40,896 nt of DNA, taken from Gemmatimonadota bacterium. GTDB taxonomy: Bacteria > Gemmatimonadota > Gemmatimonadetes > Gemmatimonadales > Gemmatimonadaceae. This document shows positions 1 through 40,896 of the stretch, piece after piece. A program made the translations under genes and the position numbers. Each line of letters starts with the position of its first letter. Positions within the stretch are counted from its first letter, which is position 1. The notes beneath the pieces are model-generated. The model did no database searches. It was not told the origin of the DNA and saw nothing but the letters and a program-made list of their open reading frames with translations. Where the stretch lies: positions 1 through 40,896 of the forward strand of contig JAHFCT010000029.1 of assembly GCA_023249375.1 (NCBI GenBank). The letters run 5' to 3'.

Positions 1-991
1 GGAAGCCGAGCACGGGAAAGAGCGATCCCGCGAACGCAAGACCTGCAGCGAACGGCGCCCGCGACCAGGCGCGCACACGCCAGAGCGTCGCGAACATCGC
101 AATGACGGTGAGTGGGTAGCGCCACGCGACGATTGACTGCGTATCAATCATCCAGCGCGGATACGTGAAGACGAGGTGGGCCGGCCAGACAAACGTCGCG
201 AGGTAGTGCCACTCGGCGCGTCCAGCAAGCAGCACGCGCTGCAGCGGCGTCAGCGTGAACTCGGCGCCGGCCGCGCCAATGACGTGCTGCTCCACCCACG
301 CCGTGGCGAGTCCCGACGCCACGCCGAGCAGCAGCCAGGGAACGAGCGGCCCGACGTCGCGACGCCACGAGATGCGGCCGCGTTGCCACCAGACGACGAC
401 GAGCAGCACGCAGGGCAGGGTCGCGGTGACCGTCTTGGCGCCAAGCGCGAGCGCGAACAGCGTGAAGGCCAGCGCCCAGTCACGGGTGCGTCGCGTTTCG
501 TCAAACCGCAGCCAGGCCAGCGCGGAGAGCAGGTAGAACACGAGTGACAGCGTGTTCTTCTGCTCGGAGATCCAGGCGACCGACTCGACATTCACCGGAT
601 GCAGGGCAAACAAGAAGCCGGCAATCCACGCGCCGCGGATTGCGAGTCGCTGGCAGACGAGCACCATGAGGCACGCGGCGAGTGCGTGCAGGGCGGCATT
701 GGTGACATGGTAGCCGGCCACCATGTCGCCCCACAGGCGGTGCTCAATCCAGAAAGCGCTGTGCAACACCGGGTAGTACTGCTGCGTCGCGCCGAGCGTG
801 AACCAGATGCGGCGCAGGCCATCCCAGCCTTGGAGCGCGGCAGTCGTGATGTGCGCGTCGTCGTCCCAGAGCAGGCCACCGTTCAGGGATGGCGCATAGG
901 CCATCGCCACCGCAGCGAACAGCAGTGTCGCCCCAAGCAGGTCGTTGCGCGAGTCGGCGCTGGCAGTGGTTTGCGGGGCGGGTGACGGCAT
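1..991 (-). CDS. Polytopic membrane protein of the TMTC/TPR glycosyltransferase-like type, 3' end beyond the window
   Basis: Reading the minus strand from ATG 991-989 gives an open frame of 330 codons that runs off the left edge with no stop. After a short Ser/Ala/Pro-rich N-terminus and a first membrane helix comes LLWDDDAHIT (about residues 40-50), then further hydrophobic helices, the motif LHPVNVESVAWISEQKN (about 128-146) and LFPVLGF at the edge. These match the N-terminal membrane part of large bacterial proteins that carry C-terminal tetratricopeptide repeats and resemble eukaryotic TMTC O-mannosyltransferases. The TPR half would lie outside the window. It is divergent from the sensor kinase, with about 170 bp between them. 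Enzymatic activity is not established for this bacterial group, so a glycosyltransferase role is inference; the family resemblance is clear. Confidence 0.75.
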   Translation of the reverse strand, partial: MPSPAPQTTASADSRNDLLGATLLFAAVAMAYAPSLNGGLLWDDDAHITTAALQGWDGLRRIWFTLGATQQYYPVLHSAFWIEHRLWGDMVAGYHVTNAALHALAACLMVLVCQRLAIRGAWIAGFLFALHPVNVESVAWISEQKNTLSLVFYLLSALAWLRFDETRRTRDWALAFTLFALALGAKTVTATLPCVLLVVVWWQRGRISWRRDVGPLVPWLLLGVASGLATAWVEQHVIGAAGAEFTLTPLQRVLLAGRAEWHYLATFVWPAHLVFTYPRWMIDTQSIVAWRYPLTVIAMFATLWRVRAWSRAPFAAGLAFAGSLFPVLGF

Positions 992-1172
992 CAGGCCAAT
1001 ATGCCGTGCTGATGATCGGACGTCACGCCTTCGCCTGGATTTCCCGCTCGAGGCGCAGGTCGCTGACTCGGGCGCGCACCGTCTGGCGGCGTCGGCACCG
1101 CGCGCTAATCTTCTTCCGATACGTCTACGACAGCGCACCCGCTGCCCTCGCGTGAGTCCCGTGCAATCGCCG

Positions 1173-3488
1173 ATGCGCACAGAGTCCGCAGAAAGCCCTG
1201 ATCTTGTGTCACTGCGCGAGGTACTTGCGAACGCGGCCTTGGGGACGTGCGTGATCTCGCCGCAGCGCGAGATCCTGTTTTCCAATCCGGTGTTCGCGGC
1301 GCTGCTCGGCGCGTCGCCGCAGGAAATCGCCGGACATCCGCTGGCGATATTTGCGCGGGAAAGCGCACTCGCGGATCCGCAGGTGCCGACGGTGTTCGCG
1401 CTGCCGGGCGGCGTATCCTATAAAGAGCAATGCGTGCTCGGCGGTCGCGTCGCCGAAGGAACGCCGGTTCGGCTGAATGCGTCGGCGCTGCGGCGGGGCA
1501 CCGAGCCACCGTGGGCGGCGGTGATCATTGTCGAAGACCTGACGGAGTGCTCGCGCCTTGCGCTCGAAGTGCGGGAGCGGCAGAAGGAGCTTGCGGCGCT
1601 ACATGCGCTCGCGCGCCAGCTCATGCAGGCGACCGATGCCGACGAGGCGGCGCTTGCGCGTTTCGTGGCGGAGTTGCTGCCGCCGGCCTTTCTCGTGCCA
1701 GGGCAAGCGTCGTCGCGCGTACAGCTGGGCGCGACGGAGGTGCAGACGCCCGGTTTCACCGAGTCGCCCGAGGGATTGAGGCGCGAGTGGGCGACCAGCG
1801 ACGGCGGCGAAGCCAGCATTGAAGTGCGGTACTCGTCCGGCACGCCGGAGCCGTTCCTGCAGCAGGAGCACGCGCTCCTCGATTCGATCGCCGACTTGCT
1901 GCGCCTCGACGCCAATCGACGCAGCGAGCTGCGTGCCCGAGAGGAGGCGGCACGCGCGCTCGCGCAGCGCGAGCTGCAACTGCAGGTGGCCCTGGACGTT
2001 GCCCGCCTGCACTGGATTGTCTGGGACATGGACACCGATCTGGCGAGCCTGTCCGAGGGCGCGGCGCGTCTGCTCGGATTCCCGCCCGAGACGTCCGCTG
2101 TCACGCTGCGGCAACTGCGCGAGTGCGTGCACCCGGAGGACCAGCCGCATGTCAGCCGCGCCTTCTGGGAAGAGCGCAACGATCAGGTATCGAACGAAGT
2201 CGAATACCGCGTCGTGTGGCCGACCGGCGAGATTCGGTGGGTGCTGGCGCGAGGCGGACTCTTCGAGGACGCGCACGGGGTCGTCGCGCATCACCGCGCG
2301 TTGTTGGACGTCACCGAACGGCACGCGCTCGAGGATGAAATGCGGCAGGCCCAGAAGATGGACGCGATGGGCCGGCTGGCGGGCGGTGTCGCCCACGACT
2401 TCAACAACTTGCTGGGCGTCATTCACGCGGCGGACGAACTGGCACTCGAGCAGGTCCCGTCGGGCGGCCAGCTCGAAGCAGATTTGCTCGCCATTCGCGA
2501 TGCGGCCGTCAGCGCGGCCGCGGTCACGCGCCAACTGCTCACGTTTAGCCGCCGTCATGCGGTGCACTTGCGGGTTCTCGATCTCGCGACGCTGGTGCGC
2601 GCTTCGGAGAAGCTGCTCCGGCGCCTGCTGCGTCCCGGTGTGCGCCTGGACGTTCGGTCCGACGGTGACGCGCCGCTCGTGCGCGCCGATGCCGGACAGC
2701 TCGAGCAGGTGCTCGTGAACCTCGTCGTCAATGCCTGCGACGCGATGCCCGACGGAGGCGCGCTGCACATTGACGTGGGCACCGCGCACGTCACGCCGGA
2801 CGAACGATCCTCCGACACGCCGGCCGCCGCGGGAGCGTTCGTCGTGCTGCGCGTGACTGACACGGGCATCGGGATGGATGCACACACGAGAGCGCACTTG
2901 TTCGAGCCGTTCTTCACCACCAAGGCGGCGGGCAAGGGGACGGGACTCGGACTCGCCACCGTGTTCGGCATCGCGGCGCGCTGTGGCGGCTGGGTGGAGG
3001 TCGATTCGACGGTGGGTGTCGGCTCGGAGTTCCGCGTCTTTCTCCCGCTGGTCGTCGATGCTGCCGTGTTTGAGCCGTCGGCGCTCCCGCCTGCCGCGTC
3101 GTCCGCGCAGGCCGACGAGACGGTGCTCGTGGTCGAAGACGACGAGGTGTATCGGCGGCTTACTCGCCGCATGCTCGAGGGGCGTGGATACCAGGTGCTG
3201 ACGGCTGCATCGGTGCAGGATGCGGGGCGGCTCGTCGCCGAGCTCAGCGGTCCGCTGCATCTGGTGGTGACCGATTACCGGCTGCCCGACGGCACCGGCC
3301 TCGACGTCCGCGAGGCGCTGCGCGCGCTGCGTCCACAGCTGCGGTTCATGGTGATGTCCGGCTATGCCTCGGATCCTCCCATGCACGAGCAACTCGAGAC
3401 GGAAGCCCTGAAGATGCTCGACAAGCCGTTCACCGGCGAAGCGCTCGCCTTGGCCGTGCGAGCGGCGTTGGACACGCCGGTCAGGTAG
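1173..3488 (+). CDS. Soluble hybrid sensor histidine kinase / response regulator
   Basis: A 771-aa protein with two PAS-type sensor regions (about residues 10-125 and 275-388), a HisKA dimerisation domain with the H-box [11 protein letters not shown] (phospho-acceptor His408), a HATPase domain with N-box [12 protein letters not shown] (about 510-525), DTGIGM and GKGTGLGLA boxes, and a C-terminal receiver domain (about 648-768) with Asp701 in [10 protein letters not shown] and a conserved Lys in LDKPF. No membrane helix is visible, so it probably senses a cytoplasmic signal. The FNNLL H-box and attached receiver are typical of orphan hybrid kinases. ATG 1173 is used; in-frame GTG codons at 1152 and 1161 are alternatives, and no clear ribosome site separates them. 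Its 3' end overlaps the convergent hydrolase by 8 bp. Signal and partner are unknown. Confidence 0.9.
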
Positions 3489-4293
3489 CGGCGTCGCGCC
3501 AATGGGCGCGCAGCAGCGCATTCACCTCGCCTTCCATATGAATGGGCGCGGCATGGCCGGCGCCCCGCAGCTCCACAAATCGCGATCCCGGGATGTCTGC
3601 GGCCAGCGCGCGGCCGAACTCCACGCGCGCGATGCGGTCGTTCTGTGCGCTCGCCACCAGCGTACGAATCTCCGACAGCGATGCCAGCGCGCCGTCCGCA
3701 TCGTACCTCGCGAGGGCGCGGAGCTGGCGCAGGATGATCGGCGGTTGGTCGGCGAGATCGCGCTCGAACAACGCACCATACGTCCGGGCAAGTTCCGCGG
3801 CGTTGGCGGACTCAAGCGCGGACGCCGGCAGAATCATCTCGAGAAAAGCACGCCGTCGCATGGCGCGCGTGCCAACGCGGGTGCGCACGCCGAGCCATAT
3901 CATGCCCGGCGTGAGCGCGGTGGCCTGTGCGCCGCGCCGGAAGGTGCAGAGCAGGGCGAGTGATCGCACGCGGGCCGGCGCCGCGATCGCGACGGCCTGT
4001 GCAATGACGCCGCCCATCGAGTGGCCGGCGACGTGTGCGCGCTCACAGCCCATCGCATCGAGGACCGCCAACGCGTCCGCGGCCATGATCTCAACGCTGA
4101 GCTCGCGTCCGGCTGAACTTGCCCCGATGCCGCGGTTGTCGAACGTCACGCACGTAGAGTCGCCGGAGAGCGCCGCCACCTGCGGACGCCACGCGCCACC
4201 CACCGCGCCGACGCCCTGAATGAGCAGCGCCACCGGCCCGCGGCCGGTCACGGTGTACTCGATGGTTGCGTCCGCTGAGATCACTTGAGGCAT
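3481..4293 (-). CDS. Alpha/beta-fold hydrolase
   Basis: A 270-aa single-domain alpha/beta hydrolase without a signal peptide. The nucleophile elbow GHSMGG gives Ser92, Asp219 in SAQNDRIAR fits the acid position, and His247 in GAGHAAP completes the triad. FDNRGIGASS is the usual region after the third core strand. ATG 4293 is chosen because the homologous part starts with MPQVISADA; the frame stays open to 4398 but that extension reads like non-coding sequence. The stop overlaps the end of the sensor kinase by 8 bp in convergent arrangement. Substrate is not predictable from sequence (esterase, lactonase or C-C hydrolase are all possible). Divergent from the DinB-family gene across about 120 bp. 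Confidence 0.85.
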   Translation of the reverse strand: MPQVISADATIEYTVTGRGPVALLIQGVGAVGGAWRPQVAALSGDSTCVTFDNRGIGASSAGRELSVEIMAADALAVLDAMGCERAHVAGHSMGGVIAQAVAIAAPARVRSLALLCTFRRGAQATALTPGMIWLGVRTRVGTRAMRRRAFLEMILPASALESANAAELARTYGALFERDLADQPPIILRQLRALARYDADGALASLSEIRTLVASAQNDRIARVEFGRALAADIPGSRFVELRGAGHAAPIHMEGEVNALLRAHWRDAAT

Positions 4294-4415
4294 CGAGATC
4301 GGCTCGTCTGGCGCGGGGCCCGAAAAGATACGCCGCGCGCCGTTCCCTTGTGTGCCGAGCCCCGTCTGCCGAAATTCGGCCATCCGTGCCACCCACAATC
4401 ACCAGGAGCCCCCCA

Positions 4416-4952
4416 ATGCGATTCCGTTCCTCAGCGCTCGCGCTCGTGCTCGCCGTTGCCGCCCCGCTGCACGCCCAAGGCGTGATGGGCGATTTCCATG
4501 GCGACGTCCGTGATGTCCAGCAGAAGCTCATCGGCCTCGCCAAGGCGATGCCGGAGAACACGTACGATTGGCGCCCCGGCCCCGGCGTGCGTTCGGTTGG
4601 CGAAGTCTTCATGCACGTGGCCTCCGAGAACTACGGCATCCCGGTGATGATGGGTGCGCCGGCCCCGGCGGCCACGGGCATCACGACCGATTTCAAGACG
4701 GTGGACATGTACGCGATGAAGAAGCGCACCAAGGCCGAGATCGTCGCCGAACTCGAGGCGTCGTTCACGCACCTGCATCAGGCCATGGGGCTCACCACCG
4801 ATCAGAACCTGGGTGAGAAGATCAAGTTCTTCGGCCAGGACTTCACGCGGTCGCGCGCGATGGTGCTCACCGTGACGCACCTCCACGAGCATCTCGGTCA
4901 GTCCATTGCGTATGCGCGGTCGAACAAGGTTGTGCCGCCGTGGAGTAAGTAG
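4416..4952 (+). CDS. Exported DinB-superfamily protein
   Basis: A 178-aa protein with an N-terminal signal peptide ending at LHAQG (about residues 18-22), followed by a four-helix DinB-like domain. His67 in VFMHVASE and the HLHEHLGQ segment near the C-terminus fit the metal-binding histidines of the superfamily, and the terminal VVPPWS is also typical. AGGAG at 4404-4408, seven bases before ATG 4416, supports this start. DinB-fold proteins include thiol-dependent transferases, but many exported members have no known reaction. It is the first gene of a likely operon: the serine hydrolase follows after 36 bp. Confidence 0.85.
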   Translation: MRFRSSALALVLAVAAPLHAQGVMGDFHGDVRDVQQKLIGLAKAMPENTYDWRPGPGVRSVGEVFMHVASENYGIPVMMGAPAPAATGITTDFKTVDMYAMKKRTKAEIVAELEASFTHLHQAMGLTTDQNLGEKIKFFGQDFTRSRAMVLTVTHLHEHLGQSIAYARSNKVVPPWSK

Positions 4953-4988
4953 CAGCGGCGACGGGCTCCAACGACTGAGGACGGGAAA

Positions 4989-6257
4989 GTGAGGCGAGCG
5001 CGCAGGGCGTTCTCGGTGTTGGGGGCGGCGGCCGCGATGGCGGCGGCCGCGAATGCGCAGGCGACGCCGCGCAGCGGATTCTCCGCTGCGCGGCTCGCGC
5101 GCATTGACAGCGCGATTCAGCGCTACGTTGACTCGCAGCAGGTGGCCGGCGTCGTCGCGCTCGTCCTCAAGGACGGCGCTCCGGTGTATCAGCGCGCCGT
5201 TGGCTGGGCTGACCGTGAAGCGGGCCGGCGCATGACCCCCGATGCGGTCTTTCGCATCGCGTCGCAATCGAAGGCGATCACCAGCACGGCGGTGATGATG
5301 CTCGCCGAGGAAGGCCGGCTCGGCATTGATGACGCCGTGAGCCGCTACATCCCGGCGTTCGCGAAGACGAGGGTCGCGGTGCAGGCCGACAGCGGGCGCG
5401 CGATTGTGCCGGCGCGACGAGCGATCACCATTCGCGACCTGCTGACGCACACCGCTGGCATCTCCTACGGCGTCGAAAGCCTGGTCGCGCCACTGTACGA
5501 AGCGGCCGCGCTCGGCCCGAAGGCCGGCTACGGATGGTACACGGCGGACAAGAACGAACCCATCTGCACGACCATCGAACGGCTGGCGACGCTGCCGTTT
5601 GTGGCGCAGCCGGGCGAGCGCTTTGTGTACGGCTACAACACCGACATTCTCGGCTGCGTGGTGGAACGCGTATCGGGCAAGGCGCTCGATGTCTTCATTC
5701 GCGAGCGCATCACCGCACCGCTGAAGATGAAGGACACGCAGTTCTTCCTTCCGGCCGAACAGCGTGCGCGGCTCACGGCCGTGTATGCCAGTGCGAGCGA
5801 CGGCCGGTTTGTGCGCGCCCCCGATGGTCCTCGCGGGCAGGGGGATTACGTGGATGGGCCGAGGATGAGTTTTTCCGGCGGGGCCGGACTGCTCAGCACG
5901 GCGGCTGATTACGCGCGCTTTCTGGAGACGATCCGTCGCGGCGGCGCGCTCGACGGCGTGCGCATCCTCTCACCGCGCGGCGCGCAGTTGATGCACACCA
6001 ACATGGCGGGCGCGCTGCACGGTGACGGTCTCGGCTTTGGCCTTGGCTTCGAGACCACCGATCGATTCGGCGCCAATGGCTTCAGCACCGAAGGGTCATA
6101 TGGCTGGGGCGGCGCGTACGGCACGTTCTATCGCGTGGATCCGACCGAAGGTCTCGTGATGGTGCTGATGCAACAGTTGATGCCCGACGCCACCACGCTG
6201 AAGGTGCGCTTCCCGACGCTGGTGATGCAGGCGCTCGTCGAGCCGCGCCGGAAGTAG
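4989..6257 (+). CDS. Exported beta-lactamase-fold serine hydrolase
   Basis: A 422-aa member of the class C beta-lactamase/penicillin-binding esterase family. An N-terminal signal peptide (MRRARRAFSVLGAAAAM onward, ending near ANAQA) sends it to the periplasm. The nucleophile motif SxxK is SQSK (Ser92, Lys95); the Tyr motif is YGYN (Tyr214); a GWGGAYG segment near residue 377 occupies the third-motif position. These proteins are usually esterases, D-amino-peptidases or transpeptidase-like enzymes rather than true beta-lactamases, so substrate is open. The start is GTG 4989 with GAGGA at 4976-4980 upstream. The stop overlaps the GTG start of the yeiH-like gene (TAGTG), which implies translational coupling. 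Confidence 0.87.
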   Translation: MRRARRAFSVLGAAAAMAAAANAQATPRSGFSAARLARIDSAIQRYVDSQQVAGVVALVLKDGAPVYQRAVGWADREAGRRMTPDAVFRIASQSKAITSTAVMMLAEEGRLGIDDAVSRYIPAFAKTRVAVQADSGRAIVPARRAITIRDLLTHTAGISYGVESLVAPLYEAAALGPKAGYGWYTADKNEPICTTIERLATLPFVAQPGERFVYGYNTDILGCVVERVSGKALDVFIRERITAPLKMKDTQFFLPAEQRARLTAVYASASDGRFVRAPDGPRGQGDYVDGPRMSFSGGAGLLSTAADYARFLETIRRGGALDGVRILSPRGAQLMHTNMAGALHGDGLGFGLGFETTDRFGANGFSTEGSYGWGGAYGTFYRVDPTEGLVMVLMQQLMPDATTLKVRFPTLVMQALVEPRRK

Positions 6258-7294
6258 TGGCCGAACCGCTGCCGTCACCAGCGCGCGCCGGCGCGACGTG
6301 GTCGCCGCGCGCCGCGGCGCCCGGCTTGGCGCTCGCGTTCGGCGTGGCCGTGCTGGCCTGGTTGGGTGAACGCGCGCTCGTCGCCGTCGCGGGGCGCGCG
6401 ATCCTCGAGGCGATCGTGCTCGCCATCGTGCTTGGCACCATCGTGCGCGCGCTCTTTGTGCGCGAGCCCGCGACCTATGAGCGCGGCGCGGCGGTAGCAA
6501 GCGGGCTGCTGCTCGAGTGCTCCATCGTGCTGCTCGGCGCCGGCTCGGACCTGCGCGCGCTCGTGGCGGCGGGGCCCGCCATTCTCGCGGGTGTCGTGTT
6601 GATCGTTGCCGTCACGCTGGTCGTCGGCACGGCGATCGGCCGCTGGTTTGGCCTGCCGCGGACGCACGCGCTGCTCGTTGCGGTCGGCAACGCCATCTGC
6701 GGCAACTCGGCGATCAGCGCGGCGGCTCCCGTGGTGGGCGCGCGGCGCGACGAGGTGGCATCGGCCATCGCATTCACGGCGGTGCTCGGCGTCTGTGTGA
6801 TTCTCGGACTGCCGTCGCTGATTCCGCTGCTGCACTTGAGCGATCATCAATACGGCATCGTGGCCGGCCTCACCGTGTACGCCGTGCCGCAGGTGATCGC
6901 CGCTGCGTATCCGGTGAGCGTGGCGGCGGGGCAGGCCGCGACGCTCGTCAAGCTCATGCGCGTGCTGCTGCTCGGCCCGGTGGTGCTCGTGCTCTCGGTG
7001 ACCGAACACCACGCGGCGCACCTGCGCTGGTGGCGCGCCGTGCCGTGGTACATCGTGGGTTTCTCGGTGACGTCGGCGCTGCGCACGATGGATGTGATTC
7101 CGGCGAGCACGGGCGACGTGGTGCGGGAGGCGGCGCGCCTGCTGACAGTGGTGGCGATGGCGGGACTCGGCTTGGCCGTGGACCTCGAAGCGGTGCGGCG
7201 TGTGGGTCCGCGCGTGGGGGCGACGGTGACGATCTCGCTGGTGCTGATGCTGGGGCTCAGTCTGGCGCTGGTGCGACTGCTCGGCGTGGCGTAA
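6257..7294 (+). CDS. yeiH: YeiH/UPF0324-family putative sulfate exporter
   Basis: A 345-aa integral membrane protein with about ten hydrophobic segments. The family hallmarks are present: GAGSDLRAL, a conserved GNAICGNSAI stretch (usually G-T-x-I-C-G-x-S-A-I) around residue 150, the YAVPQVIAAAY helix, and a C-terminal pair of helices. UPF0324 members are annotated as putative sulfate exporters because of their link to taurine/sulfonate breakdown; transport has rarely been shown directly. The start is GTG 6257 inside the stop of the preceding hydrolase. It ends about 120 bp before the thiosulfate dehydrogenase gene, which has its own promoter, so the placement beside sulfur-oxidising genes fits disposal of sulfate, though co-transcription is not shown. 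Confidence 0.85.
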   Translation: MAEPLPSPARAGATWSPRAAAPGLALAFGVAVLAWLGERALVAVAGRAILEAIVLAIVLGTIVRALFVREPATYERGAAVASGLLLECSIVLLGAGSDLRALVAAGPAILAGVVLIVAVTLVVGTAIGRWFGLPRTHALLVAVGNAICGNSAISAAAPVVGARRDEVASAIAFTAVLGVCVILGLPSLIPLLHLSDHQYGIVAGLTVYAVPQVIAAAYPVSVAAGQAATLVKLMRVLLLGPVVLVLSVTEHHAAHLRWWRAVPWYIVGFSVTSALRTMDVIPASTGDVVREAARLLTVVAMAGLGLAVDLEAVRRVGPRVGATVTISLVLMLGLSLALVRLLGVA

Positions 7295-7347
7295 CGCGGG
7301 CCGCCGCGGCGTCGGCGGTGACGGGCGCGGCCAGCAATCCGGCCTGG

Positions 7348-7376
7348 TTGCCGTCAGAGTTCGGCAATATTACTAT
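7348..7376 (+). promoter_or_regulatory. Putative sigma-70-type promoter of the tsdA-sox operon
   Basis: TTGCCG at 7348-7353 and TACTAT at 7371-7376 are separated by exactly 17 bases, a good match to a vegetative promoter. The position, about 40-65 bp before the tsdA start, is suitable. A dyad overlaps the -10 element. Confidence 0.5.
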
Positions 7377-7388
7377 ATCGACGTATAG
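7373..7388. promoter_or_regulatory. Putative ArsR-type operator on the tsdA promoter
   Basis: CTATATCGACGTATAG is a dyad with perfect 5-bp arms (CTATA/TATAG) and a 6-bp spacer. It overlaps the -10 element and the expected transcription start, the usual place for a repressor. Similar TA-rich dyads lie beside the ArsR gene at 13864-13962. Binding is inference. Confidence 0.45.
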
Positions 7389-7413
7389 GAAACCTTTTTC
7401 GGAGTCCATCTCG

Positions 7414-8382
7414 ATGCCTCGGTTGATCAGCCCGGCTGGCCTCCTTCTGGCCGGCGCCGCCTGTCTTGTGGTCGCCTGCGGCTCAGACGCCAAACAAGGC
7501 AAAGCCCTCGCCTTCAACGAAGCCGCATGGTCGCCGCCGCTCGAGAAGGACATCCCCGGTGACTCACTCGGCGCGTCCATCAAGCGCGGGCTTTACCTGC
7601 TGCGCTTCACGCCCGAGTCGCTGCCGCAGTACGCGACGTCGGCGCTGCGCTGTACGAGCTGCCATCAGAACGACGGCCTCAAGAAGTCGGCGGCGCCGCT
7701 CACGGGTTCGGCCGCGCGCTTCCCCAAGTACATGCCGCGCTCCGGCGCCGTCATCGCGCTCGCCGACCGCGTGAACTACTGCTTCACGCGCTCGCTCGCC
7801 GGCAACGCGATACCCGTGGGGAGCCGCGAGATGGTCGACATTCTCGCGTATCTGTATTTCGTCTCGCACGACGTACCCGTCGGCACCAAGATCGCCGGCA
7901 CCGACGGATTGATCTCGATGAAAGACACGCTGGTCGGTGACGTCGCGCGCGGCGAGCAGCTGTTCACCGGCAAGCTCTGCGTCACCTGCCACGGCGCCGA
8001 AGGCAAAGGCAACGGTCCGATTCCCGCACTCTGGGGCGAGAAGTCGTACTCCGTTGGCGCGTCGATGGCGCGCGAGGAGCGCGCGGCGTCCTTCATCTGG
8101 CACAACATGCCGCAGTCGAATCCCGGGTCGTTGCAGCCGCAGGAAGCGTTCGACCTCGCCGCGTTCATCAACTCGCATCCGCGGCCGGATGCGCCGGGCA
8201 AGGAAGGCGACTGGCCCATGGGCGGCGCGCCCAAGGACGTGCCGTACAACACCAACGGCCATCAGGCGCATCGCCCACCGCCGTCGCTCGTCACGCGCGC
8301 CACCCCGGAGCGATCGCTCGTGCCCAACCCGGCGCCGCTTTCCCACGCGGCCGCGGGCGCGATGCCAGCGGGGAAGAAGTGA
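7414..8382 (+). CDS. tsdA: TsdA-like dihaem thiosulfate dehydrogenase (lipoprotein)
   Basis: A 322-aa protein with a lipoprotein signal (lipobox LVVAC, Cys near residue 20) and two c-type haem sites: C80-x-x-C83-H84 and C189-x-x-C192-H193. Known TsdA enzymes oxidise two thiosulfate to tetrathionate (or the reverse) and ligate haem 1 with His/Cys. Here Cys123 in RVNYCFTRSLAGN matches that cysteine position, followed by the family segments ALWGEKSYSVGASM and IWHNMP (Met232 a likely haem 2 ligand) and AFDLAAFINSHPRPD. ATG 7414 has GGAG at 7401-7404. First gene of a five-gene operon; soxC follows after 6 bp. A function in the opposite, tetrathionate-reducing direction cannot be excluded. Confidence 0.85.
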   Translation: MPRLISPAGLLLAGAACLVVACGSDAKQGKALAFNEAAWSPPLEKDIPGDSLGASIKRGLYLLRFTPESLPQYATSALRCTSCHQNDGLKKSAAPLTGSAARFPKYMPRSGAVIALADRVNYCFTRSLAGNAIPVGSREMVDILAYLYFVSHDVPVGTKIAGTDGLISMKDTLVGDVARGEQLFTGKLCVTCHGAEGKGNGPIPALWGEKSYSVGASMAREERAASFIWHNMPQSNPGSLQPQEAFDLAAFINSHPRPDAPGKEGDWPMGGAPKDVPYNTNGHQAHRPPPSLVTRATPERSLVPNPAPLSHAAAGAMPAGKK

Positions 8383-8388
8383 GCATCG

Positions 8389-9696
8389 ATGACTGATCCA
8401 ATGGACCGCTCCACTCCGCAACCGCTCCACGAGACCGCCGACGCGACATTGTCGCGCCGCGACCTGCTCGCTGGCGCGGCCGGCGCCATCGGCGTCGCCT
8501 TTGCCGCGGGCCTGCCGCTCGTAGCCGGCGGGCAAGGCGCGAAGGCGGCAGCGACCGCCGCACCAGCGGCGCCGATAGTGCCAATCGATCCGACGAAGGT
8601 TCCCGGCTCGCCCACCACGCCGGTTGGCGCGCGCTCCATCTTCGTGAAGCCGTCGCGCACGCCGTTCGGCGAAACGACTGGTAACTCGCTCTCGCCGCTG
8701 CAGGATCTCACCGGCACGATCACGCCGTCCGATCTGCACTTCGAGCGACATCATGCCGGCGTTCCGCTCATTGACCCGAGCAAGCACACGTTGCTCATTC
8801 ACGGGCTCGTCGCGACGCCGTTGCTGCTGACCGTCGACGACGTGCGCCGCTTTCCGCACGTGACGCGCACGTTCTTCATCGAGTGCTCCGGGAACGGGCG
8901 CGCCGCGTATCGCGAGCCCAAGCCGGACATGACGCCGCAGAAGGTCGGTGGCCTGTTCAGCAACACCGAATGGACGGGTGTGCCGCTCAAGACGCTGCTC
9001 GAGGAAGCCGGCGCAAAGCCCAGCGCGAGTTGGTTCCTCGCCGAGGGTGGCGATGCGTGCGTGCTGACGCGCAGCATTCCCATTGAGAAGGCGCTGGACG
9101 ACGCGCTCGTCGTGTGGGCGCAGAACGGCGAGCCGCTTCGCCCCGAGCAGGGCTTCCCGCTGCGCCTCCTGCTGCCGGGTTGGGAGGGGAACACGAGCGT
9201 GAAATGGCTGCGCCGTCTCGAACTTGGCACGCGCGCGTGGATGACGCGCTGGGAAACGAGCAAGTACACCGATCCGCTCCCCGACGGTACGGCGCGTCAG
9301 TTCAGCTTTGATATGGATGCAAAGTCCATCATCACCGCGCCGGCTTTCCCGCAGAAACTCACGGCCGGCACGTGGCCCATCAGCGGACTTGCCTGGTCGG
9401 GACGCGGCAAGATCACCAAGGTGGAAGTGAGCGCCAACAACGGCGGGTCGTGGCAGGACGCCGAGTTGACATCCACCACCGGCGTGAAGGCGCCGGTGCG
9501 GTTCACGCATCAGTGGGAGTGGACCGGCAAGGACTCGGTGCTGCTCAGCCGCGCCACGGACGAAACGGGTTACGTGCAGCCGACGCGCAAGGAGCTGCTC
9601 AAGGCGCGCGGCATCGGCACGGACTTCCACTTCAATCCGATCGTCGGGTGGAAGGTCGCGGCCGATGGCACGGTCTCCTTCCACGGGGAGACCTGA
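8389..9696 (+). CDS. soxC: SoxC-like molybdopterin sulfane/sulfite dehydrogenase subunit
   Basis: A 435-aa protein of the sulfite oxidase family. A twin-arginine signal (SRRDLLAGAAG, about residues 22-32) implies export of the folded cofactor-loaded enzyme. Cys166 in FIECSGNGR is the expected molybdenum ligand. Further family segments are HFERHHAGVP, EWTGVPLKTLL, GWEGNTSVKWLRRLEL and the C-terminal dimerisation domain with KITKVEVSANNGGSW. It overlaps the next cytochrome gene by one base (TGATG). In known systems SoxC with SoxD removes electrons from SoxY-bound sulfane sulfur, but SoxYZ is absent here, so a stand-alone sulfite dehydrogenase (SorA-like) role is an alternative. Confidence 0.85.
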   Translation: MTDPMDRSTPQPLHETADATLSRRDLLAGAAGAIGVAFAAGLPLVAGGQGAKAAATAAPAAPIVPIDPTKVPGSPTTPVGARSIFVKPSRTPFGETTGNSLSPLQDLTGTITPSDLHFERHHAGVPLIDPSKHTLLIHGLVATPLLLTVDDVRRFPHVTRTFFIECSGNGRAAYREPKPDMTPQKVGGLFSNTEWTGVPLKTLLEEAGAKPSASWFLAEGGDACVLTRSIPIEKALDDALVVWAQNGEPLRPEQGFPLRLLLPGWEGNTSVKWLRRLELGTRAWMTRWETSKYTDPLPDGTARQFSFDMDAKSIITAPAFPQKLTAGTWPISGLAWSGRGKITKVEVSANNGGSWQDAELTSTTGVKAPVRFTHQWEWTGKDSVLLSRATDETGYVQPTRKELLKARGIGTDFHFNPIVGWKVAADGTVSFHGET

Positions 9697-10292
9697 TGCG
9701 TCGACTCATGCTGCTCGGTCTCGTGATGGCGGCGGCCTGTTCGCGGGACCGTGCCTCATCGGCATCAGGCGCCGGCTTCACCGGTAACTCCGAGCGCCAC
9801 TACAAGCTCGGCCGCGTCGCCACCGCTGACGAGATTGCGACGCGCAACATCGACGTTGGCCCCGATGGCGAGGGCCTGCCCGCCGGCTCGGGTTCGGTCG
9901 CGCAGGGCGCTGACCTCTTTCAGAAGAAGTGCTCGATGTGCCACGGCCCAAAGGGGCAGGGCATGCCCCCGGCCTTCCCGCAGCTGATTGGGCGCGACCC
10001 GAAGGCCGAGGGTTTCAAGTTCGCGAGCGACTTCAAGCTCGCCAAGACCATCGGCAACTATTGGCCGCACGCCACGACGATATACGACTACGTGCGGCGC
10101 GCCATGCCGCTGCTGCAGCCGGGGTCGCTGAGCAATGACGAAGTGTATTCGCTCACCGCGTTCCTGCTGGCTTCCAATGAAGTGATTCCCATGAGCGCGA
10201 CGCTCGACTCCGCTTCGCTGATGCAGGTGAAGATGCCGTATGCCAACCGGTTCGTCCCCGACAACCGGCGCGGCGGCAACGAAGTGCGTTAG
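9696..10292 (+). CDS. soxD: SoxD-like monohaem c-type cytochrome (lipoprotein)
   Basis: A 198-aa protein with lipobox MAAAC (Cys about residue 15). The segment ATADEIATRNIDVGPDG followed by GLPAGSGSVAQG is the signature of the N-terminal SoxD cytochrome domain. One haem site is seen, C79-x-x-C82-H83, and Met137 in RRAMPLLQPG is a probable distal ligand. Characterised SoxD is larger and dihaem, so this is a short single-haem form. GGGGAG at 9685-9690 serves the ATG, which overlaps the soxC stop. It probably accepts electrons from the SoxC-like enzyme and passes them to the respiratory chain; a SorB-like partner role is the alternative. Confidence 0.82.
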   Translation: MRRLMLLGLVMAAACSRDRASSASGAGFTGNSERHYKLGRVATADEIATRNIDVGPDGEGLPAGSGSVAQGADLFQKKCSMCHGPKGQGMPPAFPQLIGRDPKAEGFKFASDFKLAKTIGNYWPHATTIYDYVRRAMPLLQPGSLSNDEVYSLTAFLLASNEVIPMSATLDSASLMQVKMPYANRFVPDNRRGGNEVR

Positions 10293-10344
10293 TATTTCCC
10301 GGCGGCTTCCGCCGCCGGTCCAGACACCCTTGTAGGAGAACTCC

Positions 10345-10884
10345 ATGGCACACTCCGCTACCCAGGCCCCCCCGGTCGCTGCCGCCAGTTCATCCCCGAT
10401 CCCCGGGTGGGCCAAGTTCGGCGCCATCTTCGGCGTCGTCAGCGCGCTCAGCATTCTCACATGGGGACCCATCGGCGTCTCCGGCACGTATCCGCGCTTC
10501 ATCGGCGCCGTCTTCCGCCGCCTGACGCCCGGCTTGGCGCACGCGAATCCCTACCTCGAGAAGATGGGCTCGCTCATCAAGCCCGAGACGTTCCTCGTCA
10601 TCGGCCTGCTCATCGGCGGGTTCCTCGCCGCCAAGCTTTCCGGCGACAAGGCGCAAGGCGCGGAGTACATCCACACGGGCGAGACGTCCACCGCCAAGCG
10701 CTATCGCGACGCGTTCCTTGGCGGATTCCTGATCGTTTTCGGCTCGCGCATCGCCGGCGGATGCACGAGCGGCCACATCATCTCAGGCATTACGCAGCTC
10801 TCCGTGAGCGGGCTCATCTTCGCGGCCGGCGTCTTCGCCACCGGCATCGCCACCGCCAAACTCATGCACAAGGGAGCCAAGTAA
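10345..10884 (+). CDS. YeeE/YedE-family sulfur transport protein, first half
   Basis: A 179-aa membrane protein of the YeeE/YedE (DUF395) family with about four helices. The conserved cysteine lies in RIAGGCTSGHIISG (Cys140). In TsuA-type thiosulfate transporters such cysteines line the path that passes thiosulfate. This protein is half the size of TsuA and pairs with the next gene, as in PmpA/PmpB-type gene pairs seen in sulfur-oxidation loci. TAGGAGAA at 10332-10339 gives a strong ribosome site for ATG 10345. The next gene begins two bases after its stop. Confidence 0.85.
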   Translation: MAHSATQAPPVAAASSSPIPGWAKFGAIFGVVSALSILTWGPIGVSGTYPRFIGAVFRRLTPGLAHANPYLEKMGSLIKPETFLVIGLLIGGFLAAKLSGDKAQGAEYIHTGETSTAKRYRDAFLGGFLIVFGSRIAGGCTSGHIISGITQLSVSGLIFAAGVFATGIATAKLMHKGAK

Positions 10885-10885
10885 C

Positions 10886-11428
10886 ATGACGCCCCTCATC
10901 TATGCATTGATCGTTGGCGTGGCCATGGGCGCGCTCATCCAGCGCGTGCGCGCGTCGAGCCCCGCCATGATCGCCGCCAACCTGCGGCTCGAGAATCTCT
11001 CGGTCATCAAGTTCATGGCGACGACCATCGCGGTGGGCGCCATCCTGGCGTACGTCATCGCGGCGTTCATCGGCAAGGACGCGATGCACTTTGACATCAA
11101 GCCCACGTACGTGGTTGGCGTGCTGCTCGGCGGTCTGGTCTTCGGCGTCGGCTTCGGCCTCGGCGGCTATTGCCCGGGTACCTGCGTTGTCGGCGCGGGC
11201 GAAGGGCGCAAGGACGCGCTGATGGCACTCCTCGGCGGCGTCGTGGGCGCGTTCTTCTTCACGCTGCTGTTCTCGTCGGTCATCGCGCCCATCAACAAGC
11301 TGATGGACTACGGCAAGCTCACGCTCGATCAGGTGCTCGGCTTGCCGGCCGTAGGCGTGGCGATCGGACTCGGCGCGATCTTCCTCGGCGTCGTGTACAT
11401 GCTGCCGACGGAAGTAAAGAAAGGCTAA
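10886..11428 (+). CDS. YeeE/YedE-family sulfur transport protein, second half
   Basis: A 180-aa membrane protein, partner of the preceding gene. It has four to five hydrophobic segments and the conserved loop GGYCPGTCVVGAGEGRKDA with Cys96 and Cys100. The pair probably forms one inner-membrane channel for thiosulfate or another reduced sulfur species, supplying or clearing substrate for the periplasmic enzymes; substrate is inferred from context. It is the last gene before the hairpin at 11448-11487 and converges on the FadL-type gene. Confidence 0.85.
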   Translation: MTPLIYALIVGVAMGALIQRVRASSPAMIAANLRLENLSVIKFMATTIAVGAILAYVIAAFIGKDAMHFDIKPTYVVGVLLGGLVFGVGFGLGGYCPGTCVVGAGEGRKDALMALLGGVVGAFFFTLLFSSVIAPINKLMDYGKLTLDQVLGLPAVGVAIGLGAIFLGVVYMLPTEVKKG

Positions 11429-11447
11429 GCGACGACGTGGAGAGCAG

Positions 11448-11487
11448 GTAGAAGCCCCCGGCGATGGAACTCGCCGGGGGCTTCTAC
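11448..11487. terminator. Perfect hairpin between convergent transcripts
   Basis: GTAGAAGCCCCCGGCGA at 11448-11464 pairs without mismatch with 11471-11487 around a 6-base loop (TGGAAC). It lies 20 bp after the YeeE/YedE stop and 16 bp after the FadL-type stop on the other strand. There is no long T tract, so it may act as a bidirectional terminator or an mRNA 3' stabiliser. Confidence 0.7.
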
Positions 11488-11502
11488 GTCTCACCAATCG
11501 TG

Positions 11503-12822
11503 CTACTTCTTGGTCGGCGTGAATGAGAAGCCGACGAGCATCGACGTCTCCGACATCGAGTTCTTCACGCTCGTGCCCGGCACGGCGGCCGGATGCATCA
11601 TCGGCCCCGAGATGGAATTTTCCAGTGCGGTGTATCCGGCGATGTTGATCTCCACGCCGTCGCGCACCTTGAACCCAAGGCCCGCCGTGATGTGGTGCTG
11701 CACGATGGCCGGCGCCGGCAGGTTGTACATCGAGTTGGCGTCGGGAATCGGATTGCCCGAGTAGTTGTACCCGCCGCGCAGCGTGACCTTGTCGGTCGCC
11801 GCATACTGCGCGCCGAGCGCGACCACCACGATGTTGTCCCAACCAAAGCCCTTCACCGAGCCGTCGGCGTTGAAGCCGGACTTGTCAAAGCCCTTCGTGC
11901 TCTTGTACGTGAAGTACTTCACGTCGGCCGCCGTCTGCAGCTTGCTGTTCGGCGACCACGCGAGTCCAGCGGCGTAGATCGCCGGCGCATCCATGCGGAA
12001 CTTGAACGTGCGCGCCGTGTTGAACGTCGGGACATTCGGGTCTTCGTACACCGCCGTGTACGTGAAGTCCTGGAACATCTGCGCCGAGGTGTAGGCAAGA
12101 CCGAGCGCGAGCGCGGGCGTGGCCTGATACTGAAGACCCGCCTGCACGCCCAGTCCGAACGCGCCGTCGGCCGCGGCGGCGCTGGAGTAGTACGCGCGAT
12201 CGTCAGCGGTGTATGGCACGCCATCCGGGCCAGGATCTGCGGCCGGCGCGGCCGTCGGCATCGGGTTCACGGCCAGCGAGGCCCAATCGATGTTGACGGC
12301 GACGCCGATGCTCAGCTTATCCGACGCCTTCCACGCCACGGCGGGGACGATCTTCATGAGGCCGAAGTTCGAATAGACCTGGCCGAAACCGTTCGGTTTC
12401 GGCATGAGGATCGGGTTCTTCGGGTCGGCGGCATAGTTCACGCCAAAGCCGCCAACGCCCAATCCGGCGAGCCCAACCACCACCTTGTTGCTCAGTTGCG
12501 TCGTGAAGCCGAACGCCGGGATCGGCGTGAACTCGCTGGCGCTGGTCGTCGTGCCCGACATCGGCCCGTACGACGACGTGACGCTGCGTTCGGGCTTCAT
12601 GAGTTCGAATCCCATTTCAACATTGGTGCCGGAGTAGCTGGCAAGCCCGGCCGGATTCACGAAGAACGAACCGAGCAGGCTGGTGTTCGACGCCACGGCG
12701 GCACCGCCGAGCGCTGAGTTGACGGCGCCGACGCCGTGCAGGAAATGGCCGTCGGTGGCGCGCGCCGTCGCCGGCAAGGCGAGCAGCGCGGCCGCGAGCG
12801 GCGCGAAACGTAGACTGCGCAT
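11503..12822 (-). CDS. OmpP1/FadL/TodX-family outer-membrane transport protein
   Basis: A 439-aa protein with a Sec signal peptide (ending near ATARA|TDGH) and a beta-barrel-like body. The N-terminal hatch region shows HFLHGVGAVNSALGGA and FVNPAGLASYSG, including the NPA motif typical of FadL proteins; alternating hydrophobic strands run to a C-terminal LVGFSFTP strand. The family imports long-chain fatty acids or aromatic hydrocarbons through the outer membrane. Position beside sulfur genes suggests a hydrophobic sulfur compound as a possible substrate, but this is inference. ATG 12822 has AGGAGA at 12831-12836 on its strand. The upstream exported protein ends 70 bp before it, so the two are probably co-transcribed. 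Confidence 0.87.
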   Translation of the reverse strand: MRSLRFAPLAAALLALPATARATDGHFLHGVGAVNSALGGAAVASNTSLLGSFFVNPAGLASYSGTNVEMGFELMKPERSVTSSYGPMSGTTTSASEFTPIPAFGFTTQLSNKVVVGLAGLGVGGFGVNYAADPKNPILMPKPNGFGQVYSNFGLMKIVPAVAWKASDKLSIGVAVNIDWASLAVNPMPTAAPAADPGPDGVPYTADDRAYYSSAAAADGAFGLGVQAGLQYQATPALALGLAYTSAQMFQDFTYTAVYEDPNVPTFNTARTFKFRMDAPAIYAAGLAWSPNSKLQTAADVKYFTYKSTKGFDKSGFNADGSVKGFGWDNIVVVALGAQYAATDKVTLRGGYNYSGNPIPDANSMYNLPAPAIVQHHITAGLGFKVRDGVEINIAGYTALENSISGPMMHPAAVPGTSVKNSMSETSMLVGFSFTPTKK

Positions 12823-12892
12823 AGGAACAGTGTCTCCTAGTAAAGTTGAATCCGTCATCTACGCGGATGGCGGTTGGGGAGCAGTGGACTTC

Positions 12893-13891
12893 TCACGGGG
12901 ATCGGGCGATTCGCATGATCGCCGTGCGAAGACGAGGTGCCAGCACGGGGTCTGGCGGGAAAAGCAGGTCAAAGCCAGTCGGCGTGCCGCTGCGCGCCGC
13001 GCTCGCGGCGCGCTGCCAGTGCATGCGATACGCGGGCGCTTCGACAGGAAGGAGGCGGTCCAACAGATCGGCACCGCAGCGGACCGCGGCGACGCTGGTG
13101 CGCTGCGCCGCGACGCGCGCATCACGGCCAAAGTCCGGGCTCGCGTTCGCGGCGCGTGTGACGAGCGGAAAGCACAGCTCGCGCACGAGCGCGTACAGCG
13201 GTCCGTCGATGTCATCCGCGGCGAGTGGCGTGCCTACCGCGACGACGTTGTCTCGGCGATCGTCGGGCACGCCGGCAAAGAGACGGCCCTCGGGTCCGAG
13301 CGCGTCGGCGACCATGACCATGCCGCCGTCGAGGTGTTCGGCCGCCAGGTACGGTGCGAGCGCCGCGGCAAACCGGGCGTTCCACTGCGACTGCCAACGG
13401 TCGACCTGCTCCGCTGGCACGTGCACCACGCGCGCGGCCTCGGCGAGATCGGCGAGTGAGGCGAGCGAGGCGCGAGCGTGCAAGTCTGGGAGTGCCTGGC
13501 GCAGGGCTGCGATGAGGAACCGAGCGCGCGGTGACGTCGCTGCTTCCGACGTGGCTGCGCTGCGCACCGCCTCGAGGAACGCGATCCGTGAGCCCGAGGG
13601 AAAGTAGAGCGGCGCGAAGAGCAGGATGTCGTAGCGCGAATCGGCGCGCAGCGTCGCCGCCAGCGGGAGTGTCGAGCGCCCCGCGGAACGGTGAAACGAG
13701 AGCGCGCCGGCGCCTTCGAGCCGCACGGTATCGAGCGCCGCGAACCACGCGCCCGCGGCGTCAGGCGCCGTGAACCGCCACTGCGCGCCCGCGGGACTGG
13801 CGATGACAAACGCCGCGGCGAGCAGCGTGATGCGCCGCCTCGCGCGGTGCGTGCGGATGGTCGATATATTGCTATATGGGAAAATATACAT
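12893..13891 (-). CDS. Exported protein of unknown function in the sulfur locus
   Basis: A 332-aa protein that I do not recognise. A basic stretch (RTHRARRR) is followed by a hydrophobic segment and SPAGAQ, a convincing Sec signal with cleavage near residue 37. The mature part is Ala/Arg/Leu-rich without membrane helices; two cysteines (in RELCFPL and AVRCGADL) could form a disulfide. The start is uncertain: ATG 13891 lies in an AT-rich operator-like region without a ribosome site, about 11 bases after a TATACT hexamer on the same strand (13908-13903), which would fit a leaderless mRNA; GTG 13912 is the alternative. It is divergent from arsR and upstream of the FadL-type gene, so it may be part of the same sulfur regulon. 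Confidence 0.65.
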   Translation of the reverse strand: MYIFPYSNISTIRTHRARRRITLLAAAFVIASPAGAQWRFTAPDAAGAWFAALDTVRLEGAGALSFHRSAGRSTLPLAATLRADSRYDILLFAPLYFPSGSRIAFLEAVRSAATSEAATSPRARFLIAALRQALPDLHARASLASLADLAEAARVVHVPAEQVDRWQSQWNARFAAALAPYLAAEHLDGGMVMVADALGPEGRLFAGVPDDRRDNVVAVGTPLAADDIDGPLYALVRELCFPLVTRAANASPDFGRDARVAAQRTSVAAVRCGADLLDRLLPVEAPAYRMHWQRAASAARSGTPTGFDLLFPPDPVLAPRLRTAIMRIARSP

Positions 13892-13908
13892 ATACTTGAG
13901 GTAGTATA
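13864..13908. promoter_or_regulatory. AT-rich dyad cluster between arsR and the exported protein
   Basis: In a region otherwise near two-thirds GC, 45 bases hold several TA-rich dyads: ATATA-4-TATAT (13864-13877), TATAT-6-ATATA (13873-13888) and TATAC-8-GTATA (13891-13908). The 6-bp-spaced one resembles the site on the tsdA promoter. The cluster overlaps the start of the minus-strand gene. A regulator-binding site is the simplest reading; an AT-rich promoter alone is the alternative. Confidence 0.45.
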
Positions 13909-13951
13909 GCACTCTCGGTTCAGCTCGTGCGAGAGCAGTTTCCCTGCACGC

Positions 13952-13962
13952 AATAGTCTATT
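13952..13962. promoter_or_regulatory. Palindrome before arsR, possible autoregulatory operator
   Basis: AATAGTCTATT is a perfect 11-bp palindrome (5+1+5) ending 5 bases before ATG 13968. Position directly at the start of a repressor gene fits autoregulation, but 11 bp is short. Confidence 0.35.
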
Positions 13963-13967
13963 ACCTT

Positions 13968-14327
13968 ATGTGCATGACCTCCCGCTCGCGCACCAGCGCC
14001 AAGCGACAACAGACGCCGGAGTTGCTCGCGCTCGTCGCGACGCGCTTCCGCGCGCTCGCCGAACCGGCTCGTCTGGCCATTCTGCATGCACTCTCCGGCG
14101 GGGAACGCACCGTCACCGAGCTCGTCGAGACGACGGGCCTGGGGCAGGGAAACCTCTCCAAACACCTGCAGCAGCTCTACGCGGGCGGTTTCGTCGGCCG
14201 GCGGCGCGAGGGGCTCTTCGTGTACTACGCGCTCGCCGACAAGGACGTGCTCGCCCTCTGCGAGATCATGTGCAGTCGCATTGAGAACGACATCGACGCG
14301 TCAGCGAAGATCGTCGCGGCGAGGTAG
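13968..14327 (+). CDS. ArsR/SmtB-family transcriptional regulator
   Basis: A 119-aa winged-helix protein. ALAEPARLAILHAL, the recognition helix region GLGQGNLSKHLQQL and the wing RRREGLFVYYAL are typical of ArsR-family repressors. The usual alpha-3 metal motif (ELCVCDL) is absent. Cys98 and Cys102 in ALCEIMCSRIE lie in the last helix, with Cys2 at the N-terminus, so a thiol- or persulfide-based switch is conceivable; the canonical spacing of the SqrR/BigR cysteines is not evident. ATG 13968 or 13974 are possible starts; no ribosome site is visible. Divergent from the exported protein, it is the only regulator near the sulfur genes and the best candidate to bind the TA-rich dyads. Confidence 0.85.
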   Translation: MCMTSRSRTSAKRQQTPELLALVATRFRALAEPARLAILHALSGGERTVTELVETTGLGQGNLSKHLQQLYAGGFVGRRREGLFVYYALADKDVLALCEIMCSRIENDIDASAKIVAAR

Positions 14328-14398
14328 CGTAGGGACGGCAACAGCCAGACCGGGGCGCTGGCGCCCTCCGCTCGACCGTCATCCAATCGCTCGCTGCT

Positions 14399-15364
14399 CT
14401 AGCGGCCCTCGCCCGCTTTTCGCATCCACTGCTCAAACGTCTGCCGCGACGTCAGCTTTGGCGTGAACCCGTACACCGATTTCAGCCGCGCGTTGTCGAG
14501 CACCGGCCGGTAGCGCAGAAAATCCACCTGCGCCGGGCCGTAGCGCGTAAGCCCAAGCGGATGAAGCACCGCGAGCGCGGCGGCGAGCAGCCACGCCGGC
14601 AGCCGCAGCACGCGCTTGCCCAGCGCGGCGCCGATCTCGTCAATCGTCATTGCACCGTCGCCGGCCACGTTGAAAATACCGATCACCGGCGAGTCCACCG
14701 ATTGCGCGAGCAGCGCCACGAGATCCGCGTCGTGTATGAAGACGAACGGCGACGCTGACCCCTGAATGGCGAGCAGCGTCGGCTTCTCAAACAGCGCCGT
14801 GATCTGGTTGTTCACTGAGGCGCCGAGGATCGTGCCGACGCGGAAGATCACTTGTTCGAGCGCCGGGTGATCGATGCGCGCCTGGGCGAGCATCTCCTCC
14901 ACCAGCCGCTTGTGCCAGCTGTACGCGAACGTCTCGTTGCCGCGCAGCGGGTGCTCCTCCGTGAGCCATGCGGGATTGTCGGCGTGATAGCCGTACGCGG
15001 CGCCGCTGGACGTCACCACCAGTCGATGCACGCCCGCCGCGACGCAGGCGTCGAGCACATGTTCGGAGCCCTGCACGTCAACGCTGTATTCGAAGGCCCG
15101 CGTGCTCCCCCTGCCCGGCGTGACGATGGACGCCAGGTGCACGACGCACGTGATACGGTGCTCGCGCAGTGCGGCCGCGAGCCCCACCTCCCGTACGTCG
15201 TGGCGGATGAATGCGGCACCGGCGGGAATCGCCGCGGGTTCGCGCACATCCGCACCGACCACGGCGCCAAGCCGGCCATCGACGACGCGCGCCGCCAGCT
15301 CGCTGAGCAGCAGCCGACCCACATATCCCGACGAGCCGGTGACGAGAACGCGCGCGTCGCTCAC
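14399..15364 (-). CDS. NAD-dependent epimerase/dehydratase (extended SDR)
   Basis: A 321-aa Rossmann-fold enzyme. VLVTGSSGYVGR at residues 6-17 is the dinucleotide-binding motif; VHLASIV, VTSSGAAYG and YSWHK (catalytic Tyr and Lys, YxxxK) follow in the expected order. The family covers nucleotide-sugar epimerases, dehydratases and reductases, and the substrate cannot be read here. GTG 15364 is chosen because it overlaps the stop of the upstream transporter (GTGA) and starts just before the motif. It is the last gene of a three-gene operon. Confidence 0.82.
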   Translation of the reverse strand: MSDARVLVTGSSGYVGRLLLSELAARVVDGRLGAVVGADVREPAAIPAGAAFIRHDVREVGLAAALREHRITCVVHLASIVTPGRGSTRAFEYSVDVQGSEHVLDACVAAGVHRLVVTSSGAAYGYHADNPAWLTEEHPLRGNETFAYSWHKRLVEEMLAQARIDHPALEQVIFRVGTILGASVNNQITALFEKPTLLAIQGSASPFVFIHDADLVALLAQSVDSPVIGIFNVAGDGAMTIDEIGAALGKRVLRLPAWLLAAALAVLHPLGLTRYGPAQVDFLRYRPVLDNARLKSVYGFTPKLTSRQTFEQWMRKAGEGR

Positions 15365-16275
15365 GTCGATGCCGCAGCAGGGAGCGGCCGCCGGCTCCAA
15401 AACGTCGCGAGGCTCAGCCCCGCGACCACATGCCAGATCCCCCACCACGCGGCGACAATCGCCGCGCCACCCAGTCCGCCGAAGAACGTGAACACCAGGA
15501 TCAAGCCAAGCCCGGAGTTCTGGATGCCGACTTCGAACGAGACCGCGCGCCGGTCGCGCACGGGCAGGCCGAAGATCGCCGCCGTCCAGTAGCCCACCGT
15601 CAGCGCCGTCGCGTTGTGCACCAGCACGGCAAACACCACACGCCCCACGTACTTCACGAAGTACTGCCAGTTGGCGGCCAGTGCGAGCACGAGAAATGCC
15701 ACGAAGATGCCAATCGACAGCCGCTTCATCGGCTGCCGCACGCGGTCGGTGAACGCCGGAAACCGGTGCTGCACGTACATCCCCGCGGCCAGCGGCAAGC
15801 CGAGCAGCACGAAGATCGTGATGAACATATCCAGTGGATCGACCGCCACCGCGTGCAGGATGACGCGCGTCGGCGCATACATCGAACCCCAGAACCGCAG
15901 CACCAGCGGCGTCGCGAGCACGGACAGCACCGTCGACGTCGAACTGATGCTCACTGACAGCGCGGTGTTGCCGTGCGCGAGATTCACCAGAAAGTTGGAG
16001 ATGTTGCCCGCCGGGCAGCTCGCCACCAGCATCATCCCCAGCGCCACACTCGGCGGCGGCTTGATGAGCAGCACGAGCAGAAACGTGAAGGCGGGGAACA
16101 CGACGTAATGTCCGGCGAGGCCGATGAGCACCGGCCGCGGGTTGGCGGCCACGCGCAGGAAATCTTCGCGGCGCAAGTCGAGCGCCACGCCGAACATCAC
16201 GATCCCGAGGATCGCGTTCAGGGCATGCAGCGTCGTCGGGCTGAAGTTCAGCCGTACGGCGTCGATGCCGTTCAT
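15361..16275 (-). CDS. Bile acid:sodium symporter (SBF) family transporter
   Basis: A 304-aa membrane protein with nine to ten hydrophobic segments. FGVALDLRREDF, VASCPAGNISNFL (crossing-motif region) and VGIQNSGLGLIL are hallmark segments of the BASS/SBF family, which moves organic anions such as bile acids, pantothenate or 2-keto acids with sodium. ATG 16275 overlaps the TPP-enzyme stop as ATGA, and its own stop overlaps the epimerase GTG. The coupling to a TPP enzyme hints at a 2-oxo acid or related organic anion as cargo, which is inference. Confidence 0.85.
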   Translation of the reverse strand: MNGIDAVRLNFSPTTLHALNAILGIVMFGVALDLRREDFLRVAANPRPVLIGLAGHYVVFPAFTFLLVLLIKPPPSVALGMMLVASCPAGNISNFLVNLAHGNTALSVSISSTSTVLSVLATPLVLRFWGSMYAPTRVILHAVAVDPLDMFITIFVLLGLPLAAGMYVQHRFPAFTDRVRQPMKRLSIGIFVAFLVLALAANWQYFVKYVGRVVFAVLVHNATALTVGYWTAAIFGLPVRDRRAVSFEVGIQNSGLGLILVFTFFGGLGGAAIVAAWWGIWHVVAGLSLATFWSRRPLPAAAST

Positions 16276-18026
16276 TTCCCCTTGGGTTCCTGATGCATCG
16301 CCTTGAAGTGCACGAGTCCCGGCGCCCACATGTGCGCCACCGGATCGACGTCGACGTGAATTACCGACGGTCCATCCACGCTGAGCGCGCGGTTCACCGC
16401 GTGCGACAAGTTCTCGGCGCTGGCCACGCGCTCGGCGTGCGCCCCCATTGCCTGCGCGACCCGTGCAAAGTCGATGTCACCGAGGTCGGTCCAGAGATTC
16501 TCGTCCGGCGCGAGTCGTTTGCGCAGCAGCATCTTGAGCGGCTTGAGCGCAAACGACTGGTTGATCTTCACCATGCCCCACTGCCGATCGCACAGCACGA
16601 CCCAGATGATGCGCAGCTTGTGGCGCACCGCGGTCTCGATCTCCTGGGGATGCATGCCGGCCGCGCCATCGCCAATCACGCAGACGGTCGGCACATCGGG
16701 AGCGGCCACCGCCGCGCCGAGCGCCTGACCCATGCCGGCGCCAAGCATTCCCATCTTGAAGGTCGAAAGCATACGGCCGTGCGCGCGCACCGTGTGGTAG
16801 AACATGGCCCACACCGCCGTGTTGCCGCCGTCGGCGATGAAGGGAGACTCCGCGGGAAGCAGTCGGCCGAGAATCGTCCCCGCGTGCGCCGGATGCATCG
16901 GTGAGCCGCTCGTCGCCAGCGGCTTCGCGAGCGACGCGGCATAGCGCCCCATCAGCACGCGGTACTTCTTCATCCGCTCGCGACGCGCGGCGAGGCTCAT
17001 CTCGCCACGCCTCGCTTCAAGCCGCGCCCGCAGTGCCGGCAGAAAGACGCCGACATCCGCATTGATGCCGACCGTCACCGGCTTGTTGGCGCCGATCATC
17101 CGGTCATCGATGTCCACCTGAACCGTGGGCTGCTCGGCGGGCGCGCGCCAATACGGCGGCTTGCCCCACCAGTCGGTCTCGCCGAGCCGCGAGCCGAGGA
17201 TCAGCGCGGCGTCCGCGTCGTTGCGGATGATCGAGTTCAGCTTGACGTGCGTCATCGGAATGGCGAACGGCGAGTCCTCGCGAATGACGCCGCGCGCCGA
17301 CCAACTGGTGGTCACCGGCGCTTCGAGCAACTCGGCCACCGCCTGCAGCGCATCGAACGCTTTCGCGTGCAGCACGCCGCTGCCGGCGTGAATCAGCGGC
17401 ATTTCCGCGCGCAACAGGATATCCGCGGCGGCCTCGACCTGCGCGGCATCCACGCCTTGCGGCGCGACGCGGCGATAGGCCGACGGCGGCAGGATGGCGG
17501 GGCCGGTCGCGGCTTTGCCGTTCATCAAGTTCTCGGGCACGTCGAGATGCACCACGCCCGGGCGGCCGTCCCAGCACGCGCGCAGCGCCGCGCGCATCAG
17601 CTCCGCGAGCCGGTCGAAGCTTGGCACCGCGCGGCTCCACTTGGCGAACGCGCCAATCACCGCGGACTGGTCGAAGCCCTGGTACGTGCCGGTGCGCAGC
17701 GGATACATGGCGCCGGTGCGGCGGGCGCTCGTGATGCACAGCACGCGATTCCCCTCGGCCTCCTCGACCACGAGTCCAGGAAGGATGTTCGCCACGCCGG
17801 GGCCGTTGCTGGCCATGCAGACGCCGAGCTTGCCGGTGAGCCGCGCGTATGCCGCGGCGGCGTGCGCGGCGCTTGCTTCGTGACGCGGCGTGATCAGCCG
17901 GATGCCCGCGCGCTTGAGCGCCGTGTAGAACCCGAAATACGTGCCGTCGATAATGCCGAACACCACTTCGACGCCCTCAGCCTTCAGCGTACGGGCCAGG
18001 ACTTCGCCGCCGGTCGTCTCACTCAT
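16272..18026 (-). CDS. Thiamine-diphosphate-dependent enzyme, acetolactate synthase-like large subunit type
   Basis: A 584-aa three-domain TPP enzyme without a signal peptide. Glu50 in ITPRHEASAAHAA is the expected cofactor-activating glutamate, SNGPGVANIL follows, the central domain spans about 190-330, and GDG at 452-454 starts the metal-binding motif. The usual terminal Asn-Asn of that motif is replaced by CDRQWG, which is atypical. The family includes acetolactate synthase, glyoxylate carboligase, benzoylformate decarboxylase and oxalyl-CoA decarboxylase; no regulatory subunit is adjacent, so the reaction is unassigned. ATG 18026 is preferred to the open extension to 18116, which is not homologous-looking. 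First gene of the operon with the SBF transporter and epimerase. Confidence 0.8.
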   Translation of the reverse strand: MSETTGGEVLARTLKAEGVEVVFGIIDGTYFGFYTALKRAGIRLITPRHEASAAHAAAAYARLTGKLGVCMASNGPGVANILPGLVVEEAEGNRVLCITSARRTGAMYPLRTGTYQGFDQSAVIGAFAKWSRAVPSFDRLAELMRAALRACWDGRPGVVHLDVPENLMNGKAATGPAILPPSAYRRVAPQGVDAAQVEAAADILLRAEMPLIHAGSGVLHAKAFDALQAVAELLEAPVTTSWSARGVIREDSPFAIPMTHVKLNSIIRNDADAALILGSRLGETDWWGKPPYWRAPAEQPTVQVDIDDRMIGANKPVTVGINADVGVFLPALRARLEARRGEMSLAARRERMKKYRVLMGRYAASLAKPLATSGSPMHPAHAGTILGRLLPAESPFIADGGNTAVWAMFYHTVRAHGRMLSTFKMGMLGAGMGQALGAAVAAPDVPTVCVIGDGAAGMHPQEIETAVRHKLRIIWVVLCDRQWGMVKINQSFALKPLKMLLRKRLAPDENLWTDLGDIDFARVAQAMGAHAERVASAENLSHAVNRALSVDGPSVIHVDVDPVAHMWAPGLVHFKAMHQEPKGK

Positions 18027-18220
18027 CGTTGATCCGAAAATCTGGGTGCAGGGGAAGGGGCACAGTGGGGTGCAGAAGCTGGGACAGGGAGTGATTGCGG
18101 GGGCGGCGCCTGCCACTAGGGCAGAATCTACGCCCGGGACTACGCACGTCCATCGCGGCGCTCACGCGGCGCTCACGCGGCGGCCGCCGGCGGTCGATAC
18201 TCACGTGGAGGACTGCATCG

Positions 18221-18760
18221 ATGGGAGAATACCAGCTATCCGACGAGGACCGCCGCGATCTGGCGGACGCGTACGAGCAGGACAAGGAGCTGCGCTGGCT
18301 CGAGCGTGATCGCGCGCGCGCGCAGGCTGCGCTGTTATCCACCGCCGCCGATATCGACGACGAGACGCTGCGCGCCCTCCAGCAGGAGTTCGCCGACTCG
18401 CGTGACCGGCTGGAAAAAGCCAAGAAGGAGATCCTCGACCGGCTCCTGCCGCAGTTCCGGGCGCGCAGCCGCGCGCGGGTGCGGGGCGGCAACACCGCGG
18501 TGTTCACACCGTCGGAGGAACTGCAGCTTACGCTTCCCGAACGGCACGAGCTCATGACGAGTACGCGTCGCAACACGCTGGCCTTCGAGCTCAAGGAGAT
18601 CGCGCAGGAGCGCCTGCGCAGCCGCGGCTGGGACCCCGATGCCGCTGCGGCGCGCGCGCAACTCAGCGTTGAGTCGACGCCCGACTGTCTGCCGATTCCG
18701 TCGCCGCGCCAGTGGCGCGTCTACGCGACGGTCGCCGCGGTGGTCGGAACGGCCGGCTGA
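18221..18760 (+). CDS. Hypothetical coiled-coil protein
   Basis: A 179-aa soluble, highly charged protein that I do not recognise. Residues about 5-90 are rich in Glu, Asp, Arg and Leu in heptad-like spacing (DKELRWLERDRARAQAALL), suggesting helices or a coiled coil; a second charged helix lies near 110-145. GGAGG at 18207-18211, nine bases before ATG 18221, supports the start. The last 40 bp overlap the end of the convergent membrane-protein gene. No membrane segment or catalytic motif is visible. Confidence 0.65.
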   Translation: MGEYQLSDEDRRDLADAYEQDKELRWLERDRARAQAALLSTAADIDDETLRALQQEFADSRDRLEKAKKEILDRLLPQFRARSRARVRGGNTAVFTPSEELQLTLPERHELMTSTRRNTLAFELKEIAQERLRSRGWDPDAAAARAQLSVESTPDCLPIPSPRQWRVYATVAAVVGTAG

Positions 18761-20058
18761 GCTGGCGCTGTCTGGCCTTGCGCCGCCTGCGCTGGCGCCG
18801 GGTGAGCCATTGCCGGCTGAGCCATCGTCGGCTCAGTGAGAACGCCACTCTGCCCGAACACGAGCCGCAGCGTATCCGCAAAATGGAACGACCCGCCGGC
18901 ATCACGCTTAGCCAACGCCTCGCCGATGCTCGTGCCCTCGAGCCGCGCCAGTTCCTCGGCCCACTCGATGTCGGCCGCCGCGGCGCGCTGCACCAGCCAG
19001 TAGTCCACGAGGCATTCCACCATCGACATCACCTCGGTCGGCCACGCGACTTCGTCGCGCAGCGCGCGTGCGCGGGCGAGAAACTCGCCGCGCAGCTGTT
19101 CCGCCTCGCGCATGTTACTGGTGCTGCGCATCGCGAGCCGCGCATCATCCGCGAGTCCGATGGCCTCGCTCCCGCCCATGCGCTGGCGCAGCGGCTCGAC
19201 GGCCGAGAGCACCGACGGCGGCGTCAGGATGCGCCCGTACCCGACGGTATAGAGCCGGCCCAGCTCCGTCTCCAGCGATTCGCGCTCGCCGCTGTCGAGG
19301 TCGAGGCGCGCGTGCAGTTCGAGAAACGCCAATGGCGCAAACGCACGATGCGCGAAGCGCGCCAGCGTATCGCCGCGCCGGTAGTCGATGGCCTCGATGG
19401 CGGCGAGATGGTGCCACGGCGACTGCGGCGTGCGCTCTGACTCGCTGACTTCGCGCGACAGCTGGGGAGCCGCGGCGGGATGCCGCTGGAACAGCCGGAG
19501 ACGCGTTGCGAGCGATCCCTGCAGATCGCTGAGGTCCGGCCAGACCGTTCCCGGCGCATACTCCACGAACTCGGCATCCACCACGCGACGGAAGAACGCC
19601 CGGTGCAAGGCCGTGTCGTGCGGTGCGTTCCCCGTGATCGGCAGCGTGAGGACGACCGGCGCCTCGACGTCGGCTTCGCCCTCGTCCGCCGATGACCCTG
19701 GTTCCGATGCCGGCGGCACCAGCTTGGCGAGCGTGGCCAAAATGCCCTCGGCTGGCGCCGGCGCCCGTGGCGCGCGCGAGGCACGACGGCGGTCGTTCGA
19801 GTTCACCGCGGCCCTCGCCGCGATCATCGTCGCCGACACCTGGAGCCCGAGGGCACAGAGCCCCGCCGGCCAGAGCAGCCACACGATGCGCCACGTCAAC
19901 CACGCGCCGCCGAAGACGAGCACGCCGAGCGTCGACAGCGCCAGCAATCGGTGCAGGTCGTCGTCGCTCCAGCGTGGCGTGAGGTACTCGTCGGGAATAA
20001 CGGACGGCGCCTCCGCCTTGCGTGAAGGGGGCGTTCCGCGCGAGGTTGACTTCATCAT
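18721..20058 (-). CDS. Membrane-anchored protein of unknown function
   Basis: A 445-aa protein with two hydrophobic helices near the N-terminus (LLALSTLGVLVFGGAWL and LLWPAGLCALGLQVSA), then a long soluble part with two charged, mostly helical blocks, and a low-complexity Ala/Pro/Gln/Thr tail of about 35 residues. I do not recognise a family. ATG 20058 or 20055 begin just 22-25 bp from the start of the divergent EamA gene; in-frame GTG 20088 would overlap it. Its tail overlaps the coiled-coil gene by 40 bp on the other strand. Confidence 0.65.
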   Translation of the reverse strand: MMKSTSRGTPPSRKAEAPSVIPDEYLTPRWSDDDLHRLLALSTLGVLVFGGAWLTWRIVWLLWPAGLCALGLQVSATMIAARAAVNSNDRRRASRAPRAPAPAEGILATLAKLVPPASEPGSSADEGEADVEAPVVLTLPITGNAPHDTALHRAFFRRVVDAEFVEYAPGTVWPDLSDLQGSLATRLRLFQRHPAAAPQLSREVSESERTPQSPWHHLAAIEAIDYRRGDTLARFAHRAFAPLAFLELHARLDLDSGERESLETELGRLYTVGYGRILTPPSVLSAVEPLRQRMGGSEAIGLADDARLAMRSTSNMREAEQLRGEFLARARALRDEVAWPTEVMSMVECLVDYWLVQRAAAADIEWAEELARLEGTSIGEALAKRDAGGSFHFADTLRLVFGQSGVLTEPTMAQPAMAHPAPAQAAQGQTAPAQPAVPTTAATVA

Positions 20059-20079
20059 CGTATAGAGGAGTATCGGCAC

Positions 20080-21006
20080 GTGGGTCACGGGGCCGCGCCG
20101 ACGCGCGCAAAACTGCTGCTGGCATTTGCCGCGGTCTACTTCATCTGGGGATCCACGTATCTCGCCATCCGTTTCGCCATCGAAACGGTGCCGCCCTTCC
20201 TGGTGGGCGGGTCGCGATTCGTGCTCGCCGGGTCCGTGATGTACGCGTTTCTACGCGCGCGAGGCGCGGCGCGGCCCACGCGCACGGAGTGGCGATCCGC
20301 CTTCATCATCGGACCGCTCCTCATGACGGGCGGGAATGGCGGCATCGTCTGGTCCGAACAGTTCGTCTCGTCGGGGCTCGTGGCGCTGCTCGTGGCGCTC
20401 GTTCCGCTCTGGATGCTGCTGCTCGGCTGGCTGCGCGGCGGCGCGCGGCCGTCGCTGCGCGAGTGGTTTGGCGTGGCCACGGGGCTCGTCGGCGTCAGTA
20501 TGCTGGTCTCTGTCGACGGAAACCCCGCCAACGGCGGCGTCAGTCCGCTGGCGGCGCTGGTGCTGATCTGCTCGACGCTCAGCTGGTCGGTGGGCTCGCT
20601 GATCGCGCGCGATGCGCCGTTGCCGTCGTCGCCGCTCCTGGCGTCGGCGATGGAAATGCTCGCCGGCGGCGTCGGCATGCTCGCCATTGCGCTCGTGCGC
20701 GGCGAGTTTTCGCAGCTGGCGATGAGCAGCATCTCGTGGCGCTCGGGCCTCTCGATTGGCTACCTCGCCGCCTTCGGCTCCATCGTGGCATTCTCCGCCT
20801 ACAAGTGGCTGCTCACCAAGGCGTCGCCGGCGGCGGTCGGGACGTACGCCTTCGTCAATCCTGTCGTCGCGGTGATTCTCGGATGGGCGTTTGCATCGGA
20901 GGCCCTGGGCATGCGCACCGTGGTCGCGATGGCCGTCATCGTGGGTGCGGTCGTCACCATCTCACTGCGTCCGCGCCATGCGGTGCTGGCCGACCCGGCG
21001 GAGTAG
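20080..21006 (+). CDS. EamA/DMT-family exporter
   Basis: A 308-aa inner-membrane protein with ten predicted helices in two EamA repeats. AVYFIWGSTYLAIRF at the N-terminus and PAAVGTYAFVNPVVAVILGW in the second repeat are diagnostic; the pattern is closest to YedA-like members. Such proteins export amino acids or metabolites, and the substrate is unknown. The start is GTG 20080, supported by AGAGGAG at 20064-20070 nine bases upstream. The sugar-nucleotide gene follows after 35 bp. Confidence 0.88.
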   Translation: MGHGAAPTRAKLLLAFAAVYFIWGSTYLAIRFAIETVPPFLVGGSRFVLAGSVMYAFLRARGAARPTRTEWRSAFIIGPLLMTGGNGGIVWSEQFVSSGLVALLVALVPLWMLLLGWLRGGARPSLREWFGVATGLVGVSMLVSVDGNPANGGVSPLAALVLICSTLSWSVGSLIARDAPLPSSPLLASAMEMLAGGVGMLAIALVRGEFSQLAMSSISWRSGLSIGYLAAFGSIVAFSAYKWLLTKASPAAVGTYAFVNPVVAVILGWAFASEALGMRTVVAMAVIVGAVVTISLRPRHAVLADPAE

Positions 21007-21041
21007 GCGAACTTGCGCCGGAACGCGTATGTTAGCGCGCA

Positions 21042-22217
21042 ATGACCGATCACGGAGCACGCGGGCATAGCCACGGCGGAACGGGTACGGCATCGACGGT
21101 GCATCCGTCGGTGTCGTCGGTGCGCACGGAGCTTCCCGAAACCGACGCGCCGCTCTGGGCCATCATCTTTGCCGGCGGCATCGGGTCGCGCTTCTGGCCG
21201 CTGAGCACGCCATCACGCCCCAAGCCGCTGCTCCGCCTCGTCAGCGAACAGCCGCTGCTGGTCGACACCGTGCACCGCCTGACGCCGGTGATTCCGGCCG
21301 ACCGTGTGCTGGTGCTCACCAGCCGTGATATCGCGCCGGCCATCCGCGCGGCGTTGCCCACGGTGCCGGAGATGAACATCCTCGTCGAGCCACGTCCGCT
21401 GGGCACCGCCGCGGCGCTGGCGTGGGGCACGCACGAAGTGGCGCGCCGCGCCGGGCCGCACACGCTGTGCTGTGCGATGCATGCCGACCTCGCCGTCGGC
21501 TTCCCCGACGAGTTCCGCCGAGTGCTTCGCCGCGCTGGCGGCGTCGCCGAGCGCGAGAACGCGCTGGTGGCCGTGGGCGTGCGGCCGTCGCGCGTGGAGC
21601 CGGCCTTTGGCTACATCCGTCCCGGCGCGCCGGTGGATGCGCAGCACCTGCTCGAACAGGGCGGCGTGCACGAAGTGGCGTCGTTCGTCGAGAAGCCCAG
21701 CGAAGCCGAAGCGATGGTGCACATCGCGGGCGGCGCGCTGTGGCATTCCGGAATCGTCGTCGGCACGGCGTCGTTCTTCCTCAGTCAGCTTGACGCCAAG
21801 ACCGTGGAGTTGCGCGACGGATTCGACGCGCTGCGCAGCGGCAATCTCCCCGCGTTCGTCGGCAGCATCCGGTCGGTCGGCATCGAGCGTGGCCTGCTCG
21901 AGCGCGATCCGCGGCTGCTCGTGATTCCCGGTGATTTCGAATGGGATGACGTGGGAACGTGGGCGTCGCTGCGCCGCGCGCGGTCGCTCGACGATGACGG
22001 CAACGGCGTCGTGGGCAGCGCGCACTTTGTGGATGCCGATTCGAACATCGTGCACGGCGAGTCGGGCACGGTGGTGCTGTACGGCGTTTCGAAAATGCTT
22101 GTCGTCACGCTGCCGGGACTGACTTTCGTGACGCCGCTCGACCGCGCGACAGACCTGAAGCCCTTGCTGGATGCGCTGCCGGGGTCGATGCGGATTGATC
22201 CGACGGGTGCGGCATAA
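21042..22217 (+). CDS. manC: Mannose-1-phosphate guanylyltransferase
   Basis: A 391-aa nucleotidyltransferase. FAGGIGSRFWPLSTPSRPKP (about residues 43-62) is the GDP-mannose pyrophosphorylase signature with the catalytic Arg and Lys; EPRPLGTAAALAWG, VEKPSEAEA and PGDFEWDDVGTW follow in canonical order. It makes GDP-mannose from mannose 1-phosphate and GTP for surface polysaccharide or glycoprotein synthesis. There is no C-terminal isomerase domain, so it is the monofunctional form. The first 30 or so residues are Gly/His/Thr-rich and non-conserved; a later start cannot be excluded. A palindromic element begins one base after the stop. Confidence 0.9.
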   Translation: MTDHGARGHSHGGTGTASTVHPSVSSVRTELPETDAPLWAIIFAGGIGSRFWPLSTPSRPKPLLRLVSEQPLLVDTVHRLTPVIPADRVLVLTSRDIAPAIRAALPTVPEMNILVEPRPLGTAAALAWGTHEVARRAGPHTLCCAMHADLAVGFPDEFRRVLRRAGGVAERENALVAVGVRPSRVEPAFGYIRPGAPVDAQHLLEQGGVHEVASFVEKPSEAEAMVHIAGGALWHSGIVVGTASFFLSQLDAKTVELRDGFDALRSGNLPAFVGSIRSVGIERGLLERDPRLLVIPGDFEWDDVGTWASLRRARSLDDDGNGVVGSAHFVDADSNIVHGESGTVVLYGVSKMLVVTLPGLTFVTPLDRATDLKPLLDALPGSMRIDPTGAA

Positions 22218-22218
22218 G

Positions 22219-22353
22219 GGACAGGGATCACGGATCACGATTCAGGATTCCGATGACGGAGTCCGATCAGCGATTGAACAAACTGCCGGGCTAGGTCCAT
22301 CGCGATCTCAATCCTGAATCGAAATCCGATCTCGCAATCCGTGATCCCTGTCC
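22219..22353. repeat. Palindromic element, copy 1
   Basis: Outer arms GGACAGGGATCACGGAT (22219-22235) and its perfect reverse complement (22337-22353), with a second inner pair CGATTCAGGATT (22238-22249) and AATCCTGAATCG (22310-22321). The 17-bp outer arms recur exactly at 33371-33387 and 33478-33494. It starts one base after the manC stop and extends to 14 bp before the apaG start. Confidence 0.85.
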
Positions 22354-22367
22354 TCAATCGACTCCCT

Positions 22368-22757
22368 GTGCCTTCACCGTTCTTCTACAAACTCTCCAAC
22401 GGTTTCCGGATCACGGTCCGTCCCGCGTTCCTGCCGGACCAGTCCGCGCCGGACCAGCGGCAGTTTGCGTTTGCGTATTTCGTGCGCATAGAGAACGTCG
22501 GCACGCGGCCCGCGCAGTTGCTGTCGCGCCGATGGCTCATCCACGACGATGCGGGCGAGGACACCGAAGTCGCGGGCGACGGCGTCGTCGGCGAACAGCC
22601 GATCATCGTTCCCGGTGGAGTGCACGAATACCAGAGCTTCTGTGTGCTCAAGGGGCACAGCGGCTTCATGGAAGGCGAGTACTTCTTCCAGGTCGAGGGG
22701 AACGAGCGCTTTGCGTGCGACATCCCGCGGTTTGCGCTCGTCGCCGACGGGTGGTAG
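22368..22757 (+). CDS. apaG: ApaG-family protein
   Basis: A 129-aa single-domain protein. Residues RIENVGTRPAQLLSRRW, GDGVVGEQPIIVPGGVHEY and FMEGEYFF follow the ApaG fibronectin-like fold, whose length is normally about 125 aa. ApaG is linked to cobalt resistance and magnesium efflux in enterobacteria, but its molecular role is unclear. GTG 22368 gives the usual length; the open frame back to GTG 22341 would begin inside the palindromic element and is not favoured. No clear ribosome site is seen. Confidence 0.87.
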   Translation: MPSPFFYKLSNGFRITVRPAFLPDQSAPDQRQFAFAYFVRIENVGTRPAQLLSRRWLIHDDAGEDTEVAGDGVVGEQPIIVPGGVHEYQSFCVLKGHSGFMEGEYFFQVEGNERFACDIPRFALVADGW

Positions 22758-22771
22758 AGCGCCGGCAGGAA

Positions 22772-23356
22772 TTACCCGTCTGCCGCCGGCCTGATACGCA
22801 TTTGCTGTATCAGCCACAATCCAAGGCCCAGCGCTGCCGCCAGCACGATGAATCCTGCAAACCGGTCGAGCCGGGCGATCGCGTGGTCTTGATAGAGCAG
22901 GTGCGCCTTGCCGAGCAGGTAGTTCCAGTCGTGCCCTGAGGCGTCCTCGGAAAAGCTCACGAGGTCCAGCTCCATCGCACGCGCATCGGCGATGTAGGGT
23001 GCCAAGTCGGCAAAGCTCGACGCAAGCCACAACCCGCACGCCGCCACGCCAAACCAGTCTCGATAGTAGCGCATGATCGCCGCCGCCCCCAGCGGCACGA
23101 GCAGTTGCATCAGCGATCCGCCGGCCACCGCTAGCCACTCGCTGCCCGCGAGCGCGAAGAACAAGTGGCCAAACTCGTGCGCGCCAAACGTGATGCCGCG
23201 AAAGACGTGGAATCCCTCGCTGTCGACAAACGGCACGCTCGCCTGCCACGCCAGCAGCACCAGCAGCGCGGCGCGCCAGCCCCACGACCTCCCAGCGCAC
23301 CACGCCCGCGCATCGTCGCGCCAGTGCGCGAAGTCCGCCGCCTCGTCATCGGTCAT
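22772..23356 (-). CDS. Small membrane protein with an HExxH-type motif
   Basis: A 194-aa protein with about four hydrophobic segments. GAHEFGHLFFALAG (about residues 58-71) carries HEFGH inside a hydrophobic stretch, as in membrane-embedded metallopeptidases of the M50 type; GHDWNYLLG later supplies an Asp that could be a further ligand. It lacks the usual PDZ domain and the N-P-D-G context, so it is either a minimal M50-like protease or an enzymatically different relative. ATG 23356 gives MTDDEAADF. It converges on apaG, leaving 14 bp between the stops. Confidence 0.72.
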   Translation of the reverse strand: MTDDEAADFAHWRDDARAWCAGRSWGWRAALLVLLAWQASVPFVDSEGFHVFRGITFGAHEFGHLFFALAGSEWLAVAGGSLMQLLVPLGAAAIMRYYRDWFGVAACGLWLASSFADLAPYIADARAMELDLVSFSEDASGHDWNYLLGKAHLLYQDHAIARLDRFAGFIVLAAALGLGLWLIQQMRIRPAADG

Positions 23357-23433
23357 TGCCTAGAAGCTGACATAGCGGCGGCACGTGCGCCATAATTAGC
23401 GCGGCCCCCCCGATGCGAGGATCTGACGCGGTG

Positions 23434-26028
23434 ATGCGACGTACGCTGGTGGCGGGATGGCTCGTGACGGTGTCGTGCGGTGGGCATGAAGGCCCTAACG
23501 CCATCCCCGTACGCGACGTCGCGGTGAACGCCTCCGCGACGTCGCTGGTAGTCGGCGCCACCACCCAGCTCACCGCCGTGGTCACCGGCACCGACGGCAA
23601 TGTCATTGCCAGTGCGCCCGTCACCTGGAGTTCCGTGACGCCCACCGTGCTCACGGTCTCCGCGTCCGGCATTGCCACCGCGATGCAGGCGGGGCAGGGC
23701 ACCGCGCGCGCCGCGTCCGGCGGGCGATCCGGTGACGTGACCATCACGGTCAAGAATCCGCCGGTGGCCTCGATGGCCTTCGACCGCGACTCGACGATCC
23801 TCACGCTCCCCGCGGGGAACGTCACGCTCGCCCCCGTCGCCAAGGATGCCGGCGGACACACCATCAACAACCCGACGTTCTTCTACAGCACCGATTCTCC
23901 CAAGGTCGCCACGGTCACGCAGCTCGGCGTCATTACCGCGGTGGCGGCGGGCGTCGCGACCGTCTCGGCGAGCGCCGACGGCGTCACCGCCACGGTGCGC
24001 GTGCGTGTGACGGCGACCGTCACGGCCACCTCGCCGCGCATCACGAGCGTGACGCCGATGCTCGCGGGCGCGTCGGCCACGATCACCGGCAGCAACTTCT
24101 CGTCGTCCGTGGGCGGCAATACCGTGCTTGTTGAGGGTGTGACGGCGACGGTCACCGCCGCCACGGCAACGCAGCTCAGCATCACGCTCCCGTCGGCGGG
24201 CTGGCCCTGCGCGGCGGAACGGCCGGTCTCGCTGCAGGTGAACACCAATAACGAATCGGGCGTCGCCACCGCGAGCCTGCGCACCGCCGTGCCACGCACG
24301 CTCGCCGTCGGACAGTCGCTTGTGCTCACCACGGCCAGCGACGCGCGCTGCAACGAGGTGTCGAAGACCGGCGGCAAGTATCTGGTCACCGTCTACAACC
24401 CGGTGCGGACAGCGGCGGGCACGCAGACATCGTTCACGCTGCGTGGCGCCGTCTCCGTGCCGCAGGTGGCGTCCGATGTCGTCGCGGCGGCCACGACGCA
24501 GCGCGCGCTGCCCGACTACGCCACCATCGGCACGGCGCGCTTCGGGCGCTGGCTCAACCGCATGCGGGAAGAGCAGGCCGACGAAGTGCATGCGCGCGTG
24601 ATGCAGCGCTCGCTCGAGTACGCGCGCGCCAACCGCGCCGATGCCGCGTCACGACGCCAGCGCGCGCTCACCGAACCGGCCGTCCCCGTCTCGCCATCGT
24701 TCGCCAATCAGGTGACCACCGTTGGCGCCATCACGCCGCTCAAGATCCCGAATCTCGACGCCGCGAACTTCTGCTCGTCATCCATCGCCGTCGGGGCGCG
24801 CACCGCCTGGGTCGGCCAGCACGCCGTGATCGTCGAAGACACGATCTCCGCCATCAACGGCGTGCCGACGCTTCGCGGACAGATCGACTCGCTCTACGCG
24901 CAGCTGGGCCAGGAGTTCGACACGGTGATGTGGCCCATTCTCACGCAGAACTTTGGCAACCCGATGGCGATGGACCAGCAGCTGAGCCGCACCGGCAAGG
25001 TGGTGATGCTCTTCTCCCCGCGCGTCAATGCCATGCAGGGCGGCTTCATCGCCGGCTATGTGGTGAGCTGCGATTTCTTCCCGTCGTCGCAGTCGCCAAG
25101 CAGCAACGTCGGCGAGTACTTCTACGCCATCTCGCCGACCAGCCTGGCGGCGGGCCGCGGTCAGGGCACGCGCGATACGTGGCTGTGGGGCATTCGCTCG
25201 ACCATCATCCACGAGGTCAAGCACATCACCTCGTTCGCCGAGCGCCTCTCGCGCAACGCGCCGTTCGAGGAGCTGTGGCTCGAGGAAGGACTCGCGCGCC
25301 ACGCCGAGGAGCAGTACGCCCGCGGCATCTACGGCGTGCCGTGGAAAGGCAACACCGGCTACCTCGCCTCGCTCTGGTGCGACGTGCGGCCGGCCAGCCC
25401 GTCGGCGCCGCAATGCGCTGGCCGCCCCGACCTCATGCGGCGGCATCTCGACGCGCTCTACGTGTACCTGCTCGCGCCGGAGGGCTACACGCCCTTTGGC
25501 TCCACGACCGCGGGAGACGCCACGTACTACGCGTCAGCCTGGTCCGTCGTGCGATGGATGATGGACCAGTACGCCGCCACCGAGGCGGGCTTCCTCACGC
25601 AAATGGTGCAGTCGTCGCTGTCGGGTGTCGCCAACCTCGAGGCGCGCACCGGCAAGACGTGGGAAGAAATGCTCGGCGAGTGGGCGCTCTCGCTCTACAC
25701 CGATGACTATCCGGGCGTGACGTTCGCCAACCCGCGGCTCCAGTTCCCCAGTTGGAATCTGCGCGATCAGTTCGCGGGACTCTGCGGCGACTTCGGTCCG
25801 TGCCTCGGCACCAGCACGTCCACGCTGTATCCCGTCGCGTTCCCGCTCGTGCCGCGCGCCACCGCGTTCGGCGCGTTTGCCGACACGATCCCCTTCTTCA
25901 ATGCGGCGACGTTCACGTCGTGGCTGATCAGCGGCACGCAGTCGGCGCCGCAGATTCTCGAGCTCAGAGGGTCGAACGGCGGCGACCCGCCGTCAACGAT
26001 TCGACTGGCCATCGTGCGGCTGCAGTAG
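23434..26028 (+). CDS. Lipoprotein metallopeptidase with Ig-like (BIG2) and IPT/TIG domains
   Basis: An 864-aa protein with lipobox LVTVSC (Cys15). Two BIG2-like Ig repeats (about 25-105 and 110-195) show the VTWSS...VATVS pattern; an IPT/TIG-like domain (ITSVTP...ATITGSNF, about 198-280) follows. The catalytic part has His593-Glu594-x-x-His597 (HEVKH) and LWLEEGLARHAEEQ (Glu617/618) 20 residues later, resembling hyicolysin-type (M30) zinc peptidases. It is probably an outer-surface protease. ATG 23434 is preferred to 23413 because it places the lipobox correctly; GAGGA lies at 23417-23421. Substrate is unknown. Confidence 0.82.
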   Translation: MRRTLVAGWLVTVSCGGHEGPNAIPVRDVAVNASATSLVVGATTQLTAVVTGTDGNVIASAPVTWSSVTPTVLTVSASGIATAMQAGQGTARAASGGRSGDVTITVKNPPVASMAFDRDSTILTLPAGNVTLAPVAKDAGGHTINNPTFFYSTDSPKVATVTQLGVITAVAAGVATVSASADGVTATVRVRVTATVTATSPRITSVTPMLAGASATITGSNFSSSVGGNTVLVEGVTATVTAATATQLSITLPSAGWPCAAERPVSLQVNTNNESGVATASLRTAVPRTLAVGQSLVLTTASDARCNEVSKTGGKYLVTVYNPVRTAAGTQTSFTLRGAVSVPQVASDVVAAATTQRALPDYATIGTARFGRWLNRMREEQADEVHARVMQRSLEYARANRADAASRRQRALTEPAVPVSPSFANQVTTVGAITPLKIPNLDAANFCSSSIAVGARTAWVGQHAVIVEDTISAINGVPTLRGQIDSLYAQLGQEFDTVMWPILTQNFGNPMAMDQQLSRTGKVVMLFSPRVNAMQGGFIAGYVVSCDFFPSSQSPSSNVGEYFYAISPTSLAAGRGQGTRDTWLWGIRSTIIHEVKHITSFAERLSRNAPFEELWLEEGLARHAEEQYARGIYGVPWKGNTGYLASLWCDVRPASPSAPQCAGRPDLMRRHLDALYVYLLAPEGYTPFGSTTAGDATYYASAWSVVRWMMDQYAATEAGFLTQMVQSSLSGVANLEARTGKTWEEMLGEWALSLYTDDYPGVTFANPRLQFPSWNLRDQFAGLCGDFGPCLGTSTSTLYPVAFPLVPRATAFGAFADTIPFFNAATFTSWLISGTQSAPQILELRGSNGGDPPSTIRLAIVRLQ

Positions 26029-26051
26029 CGTCGCTGGCACGCACCTATCCT

Positions 26052-26123
26052 GCGCGCGGCGCCGGGGCACGCGCCGATGCTACACCGCGCGCGGCGCCGG
26101 GCCGCGCGCGCCGATTCTACACC
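26052..26123. repeat. Two-copy imperfect tandem repeat at the 3' end of ybbP
   Basis: Units 26052-26086 (35 bp) and 26087-26123 (37 bp) both begin GCGCGCGGCGCCGGG and end with GCGCCGAT-T/G-CTACACC-like sequence. The second unit contains the stop codon of the minus-strand permease gene, so the first looks like a duplication of that gene end. Confidence 0.6.
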
Positions 26124-28669
26124 TCGCGCAGCGCCGCCATCGGCGTTTCCCGGAACACTTCGCGCGCCGTCAGCAGGCCGATGCCCACCGCCATCGCGAG
26201 CATCGCGCCGGCAATCGCCGCCGCCGGGCCGAATGCAAAGTGGAACGGCGCCTCAAAGACGAACCGCACCAGCGCCCAGCCGCCGAGCGTCGAGAGCCCC
26301 ATGCCGCACGCGCCGCCGAGTGCGCCGAGCAGCGCATACTCGGTGAACAGGATGCGCAGCACCTGCCGCTGCGTCGCGCCAAGCGTCTTGAGCAGCACGC
26401 TCTCGCGGAGCCGGTCGCGCCGCGTCGCCGCCACCGCGCTGAACAGCACCGGCACGCCCATCGCCAGGCAGAAGAGCGCGAGGAAGCGCACGGCCAGTGA
26501 CACTTTGTTGATGATGTCGTTGATCGTGCGCCGCACAAGCGAAATGTCGAGGCTCGACACGTTCGGAAAGTGTTCCACGACCTTCCGCTGCAGCGGCGCA
26601 ATCGCCTTTTCATTCTTCACCGCGATCACCGCCGCCCACTGCTTCGGCGCGCCGCTGATTGCCGCCGTGTTGAACACCGCAAAGAAGTTCGGGTCGAACC
26701 GCCCCCAGTCCACCTCGCGCAGGCTCGTCACCTTGGTGTTCACCAGCACGCCCTGCACGTCCCACGTGATGATGTCGCCGAGCTTCACCTTCAGCTGATC
26801 ATTGGCGAGGTCGCGCTCGAGCGACACCTCCTGCAGCGTGTCGCCCGCCTTGTGCGGGCCAAACCATTTGCCGGCGATCAGCTTCTCGGTTACCACCATC
26901 GTGTCGCGGAACGTGGAGCGGTACTCGCGGCGCAGGGCCCAGCTGCCGCGCCCCTGCCCAACCCGGCGCGCGTGCTCGTTGATGTCCTGGCCATTCAGTG
27001 CGGCGATCCGCATCGTCACGATCGGCGTGATCGAGATGAGCGCGTGACGCCCGTCGGAAATCGCCTGCTGCACACCGGCGCGCTGGTCGTCCTGAATGTC
27101 GAACATCACGAGGTTGCCGCGGGACGCCGCCGCCGTGATGTCGAACTGCTTCACCAGGTTCGTCTGCACCAGGTAGATGGTCGTCACGAGGAACGAACCG
27201 AATCCGAGCGCAATCACCACCGATCGCGTCTGATTGGCGGGCCGGTAGAGGTTGGCCACGCCCTGCCGCACTACATAGGTCCACGACGGGCGCACCACAC
27301 GGCGCGCCCCTTCGCTGAGCAGCAGCGCCGCGATGTAGAGCACCACCAGGCTGATGCCAATGCCGACGGCGAACATCAGCCCGCGCGGCACCGAATCGGC
27401 GCGCCCAATCGCCAGTAGGATCACACTCGCGAGCAGCGTGACGTTCACCAGTTGCGTGGCCGGGTCGCGCAGCGATGCGCGCACCAGCGCGGCGTCGTCG
27501 CGCCGCAGCGCCTGCAACGGCGACACGCGTCGCAGCGCCAGCAACGGCCGCAGCGCGAAGATCAGTGCCACGCACACGCCCACCGCCAATCCCGTGCCGA
27601 GCGCCGCCGGGTCGAGCGCGACTTGCACATCGAGCGGCAGGAAGTCCTTCACGAGGTGCGGCAGCAAAAACTGGATACCCACGCCCAGCAATGCGCCAAT
27701 GCCCGCTCCCAGCAGCCCCATCGCCGCCGCCTGAATGACGTAGATAAACAGCACCTGACTGCTCGTCGCGCCCAGGCAGCGCAGCACCGCCACGGTGTCC
27801 ACCTTGCGCGTCACGAAGGCGTGAACGCCGCTCGCCACGCCCACGCCGCCGAGCAGCAGCGCGATCAACCCCACGAGGCCGAGGAAGCTGGCCAGCTGCC
27901 CGATCGCCTGCGTGCGGTTCATCTCCTCCTGCACCACCGTGCGCATGCGCACGTTCGCCTTCAGCATCTTGGGCCGCAGCGGTGCCGACCACTTGGGCGA
28001 GTTCACGTTGGCCGGCAGCTTCACAAACGCTTCGTACTGCGCTCGGCTCCCGAATCCCAGCAACTGCGTCTCGCCCAGCCACGTGTCGGCGATGAACACG
28101 CGCGGGCCAATCGCGCTCGCAATGCCCGGATCGCCCGGCACGCTCGTCAGCGACCCGATGATTTCGAACTTCGCGTATCCTATGGTGAGTGTGTCGCCCA
28201 CCTTGGCGTCGAGCGCCACAAGCAGGGTGGGATCCACCACCGTCACTTGCCCCGTGCGCAGCCGTGCCCACGCCCCCGCCGGCTCCGTGACGACATCGCC
28301 GTACAGCGGAAACCGCGGGCTGACAGCGCGCACTTGAGTCAACCTCGTGCCACCGGTACGCCCGACAAACGCCATCGATCCAAACGTAGTCACGCGCGCC
28401 ACCGGCACGCCCGTGGTGGCCAGCGAATCAAAGAGCGAATCAATGCCCGCCGGAAACTTCTGGTTGCTGTTGAACGCCACGTCGCCGCCCAACAGCGCGC
28501 GCGACTGCGTGCGAATGGAATCCTGCGTGTTCGTCGCGAACGAGTCGATGGCCACCAGCGCCGACACACCAAGCGAAATGGACGACATGTAGAGCAGCAG
28601 GCGGCGGCGCGCCGTGCGGCTCTCGCGCCACGCCAGCCGCGAGAGCATGCCGAGATGCATCCCGCTCAC
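26117..28669 (-). CDS. ybbP: ABC transporter permease of the FtsX/YbbP type
   Basis: An 850-aa permease with an N-terminal helix, a periplasmic MacB-like domain, three helices, a middle helical section, a second periplasmic domain and a final three helices, the duplicated FtsX layout of YbbP. Landmarks are KVDTVAVLRCLGATSSQV and LRESVLLKTLGATQRQVLRI, the cytoplasmic coupling loops of both repeats. The start is GTG 28669, overlapping the ATPase stop (GTGA); ATG 28660 is an alternative. Together with YbbA it forms an ABC system thought to act on lipids or on envelope substrates rather than as a classic pump; the substrate is not known. Confidence 0.88.
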   Translation of the reverse strand: MSGMHLGMLSRLAWRESRTARRRLLLYMSSISLGVSALVAIDSFATNTQDSIRTQSRALLGGDVAFNSNQKFPAGIDSLFDSLATTGVPVARVTTFGSMAFVGRTGGTRLTQVRAVSPRFPLYGDVVTEPAGAWARLRTGQVTVVDPTLLVALDAKVGDTLTIGYAKFEIIGSLTSVPGDPGIASAIGPRVFIADTWLGETQLLGFGSRAQYEAFVKLPANVNSPKWSAPLRPKMLKANVRMRTVVQEEMNRTQAIGQLASFLGLVGLIALLLGGVGVASGVHAFVTRKVDTVAVLRCLGATSSQVLFIYVIQAAAMGLLGAGIGALLGVGIQFLLPHLVKDFLPLDVQVALDPAALGTGLAVGVCVALIFALRPLLALRRVSPLQALRRDDAALVRASLRDPATQLVNVTLLASVILLAIGRADSVPRGLMFAVGIGISLVVLYIAALLLSEGARRVVRPSWTYVVRQGVANLYRPANQTRSVVIALGFGSFLVTTIYLVQTNLVKQFDITAAASRGNLVMFDIQDDQRAGVQQAISDGRHALISITPIVTMRIAALNGQDINEHARRVGQGRGSWALRREYRSTFRDTMVVTEKLIAGKWFGPHKAGDTLQEVSLERDLANDQLKVKLGDIITWDVQGVLVNTKVTSLREVDWGRFDPNFFAVFNTAAISGAPKQWAAVIAVKNEKAIAPLQRKVVEHFPNVSSLDISLVRRTINDIINKVSLAVRFLALFCLAMGVPVLFSAVAATRRDRLRESVLLKTLGATQRQVLRILFTEYALLGALGGACGMGLSTLGGWALVRFVFEAPFHFAFGPAAAIAGAMLAMAVGIGLLTAREVFRETPMAALREV

Positions 28670-29349
28670 GCCGTTGCTCCGGTCGCGCGGTCTTCCACCA
28701 CGAGGCCGTCGGCCAGGCGGATCAGCCGCTGCGCGCGATTCGCGAGATTCGTCTCGTGCGTCACCAGCACCACGGTGGCGCCCTCCTCGCGGTTCAACGC
28801 GGTGAGCAGCTCGACGATCTTCGCGCCGGTCGCGCCATCGAGGTTGCCCGTCGGCTCGTCCGCAAACAGAATGCGCGGCCGGTTGCTGAACGCGCGGGCA
28901 ATCGCCACGCGCTGCTGCTCACCCCCCGACAATTGCGTCGGAAAGTGATCCAGCCGGTCGCCAAGCCCCACCCGGGTCAGCAGCTCGCGGGCCCGCGCCG
29001 GCGCCCCGTCCTCGCCGCGCAACTCCAGCGGCACCTGCACATTCTCCAGCGCCGTCAGCGTCGGAATCAGTTGAAAGCCCTGGAACACGAACCCAACTTT
29101 CTGGCCGCGGAGCTGCGCCCTGGCGTCTTCCGACAGCTGGTGCAGCCCCACGCCGTCAATCTCCACCGTGCCGCGGCTCGGCACGTCGAGTCCCGCCAGC
29201 AGGCCCAGCAGCGTCGTCTTCCCGCTCCCCGAAGGCCCCACAATGGCTACGAAGTCGCCCTGCGGAATGGAAAACGAGACATCTTTGAGCACGGCAAGCG
29301 TCTGCGTGCCGCTCTGGTATTCCTTGGTCAGGTCACGGGCAACGAGCAT
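28666..29349 (-). CDS. ybbA: ABC transporter ATP-binding protein, LolD/YbbA type
   Basis: A 227-aa ATPase with Walker A GPSGSGKTT, Q-loop FVFQGFQLIPTLTALEN, signature LSGGEQQR, Walker B ILFADEPTGNLD and H-loop VLVTHE, all in the spacing of the MacB/LolD/YbbA group. ATG 29349-29347 shares the palindrome CATG with the tesA start on the other strand. The permease follows with a 4-base overlap. As in E. coli, the ATPase is divergent from tesA, which supports the YbbA assignment. Confidence 0.92.
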   Translation of the reverse strand: MLVARDLTKEYQSGTQTLAVLKDVSFSIPQGDFVAIVGPSGSGKTTLLGLLAGLDVPSRGTVEIDGVGLHQLSEDARAQLRGQKVGFVFQGFQLIPTLTALENVQVPLELRGEDGAPARARELLTRVGLGDRLDHFPTQLSGGEQQRVAIARAFSNRPRILFADEPTGNLDGATGAKIVELLTALNREEGATVVLVTHETNLANRAQRLIRLADGLVVEDRATGATA

Positions 29350-30067
29350 GCGGAGAGTCGGCGGAAGAGGAGTGGGCGGGCTGATGGTGACGCTGGTCGC
29401 GCTGGCGTGCGGCGCCCCGAAAGAAAACAGCAAGGCAAGCGCACCCGTTGGTGTGGAATCAACCACGGTCACTGGTACGCCCGCAACACAAACAACGTCG
29501 CGGCCCCGCGTCCTGTTTCTCGGCACCTCCCTCACCGCCGGGCTGGGGCTCGATCCCGACAGCGCGTACCCGGCCGTTGTGCAGCGTCTCGCCGTGAAGA
29601 ACGGCGTCGGATTCGACCTGATCAACGCCGGGCTGTCGGGCGAGACATCCGCCGGTGCGCTGCGCCGCGCCGACTGGCTGCTCACCCAGCGCCTCGCCAT
29701 GGTGGTCATCGAAACCGGCGCCAACGACGGTTTGCGCGGACTTCTCACGGACACCACCGCCGCCAACATCGAAGCGCTGATCGCCAAGACGCGCGCCTCG
29801 CAGCCAAGCGCCGCCATCGTCCTCGTGCAGATGGAAGCGCCCACCAACCTCGGCCCGGCCTACCAGAAGAAATTCCGCAACATCTACGCGACGGTGGCCC
29901 GCAAGACCGGCGTTCGCCTGCTCCCGTTCCTGCTCGAGGGCGTCGGCGGCCATCCGGAGCTCAATCAGGACGACGGCATTCACCCCACCGCCGAAGGCGC
30001 GCGGCGCGTGGGGGCCAACGTCTTCAAGTCGCTGCGCCCCGTGCTCGATTCCCTCTCGAGAAAGTGA
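29348..30067 (+). CDS. tesA: TesA-like SGNH esterase/thioesterase (lipoprotein)
   Basis: A 239-aa SGNH hydrolase like E. coli TesA (acyl-thioesterase, lysophospholipase L1). Ser61 lies in FLGTSLTAGLG, where the usual GDSL Asp is replaced by Thr; Gly124/Asn126 in ETGANDGLRG give the G and N blocks; Asp209 and His212 in DDGIHP complete the site. An arginine-containing n-region, a hydrophobic stretch and VALAC form a lipoprotein signal if translation starts at ATG 29348. ATG 29384 has AGGAG at 29367-29371 but gives a very short signal. Divergent from ybbAP and only 2 bp upstream of the tricorn gene, so likely co-transcribed with it. Confidence 0.88.
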   Translation: MRRVGGRGVGGLMVTLVALACGAPKENSKASAPVGVESTTVTGTPATQTTSRPRVLFLGTSLTAGLGLDPDSAYPAVVQRLAVKNGVGFDLINAGLSGETSAGALRRADWLLTQRLAMVVIETGANDGLRGLLTDTTAANIEALIAKTRASQPSAAIVLVQMEAPTNLGPAYQKKFRNIYATVARKTGVRLLPFLLEGVGGHPELNQDDGIHPTAEGARRVGANVFKSLRPVLDSLSRK

Positions 30068-30069
30068 AC

Positions 30070-33000
30070 ATGCGAACCTCGCTGCTCGTTGTCGCCGCAT
30101 TCGCGGCCCTCCCCCTTGGCGCGCAGCAGTCCGCCCGCCCGTCGTTCGCCGAACCCTCGCTCTCCCCGGACGGCAAGGAGATTGCCTTTGCCTCGGGCGG
30201 CGACATCTGGACCGTGCCCGCCGCCGGCGGCGCCGCGCGGCTGCTCGTGTCGCATACCGCCAACGAGTCGCGTCCGCTCTGGTCGCCCGACGGCACCAGG
30301 CTCGCGTTCGTGTCCAATCGCACGGGCAACGGCGACATATATGTCCTGGCGCTCCGTTCCGGCGAGCTGGCGCGCATCACGTACGACGACGCCGCCGAGA
30401 ACCTCGACGCGTGGTCGCGCGACGGCGCGTGGCTCTACTTCTCTTCGTCTCGCAACGACATCGCGGGGATGAACGATGTCTGGCGGGTGCGCAGCAGCGG
30501 CGGCACGCCTATGCCGGTGGCCGCCGACCGCTACGCCGCCGAGTATTGGGGCGCGCCGTCACCCGACGGGCAGACGCTCGTGATCAGCGCGCGCGGTGTG
30601 GCCGCCGGACAGTGGTGGCGGCACGGCCGGTCCCATCTCGACGAGGCCGAACTCACGCTCGTCACGCCGGGCCCGACGCCGTCGTACAAGCCACTCTGCG
30701 ATCCGTGCGGCGGCGCCAAGGAGATGTGGCCCATGTGGTCGAGCGACGGCAAGACGGTGTACTACGTCTCCGATCGCAGCGGCACCGAGAACCTGTACGC
30801 ACGCGCCGTCGCCGGCGGCGCGCCCAAGGCGCTCACGTCGTTCCGCGACGGCCGGCTGCTCTGGCCGCAGGTGGCGTTCGACGGCTCGCGCATTGTCTTC
30901 GAGCGCAACTTCGGCATCTGGACGCTCGACGTCGCCTCGGGCAAGACGGCGCCCGTCGAGATCACGCTGCAGGGCGTGGCCGCCGGCCCCGTTTCGGAGC
31001 ACCTCACGCTGAGCTCCGGTTTCTCGTCGTTCGAGCTCTCGCCCGACGGCCGCAAGCTGGCGTTCATTGCGCACGGCGAAGTTTTCGCCGCTTCGGCGCG
31101 CGACGGTGGTGATGCCGCGCGGGTTACCGAGACCGTGGGCCTCGAGGCGCGCGCCACGTGGGCGCCCGACAGCCGCCGCATCGTGTATGAGTCCGACCGC
31201 GACGGCGGCGTCTATCATTTGTTCCTCTACGACTTTGGCACCCGCGCCGAATCGCAGCTCACACGCGGGCCGGCGCATGACGTGGCGCCGCGCTTCTCGC
31301 CCGATGGCAAATACCTCTCGTACATGCGCGGCGCCAAGGAACTGCACGTCTACGAACTCGCCACCAAGGCTGACCGCGTCGTCGCCACAGGCGAATTGTC
31401 GCGTCCGCCCTTTGTCGGTACGCGTGGCGTGGCCTGGTCGCCCGACTCGCGCTGGCTCGCGTATCTCGACAACGGCACCAAGGGATTCAGCAACACCTAT
31501 GTGGTCCCCGTCGCCGGCGGCGCGCCTCGGCAGGTCGGCTTCCTCTCCAACTCCAACGCCAACTCCATCGACTGGAGCCACGACGGCAAGTTCCTCGTGC
31601 AGCAGTCGTCGCAGCGCACCGAGAGCGGGCAGCTGGTGCGCATCGATCTGCAGCCGCGCGCGCCGCGATTCCGTGAAGACCAGTTCCGCGATCTGTTTGC
31701 GCCGGCGAGTACGCCGGCAAATGCCCCAGGCAGTGCGCCGACAACCGCGCCATCCAACGCGCCATCGATCGTCTCGCCTCAGGCGCAGCCCGCTGGCGCC
31801 GACACCGCACGCGCGGCCCGCGACACCTCGGCGCGCGGCGCAGCCAACCGCGGCGTCCCCAACGTCGACATCAACTTCGACAACATCCGCCTGCGCACCA
31901 CGGCGCTCAACACCGATCTCGACGTGTCGAGCGCGCTCATCAGCCCCGACGGAAAGACCCTGCTGCTCGTCGCCAGCGCCGGTGGCCAGCAAAATCTCTG
32001 GACGTACTCACTCGACGAGACATCGCGCGATGAGGGGTCGGCGCGCCCGCTCACCAGCGCGCCCGGCGGCAAGCAGAACGTGCAGTGGTCGCGCGATGGC
32101 AGCGAAGTGTGGTACACGGAAGCCGGCCGCATTCAGGCCATCAACGTCGCCACCAAGAACGTGCGCTCGGTGAATGTGAGCGCCGAGATGGACGTCGATT
32201 TTGCCCAGGAGAAGCTCGAAGTCTTCAATCAGGCGTGGGCCTACCTGCGCGACAACTTCTTCGACGAGAAGATGAATGGCGCCGACTGGAACGCGCTCGC
32301 CCCGGTCTATCGCGAGCGCGTCGCCGGCGCCCGCACCCCCGATGAGATGCGTCGCATCATGAACCTCCTGATCGGCGAGCTGAACGCGTCGCACTCCGGC
32401 ATGCGCGACCGCGCCCCGCAAACGCCATACACGGGGCGCCTCGGCGTGCGCTTCGACCGGCTCGAGTACGAACAGCGCGGCGCCTTCAAGGTCAGCGATG
32501 TCGTGCCGCTGGGGCCAGCTGCACTTGCCGGCGGCATCAAGGTGGGCGATGTCGTGACGTCCGTTGACGGTACGACGCTCACCGCGAACACCAATATTGA
32601 ACAACTGCTCGCCTACAAGATTGGCAAGCTCGTGACCCTCGGCGTCGCATCGGTGCCCGCGGCGGCGGCGCGCGGTGGTTCGGCGACGGCGCCATCAGCC
32701 GCCGTGCCGCGTGAGGTGCGCGTGCGCGCCATCTCCCTCGGCGCGGAGAAGAACCTGTTCTACCGCGCCTGGGTGGAAGAGCGCCGCGCCTATGTCGCCA
32801 AGATCAGCGACGGCAAGCTCGGCTACGCGCATATGCTCGACATGGGGGCCGGATCGCTGGCGCAGTTCTACGTGGACCTCGACGCCGAGAACCATGCGCG
32901 CGATGGCGTGGTGATTGACGTGCGCAATAACAACGGCGGCTTTGTGAACGCCTACGCGCTCGATGTATTGGCGCGCCGGCCGTATCTCACGATGCAAGGG

Positions 33001-33366
33001 CGCGGTCAGGCGGAAACGCCGGCGCGCACCTCGCTGGGGCAGCGCGCCCTCGAGCGGCCGACGGTGCTCGTGACGAGCCAGCATTCCCTCTCCGACGCCG
33101 AGGATTTCACCGAAGGCTACCGCACGCTCGGACTCGGCAAGGTCGTCGGTGAGCCGACGGGCGGGTGGATCATCTACACGTCGGATGTGGGGCTCATCGA
33201 CGGCTCGACGGTGCGCCTGCCGTTCACGCGCATCCGCGACCACGAGGGCAAGGACATGGAGCGCGCGCCGCGGGCAGTGGATGTCGCGGTGAAGCGGCCG
33301 ATGGGGGAGTGGTATAGCGGCCGCGACAGTCAACTGGACGCTGCGGTTCGGGTGCTGCGGCCGTGA
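30070..33366 (+). CDS. Tricorn protease homologue (PD40 propeller + S41 peptidase)
   Basis: A 1098-aa protein with a signal peptide (cleavage near PLGAQ). Residues about 25-540 hold repeated SPDGK...I-type PD40/WD40-like blades, forming beta-propellers; a Pro/Ala/Ser linker and another blade follow at about 540-700. The S41 core contains His775 in GELNASHSGM, a PDZ domain (about 790-880) and the nucleophile Ser1008 next to Asp1009 in HSLSDAEDF, matching the Ser-Asp pair of tricorn. Tricorn degrades oligopeptides; this exported version would work in the periplasm. ATG 30070 lies 2 bp after tesA. A palindromic element starts 3 bp after its stop. Confidence 0.92.
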   Translation: MRTSLLVVAAFAALPLGAQQSARPSFAEPSLSPDGKEIAFASGGDIWTVPAAGGAARLLVSHTANESRPLWSPDGTRLAFVSNRTGNGDIYVLALRSGELARITYDDAAENLDAWSRDGAWLYFSSSRNDIAGMNDVWRVRSSGGTPMPVAADRYAAEYWGAPSPDGQTLVISARGVAAGQWWRHGRSHLDEAELTLVTPGPTPSYKPLCDPCGGAKEMWPMWSSDGKTVYYVSDRSGTENLYARAVAGGAPKALTSFRDGRLLWPQVAFDGSRIVFERNFGIWTLDVASGKTAPVEITLQGVAAGPVSEHLTLSSGFSSFELSPDGRKLAFIAHGEVFAASARDGGDAARVTETVGLEARATWAPDSRRIVYESDRDGGVYHLFLYDFGTRAESQLTRGPAHDVAPRFSPDGKYLSYMRGAKELHVYELATKADRVVATGELSRPPFVGTRGVAWSPDSRWLAYLDNGTKGFSNTYVVPVAGGAPRQVGFLSNSNANSIDWSHDGKFLVQQSSQRTESGQLVRIDLQPRAPRFREDQFRDLFAPASTPANAPGSAPTTAPSNAPSIVSPQAQPAGADTARAARDTSARGAANRGVPNVDINFDNIRLRTTALNTDLDVSSALISPDGKTLLLVASAGGQQNLWTYSLDETSRDEGSARPLTSAPGGKQNVQWSRDGSEVWYTEAGRIQAINVATKNVRSVNVSAEMDVDFAQEKLEVFNQAWAYLRDNFFDEKMNGADWNALAPVYRERVAGARTPDEMRRIMNLLIGELNASHSGMRDRAPQTPYTGRLGVRFDRLEYEQRGAFKVSDVVPLGPAALAGGIKVGDVVTSVDGTTLTANTNIEQLLAYKIGKLVTLGVASVPAAAARGGSATAPSAAVPREVRVRAISLGAEKNLFYRAWVEERRAYVAKISDGKLGYAHMLDMGAGSLAQFYVDLDAENHARDGVVIDVRNNNGGFVNAYALDVLARRPYLTMQGRGQAETPARTSLGQRALERPTVLVTSQHSLSDAEDFTEGYRTLGLGKVVGEPTGGWIIYTSDVGLIDGSTVRLPFTRIRDHEGKDMERAPRAVDVAVKRPMGEWYSGRDSQLDAAVRVLRP

Positions 33367-33369
33367 TGA

Positions 33370-33495
33370 AGGACAGGGATCACGGATCTCGATCGCGGAT
33401 TTCGATTCAGGACAGGGAAATGCGATTGTACAGGGTTCAATCGCGATCTGAATCCCAAATCCGGATCCTCAATCGAAATCCGTGATCCCTGTCCT
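33370..33495. repeat. Palindromic element, copy 2
   Basis: Arms of 18 bp (33370-33387 and 33478-33495) are perfect reverse complements and contain the same 17 bases as copy 1. The interior holds alternative pairings, for example CGGATTTCGATT (33396-33407) with 33471-33482, and AAATGCGATT (33418-33427) with AATCGCATTT (33497-33506) just outside the arm. Confidence 0.85.
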
Positions 33496-33511
33496 AAATC
33501 GCATTTTCCGC

Positions 33512-33540
33512 TTGAGTTTCCGTCCCTTGTCGACTAAGCT
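33512..33540 (+). promoter_or_regulatory. Possible efp promoter
   Basis: TTGAGT (33512-33517) and TAAGCT (33535-33540) are 17 bases apart, about 50 bp before the efp start. The match is moderate and unsupported by other evidence. Confidence 0.3.
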
Positions 33541-33588
33541 TCTAGGCTATCCCAAATATCCGCATAACCCGCACGTCAGGCTCATCTT

Positions 33589-34155
33589 ATGGCGCTTCCC
33601 GCAACCCAGATTCGTCGTGGCATGGTCATCGTTTTCGAGGGCCGGCCGTGCCGCATCGTTGAATTCCGCCATCACACGCCGGGCAACCTGCGCGCGATGG
33701 TGCAGGCCAAGCTGAAGGACCTGACGTCGGGGTCGAACTTCGAGCACCGCTTCCGTGCCGACGATTCGATCGACAAGGCCGACATGGAGACGCACGAGCT
33801 CCAGTTCATGTACAAGAGTGGCGACCGCTACCACTTCATGAACACCGAGAACTACGACCAGCTCGAGATGGACGACGAGATGCTGGGCGACAACGCTCAG
33901 TGGATGCAGGAAAACATGATCATCCTGGCCGAGTATTACGACGGCCGTCCGATCGGCATTGATCTCCCGCAGTATCTGGTGCTCGAAGTCAGGGATACGT
34001 CGCCCGTCATGAAGACCGCCACCAAGACCGCGTCGGCGAAGCCGGCGGTGCTGTCGAACGGCGTGACGGTCAATGTGCCCGAGTTCATCGCGATCGGCGA
34101 GCGCATCAAGGTGAACCCGGCGACGGGCGAGTATATGGAGCGCGCGAAAGACTGA
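33589..34155 (+). CDS. efp: Elongation factor P, TPGN subtype
   Basis: A 188-aa protein of full EF-P length with KOW-like domain I and two OB domains (ending in IGERIKVNPATGEYMERA). EF-P enters stalled ribosomes and promotes peptide bonds in proline runs. In E. coli the loop reads KPGKGQA with modified Lys34; here it reads HHTPGNLRAMVQ, placing Asn33 at the tip. No adjacent EpmA/EpmB/EarP-type gene is visible, consistent with an unmodified or differently working loop, but such enzymes could be elsewhere. ATG 33589 gives MALPATQIRRG, the expected N-terminus. Confidence 0.93.
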   Translation: MALPATQIRRGMVIVFEGRPCRIVEFRHHTPGNLRAMVQAKLKDLTSGSNFEHRFRADDSIDKADMETHELQFMYKSGDRYHFMNTENYDQLEMDDEMLGDNAQWMQENMIILAEYYDGRPIGIDLPQYLVLEVRDTSPVMKTATKTASAKPAVLSNGVTVNVPEFIAIGERIKVNPATGEYMERAKD

Positions 34156-34228
34156 GGCGCCGCAGGCGGCTGGTCGAAGGTTGAAGGCAGAAGTACGATG
34201 GACGCAGGAAGGTGAGGGTGATCCCCGG

Positions 34229-34257
34229 TTGAATTGGCTGTTTTTCGGGGTTATTTT
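34229..34257 (+). promoter_or_regulatory. Putative promoter of the tRNA cluster
   Basis: TTGAAT (34229-34234) and TATTTT (34252-34257) with a 17-base spacer, about 45 bp before the first tRNA. The local sequence is clearly more AT-rich than its surroundings. Confidence 0.5.
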
Positions 34258-34303
34258 CCTCGGCCTCTCCCAAATCGCCTCGGCGATTCGGCGGAGGAAC
34301 ATG

Positions 34304-34377
34304 GTGGCTGTAGCTCAATTGGTTAGAGCACCAGACTGTGGCTCTGGGGGTTGCGGGTTCAATTCCCGTCAGTCACC
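34304..34377 (+). tRNA. tRNA-His (GTG)
   Basis: Acceptor GTGGCTG pairs with CAGTCAC (one G-T), anticodon GTG lies in the loop of the CCAGA/TCTGG stem, the T-arm is GCGGG-TTCAATT-CCCGT. G at 34303 can serve as the extra G-1 opposite C73, the histidine identity element. CCA is not encoded. Confidence 0.95.
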
Positions 34378-34446
34378 CTGAACCAGCGGGGCAGAAGGGC
34401 TTGGGGGCGCAGCAATGTCTCCCTCGGCGGGCTCCCCGCTGACTCT

Positions 34447-34519
34447 AGGTCAGTAGCTCAATTGGTAGAGCACCGGTCTCCAAAACCGGCGGTTGAAGGT
34501 TCGAGTCCTTCCTGGCCTG
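34447..34519 (+). tRNA. tRNA-Trp (CCA)
   Basis: Acceptor AGGTCAG pairs with CTGGCCT; anticodon stem CCGGT/ACCGG encloses CTCCAAA with anticodon CCA; discriminator G. No encoded 3' CCA. Confidence 0.95.
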
Positions 34520-34566
34520 CTCGGCCGTGCTTTTTGACATTGGCAATGCAGCATGCAGGACACTCT

Positions 34567-34639
34567 GGCGGTATCGTCTAGAGGCCTAGGACGCGGCCCT
34601 CTCAAGGCTGTAACACGGGTTCGAATCCCGTTACCGCTA
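34567..34639 (+). tRNA. tRNA-Glu (CTC)
   Basis: GGCGGTA pairs with TACCGCT, with a G-T at 1-72; the D-arm starts GTCTAG as in other tRNA-Glu; anticodon CTC in CCCTCTCAAGG; T-arm ACGGG-TTCGAAT-CCCGT; discriminator A. The weak first pair is a small oddity. Confidence 0.93.
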
Positions 34640-34657
34640 TTCTTCTGGCCAGAGCTC

Positions 34658-34729
34658 AGCCTCATCGTCTATCGGTTAGGACGGCACCCTTTCAAGGTGC
34701 AGAGACGGGTTCGATTCCCGTTGGGGCTA
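34658..34729 (+). tRNA. tRNA-Glu (TTC)
   Basis: AGCCTCA pairs with TGGGGCT (one T-G); anticodon TTC in CCCTTTCAAGG; T-arm ACGGG-TTCGATT-CCCGT; discriminator A. It is one base shorter in the D-loop than the neighbouring tRNA-Glu (CTC). Confidence 0.94.
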
Positions 34730-34820
34730 TGCAGGGCCCGACGGATCTGCCGATGCTTCAATGGCGGCTCGGCGGCGCATGAAGTTGCAGGAGGACCGTA
34801 GTTGGCGGCGGCCCGGTAGT

Positions 34821-34854
34821 ACGTCTACCGTCAACCGTCTACCATCTACCGTCT
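34821..34854. repeat. Period-7 repeat array upstream of tRNA-Asp (CTACCRT orientation)
   Basis: Five degenerate heptads of the type CTACCGT/CAACCGT/CTACCAT follow one another up to just before the tRNA-Asp gene. They are the reverse complement of the arrays that follow tRNA-Asp and tRNA-Leu. Confidence 0.75.
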
Positions 34855-34861
34855 GCAGTTT

Positions 34862-34936
34862 GGGGGCGTAGCTCAGCTTGGTTAGAGCACTTGACTGTCA
34901 CTCAAGAGGCCGCGGGTTCGAGCCCCGTCGCTCCCG
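34862..34936 (+). tRNA. tRNA-Asp (GTC)
   Basis: GGGGGCG pairs with CGCTCCC (one G-T), anticodon GTC in TTGACTGTCACTCAA, T-arm GCGGG-TTCGAGC-CCCGT, discriminator G. Heptad repeats flank it on both sides. Confidence 0.95.
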
Positions 34937-34978
34937 TAGTAGAGTGTAGATGGTGGATGGTAGATGGTAGAGTGTACG
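34937..34978. repeat. Period-7 repeat array between tRNA-Asp and tRNA-Leu (GGTAGAT orientation)
   Basis: Degenerate heptads GTAGATG/GTGGATG/GTAGATG/GTAGAGT fill the spacer. With the array at 34821-34854 they form an inverted pair around tRNA-Asp. Confidence 0.75.
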
Positions 34979-34992
34979 TGCTGGAATGGCTC

Positions 34993-35074
34993 GCCCTGGT
35001 GGTGAAACTGGTAGACACGCCATCTTGAGGGGGTGGTGCGGTAACGCGTCTCGGTTCGAATCCGAGCCAGGGCA
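34993..35074 (+). tRNA. tRNA-Leu (GAG)
   Basis: GCCCTGG pairs perfectly with CCAGGGC, discriminator A. Anticodon stem CCATC/GGTGG encloses TTGAGGG with anticodon GAG. At 82 nt it has the long variable arm of class II tRNAs (GTGCGGTAACGCG region). Confidence 0.94.
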
Positions 35075-35081
35075 TACGAAA

Positions 35082-35133
35082 GGCAGATAGTAGATGGTAG
35101 ACGGTAGAGGGTAGACGGTGGATCGACTGGACC
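35082..35133. repeat. Period-7 repeat array between tRNA-Leu and tRNA-Thr
   Basis: Heptads of the type GTAGATG/GTAGACG/GTAGAGG/GTAGACG/GTGGATC, same orientation as the array at 34937-34978. Confidence 0.75.
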
Positions 35134-35147
35134 GAAGCCCGCTCCGT

Positions 35148-35219
35148 GCCACAGTAGCTCAGTGGTAGAGCACTCGATTCGTAATCGAGCGGTCGTCGGT
35201 TCAATCCCGACCTGTGGCT
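35148..35219 (+). tRNA. tRNA-Thr (CGT)
   Basis: GCCACAG pairs with CTGTGGC; anticodon stem CTCGA/TCGAG encloses TTCGTAA with anticodon CGT; discriminator T. It is the last tRNA of the cluster. Confidence 0.95.
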
Positions 35220-35244
35220 CTTGTAAGGTGTGATCGACGACTTC

Positions 35245-35275
35245 GCCGTCCCGTCTCCGGGACGGCTTTTTCGTT
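35245..35275 (+). terminator. Rho-independent terminator of the tRNA cluster
   Basis: GCCGTCCCG (35245-35253) pairs perfectly with CGGGACGGC (35258-35266) across a 4-base loop, followed by TTTTTCGTTTT. This is the textbook form and lies 25 bp after tRNA-Thr. Confidence 0.9.
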
Positions 35276-35351
35276 TTCTGGACCCTGCGAGCCGCCTCGC
35301 GTCCGCTGCGTTGTTCCGCCACGGCGCGGCGGCGAGCAGATTACTCCCACC

Positions 35352-35906
35352 GTGCTCCGTGAGGCGCTCCTGCTGGTCCCATCCGCCACTGCACCGCTCG
35401 ACTGGCCCCGCCAGATTCACGACATCTTCCGGCGCGAGCGCATCGCGCAGGTGAGCTACGTGCCTGACGCCGGACACGCCTCGCTGATCGAGCGATGTCG
35501 TGCGGACGCCGCCATTCGCGACGTCGTTCTGACCACCGAGGAAGAAGGCGTCGCGCTCGCCGCTGGCGCCTGGCTCGGCGGTGCCCGATCTGCCCTGCTG
35601 ATGCAATCGAGCGGCGTGGGCAACTGTGTGAACATGCTGGCGATGATCCGCAGCTGCGGATTCCCGCTGTTGATGCTCGTCACGATGCGCGGCGAGCACG
35701 ACGAGTTCAATCCGTGGCAGGTGCCCATGGGCACGACGACGGGTGACGTGCTTCGGCTCTGCGGCGTCGACGTGCGCCGCGCAGAGGTCGCTGGCGAAGT
35801 CGCGGCGACGGTGGCATCGGCGTGCGAGCACGCGTTCGCCAACGAGACCGCCGTCGCCGTGCTGCTCGCACAGCGGCTGATCGGGCCCAAGCAGTGGGTG
35901 CGATAA
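35352..35906 (+). CDS. TPP-dependent decarboxylase, alpha (PYR) subunit, ComD-like
   Basis: A 184-aa protein equal to the N-terminal TPP-binding domain alone. Glu in VVLTTEEEGVALAAGAWL is the cofactor-activating residue, and LMQSSGVGNCVNML and TMRGEHDEFNPWQ follow the sulfopyruvate/phosphonopyruvate decarboxylase alpha pattern. GTG 35352 is chosen because it starts where similarity begins and after the tRNA terminator; the frame is open back to 35214 through the tRNA end. The stop overlaps the next ATG (TAATG). The true substrate (sulfopyruvate, phosphonopyruvate or another 2-oxo acid) is not decided by sequence. Confidence 0.8.
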   Translation: MLREALLLVPSATAPLDWPRQIHDIFRRERIAQVSYVPDAGHASLIERCRADAAIRDVVLTTEEEGVALAAGAWLGGARSALLMQSSGVGNCVNMLAMIRSCGFPLLMLVTMRGEHDEFNPWQVPMGTTTGDVLRLCGVDVRRAEVAGEVAATVASACEHAFANETAVAVLLAQRLIGPKQWVR

Positions 35907-36472
35907 TGCTTGATCGACGAGCCGTAGTGAATCGATTGCTCGCGCGGCGCGGCGATGATCTCGTCATTGCCGGGCTTGGCGCACCGGCCTGGGACGTCGC
36001 GGCGGCCGGCAGTGACGACCGCAATTTCTATTTATGGGGCGGCATGGGCGGCGCCGCGATGGTCGGGCTCGGCCTCGCGCTTGCGCGGCCGGAACGTCGC
36101 GTGCGCGTCGTCACCGGCGACGGCGAAATGTTGATGGGGCTCGGCTCCCTCGCGACCATCGCGCAGCTGCGGCCAAGGAATCTCGCCATCATCGTGCTCG
36201 ACAACGGCCGCTTTGGCGAGACCGGGATGCAGCCGAGTCACACCGCCGGCGTGACGCAACTAGTGGGGGTGGCACGAGCGTGCGGGTTCCCCCTCACGTT
36301 CGACGTGGAGAGCGAACAGGCGCTGGAGGAGTGCGCCGACGCGATTCACGACGCCGTGGACCTGATGTTTGCGCGCATTGGCATCGCGCCCGACGCACCG
36401 CCGCGAGTGCTGCCCGAGCGGGACGGCGTGCAGCTCAAGAAGCGATTCCGCGCCGCCTTGGGCTTGGGATAA
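35906..36472 (+). CDS. TPP-dependent decarboxylase, beta (PP) subunit, ComE-like
   Basis: A 188-aa protein with the C-terminal TPP domain. GDGEMLMGLGSLATIA and IIVLDNGRFGETG form the metal/diphosphate motif (GDG to Asn), and FYLWGGMGGAAMVGLGLA is the preceding loop. Together with the alpha subunit it should form an alpha/beta active site. It follows with a one-base overlap and is 4 bp before the mannosyltransferase gene, so all three are probably one transcript. The domain architecture matches ComE; pathway is unknown because no PepM, ComA or ComC gene is in the window. Confidence 0.82.
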   Translation: MLDRRAVVNRLLARRGDDLVIAGLGAPAWDVAAAGSDDRNFYLWGGMGGAAMVGLGLALARPERRVRVVTGDGEMLMGLGSLATIAQLRPRNLAIIVLDNGRFGETGMQPSHTAGVTQLVGVARACGFPLTFDVESEQALEECADAIHDAVDLMFARIGIAPDAPPRVLPERDGVQLKKRFRAALGLG

Positions 36473-36476
36473 CATC

Positions 36477-37883
36477 ATGCGCGCCAATCGCTGGTGGCGT
36501 TCCGCGCCGCCCGAACTGTTGGTGCTTACTGCGCTGTCGTTCCTCACGCGCTGCTGGCGACTCTATACGCCGAGCGAGCGCGTGTGGGATGAGGTGCACT
36601 TTGAGGAGTTCGCGTCGCGGTACTTCAGCGGCTCGTACTACATCGACGTGCACCCACCGCTGGGCAAGCTGCTCTACGCGCTCACGGCATGGCTCACCGG
36701 TGTTAGCGGCACAGAGCTCGCTCAGAACGTGAGCGCGCCGCAAATGCGATTGCTCCCGGCCGTACTCGGCTCCCTGCTGATCCCCACGTTCTGGTGGTTC
36801 CTTCGCGAACTCGGCGCTTCGCGAAAGGTCGCCGCCTTCGGCGCGGCGCTGCTCCTGCTCGACAACGCGGTGCTCGTGCAGTCGCGCTTCGTGCTCCTGG
36901 ATATCCTCCTCGTCTGGTTCGGGCTCGCCGCGGTGGCGGCCTTTCTTGCCGCGCGGCGATCGACTGGTTTGGCGCGCTGGGGGTGGCTGATTGGCGCCGC
37001 GCTGCTGGCCGGCGCGACCGCCAGCATCAAATGGACGGGCCTGACGGCGCTCGGACTGATCGGCCTTACGTGGCTGATCGACGCGTGGCGCCGCAGGCCA
37101 GCCGCGCCACGCCGAGTGGCCGGCGAACTGGCGGTGCTCGTCGTGCTACCCGCCGCGGTGTACCTCGGCTCGTTCGCTGCGCACTTCGCACTGCTCCCGA
37201 ACGACGGCATCGGCGTGCACTGGATGCCGCCGGAGTTCGCGGCCACGCGACGCGGCAATCCCGCGTATCGCGCCGATGTGCACCTGTCGTTCGTCGGCGA
37301 GGTGGCGGCGCTGCATCGCGTGATGCTTACGTCGACGCGAGGGATGTCGGCCATCGAGCAGCCGGCCGCATCACCGTGGTTCACGTGGCCGACCGCCAAG
37401 CACCGGATTCGATTCTGGCAGGGGATTGGAGACAGCGCGGCGGAACCGAGGAGCATCGAACTGCTGGGAAATCCGGTGCTTTGGTTTGGCATCATCGCCG
37501 CGATCGCGCTCTTTGCGGTGGCGCTCACGCTGCGTCGGGTTGCCGTCGGCGGGCACCGCGACGCACTCGTTCTGCTCGGCGCGGGATACGTCATGAACTT
37601 CGTGCCGTTCGCGTTCATCACGCGGCCGATGTACTTGTATCACTACACCTTTGCGCTCGTCTACAGCGCCGCGCTCGCATCGTTCGTCGTGGGACTGATG
37701 ACCGGCTGGCAGAATGAAGATGCCGCGCCGTGGCGCTTTGCGTCGTCGCGTGCCCGCGCCCTGTACGTCGGAACCTTGCTCGTTGTGCTGGCGAGCTTCG
37801 TGTACTTTGCGCCGCTGACATATGGCACCGCGCTCAGTGAGCGCGCTGCGGCACAGCGCGCGTGGATGCTTGAGTCGCATTAG
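36477..37883 (+). CDS. PMT-family (GT39) dolichyl/polyprenyl-phosphate mannosyltransferase
   Basis: A 468-aa polytopic membrane enzyme with about ten helices. Asp38-Glu39 in RVWDEVHFEEF is the catalytic first-loop motif and YIDVHPPLGKLLYAL (Asp57) is the second; LDNAVLVQSRFVLLDILL and SIKWTGL are further PMT segments. It transfers mannose from a polyprenyl phosphate to Ser/Thr of exported proteins. ATG 36477 is 4 bp after the decarboxylase stop. It lacks the MIR domain of eukaryotic enzymes and is close to bacterial PMT length. GDP-mannose could come from the manC gene in this window. Confidence 0.87.
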   Translation: MRANRWWRSAPPELLVLTALSFLTRCWRLYTPSERVWDEVHFEEFASRYFSGSYYIDVHPPLGKLLYALTAWLTGVSGTELAQNVSAPQMRLLPAVLGSLLIPTFWWFLRELGASRKVAAFGAALLLLDNAVLVQSRFVLLDILLVWFGLAAVAAFLAARRSTGLARWGWLIGAALLAGATASIKWTGLTALGLIGLTWLIDAWRRRPAAPRRVAGELAVLVVLPAAVYLGSFAAHFALLPNDGIGVHWMPPEFAATRRGNPAYRADVHLSFVGEVAALHRVMLTSTRGMSAIEQPAASPWFTWPTAKHRIRFWQGIGDSAAEPRSIELLGNPVLWFGIIAAIALFAVALTLRRVAVGGHRDALVLLGAGYVMNFVPFAFITRPMYLYHYTFALVYSAALASFVVGLMTGWQNEDAAPWRFASSRARALYVGTLLVVLASFVYFAPLTYGTALSERAAAQRAWMLESH

Positions 37884-37929
37884 CTAGGACGGCGACGGAG
37901 TTCCGGATTCGGGCGAGTTCTACAGACTA

Positions 37930-38072
37930 CCACGGATGATTCGGATTGGACGGATCAACACGGATACTGCGAACTGCTTGGGGGTGTGATGCCGCCAATG
38001 TGGCGCCACACACCCCCTTTGAATTGCAGTTGCCCGATCCGTGTCCATCCGTCCAATCCGTGTCATCCGTGG
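37930..38072. repeat. Large palindromic element with nested hairpin
   Basis: Arms of 36 bp (37930-37965 and 38037-38072) are reverse complements apart from a few mismatches and are built from CACGGAT/ATCCGTG words. Inside, AACTGC/GCAGTT (37972-37977, 38026-38031), GGGGGTGTG/CACACCCCC (37980-37988, 38009-38017) and CGCCA/TGGCG (37993-37997, 38001-38005) nest to the centre. It occupies most of the 324-bp gap between the mannosyltransferase and the small lipoprotein; nothing gene-like is seen in the rest. Confidence 0.85.
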
Positions 38073-38207
38073 AAGGCAGTAAGATCCTCGCAGTCACGAG
38101 GCCACCAGCAACGCGCCGCGCTTCGCCGGCCGAACTGCATGTGCGATCAGTGGCGCATCGACGCCACGTGGCACTACACTAGTAGGTCGACCACTCCGGA
38201 GCTGCGC

Positions 38208-38882
38208 ATGTCCCCCCGCTCTGTTCGCTCGTGCACTGCCGCGTTGCTCGCGCTCGGTGCCCTGGCCTGCGCGAAATCCGGCGATGCGCCCACGTCGACG
38301 GCCGATGCGACGCGGGCGACGTACGATGGCGTCTTTGCCACGGGGGCCAAGAGCGGCATCGTGCAGCTCACCACCGGCACTCCGGCGACGGGGACGCTCA
38401 CGATGACCGGCGGTGCGACGGTCCCGCTGACGGGGAGCTACGACGCCAAGGCATCCACCTTCGCGGTGTCGGGCGGCGGCTACTCCATCACGGCCGCGGT
38501 CTCGCGAACGCAGGAGCTCACCGGAGCGCTGTGGGGCGCAAGCTCGGCCACCTCGGGCGTGCTCGCCGCCTATCGGTTGAATCAGGCGGCGCCGTCGCTG
38601 AAGGTGTGCGGGACCTTCGCGGGTTCGATGGCGGGCACGCTGAACGCCGTGGTCAGCGGCACCTCTGTCTTAGCGATCGCAGTGGATGGTGCGGGCAATG
38701 GAATGACCGCCAGCGGCACGCTGAACGGCAGCGCCATCACGTTTGACTGGCTGCCGCTCGGGTACGTTCCGTCGAATGTGACTGGCACGGCGACGGGCGT
38801 GCTCACCGGCCCGTCGTCTGGCGCGGGAACGTGGTCGATGACGAACGGTCAGCACGGCACGTGGACAGCGGCGGGCTGCTGA
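38208..38882 (+). CDS. Small lipoprotein of unknown function
   Basis: A 224-aa protein with lipobox LGALAC (Cys about residue 21). The mature part is rich in Gly, Thr, Ser and Ala with alternating patterns (GTLTMTGGATVPLTGSYD; TASGTLNGSAITFDW), which suggests beta strands of a small barrel or jelly-roll. Three cysteines are present including the penultimate-region Cys at the C-terminus. No family is recognised. GGAG at 38198-38201 lies 6 bases before ATG 38208, and a TACACT -10-like hexamer lies at 38174-38179. Confidence 0.7.
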   Translation: MSPRSVRSCTAALLALGALACAKSGDAPTSTADATRATYDGVFATGAKSGIVQLTTGTPATGTLTMTGGATVPLTGSYDAKASTFAVSGGGYSITAAVSRTQELTGALWGASSATSGVLAAYRLNQAAPSLKVCGTFAGSMAGTLNAVVSGTSVLAIAVDGAGNGMTASGTLNGSAITFDWLPLGYVPSNVTGTATGVLTGPSSGAGTWSMTNGQHGTWTAAGC

Positions 38883-38921
38883 CCGGAGGCATCGGGTAGA
38901 CGCAGGCCGTTGAGCGGTGCA

Positions 38922-38943
38922 GGTTGAAGGCGAATCTTCAACC
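38922..38943. terminator. Hairpin between the lipoprotein and hydrolase genes
   Basis: GGTTGAAG (38922-38929) and CTTCAACC (38936-38943) are perfect reverse complements around 6 bases. No T tract follows; it ends 12 bp before the next ATG, so it could be a weak terminator or a 5' leader structure. Confidence 0.4.
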
Positions 38944-38955
38944 ACCGGACCTTTC

Positions 38956-40896
38956 ATGATTATGCCGAGCCTCCGCTCACTCGTTCGCGCTGCACTGGTT
39001 GTCGCTCCCGTCGTCGCGCCGTTCGGCGCGCTGCTCGCGCAGGGGTTCGGCGGCACGATGCCCGACAGCGTCAAGGCGCGCCGCTGGGCCATCGAAAACG
39101 AGCTGCAATCGCTCGCGGTGGTGGACCGCAAGGTGATGATCCCGATGCGCGACGGCGTGCGCATCGCGGCCGACATCTACTCTCCCAAGGACGCGACGAA
39201 GAAGTATCCCGCCATTTGGGTGCGCACGCCGTACAACTTCAATTACTGGGACGTGGCCAACGGCGTGCCGCGCGACATGACGTCGGCGCTGACCGCCGTC
39301 AAACGCGGCTACGCCTACGTCGACATGCAGGAACGCGGGCACTTCTTTTCCGAGGGGAACTACGACATCCTCGGCGCGCCGCTCAGTGACGGCGATGACG
39401 AACTGAACTATCTGCGCACACGGCCGTGGTCCAACGGAAAGATCGGTACCACGGGATGTTCGTCGACGGCCGAGTGGCAGCCGGCGGTGGCGGCGCTCGG
39501 GAATCCCGGCTTTGCAGCGATGAATGTGCAGGGCTTCGGCGCCGGCATCGGCAAGGTCGGACCGTACTACGAGCAGGGCAACTGGTATCGCGGCGGCGCC
39601 GTGCAGATGCTGTTCGTCGACTGGATCATGGGTGAGCAGAATCAGGTGCGGCCCATGTTCCCGCGCGGCGCGACGCAGGAAGAACTGGTTCGCGTATCCA
39701 AATCATTTGATCTGGCCCAGCGGCAGCCTCCGGTGGACTGGGCCAAGGCGTTCTGGCATCTGCCGACGATCGATCTCATTGAGTCGGTGGGCGGGCCGCA
39801 CGGCATCTACGCGGATTCCATGCCCGTGCCCACGGGCGGTGCGATGATGAAGCGCGCGCCCAACGATCCGGCGTGGTACAAGGGCGGCCTCTGGCACGAG
39901 AGCAACCCGATCAACATTCCGGGGCTCTGGTTCATGAGCTGGTACGACGTGTCGGTGGGGCCGAACCTCGCGGCGTACAACGCCGTGCGGAAGACGGCCA
40001 AGGGAGCAGCGGCCAATCAGCAGTGGGCCGTCATCGCGCCCGTGGCGCACTGCTCGTACACGCGCGCTGGTGAGCACACGGTGGTGGGCGAGCGCGACAT
40101 GGGTGACGCGCGACTCGGCTACCAGAATCTCGTCTACGATTTCTTCGACCAGTTCCTGAAGGAGCCCGGCGCGCACGCGATGGATTCGGTTCCGAAGGTC
40201 CGCTACTACGTGATGGGCGAGAACAAGTGGAAGACGTCGGACGTGTGGCCGCCCAAGGACGCGCAGCCGCTGACGTTCCATCTTGGCAGCGGCGGTAACG
40301 CCAACACGCTGAATGGCGACGGCACGCTGAGCATGAAGCCGGCGAAGAAGGACATGCCGGATCTCTTCGCGTACGATCCGATCAATCCCGTGATGTCGCA
40401 CGGCGGCAACGTCTGCTGCCAGGGCAACGCGGTGGGCGCCGGCGCGATGGACCAGCGCAAGACGGAAGAGCGGCCCGATGTGCTGGTCTACACGACGGAG
40501 CCGTTCAAGGATGGAATGGAACTGAGCGGGCCGATCGTGCCGACGCTGTTCGTCTCATCCGATACCAAGGACACCGACTTCACGGTGAAGGTCCTCGACG
40601 TCTATCCGGACGGGAAGGCATACAATCTGGATGAGTCGATCCAGCGCATGCGGTATCGCGACGGCTACGACAAACCGATGGCCTGGATGGAGAAGGACAA
40701 GGTGTACAAGGTCACGCTCCAGCCGCTCAACACGAGCAACTACTTTGCCCCCGGACATCGCCTGCGCATCGAGGTATCATCGTCCAACTTCCCGCGCTTC
40801 GACCGCAACATGAACACGGGTGGCAACAACTGGGACGAGACCAAGCCGGTGACGGCGCACAACGTGGTGCATCATTCCGAGAAATACCCGTCGACG
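38956..40896 (+). CDS. Exported CocE/NonD-family hydrolase, 3' end beyond the window
   Basis: An open frame of 647 codons that runs to the right edge without a stop. A signal peptide ends near ALLAQG (about residue 26). [18 protein letters not shown] opens the alpha/beta hydrolase domain; [14 protein letters not shown] gives the nucleophile Ser169 in a G-x-x-G-x-S context; [11 protein letters not shown] at the edge is the usual end of the C-terminal jelly-roll domain, so only a few residues are missing. The family includes cocaine esterase, glutaryl-7-ACA acylase and X-Pro dipeptidyl-peptidases; substrate is open. ATG 38956 and 38962 are both possible starts. Confidence 0.9.

Follow-up and report, generated by a model that had tools for sequence, protein, structure and literature searches.

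The three arrays of degenerate GGTAGAY heptads that lie between tRNA genes in the window (the whole 40,896-nt stretch analysed here) are probably single arms of a dispersed palindromic family of tandem heptads, a homogenised passenger repeat that tRNA processing tolerates and does not require. A complete copy of such an element would be a hairpin in an intergenic gap, composed of a GGNNGAY run, a loop that sometimes holds a G+C-rich terminator-like hairpin, and a reverse-complement run.

The source of the window is a draft genome of 3.81 Mb that is 95.9% complete. ARAGORN placed seven plus-strand tRNA genes at 34304-35220, in the order His-Trp-Glu-Glu-Asp-Leu-Thr, and an EF-P gene lies beside the cluster. 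The closest matches of this EF-P come from metagenome-derived genomes of Gemmatimonadota, and the source is accordingly an uncultured member of that phylum. A strict array was defined as three or more heptads with no more than two mismatches in any of them and a mean of no more than one. The window contained exactly three such arrays and 40 dinucleotide shuffles of it gave none, so the arrays that the first-pass annotation had described in three tRNA spacers are real. Array 1 (34822-34859; strict limits 34823-34857) lies on the minus strand and consists of five GGTAGAY units, which read RTCTACC on the plus strand. It is a right-hand arm in the Glu-Asp spacer and adjoins the 5' end of tRNA-Asp(gtc) (34861-34937, plus strand). 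Array 2 (34938-34972, plus strand, five units) is a left-hand arm in the Asp-Leu spacer and adjoins the 3' end of the same gene, which has an arm on each side. Array 3 (35080-35124; strict limits 35082-35123; plus strand, six units) is a left-hand arm in the Leu-Thr spacer, 7 nt past the 3' end of tRNA-Leu(gag) (34993-35074, plus strand) and ahead of tRNA-Thr(cgt) (35148-35220, plus strand). Array 1 is thus inverted relative to arrays 2 and 3, as had also been noted at first pass.

All 332 units in the strict arrays of this genome were GGTAGAY-like, with frequent variation at positions 3, 4 and 7 (GGTAGAT, GGTAGAG, GGCAGAT, GGTAGAC, GGGAGAT and GGTGGAT). Position 3 was C in 26 of the 64 gene-proximal units and in 79 of the 332 units overall, and comparison of these two sets revealed no clear end motif of the elements. 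On the minus strand, long open frames (34882-35322 and 34902-35831) run antisense through the tRNA genes and the arrays; RTCTACC repeats are stop-free in every frame, and these open frames are probably not genes.

A search of the window's own genome for three heptads with no more than three mismatches returned 215 overlapping raw matches, a count made without a valid chance control. The reversed pattern was rejected as such a control, since a GGTAGAT array reversed is again a GGTAGAT array or, with C, a CAGATGG array; dinucleotide shuffles were used as the chance control. The strict scan covered 39 stretches around raw matches, 20 background stretches and the remaining tRNA loci, and superseded a loose first scan (91 segments) in which array ends were blurred. 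The examined stretches contained 64 distinct strict arrays, beside many kinds of genes. Thirty-eight of these arrays were single, 13 belonged to opposite-orientation pairs outside ORFs, one lay at a contig edge and 12 lay inside called ORFs, some of which are possibly miscalled because gene boundaries came from a home-made caller that misplaced some genes.

Orientation followed a simple rule: an array that adjoins either the start or the stop of a gene reads GGTAGAY outward from that gene. Three of the 38 single arrays were about equidistant from both neighbours, leaving 35 that could be decided, and 32 of these obeyed the rule (P = 6e-7; P = 7e-6 without the window's three arrays). Single arrays closer to the left gene were plus in 17 of 18 cases, and those closer to the right gene were minus in 15 of 17; the array in L068 was scored as an exception, though by an earlier gene call it lies directly after a plus-strand stop. 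Neighbouring arrays of opposite orientation were arranged plus then minus in 10 of 10 cases (P = 0.002), which is GGTAGAY followed by RTCTACC and hence a hairpin, with a predicted loop of 4 to 5 nt in L044, in L058 and in two copies in L065. Arms in both flanking gaps of a gene enclose that gene in an inverted repeat, and the inverted layout around tRNA-Asp arises because an arm lies on each side of it under this general gene-end polarity.

Arrays often start only a few nucleotides away from a start or stop codon. This proximity would suit binding sites for a translation factor or RNA-binding factor, with the pyrimidine strand running into start codons and the purine strand out of stop codons, much as has been suggested for TAACTGA heptamers. 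We consider such sites very unlikely indeed, as arrays also abut tRNA genes, occur on the stop side, on the start side and within coding sequence alike, and have a heptad that varies by species. The available part of the TAACTGA report describes tandem heptamers of marine Beggiatoaceae, Cyanobacteria and Bacteroidetes that lie in gaps, often just upstream of starts and in a preferred orientation, with some overlapping stop codons or lying in ORFs; it proposes a translational role and lists 169 direct sets and one indirect set in the main genome (PMC4679880). The arrays studied here resemble those heptamers in behaviour only, as 7-nt tandem units oriented to gene ends, with no common descent implied. 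They differ from the heptamers as described there in having another sequence, common inverted pairs, copies beside tRNA genes and a heptad that changes between species (PMC4679880).

Arrays were present in 7 of 68 tRNA-flanking gaps compared to 1 of 90 background gaps without a tRNA (P = 0.012), an excess with P = 0.083 when the window's cluster was left out. Five of 27 tRNA loci carried an array. Gaps beside tRNA genes may be somewhat favoured by arrays, most of which lie elsewhere. The first-pass suggestion of mobile micro-repeats that spread near tRNAs was supported as far as a dispersed repeat is concerned, with dozens of copies, presence or absence by species and in-frame copies in a gene, whereas support for an attachment to tRNAs was modest. 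Even scatter with no relation to tRNA genes or orientation describes the arrays only in part: they have a modest relation to tRNA genes but are strictly related to gene boundaries and orientation.

The comparison of the tRNA cluster, made by eye, covered the 7 of the 10 genus relatives that had a long match, which leaves out G007, G008 and G009. The tRNA spacers of L100, L101, L102, L103 and L105, which are five of the six best EF-P matches, are those of G004, G003, G005, G006 and G002, respectively. A plus array was seen in the Leu-Thr spacer of all seven relatives, although it was weak in G006. The Glu-Asp spacer contained a minus array beside tRNA-Asp in five of the seven, an 11-nt repeat in G005 and neither in G003, while the Asp-Leu spacer contained heptads in none of the seven, an 11-nt repeat in five, a 6-nt repeat in G003 and no repeat in G004. 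Because relatives share arrays 1 and 3, and array 2 was seen by eye only in the window's genome among the eight compared, arrays 1 and 3 are, judged from these sequences, older than array 2. In G032, which belongs to another genus, GGTGAAY and GTTGTGA hairpins were seen by eye in the same tRNA cluster.

Folding of the tRNA precursor was predicted. In the minimum-energy fold, 33 pairs joined array 1 to array 3 and enclosed tRNA-Asp and tRNA-Leu (fold z = -5.2), about 0.2 pairs were expected between arrays 1 and 2, and array 2 paired with tRNA-Asp itself. In this prediction, array 3 rather than array 2 is the partner of array 1. Duplex energies were -68.2 kcal/mol for arrays 1 and 2 and -78.5 kcal/mol for arrays 1 and 3, and arrays 1 and 2 could pair in a transcript without array 3. 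The strong predicted pairing, the complementary arrays in both spacers of six of the eight genus genomes compared and the modest excess of arrays beside tRNA genes would all fit a processing device, in which inverted arrays pair across tRNA-Asp, or across tRNA-Asp and tRNA-Leu, and guide cleavage of the primary transcript. We nevertheless judge a device of this kind very unlikely. When spacers were swapped among the six species with both arrays, they paired almost as well as own spacers (-63.2 versus -66.5 kcal/mol; P = 0.10 in a test of low power). The array upstream of tRNA-Asp is missing from two of eight genomes (G003 has no repeat there and G005 has another one), array 2 occurs in one of the eight, and in the predicted fold array 2 is engaged with tRNA-Asp. 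Moreover, 61 of the 68 tRNA-flanking gaps are empty of arrays, and protein genes show the same orientation rule. The proposal that the arrays shape tRNA processing was therefore not supported; no tRNA-specific role was found for the arrays in the cluster, and their inverted layout looks like no special tRNA device.

Orthologous gaps were sought in relatives, in regions that were 74-87% identical; each denominator below is the number of relatives with a matchable gap, and the array threshold gave one match in 378 shuffled 120-bp pieces. The tuf-rpsJ gap contained both arms in the same order in 7/8 relatives, and a different G+C-rich hairpin was seen by eye in the eighth, G003. A plus array was present in the rpsJ-rplC gap of 7/8 relatives. 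NCBIfam confirmed EF-Tu and ribosomal proteins S10 and L3 as the products of the genes flanking these gaps. Minus arrays were found in 7/9 relatives at L054:2912-3056, in 3/5 at L047:2943-3013 and in 2/6 at L047:4326-4370, where three others had the 11-nt repeat and G006 had nothing. At L047:1166-1271, where the own genome's array is below threshold, both arms were present in 3/7 relatives, the minus arm alone in two, and the gap was empty in two (14 bp in G006 and 44 bp in G005). At L054:3624-3892, both arms occurred in 3/8 relatives, the minus arm alone in two and no arm in three; by eye, a G+C-rich terminator-like hairpin lies between the arms in several species, G006 retains that hairpin but lacks heptad arms, and both arms and hairpin are missing from G002 and G005. 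The reversed arm order was not encountered in any of the compared orthologous gaps. Array position and orientation are often common to species, and the heptad is species-specific. In the gap before rplC (L058:3395-3541) we also observed AGTCCAACGGCCA in 8/8 relatives, followed by a fairly conserved stretch that extends to the start codon and is possibly a ribosomal-protein leader.

Copies also occur in frame within a protein gene. In L065, a 1212-residue open frame was identified as an error-prone DNA polymerase (NCBIfam NF004225, over the cut-off). Across the genus genomes compared, four linker sites in this protein carried in-frame repeats, which were heptad hairpins, palindromes of other kinds or copies of the 11-nt repeat. 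No heptad runs were seen by eye at the four linkers of the outgroups G013 and G018, whose linkers are shorter than those of the genus at sites 1, 2 and 4 and longer at site 3. By eye, the heptad at site 1 is GGTAGAT in G000 and G009, GGCAGAT in G007, GGCGGAT in G001 and G004, GGGAGAC in G002 and GGTCRAC in G003; the linker of G006 is short, at 66 nt, and another palindrome occupies the site in G005 and G010.

Further repeat families were noted at these and other places, the first two of them by eye. At polymerase sites 1-3 (L181, L184-L187 and L189), a third palindrome family has the near-constant loop GGCCGCAGGACCGCGCAGCGGTCCGAGAGC or its complement, and its arms are complementary within a copy and different between copies. 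The 11-nt repeat family (CAACAGAGAAA; L072-L076 and L293-L295) replaces heptads at the same sites, its purine-rich strand reads outward from the abutting gene, and at polymerase site 4 it encodes a AEKQQRDNRETTEKQQ-like linker in several relatives. Within the window, a pair of long hairpins whose ends match (GACAGGGATCACGGAT ... ATCCGTGATCCCTGTCC), at 22218-22355 and 33370-33495, belong to another repeat family; the hairpin at the gap before EF-P is, by eye, absent in L100 and L103, and unrelated hairpins are present in L101 and L102. A hairpin of CACGGAT / ATCCGTG repeats surrounds a G+C-rich inverted repeat at 37930-38072 of the window, and its unit also occurs in the background stretches L210, L212 and L220.

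Pairing between the arms was compared within and across species, with the split point chosen on the own pair, which somewhat favours own pairs: the arms at tuf-rpsJ gave -52.1 kcal/mol with their own partners and -43.2 kcal/mol in random cross-species combinations (eight species, P = 0.0006; P = 0.0018 without the near-duplicate G010), and the arms at polymerase site 1 gave -63.0 and -51.0 kcal/mol, respectively (seven species, P = 0.0002). At both sites the two arms vary jointly from species to species. The first test excluded G003, which has the other hairpin, and G006 and G008 were absent from it; the second excluded G005 and G010 (other palindrome), G006 (66-nt linker) and G008. No significant own-arm effect was detected at polymerase sites 2 and 3 (P = 0.21 and 0.33), where only four and three species, respectively, had heptads by eye. 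Matching specific to each pair of arms was not detected within the window's genome. In 14 pairs, four of them from the loose scan, the likeness of arms from the same hairpin was 0.529 and that of arms from different hairpins was 0.536 (P = 0.62). This equal likeness within and between hairpins points to genome-wide homogenisation. Most simply, every species would maintain heptads of its own throughout its genome, and arms would match through homogenisation of the family rather than through mending of each pair by selection.

A bolder interpretation, which we regard as possible if doubtful, is that within each species the heptad is rewritten in a concerted manner across the genome, with no loss of position, polarity or pairing, which would call for a new trans-acting process. 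Such a process could be machinery that copies or converts repeats after recognising heptad hairpins at the ends of genes, or else a sequence-specific factor that co-evolves with its many sites.

The conservation at tuf-rpsJ and rpsJ-rplC counts against a passenger repeat and could reflect a selected function; the longer outgroup linkers at polymerase site 3 also speak against our preferred reading. The main rival to that reading is a role as functional intergenic RNA hairpins, in which the arms would form or extend transcription terminators or would stabilise mRNA, as suggested for some REP elements, and pairing is selected while the heptad changes. This role deserves attention especially at tuf-rpsJ, where the hairpin persists with compensating arms and another G+C-rich hairpin takes its place in G003, and at convergent ends with arms around a G+C-rich hairpin. 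The arms around a terminator-like hairpin at L054:3624-3892 also speak for it. We think it unlikely, given that many copies are single-armed, some lie inside the polymerase reading frame, paired arms match no better than the arms of the genome's other hairpins, and the heptad arms at L054:3624-3892 are absent from G006, G002 and G005.

We examined the distribution of the family in 119 genomes. A one-mismatch pattern matched 11 of them, namely the window's genome, 9 of the 10 genus relatives and G062 from another genus. The reversed pattern, which is nearly the same test, added G006 within the genus and G012 outside it, with many matches each, and single places in four further genomes. A four-unit GGNNGAY pattern was present in all 10 genus relatives, with match counts between 31 and 389. 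With both readings counted, only G012 and G062 had more than a single match among the 108 genomes of other genera. The heptad family is nearly confined to one genus of uncultured Gemmatimonadota. Some arrays are locally uniform in their units, as expected of independent microsatellites grown by slippage at each site; we find that origin scarcely credible for a single scaffold that recurs at dozens of sites on many contigs of one genus and almost nowhere else, with a fixed polarity and in inverted pairs.

The explanation that we favour, a passenger repeat of palindromic build, entails several inferred steps. Copies would spread, or be replaced or exchanged, as DNA, and arm length would change by 7-nt slippage. 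One arm would often be lost, leaving single arms, so that one-armed copies would descend from hairpins. Conversion among copies would keep the heptads of one genome alike, and copies would be tolerated in gaps and in soft linkers. The arrays of the tRNA cluster would be passengers that are able to pair in the primary transcript. A mobilising enzyme was not detected. Y1_Tnp (PF01797, the RAYT domain) had no match in the window's genome, in a search whose control was positive in 5 of 14; since the genome is 95.9% complete, such a gene may lie on a part that is missing from it. An RVT_1 reverse transcriptase was likewise not found in this genome at the same completeness.

The heptad family belongs to a known kind, the interspersed palindromic repeats, and what is unusual is its concerted heptad. 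Rickettsia palindromic elements are palindromic repeats that lie in frame in protein genes, and the in-frame hairpins in the polymerase gene resemble them; the heptad family differs in its lineage, its build from heptads and its mostly intergenic location. The STRR heptamers of Nostoc and Anabaena are likewise seven-base tandem repeats dispersed between genes; to our knowledge, accounts of them mention neither a hairpin order nor a polarity at gene ends. A literature search of titles and the beginnings of abstracts, with most subscription journals outside its reach, found no report of such repeats in Gemmatimonadota, and four repeat strings gave no matches there. The accessible part of the REP literature describes GTAG- and CGTC-tagged elements as many short intergenic palindromes, single or grouped, for which a terminator or mRNA role has been proposed; some are intragenic, many of these in replication or repair genes, and CGTC REPs also occur without a dedicated transposase, whereas the GTAG kind goes with RAYT (PMC3733652). 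As far as that account extends, the heptad family is like REP elements in copy number, in its location in gaps and in having some copies inside repair genes, and differs in that its arms are tandem heptads of variable length and that no RAYT-type transposase was found in the genome (PMC3733652). GTAG is here part of many paired units along the arms and not an unpaired end tag as in the GTAG REPs described (PMC3733652).

These results turn a local curiosity of a tRNA cluster into a testable rule for a whole genus, that of gap-filling palindromes whose polarity at gene ends is fixed and whose seven-base unit changes in concert. The eleven related genomes form a natural series for studying how short repeats can disperse and remain uniform when no transposase is recognised, and the same series bears on how repeats enter genes such as that of the error-prone DNA polymerase.
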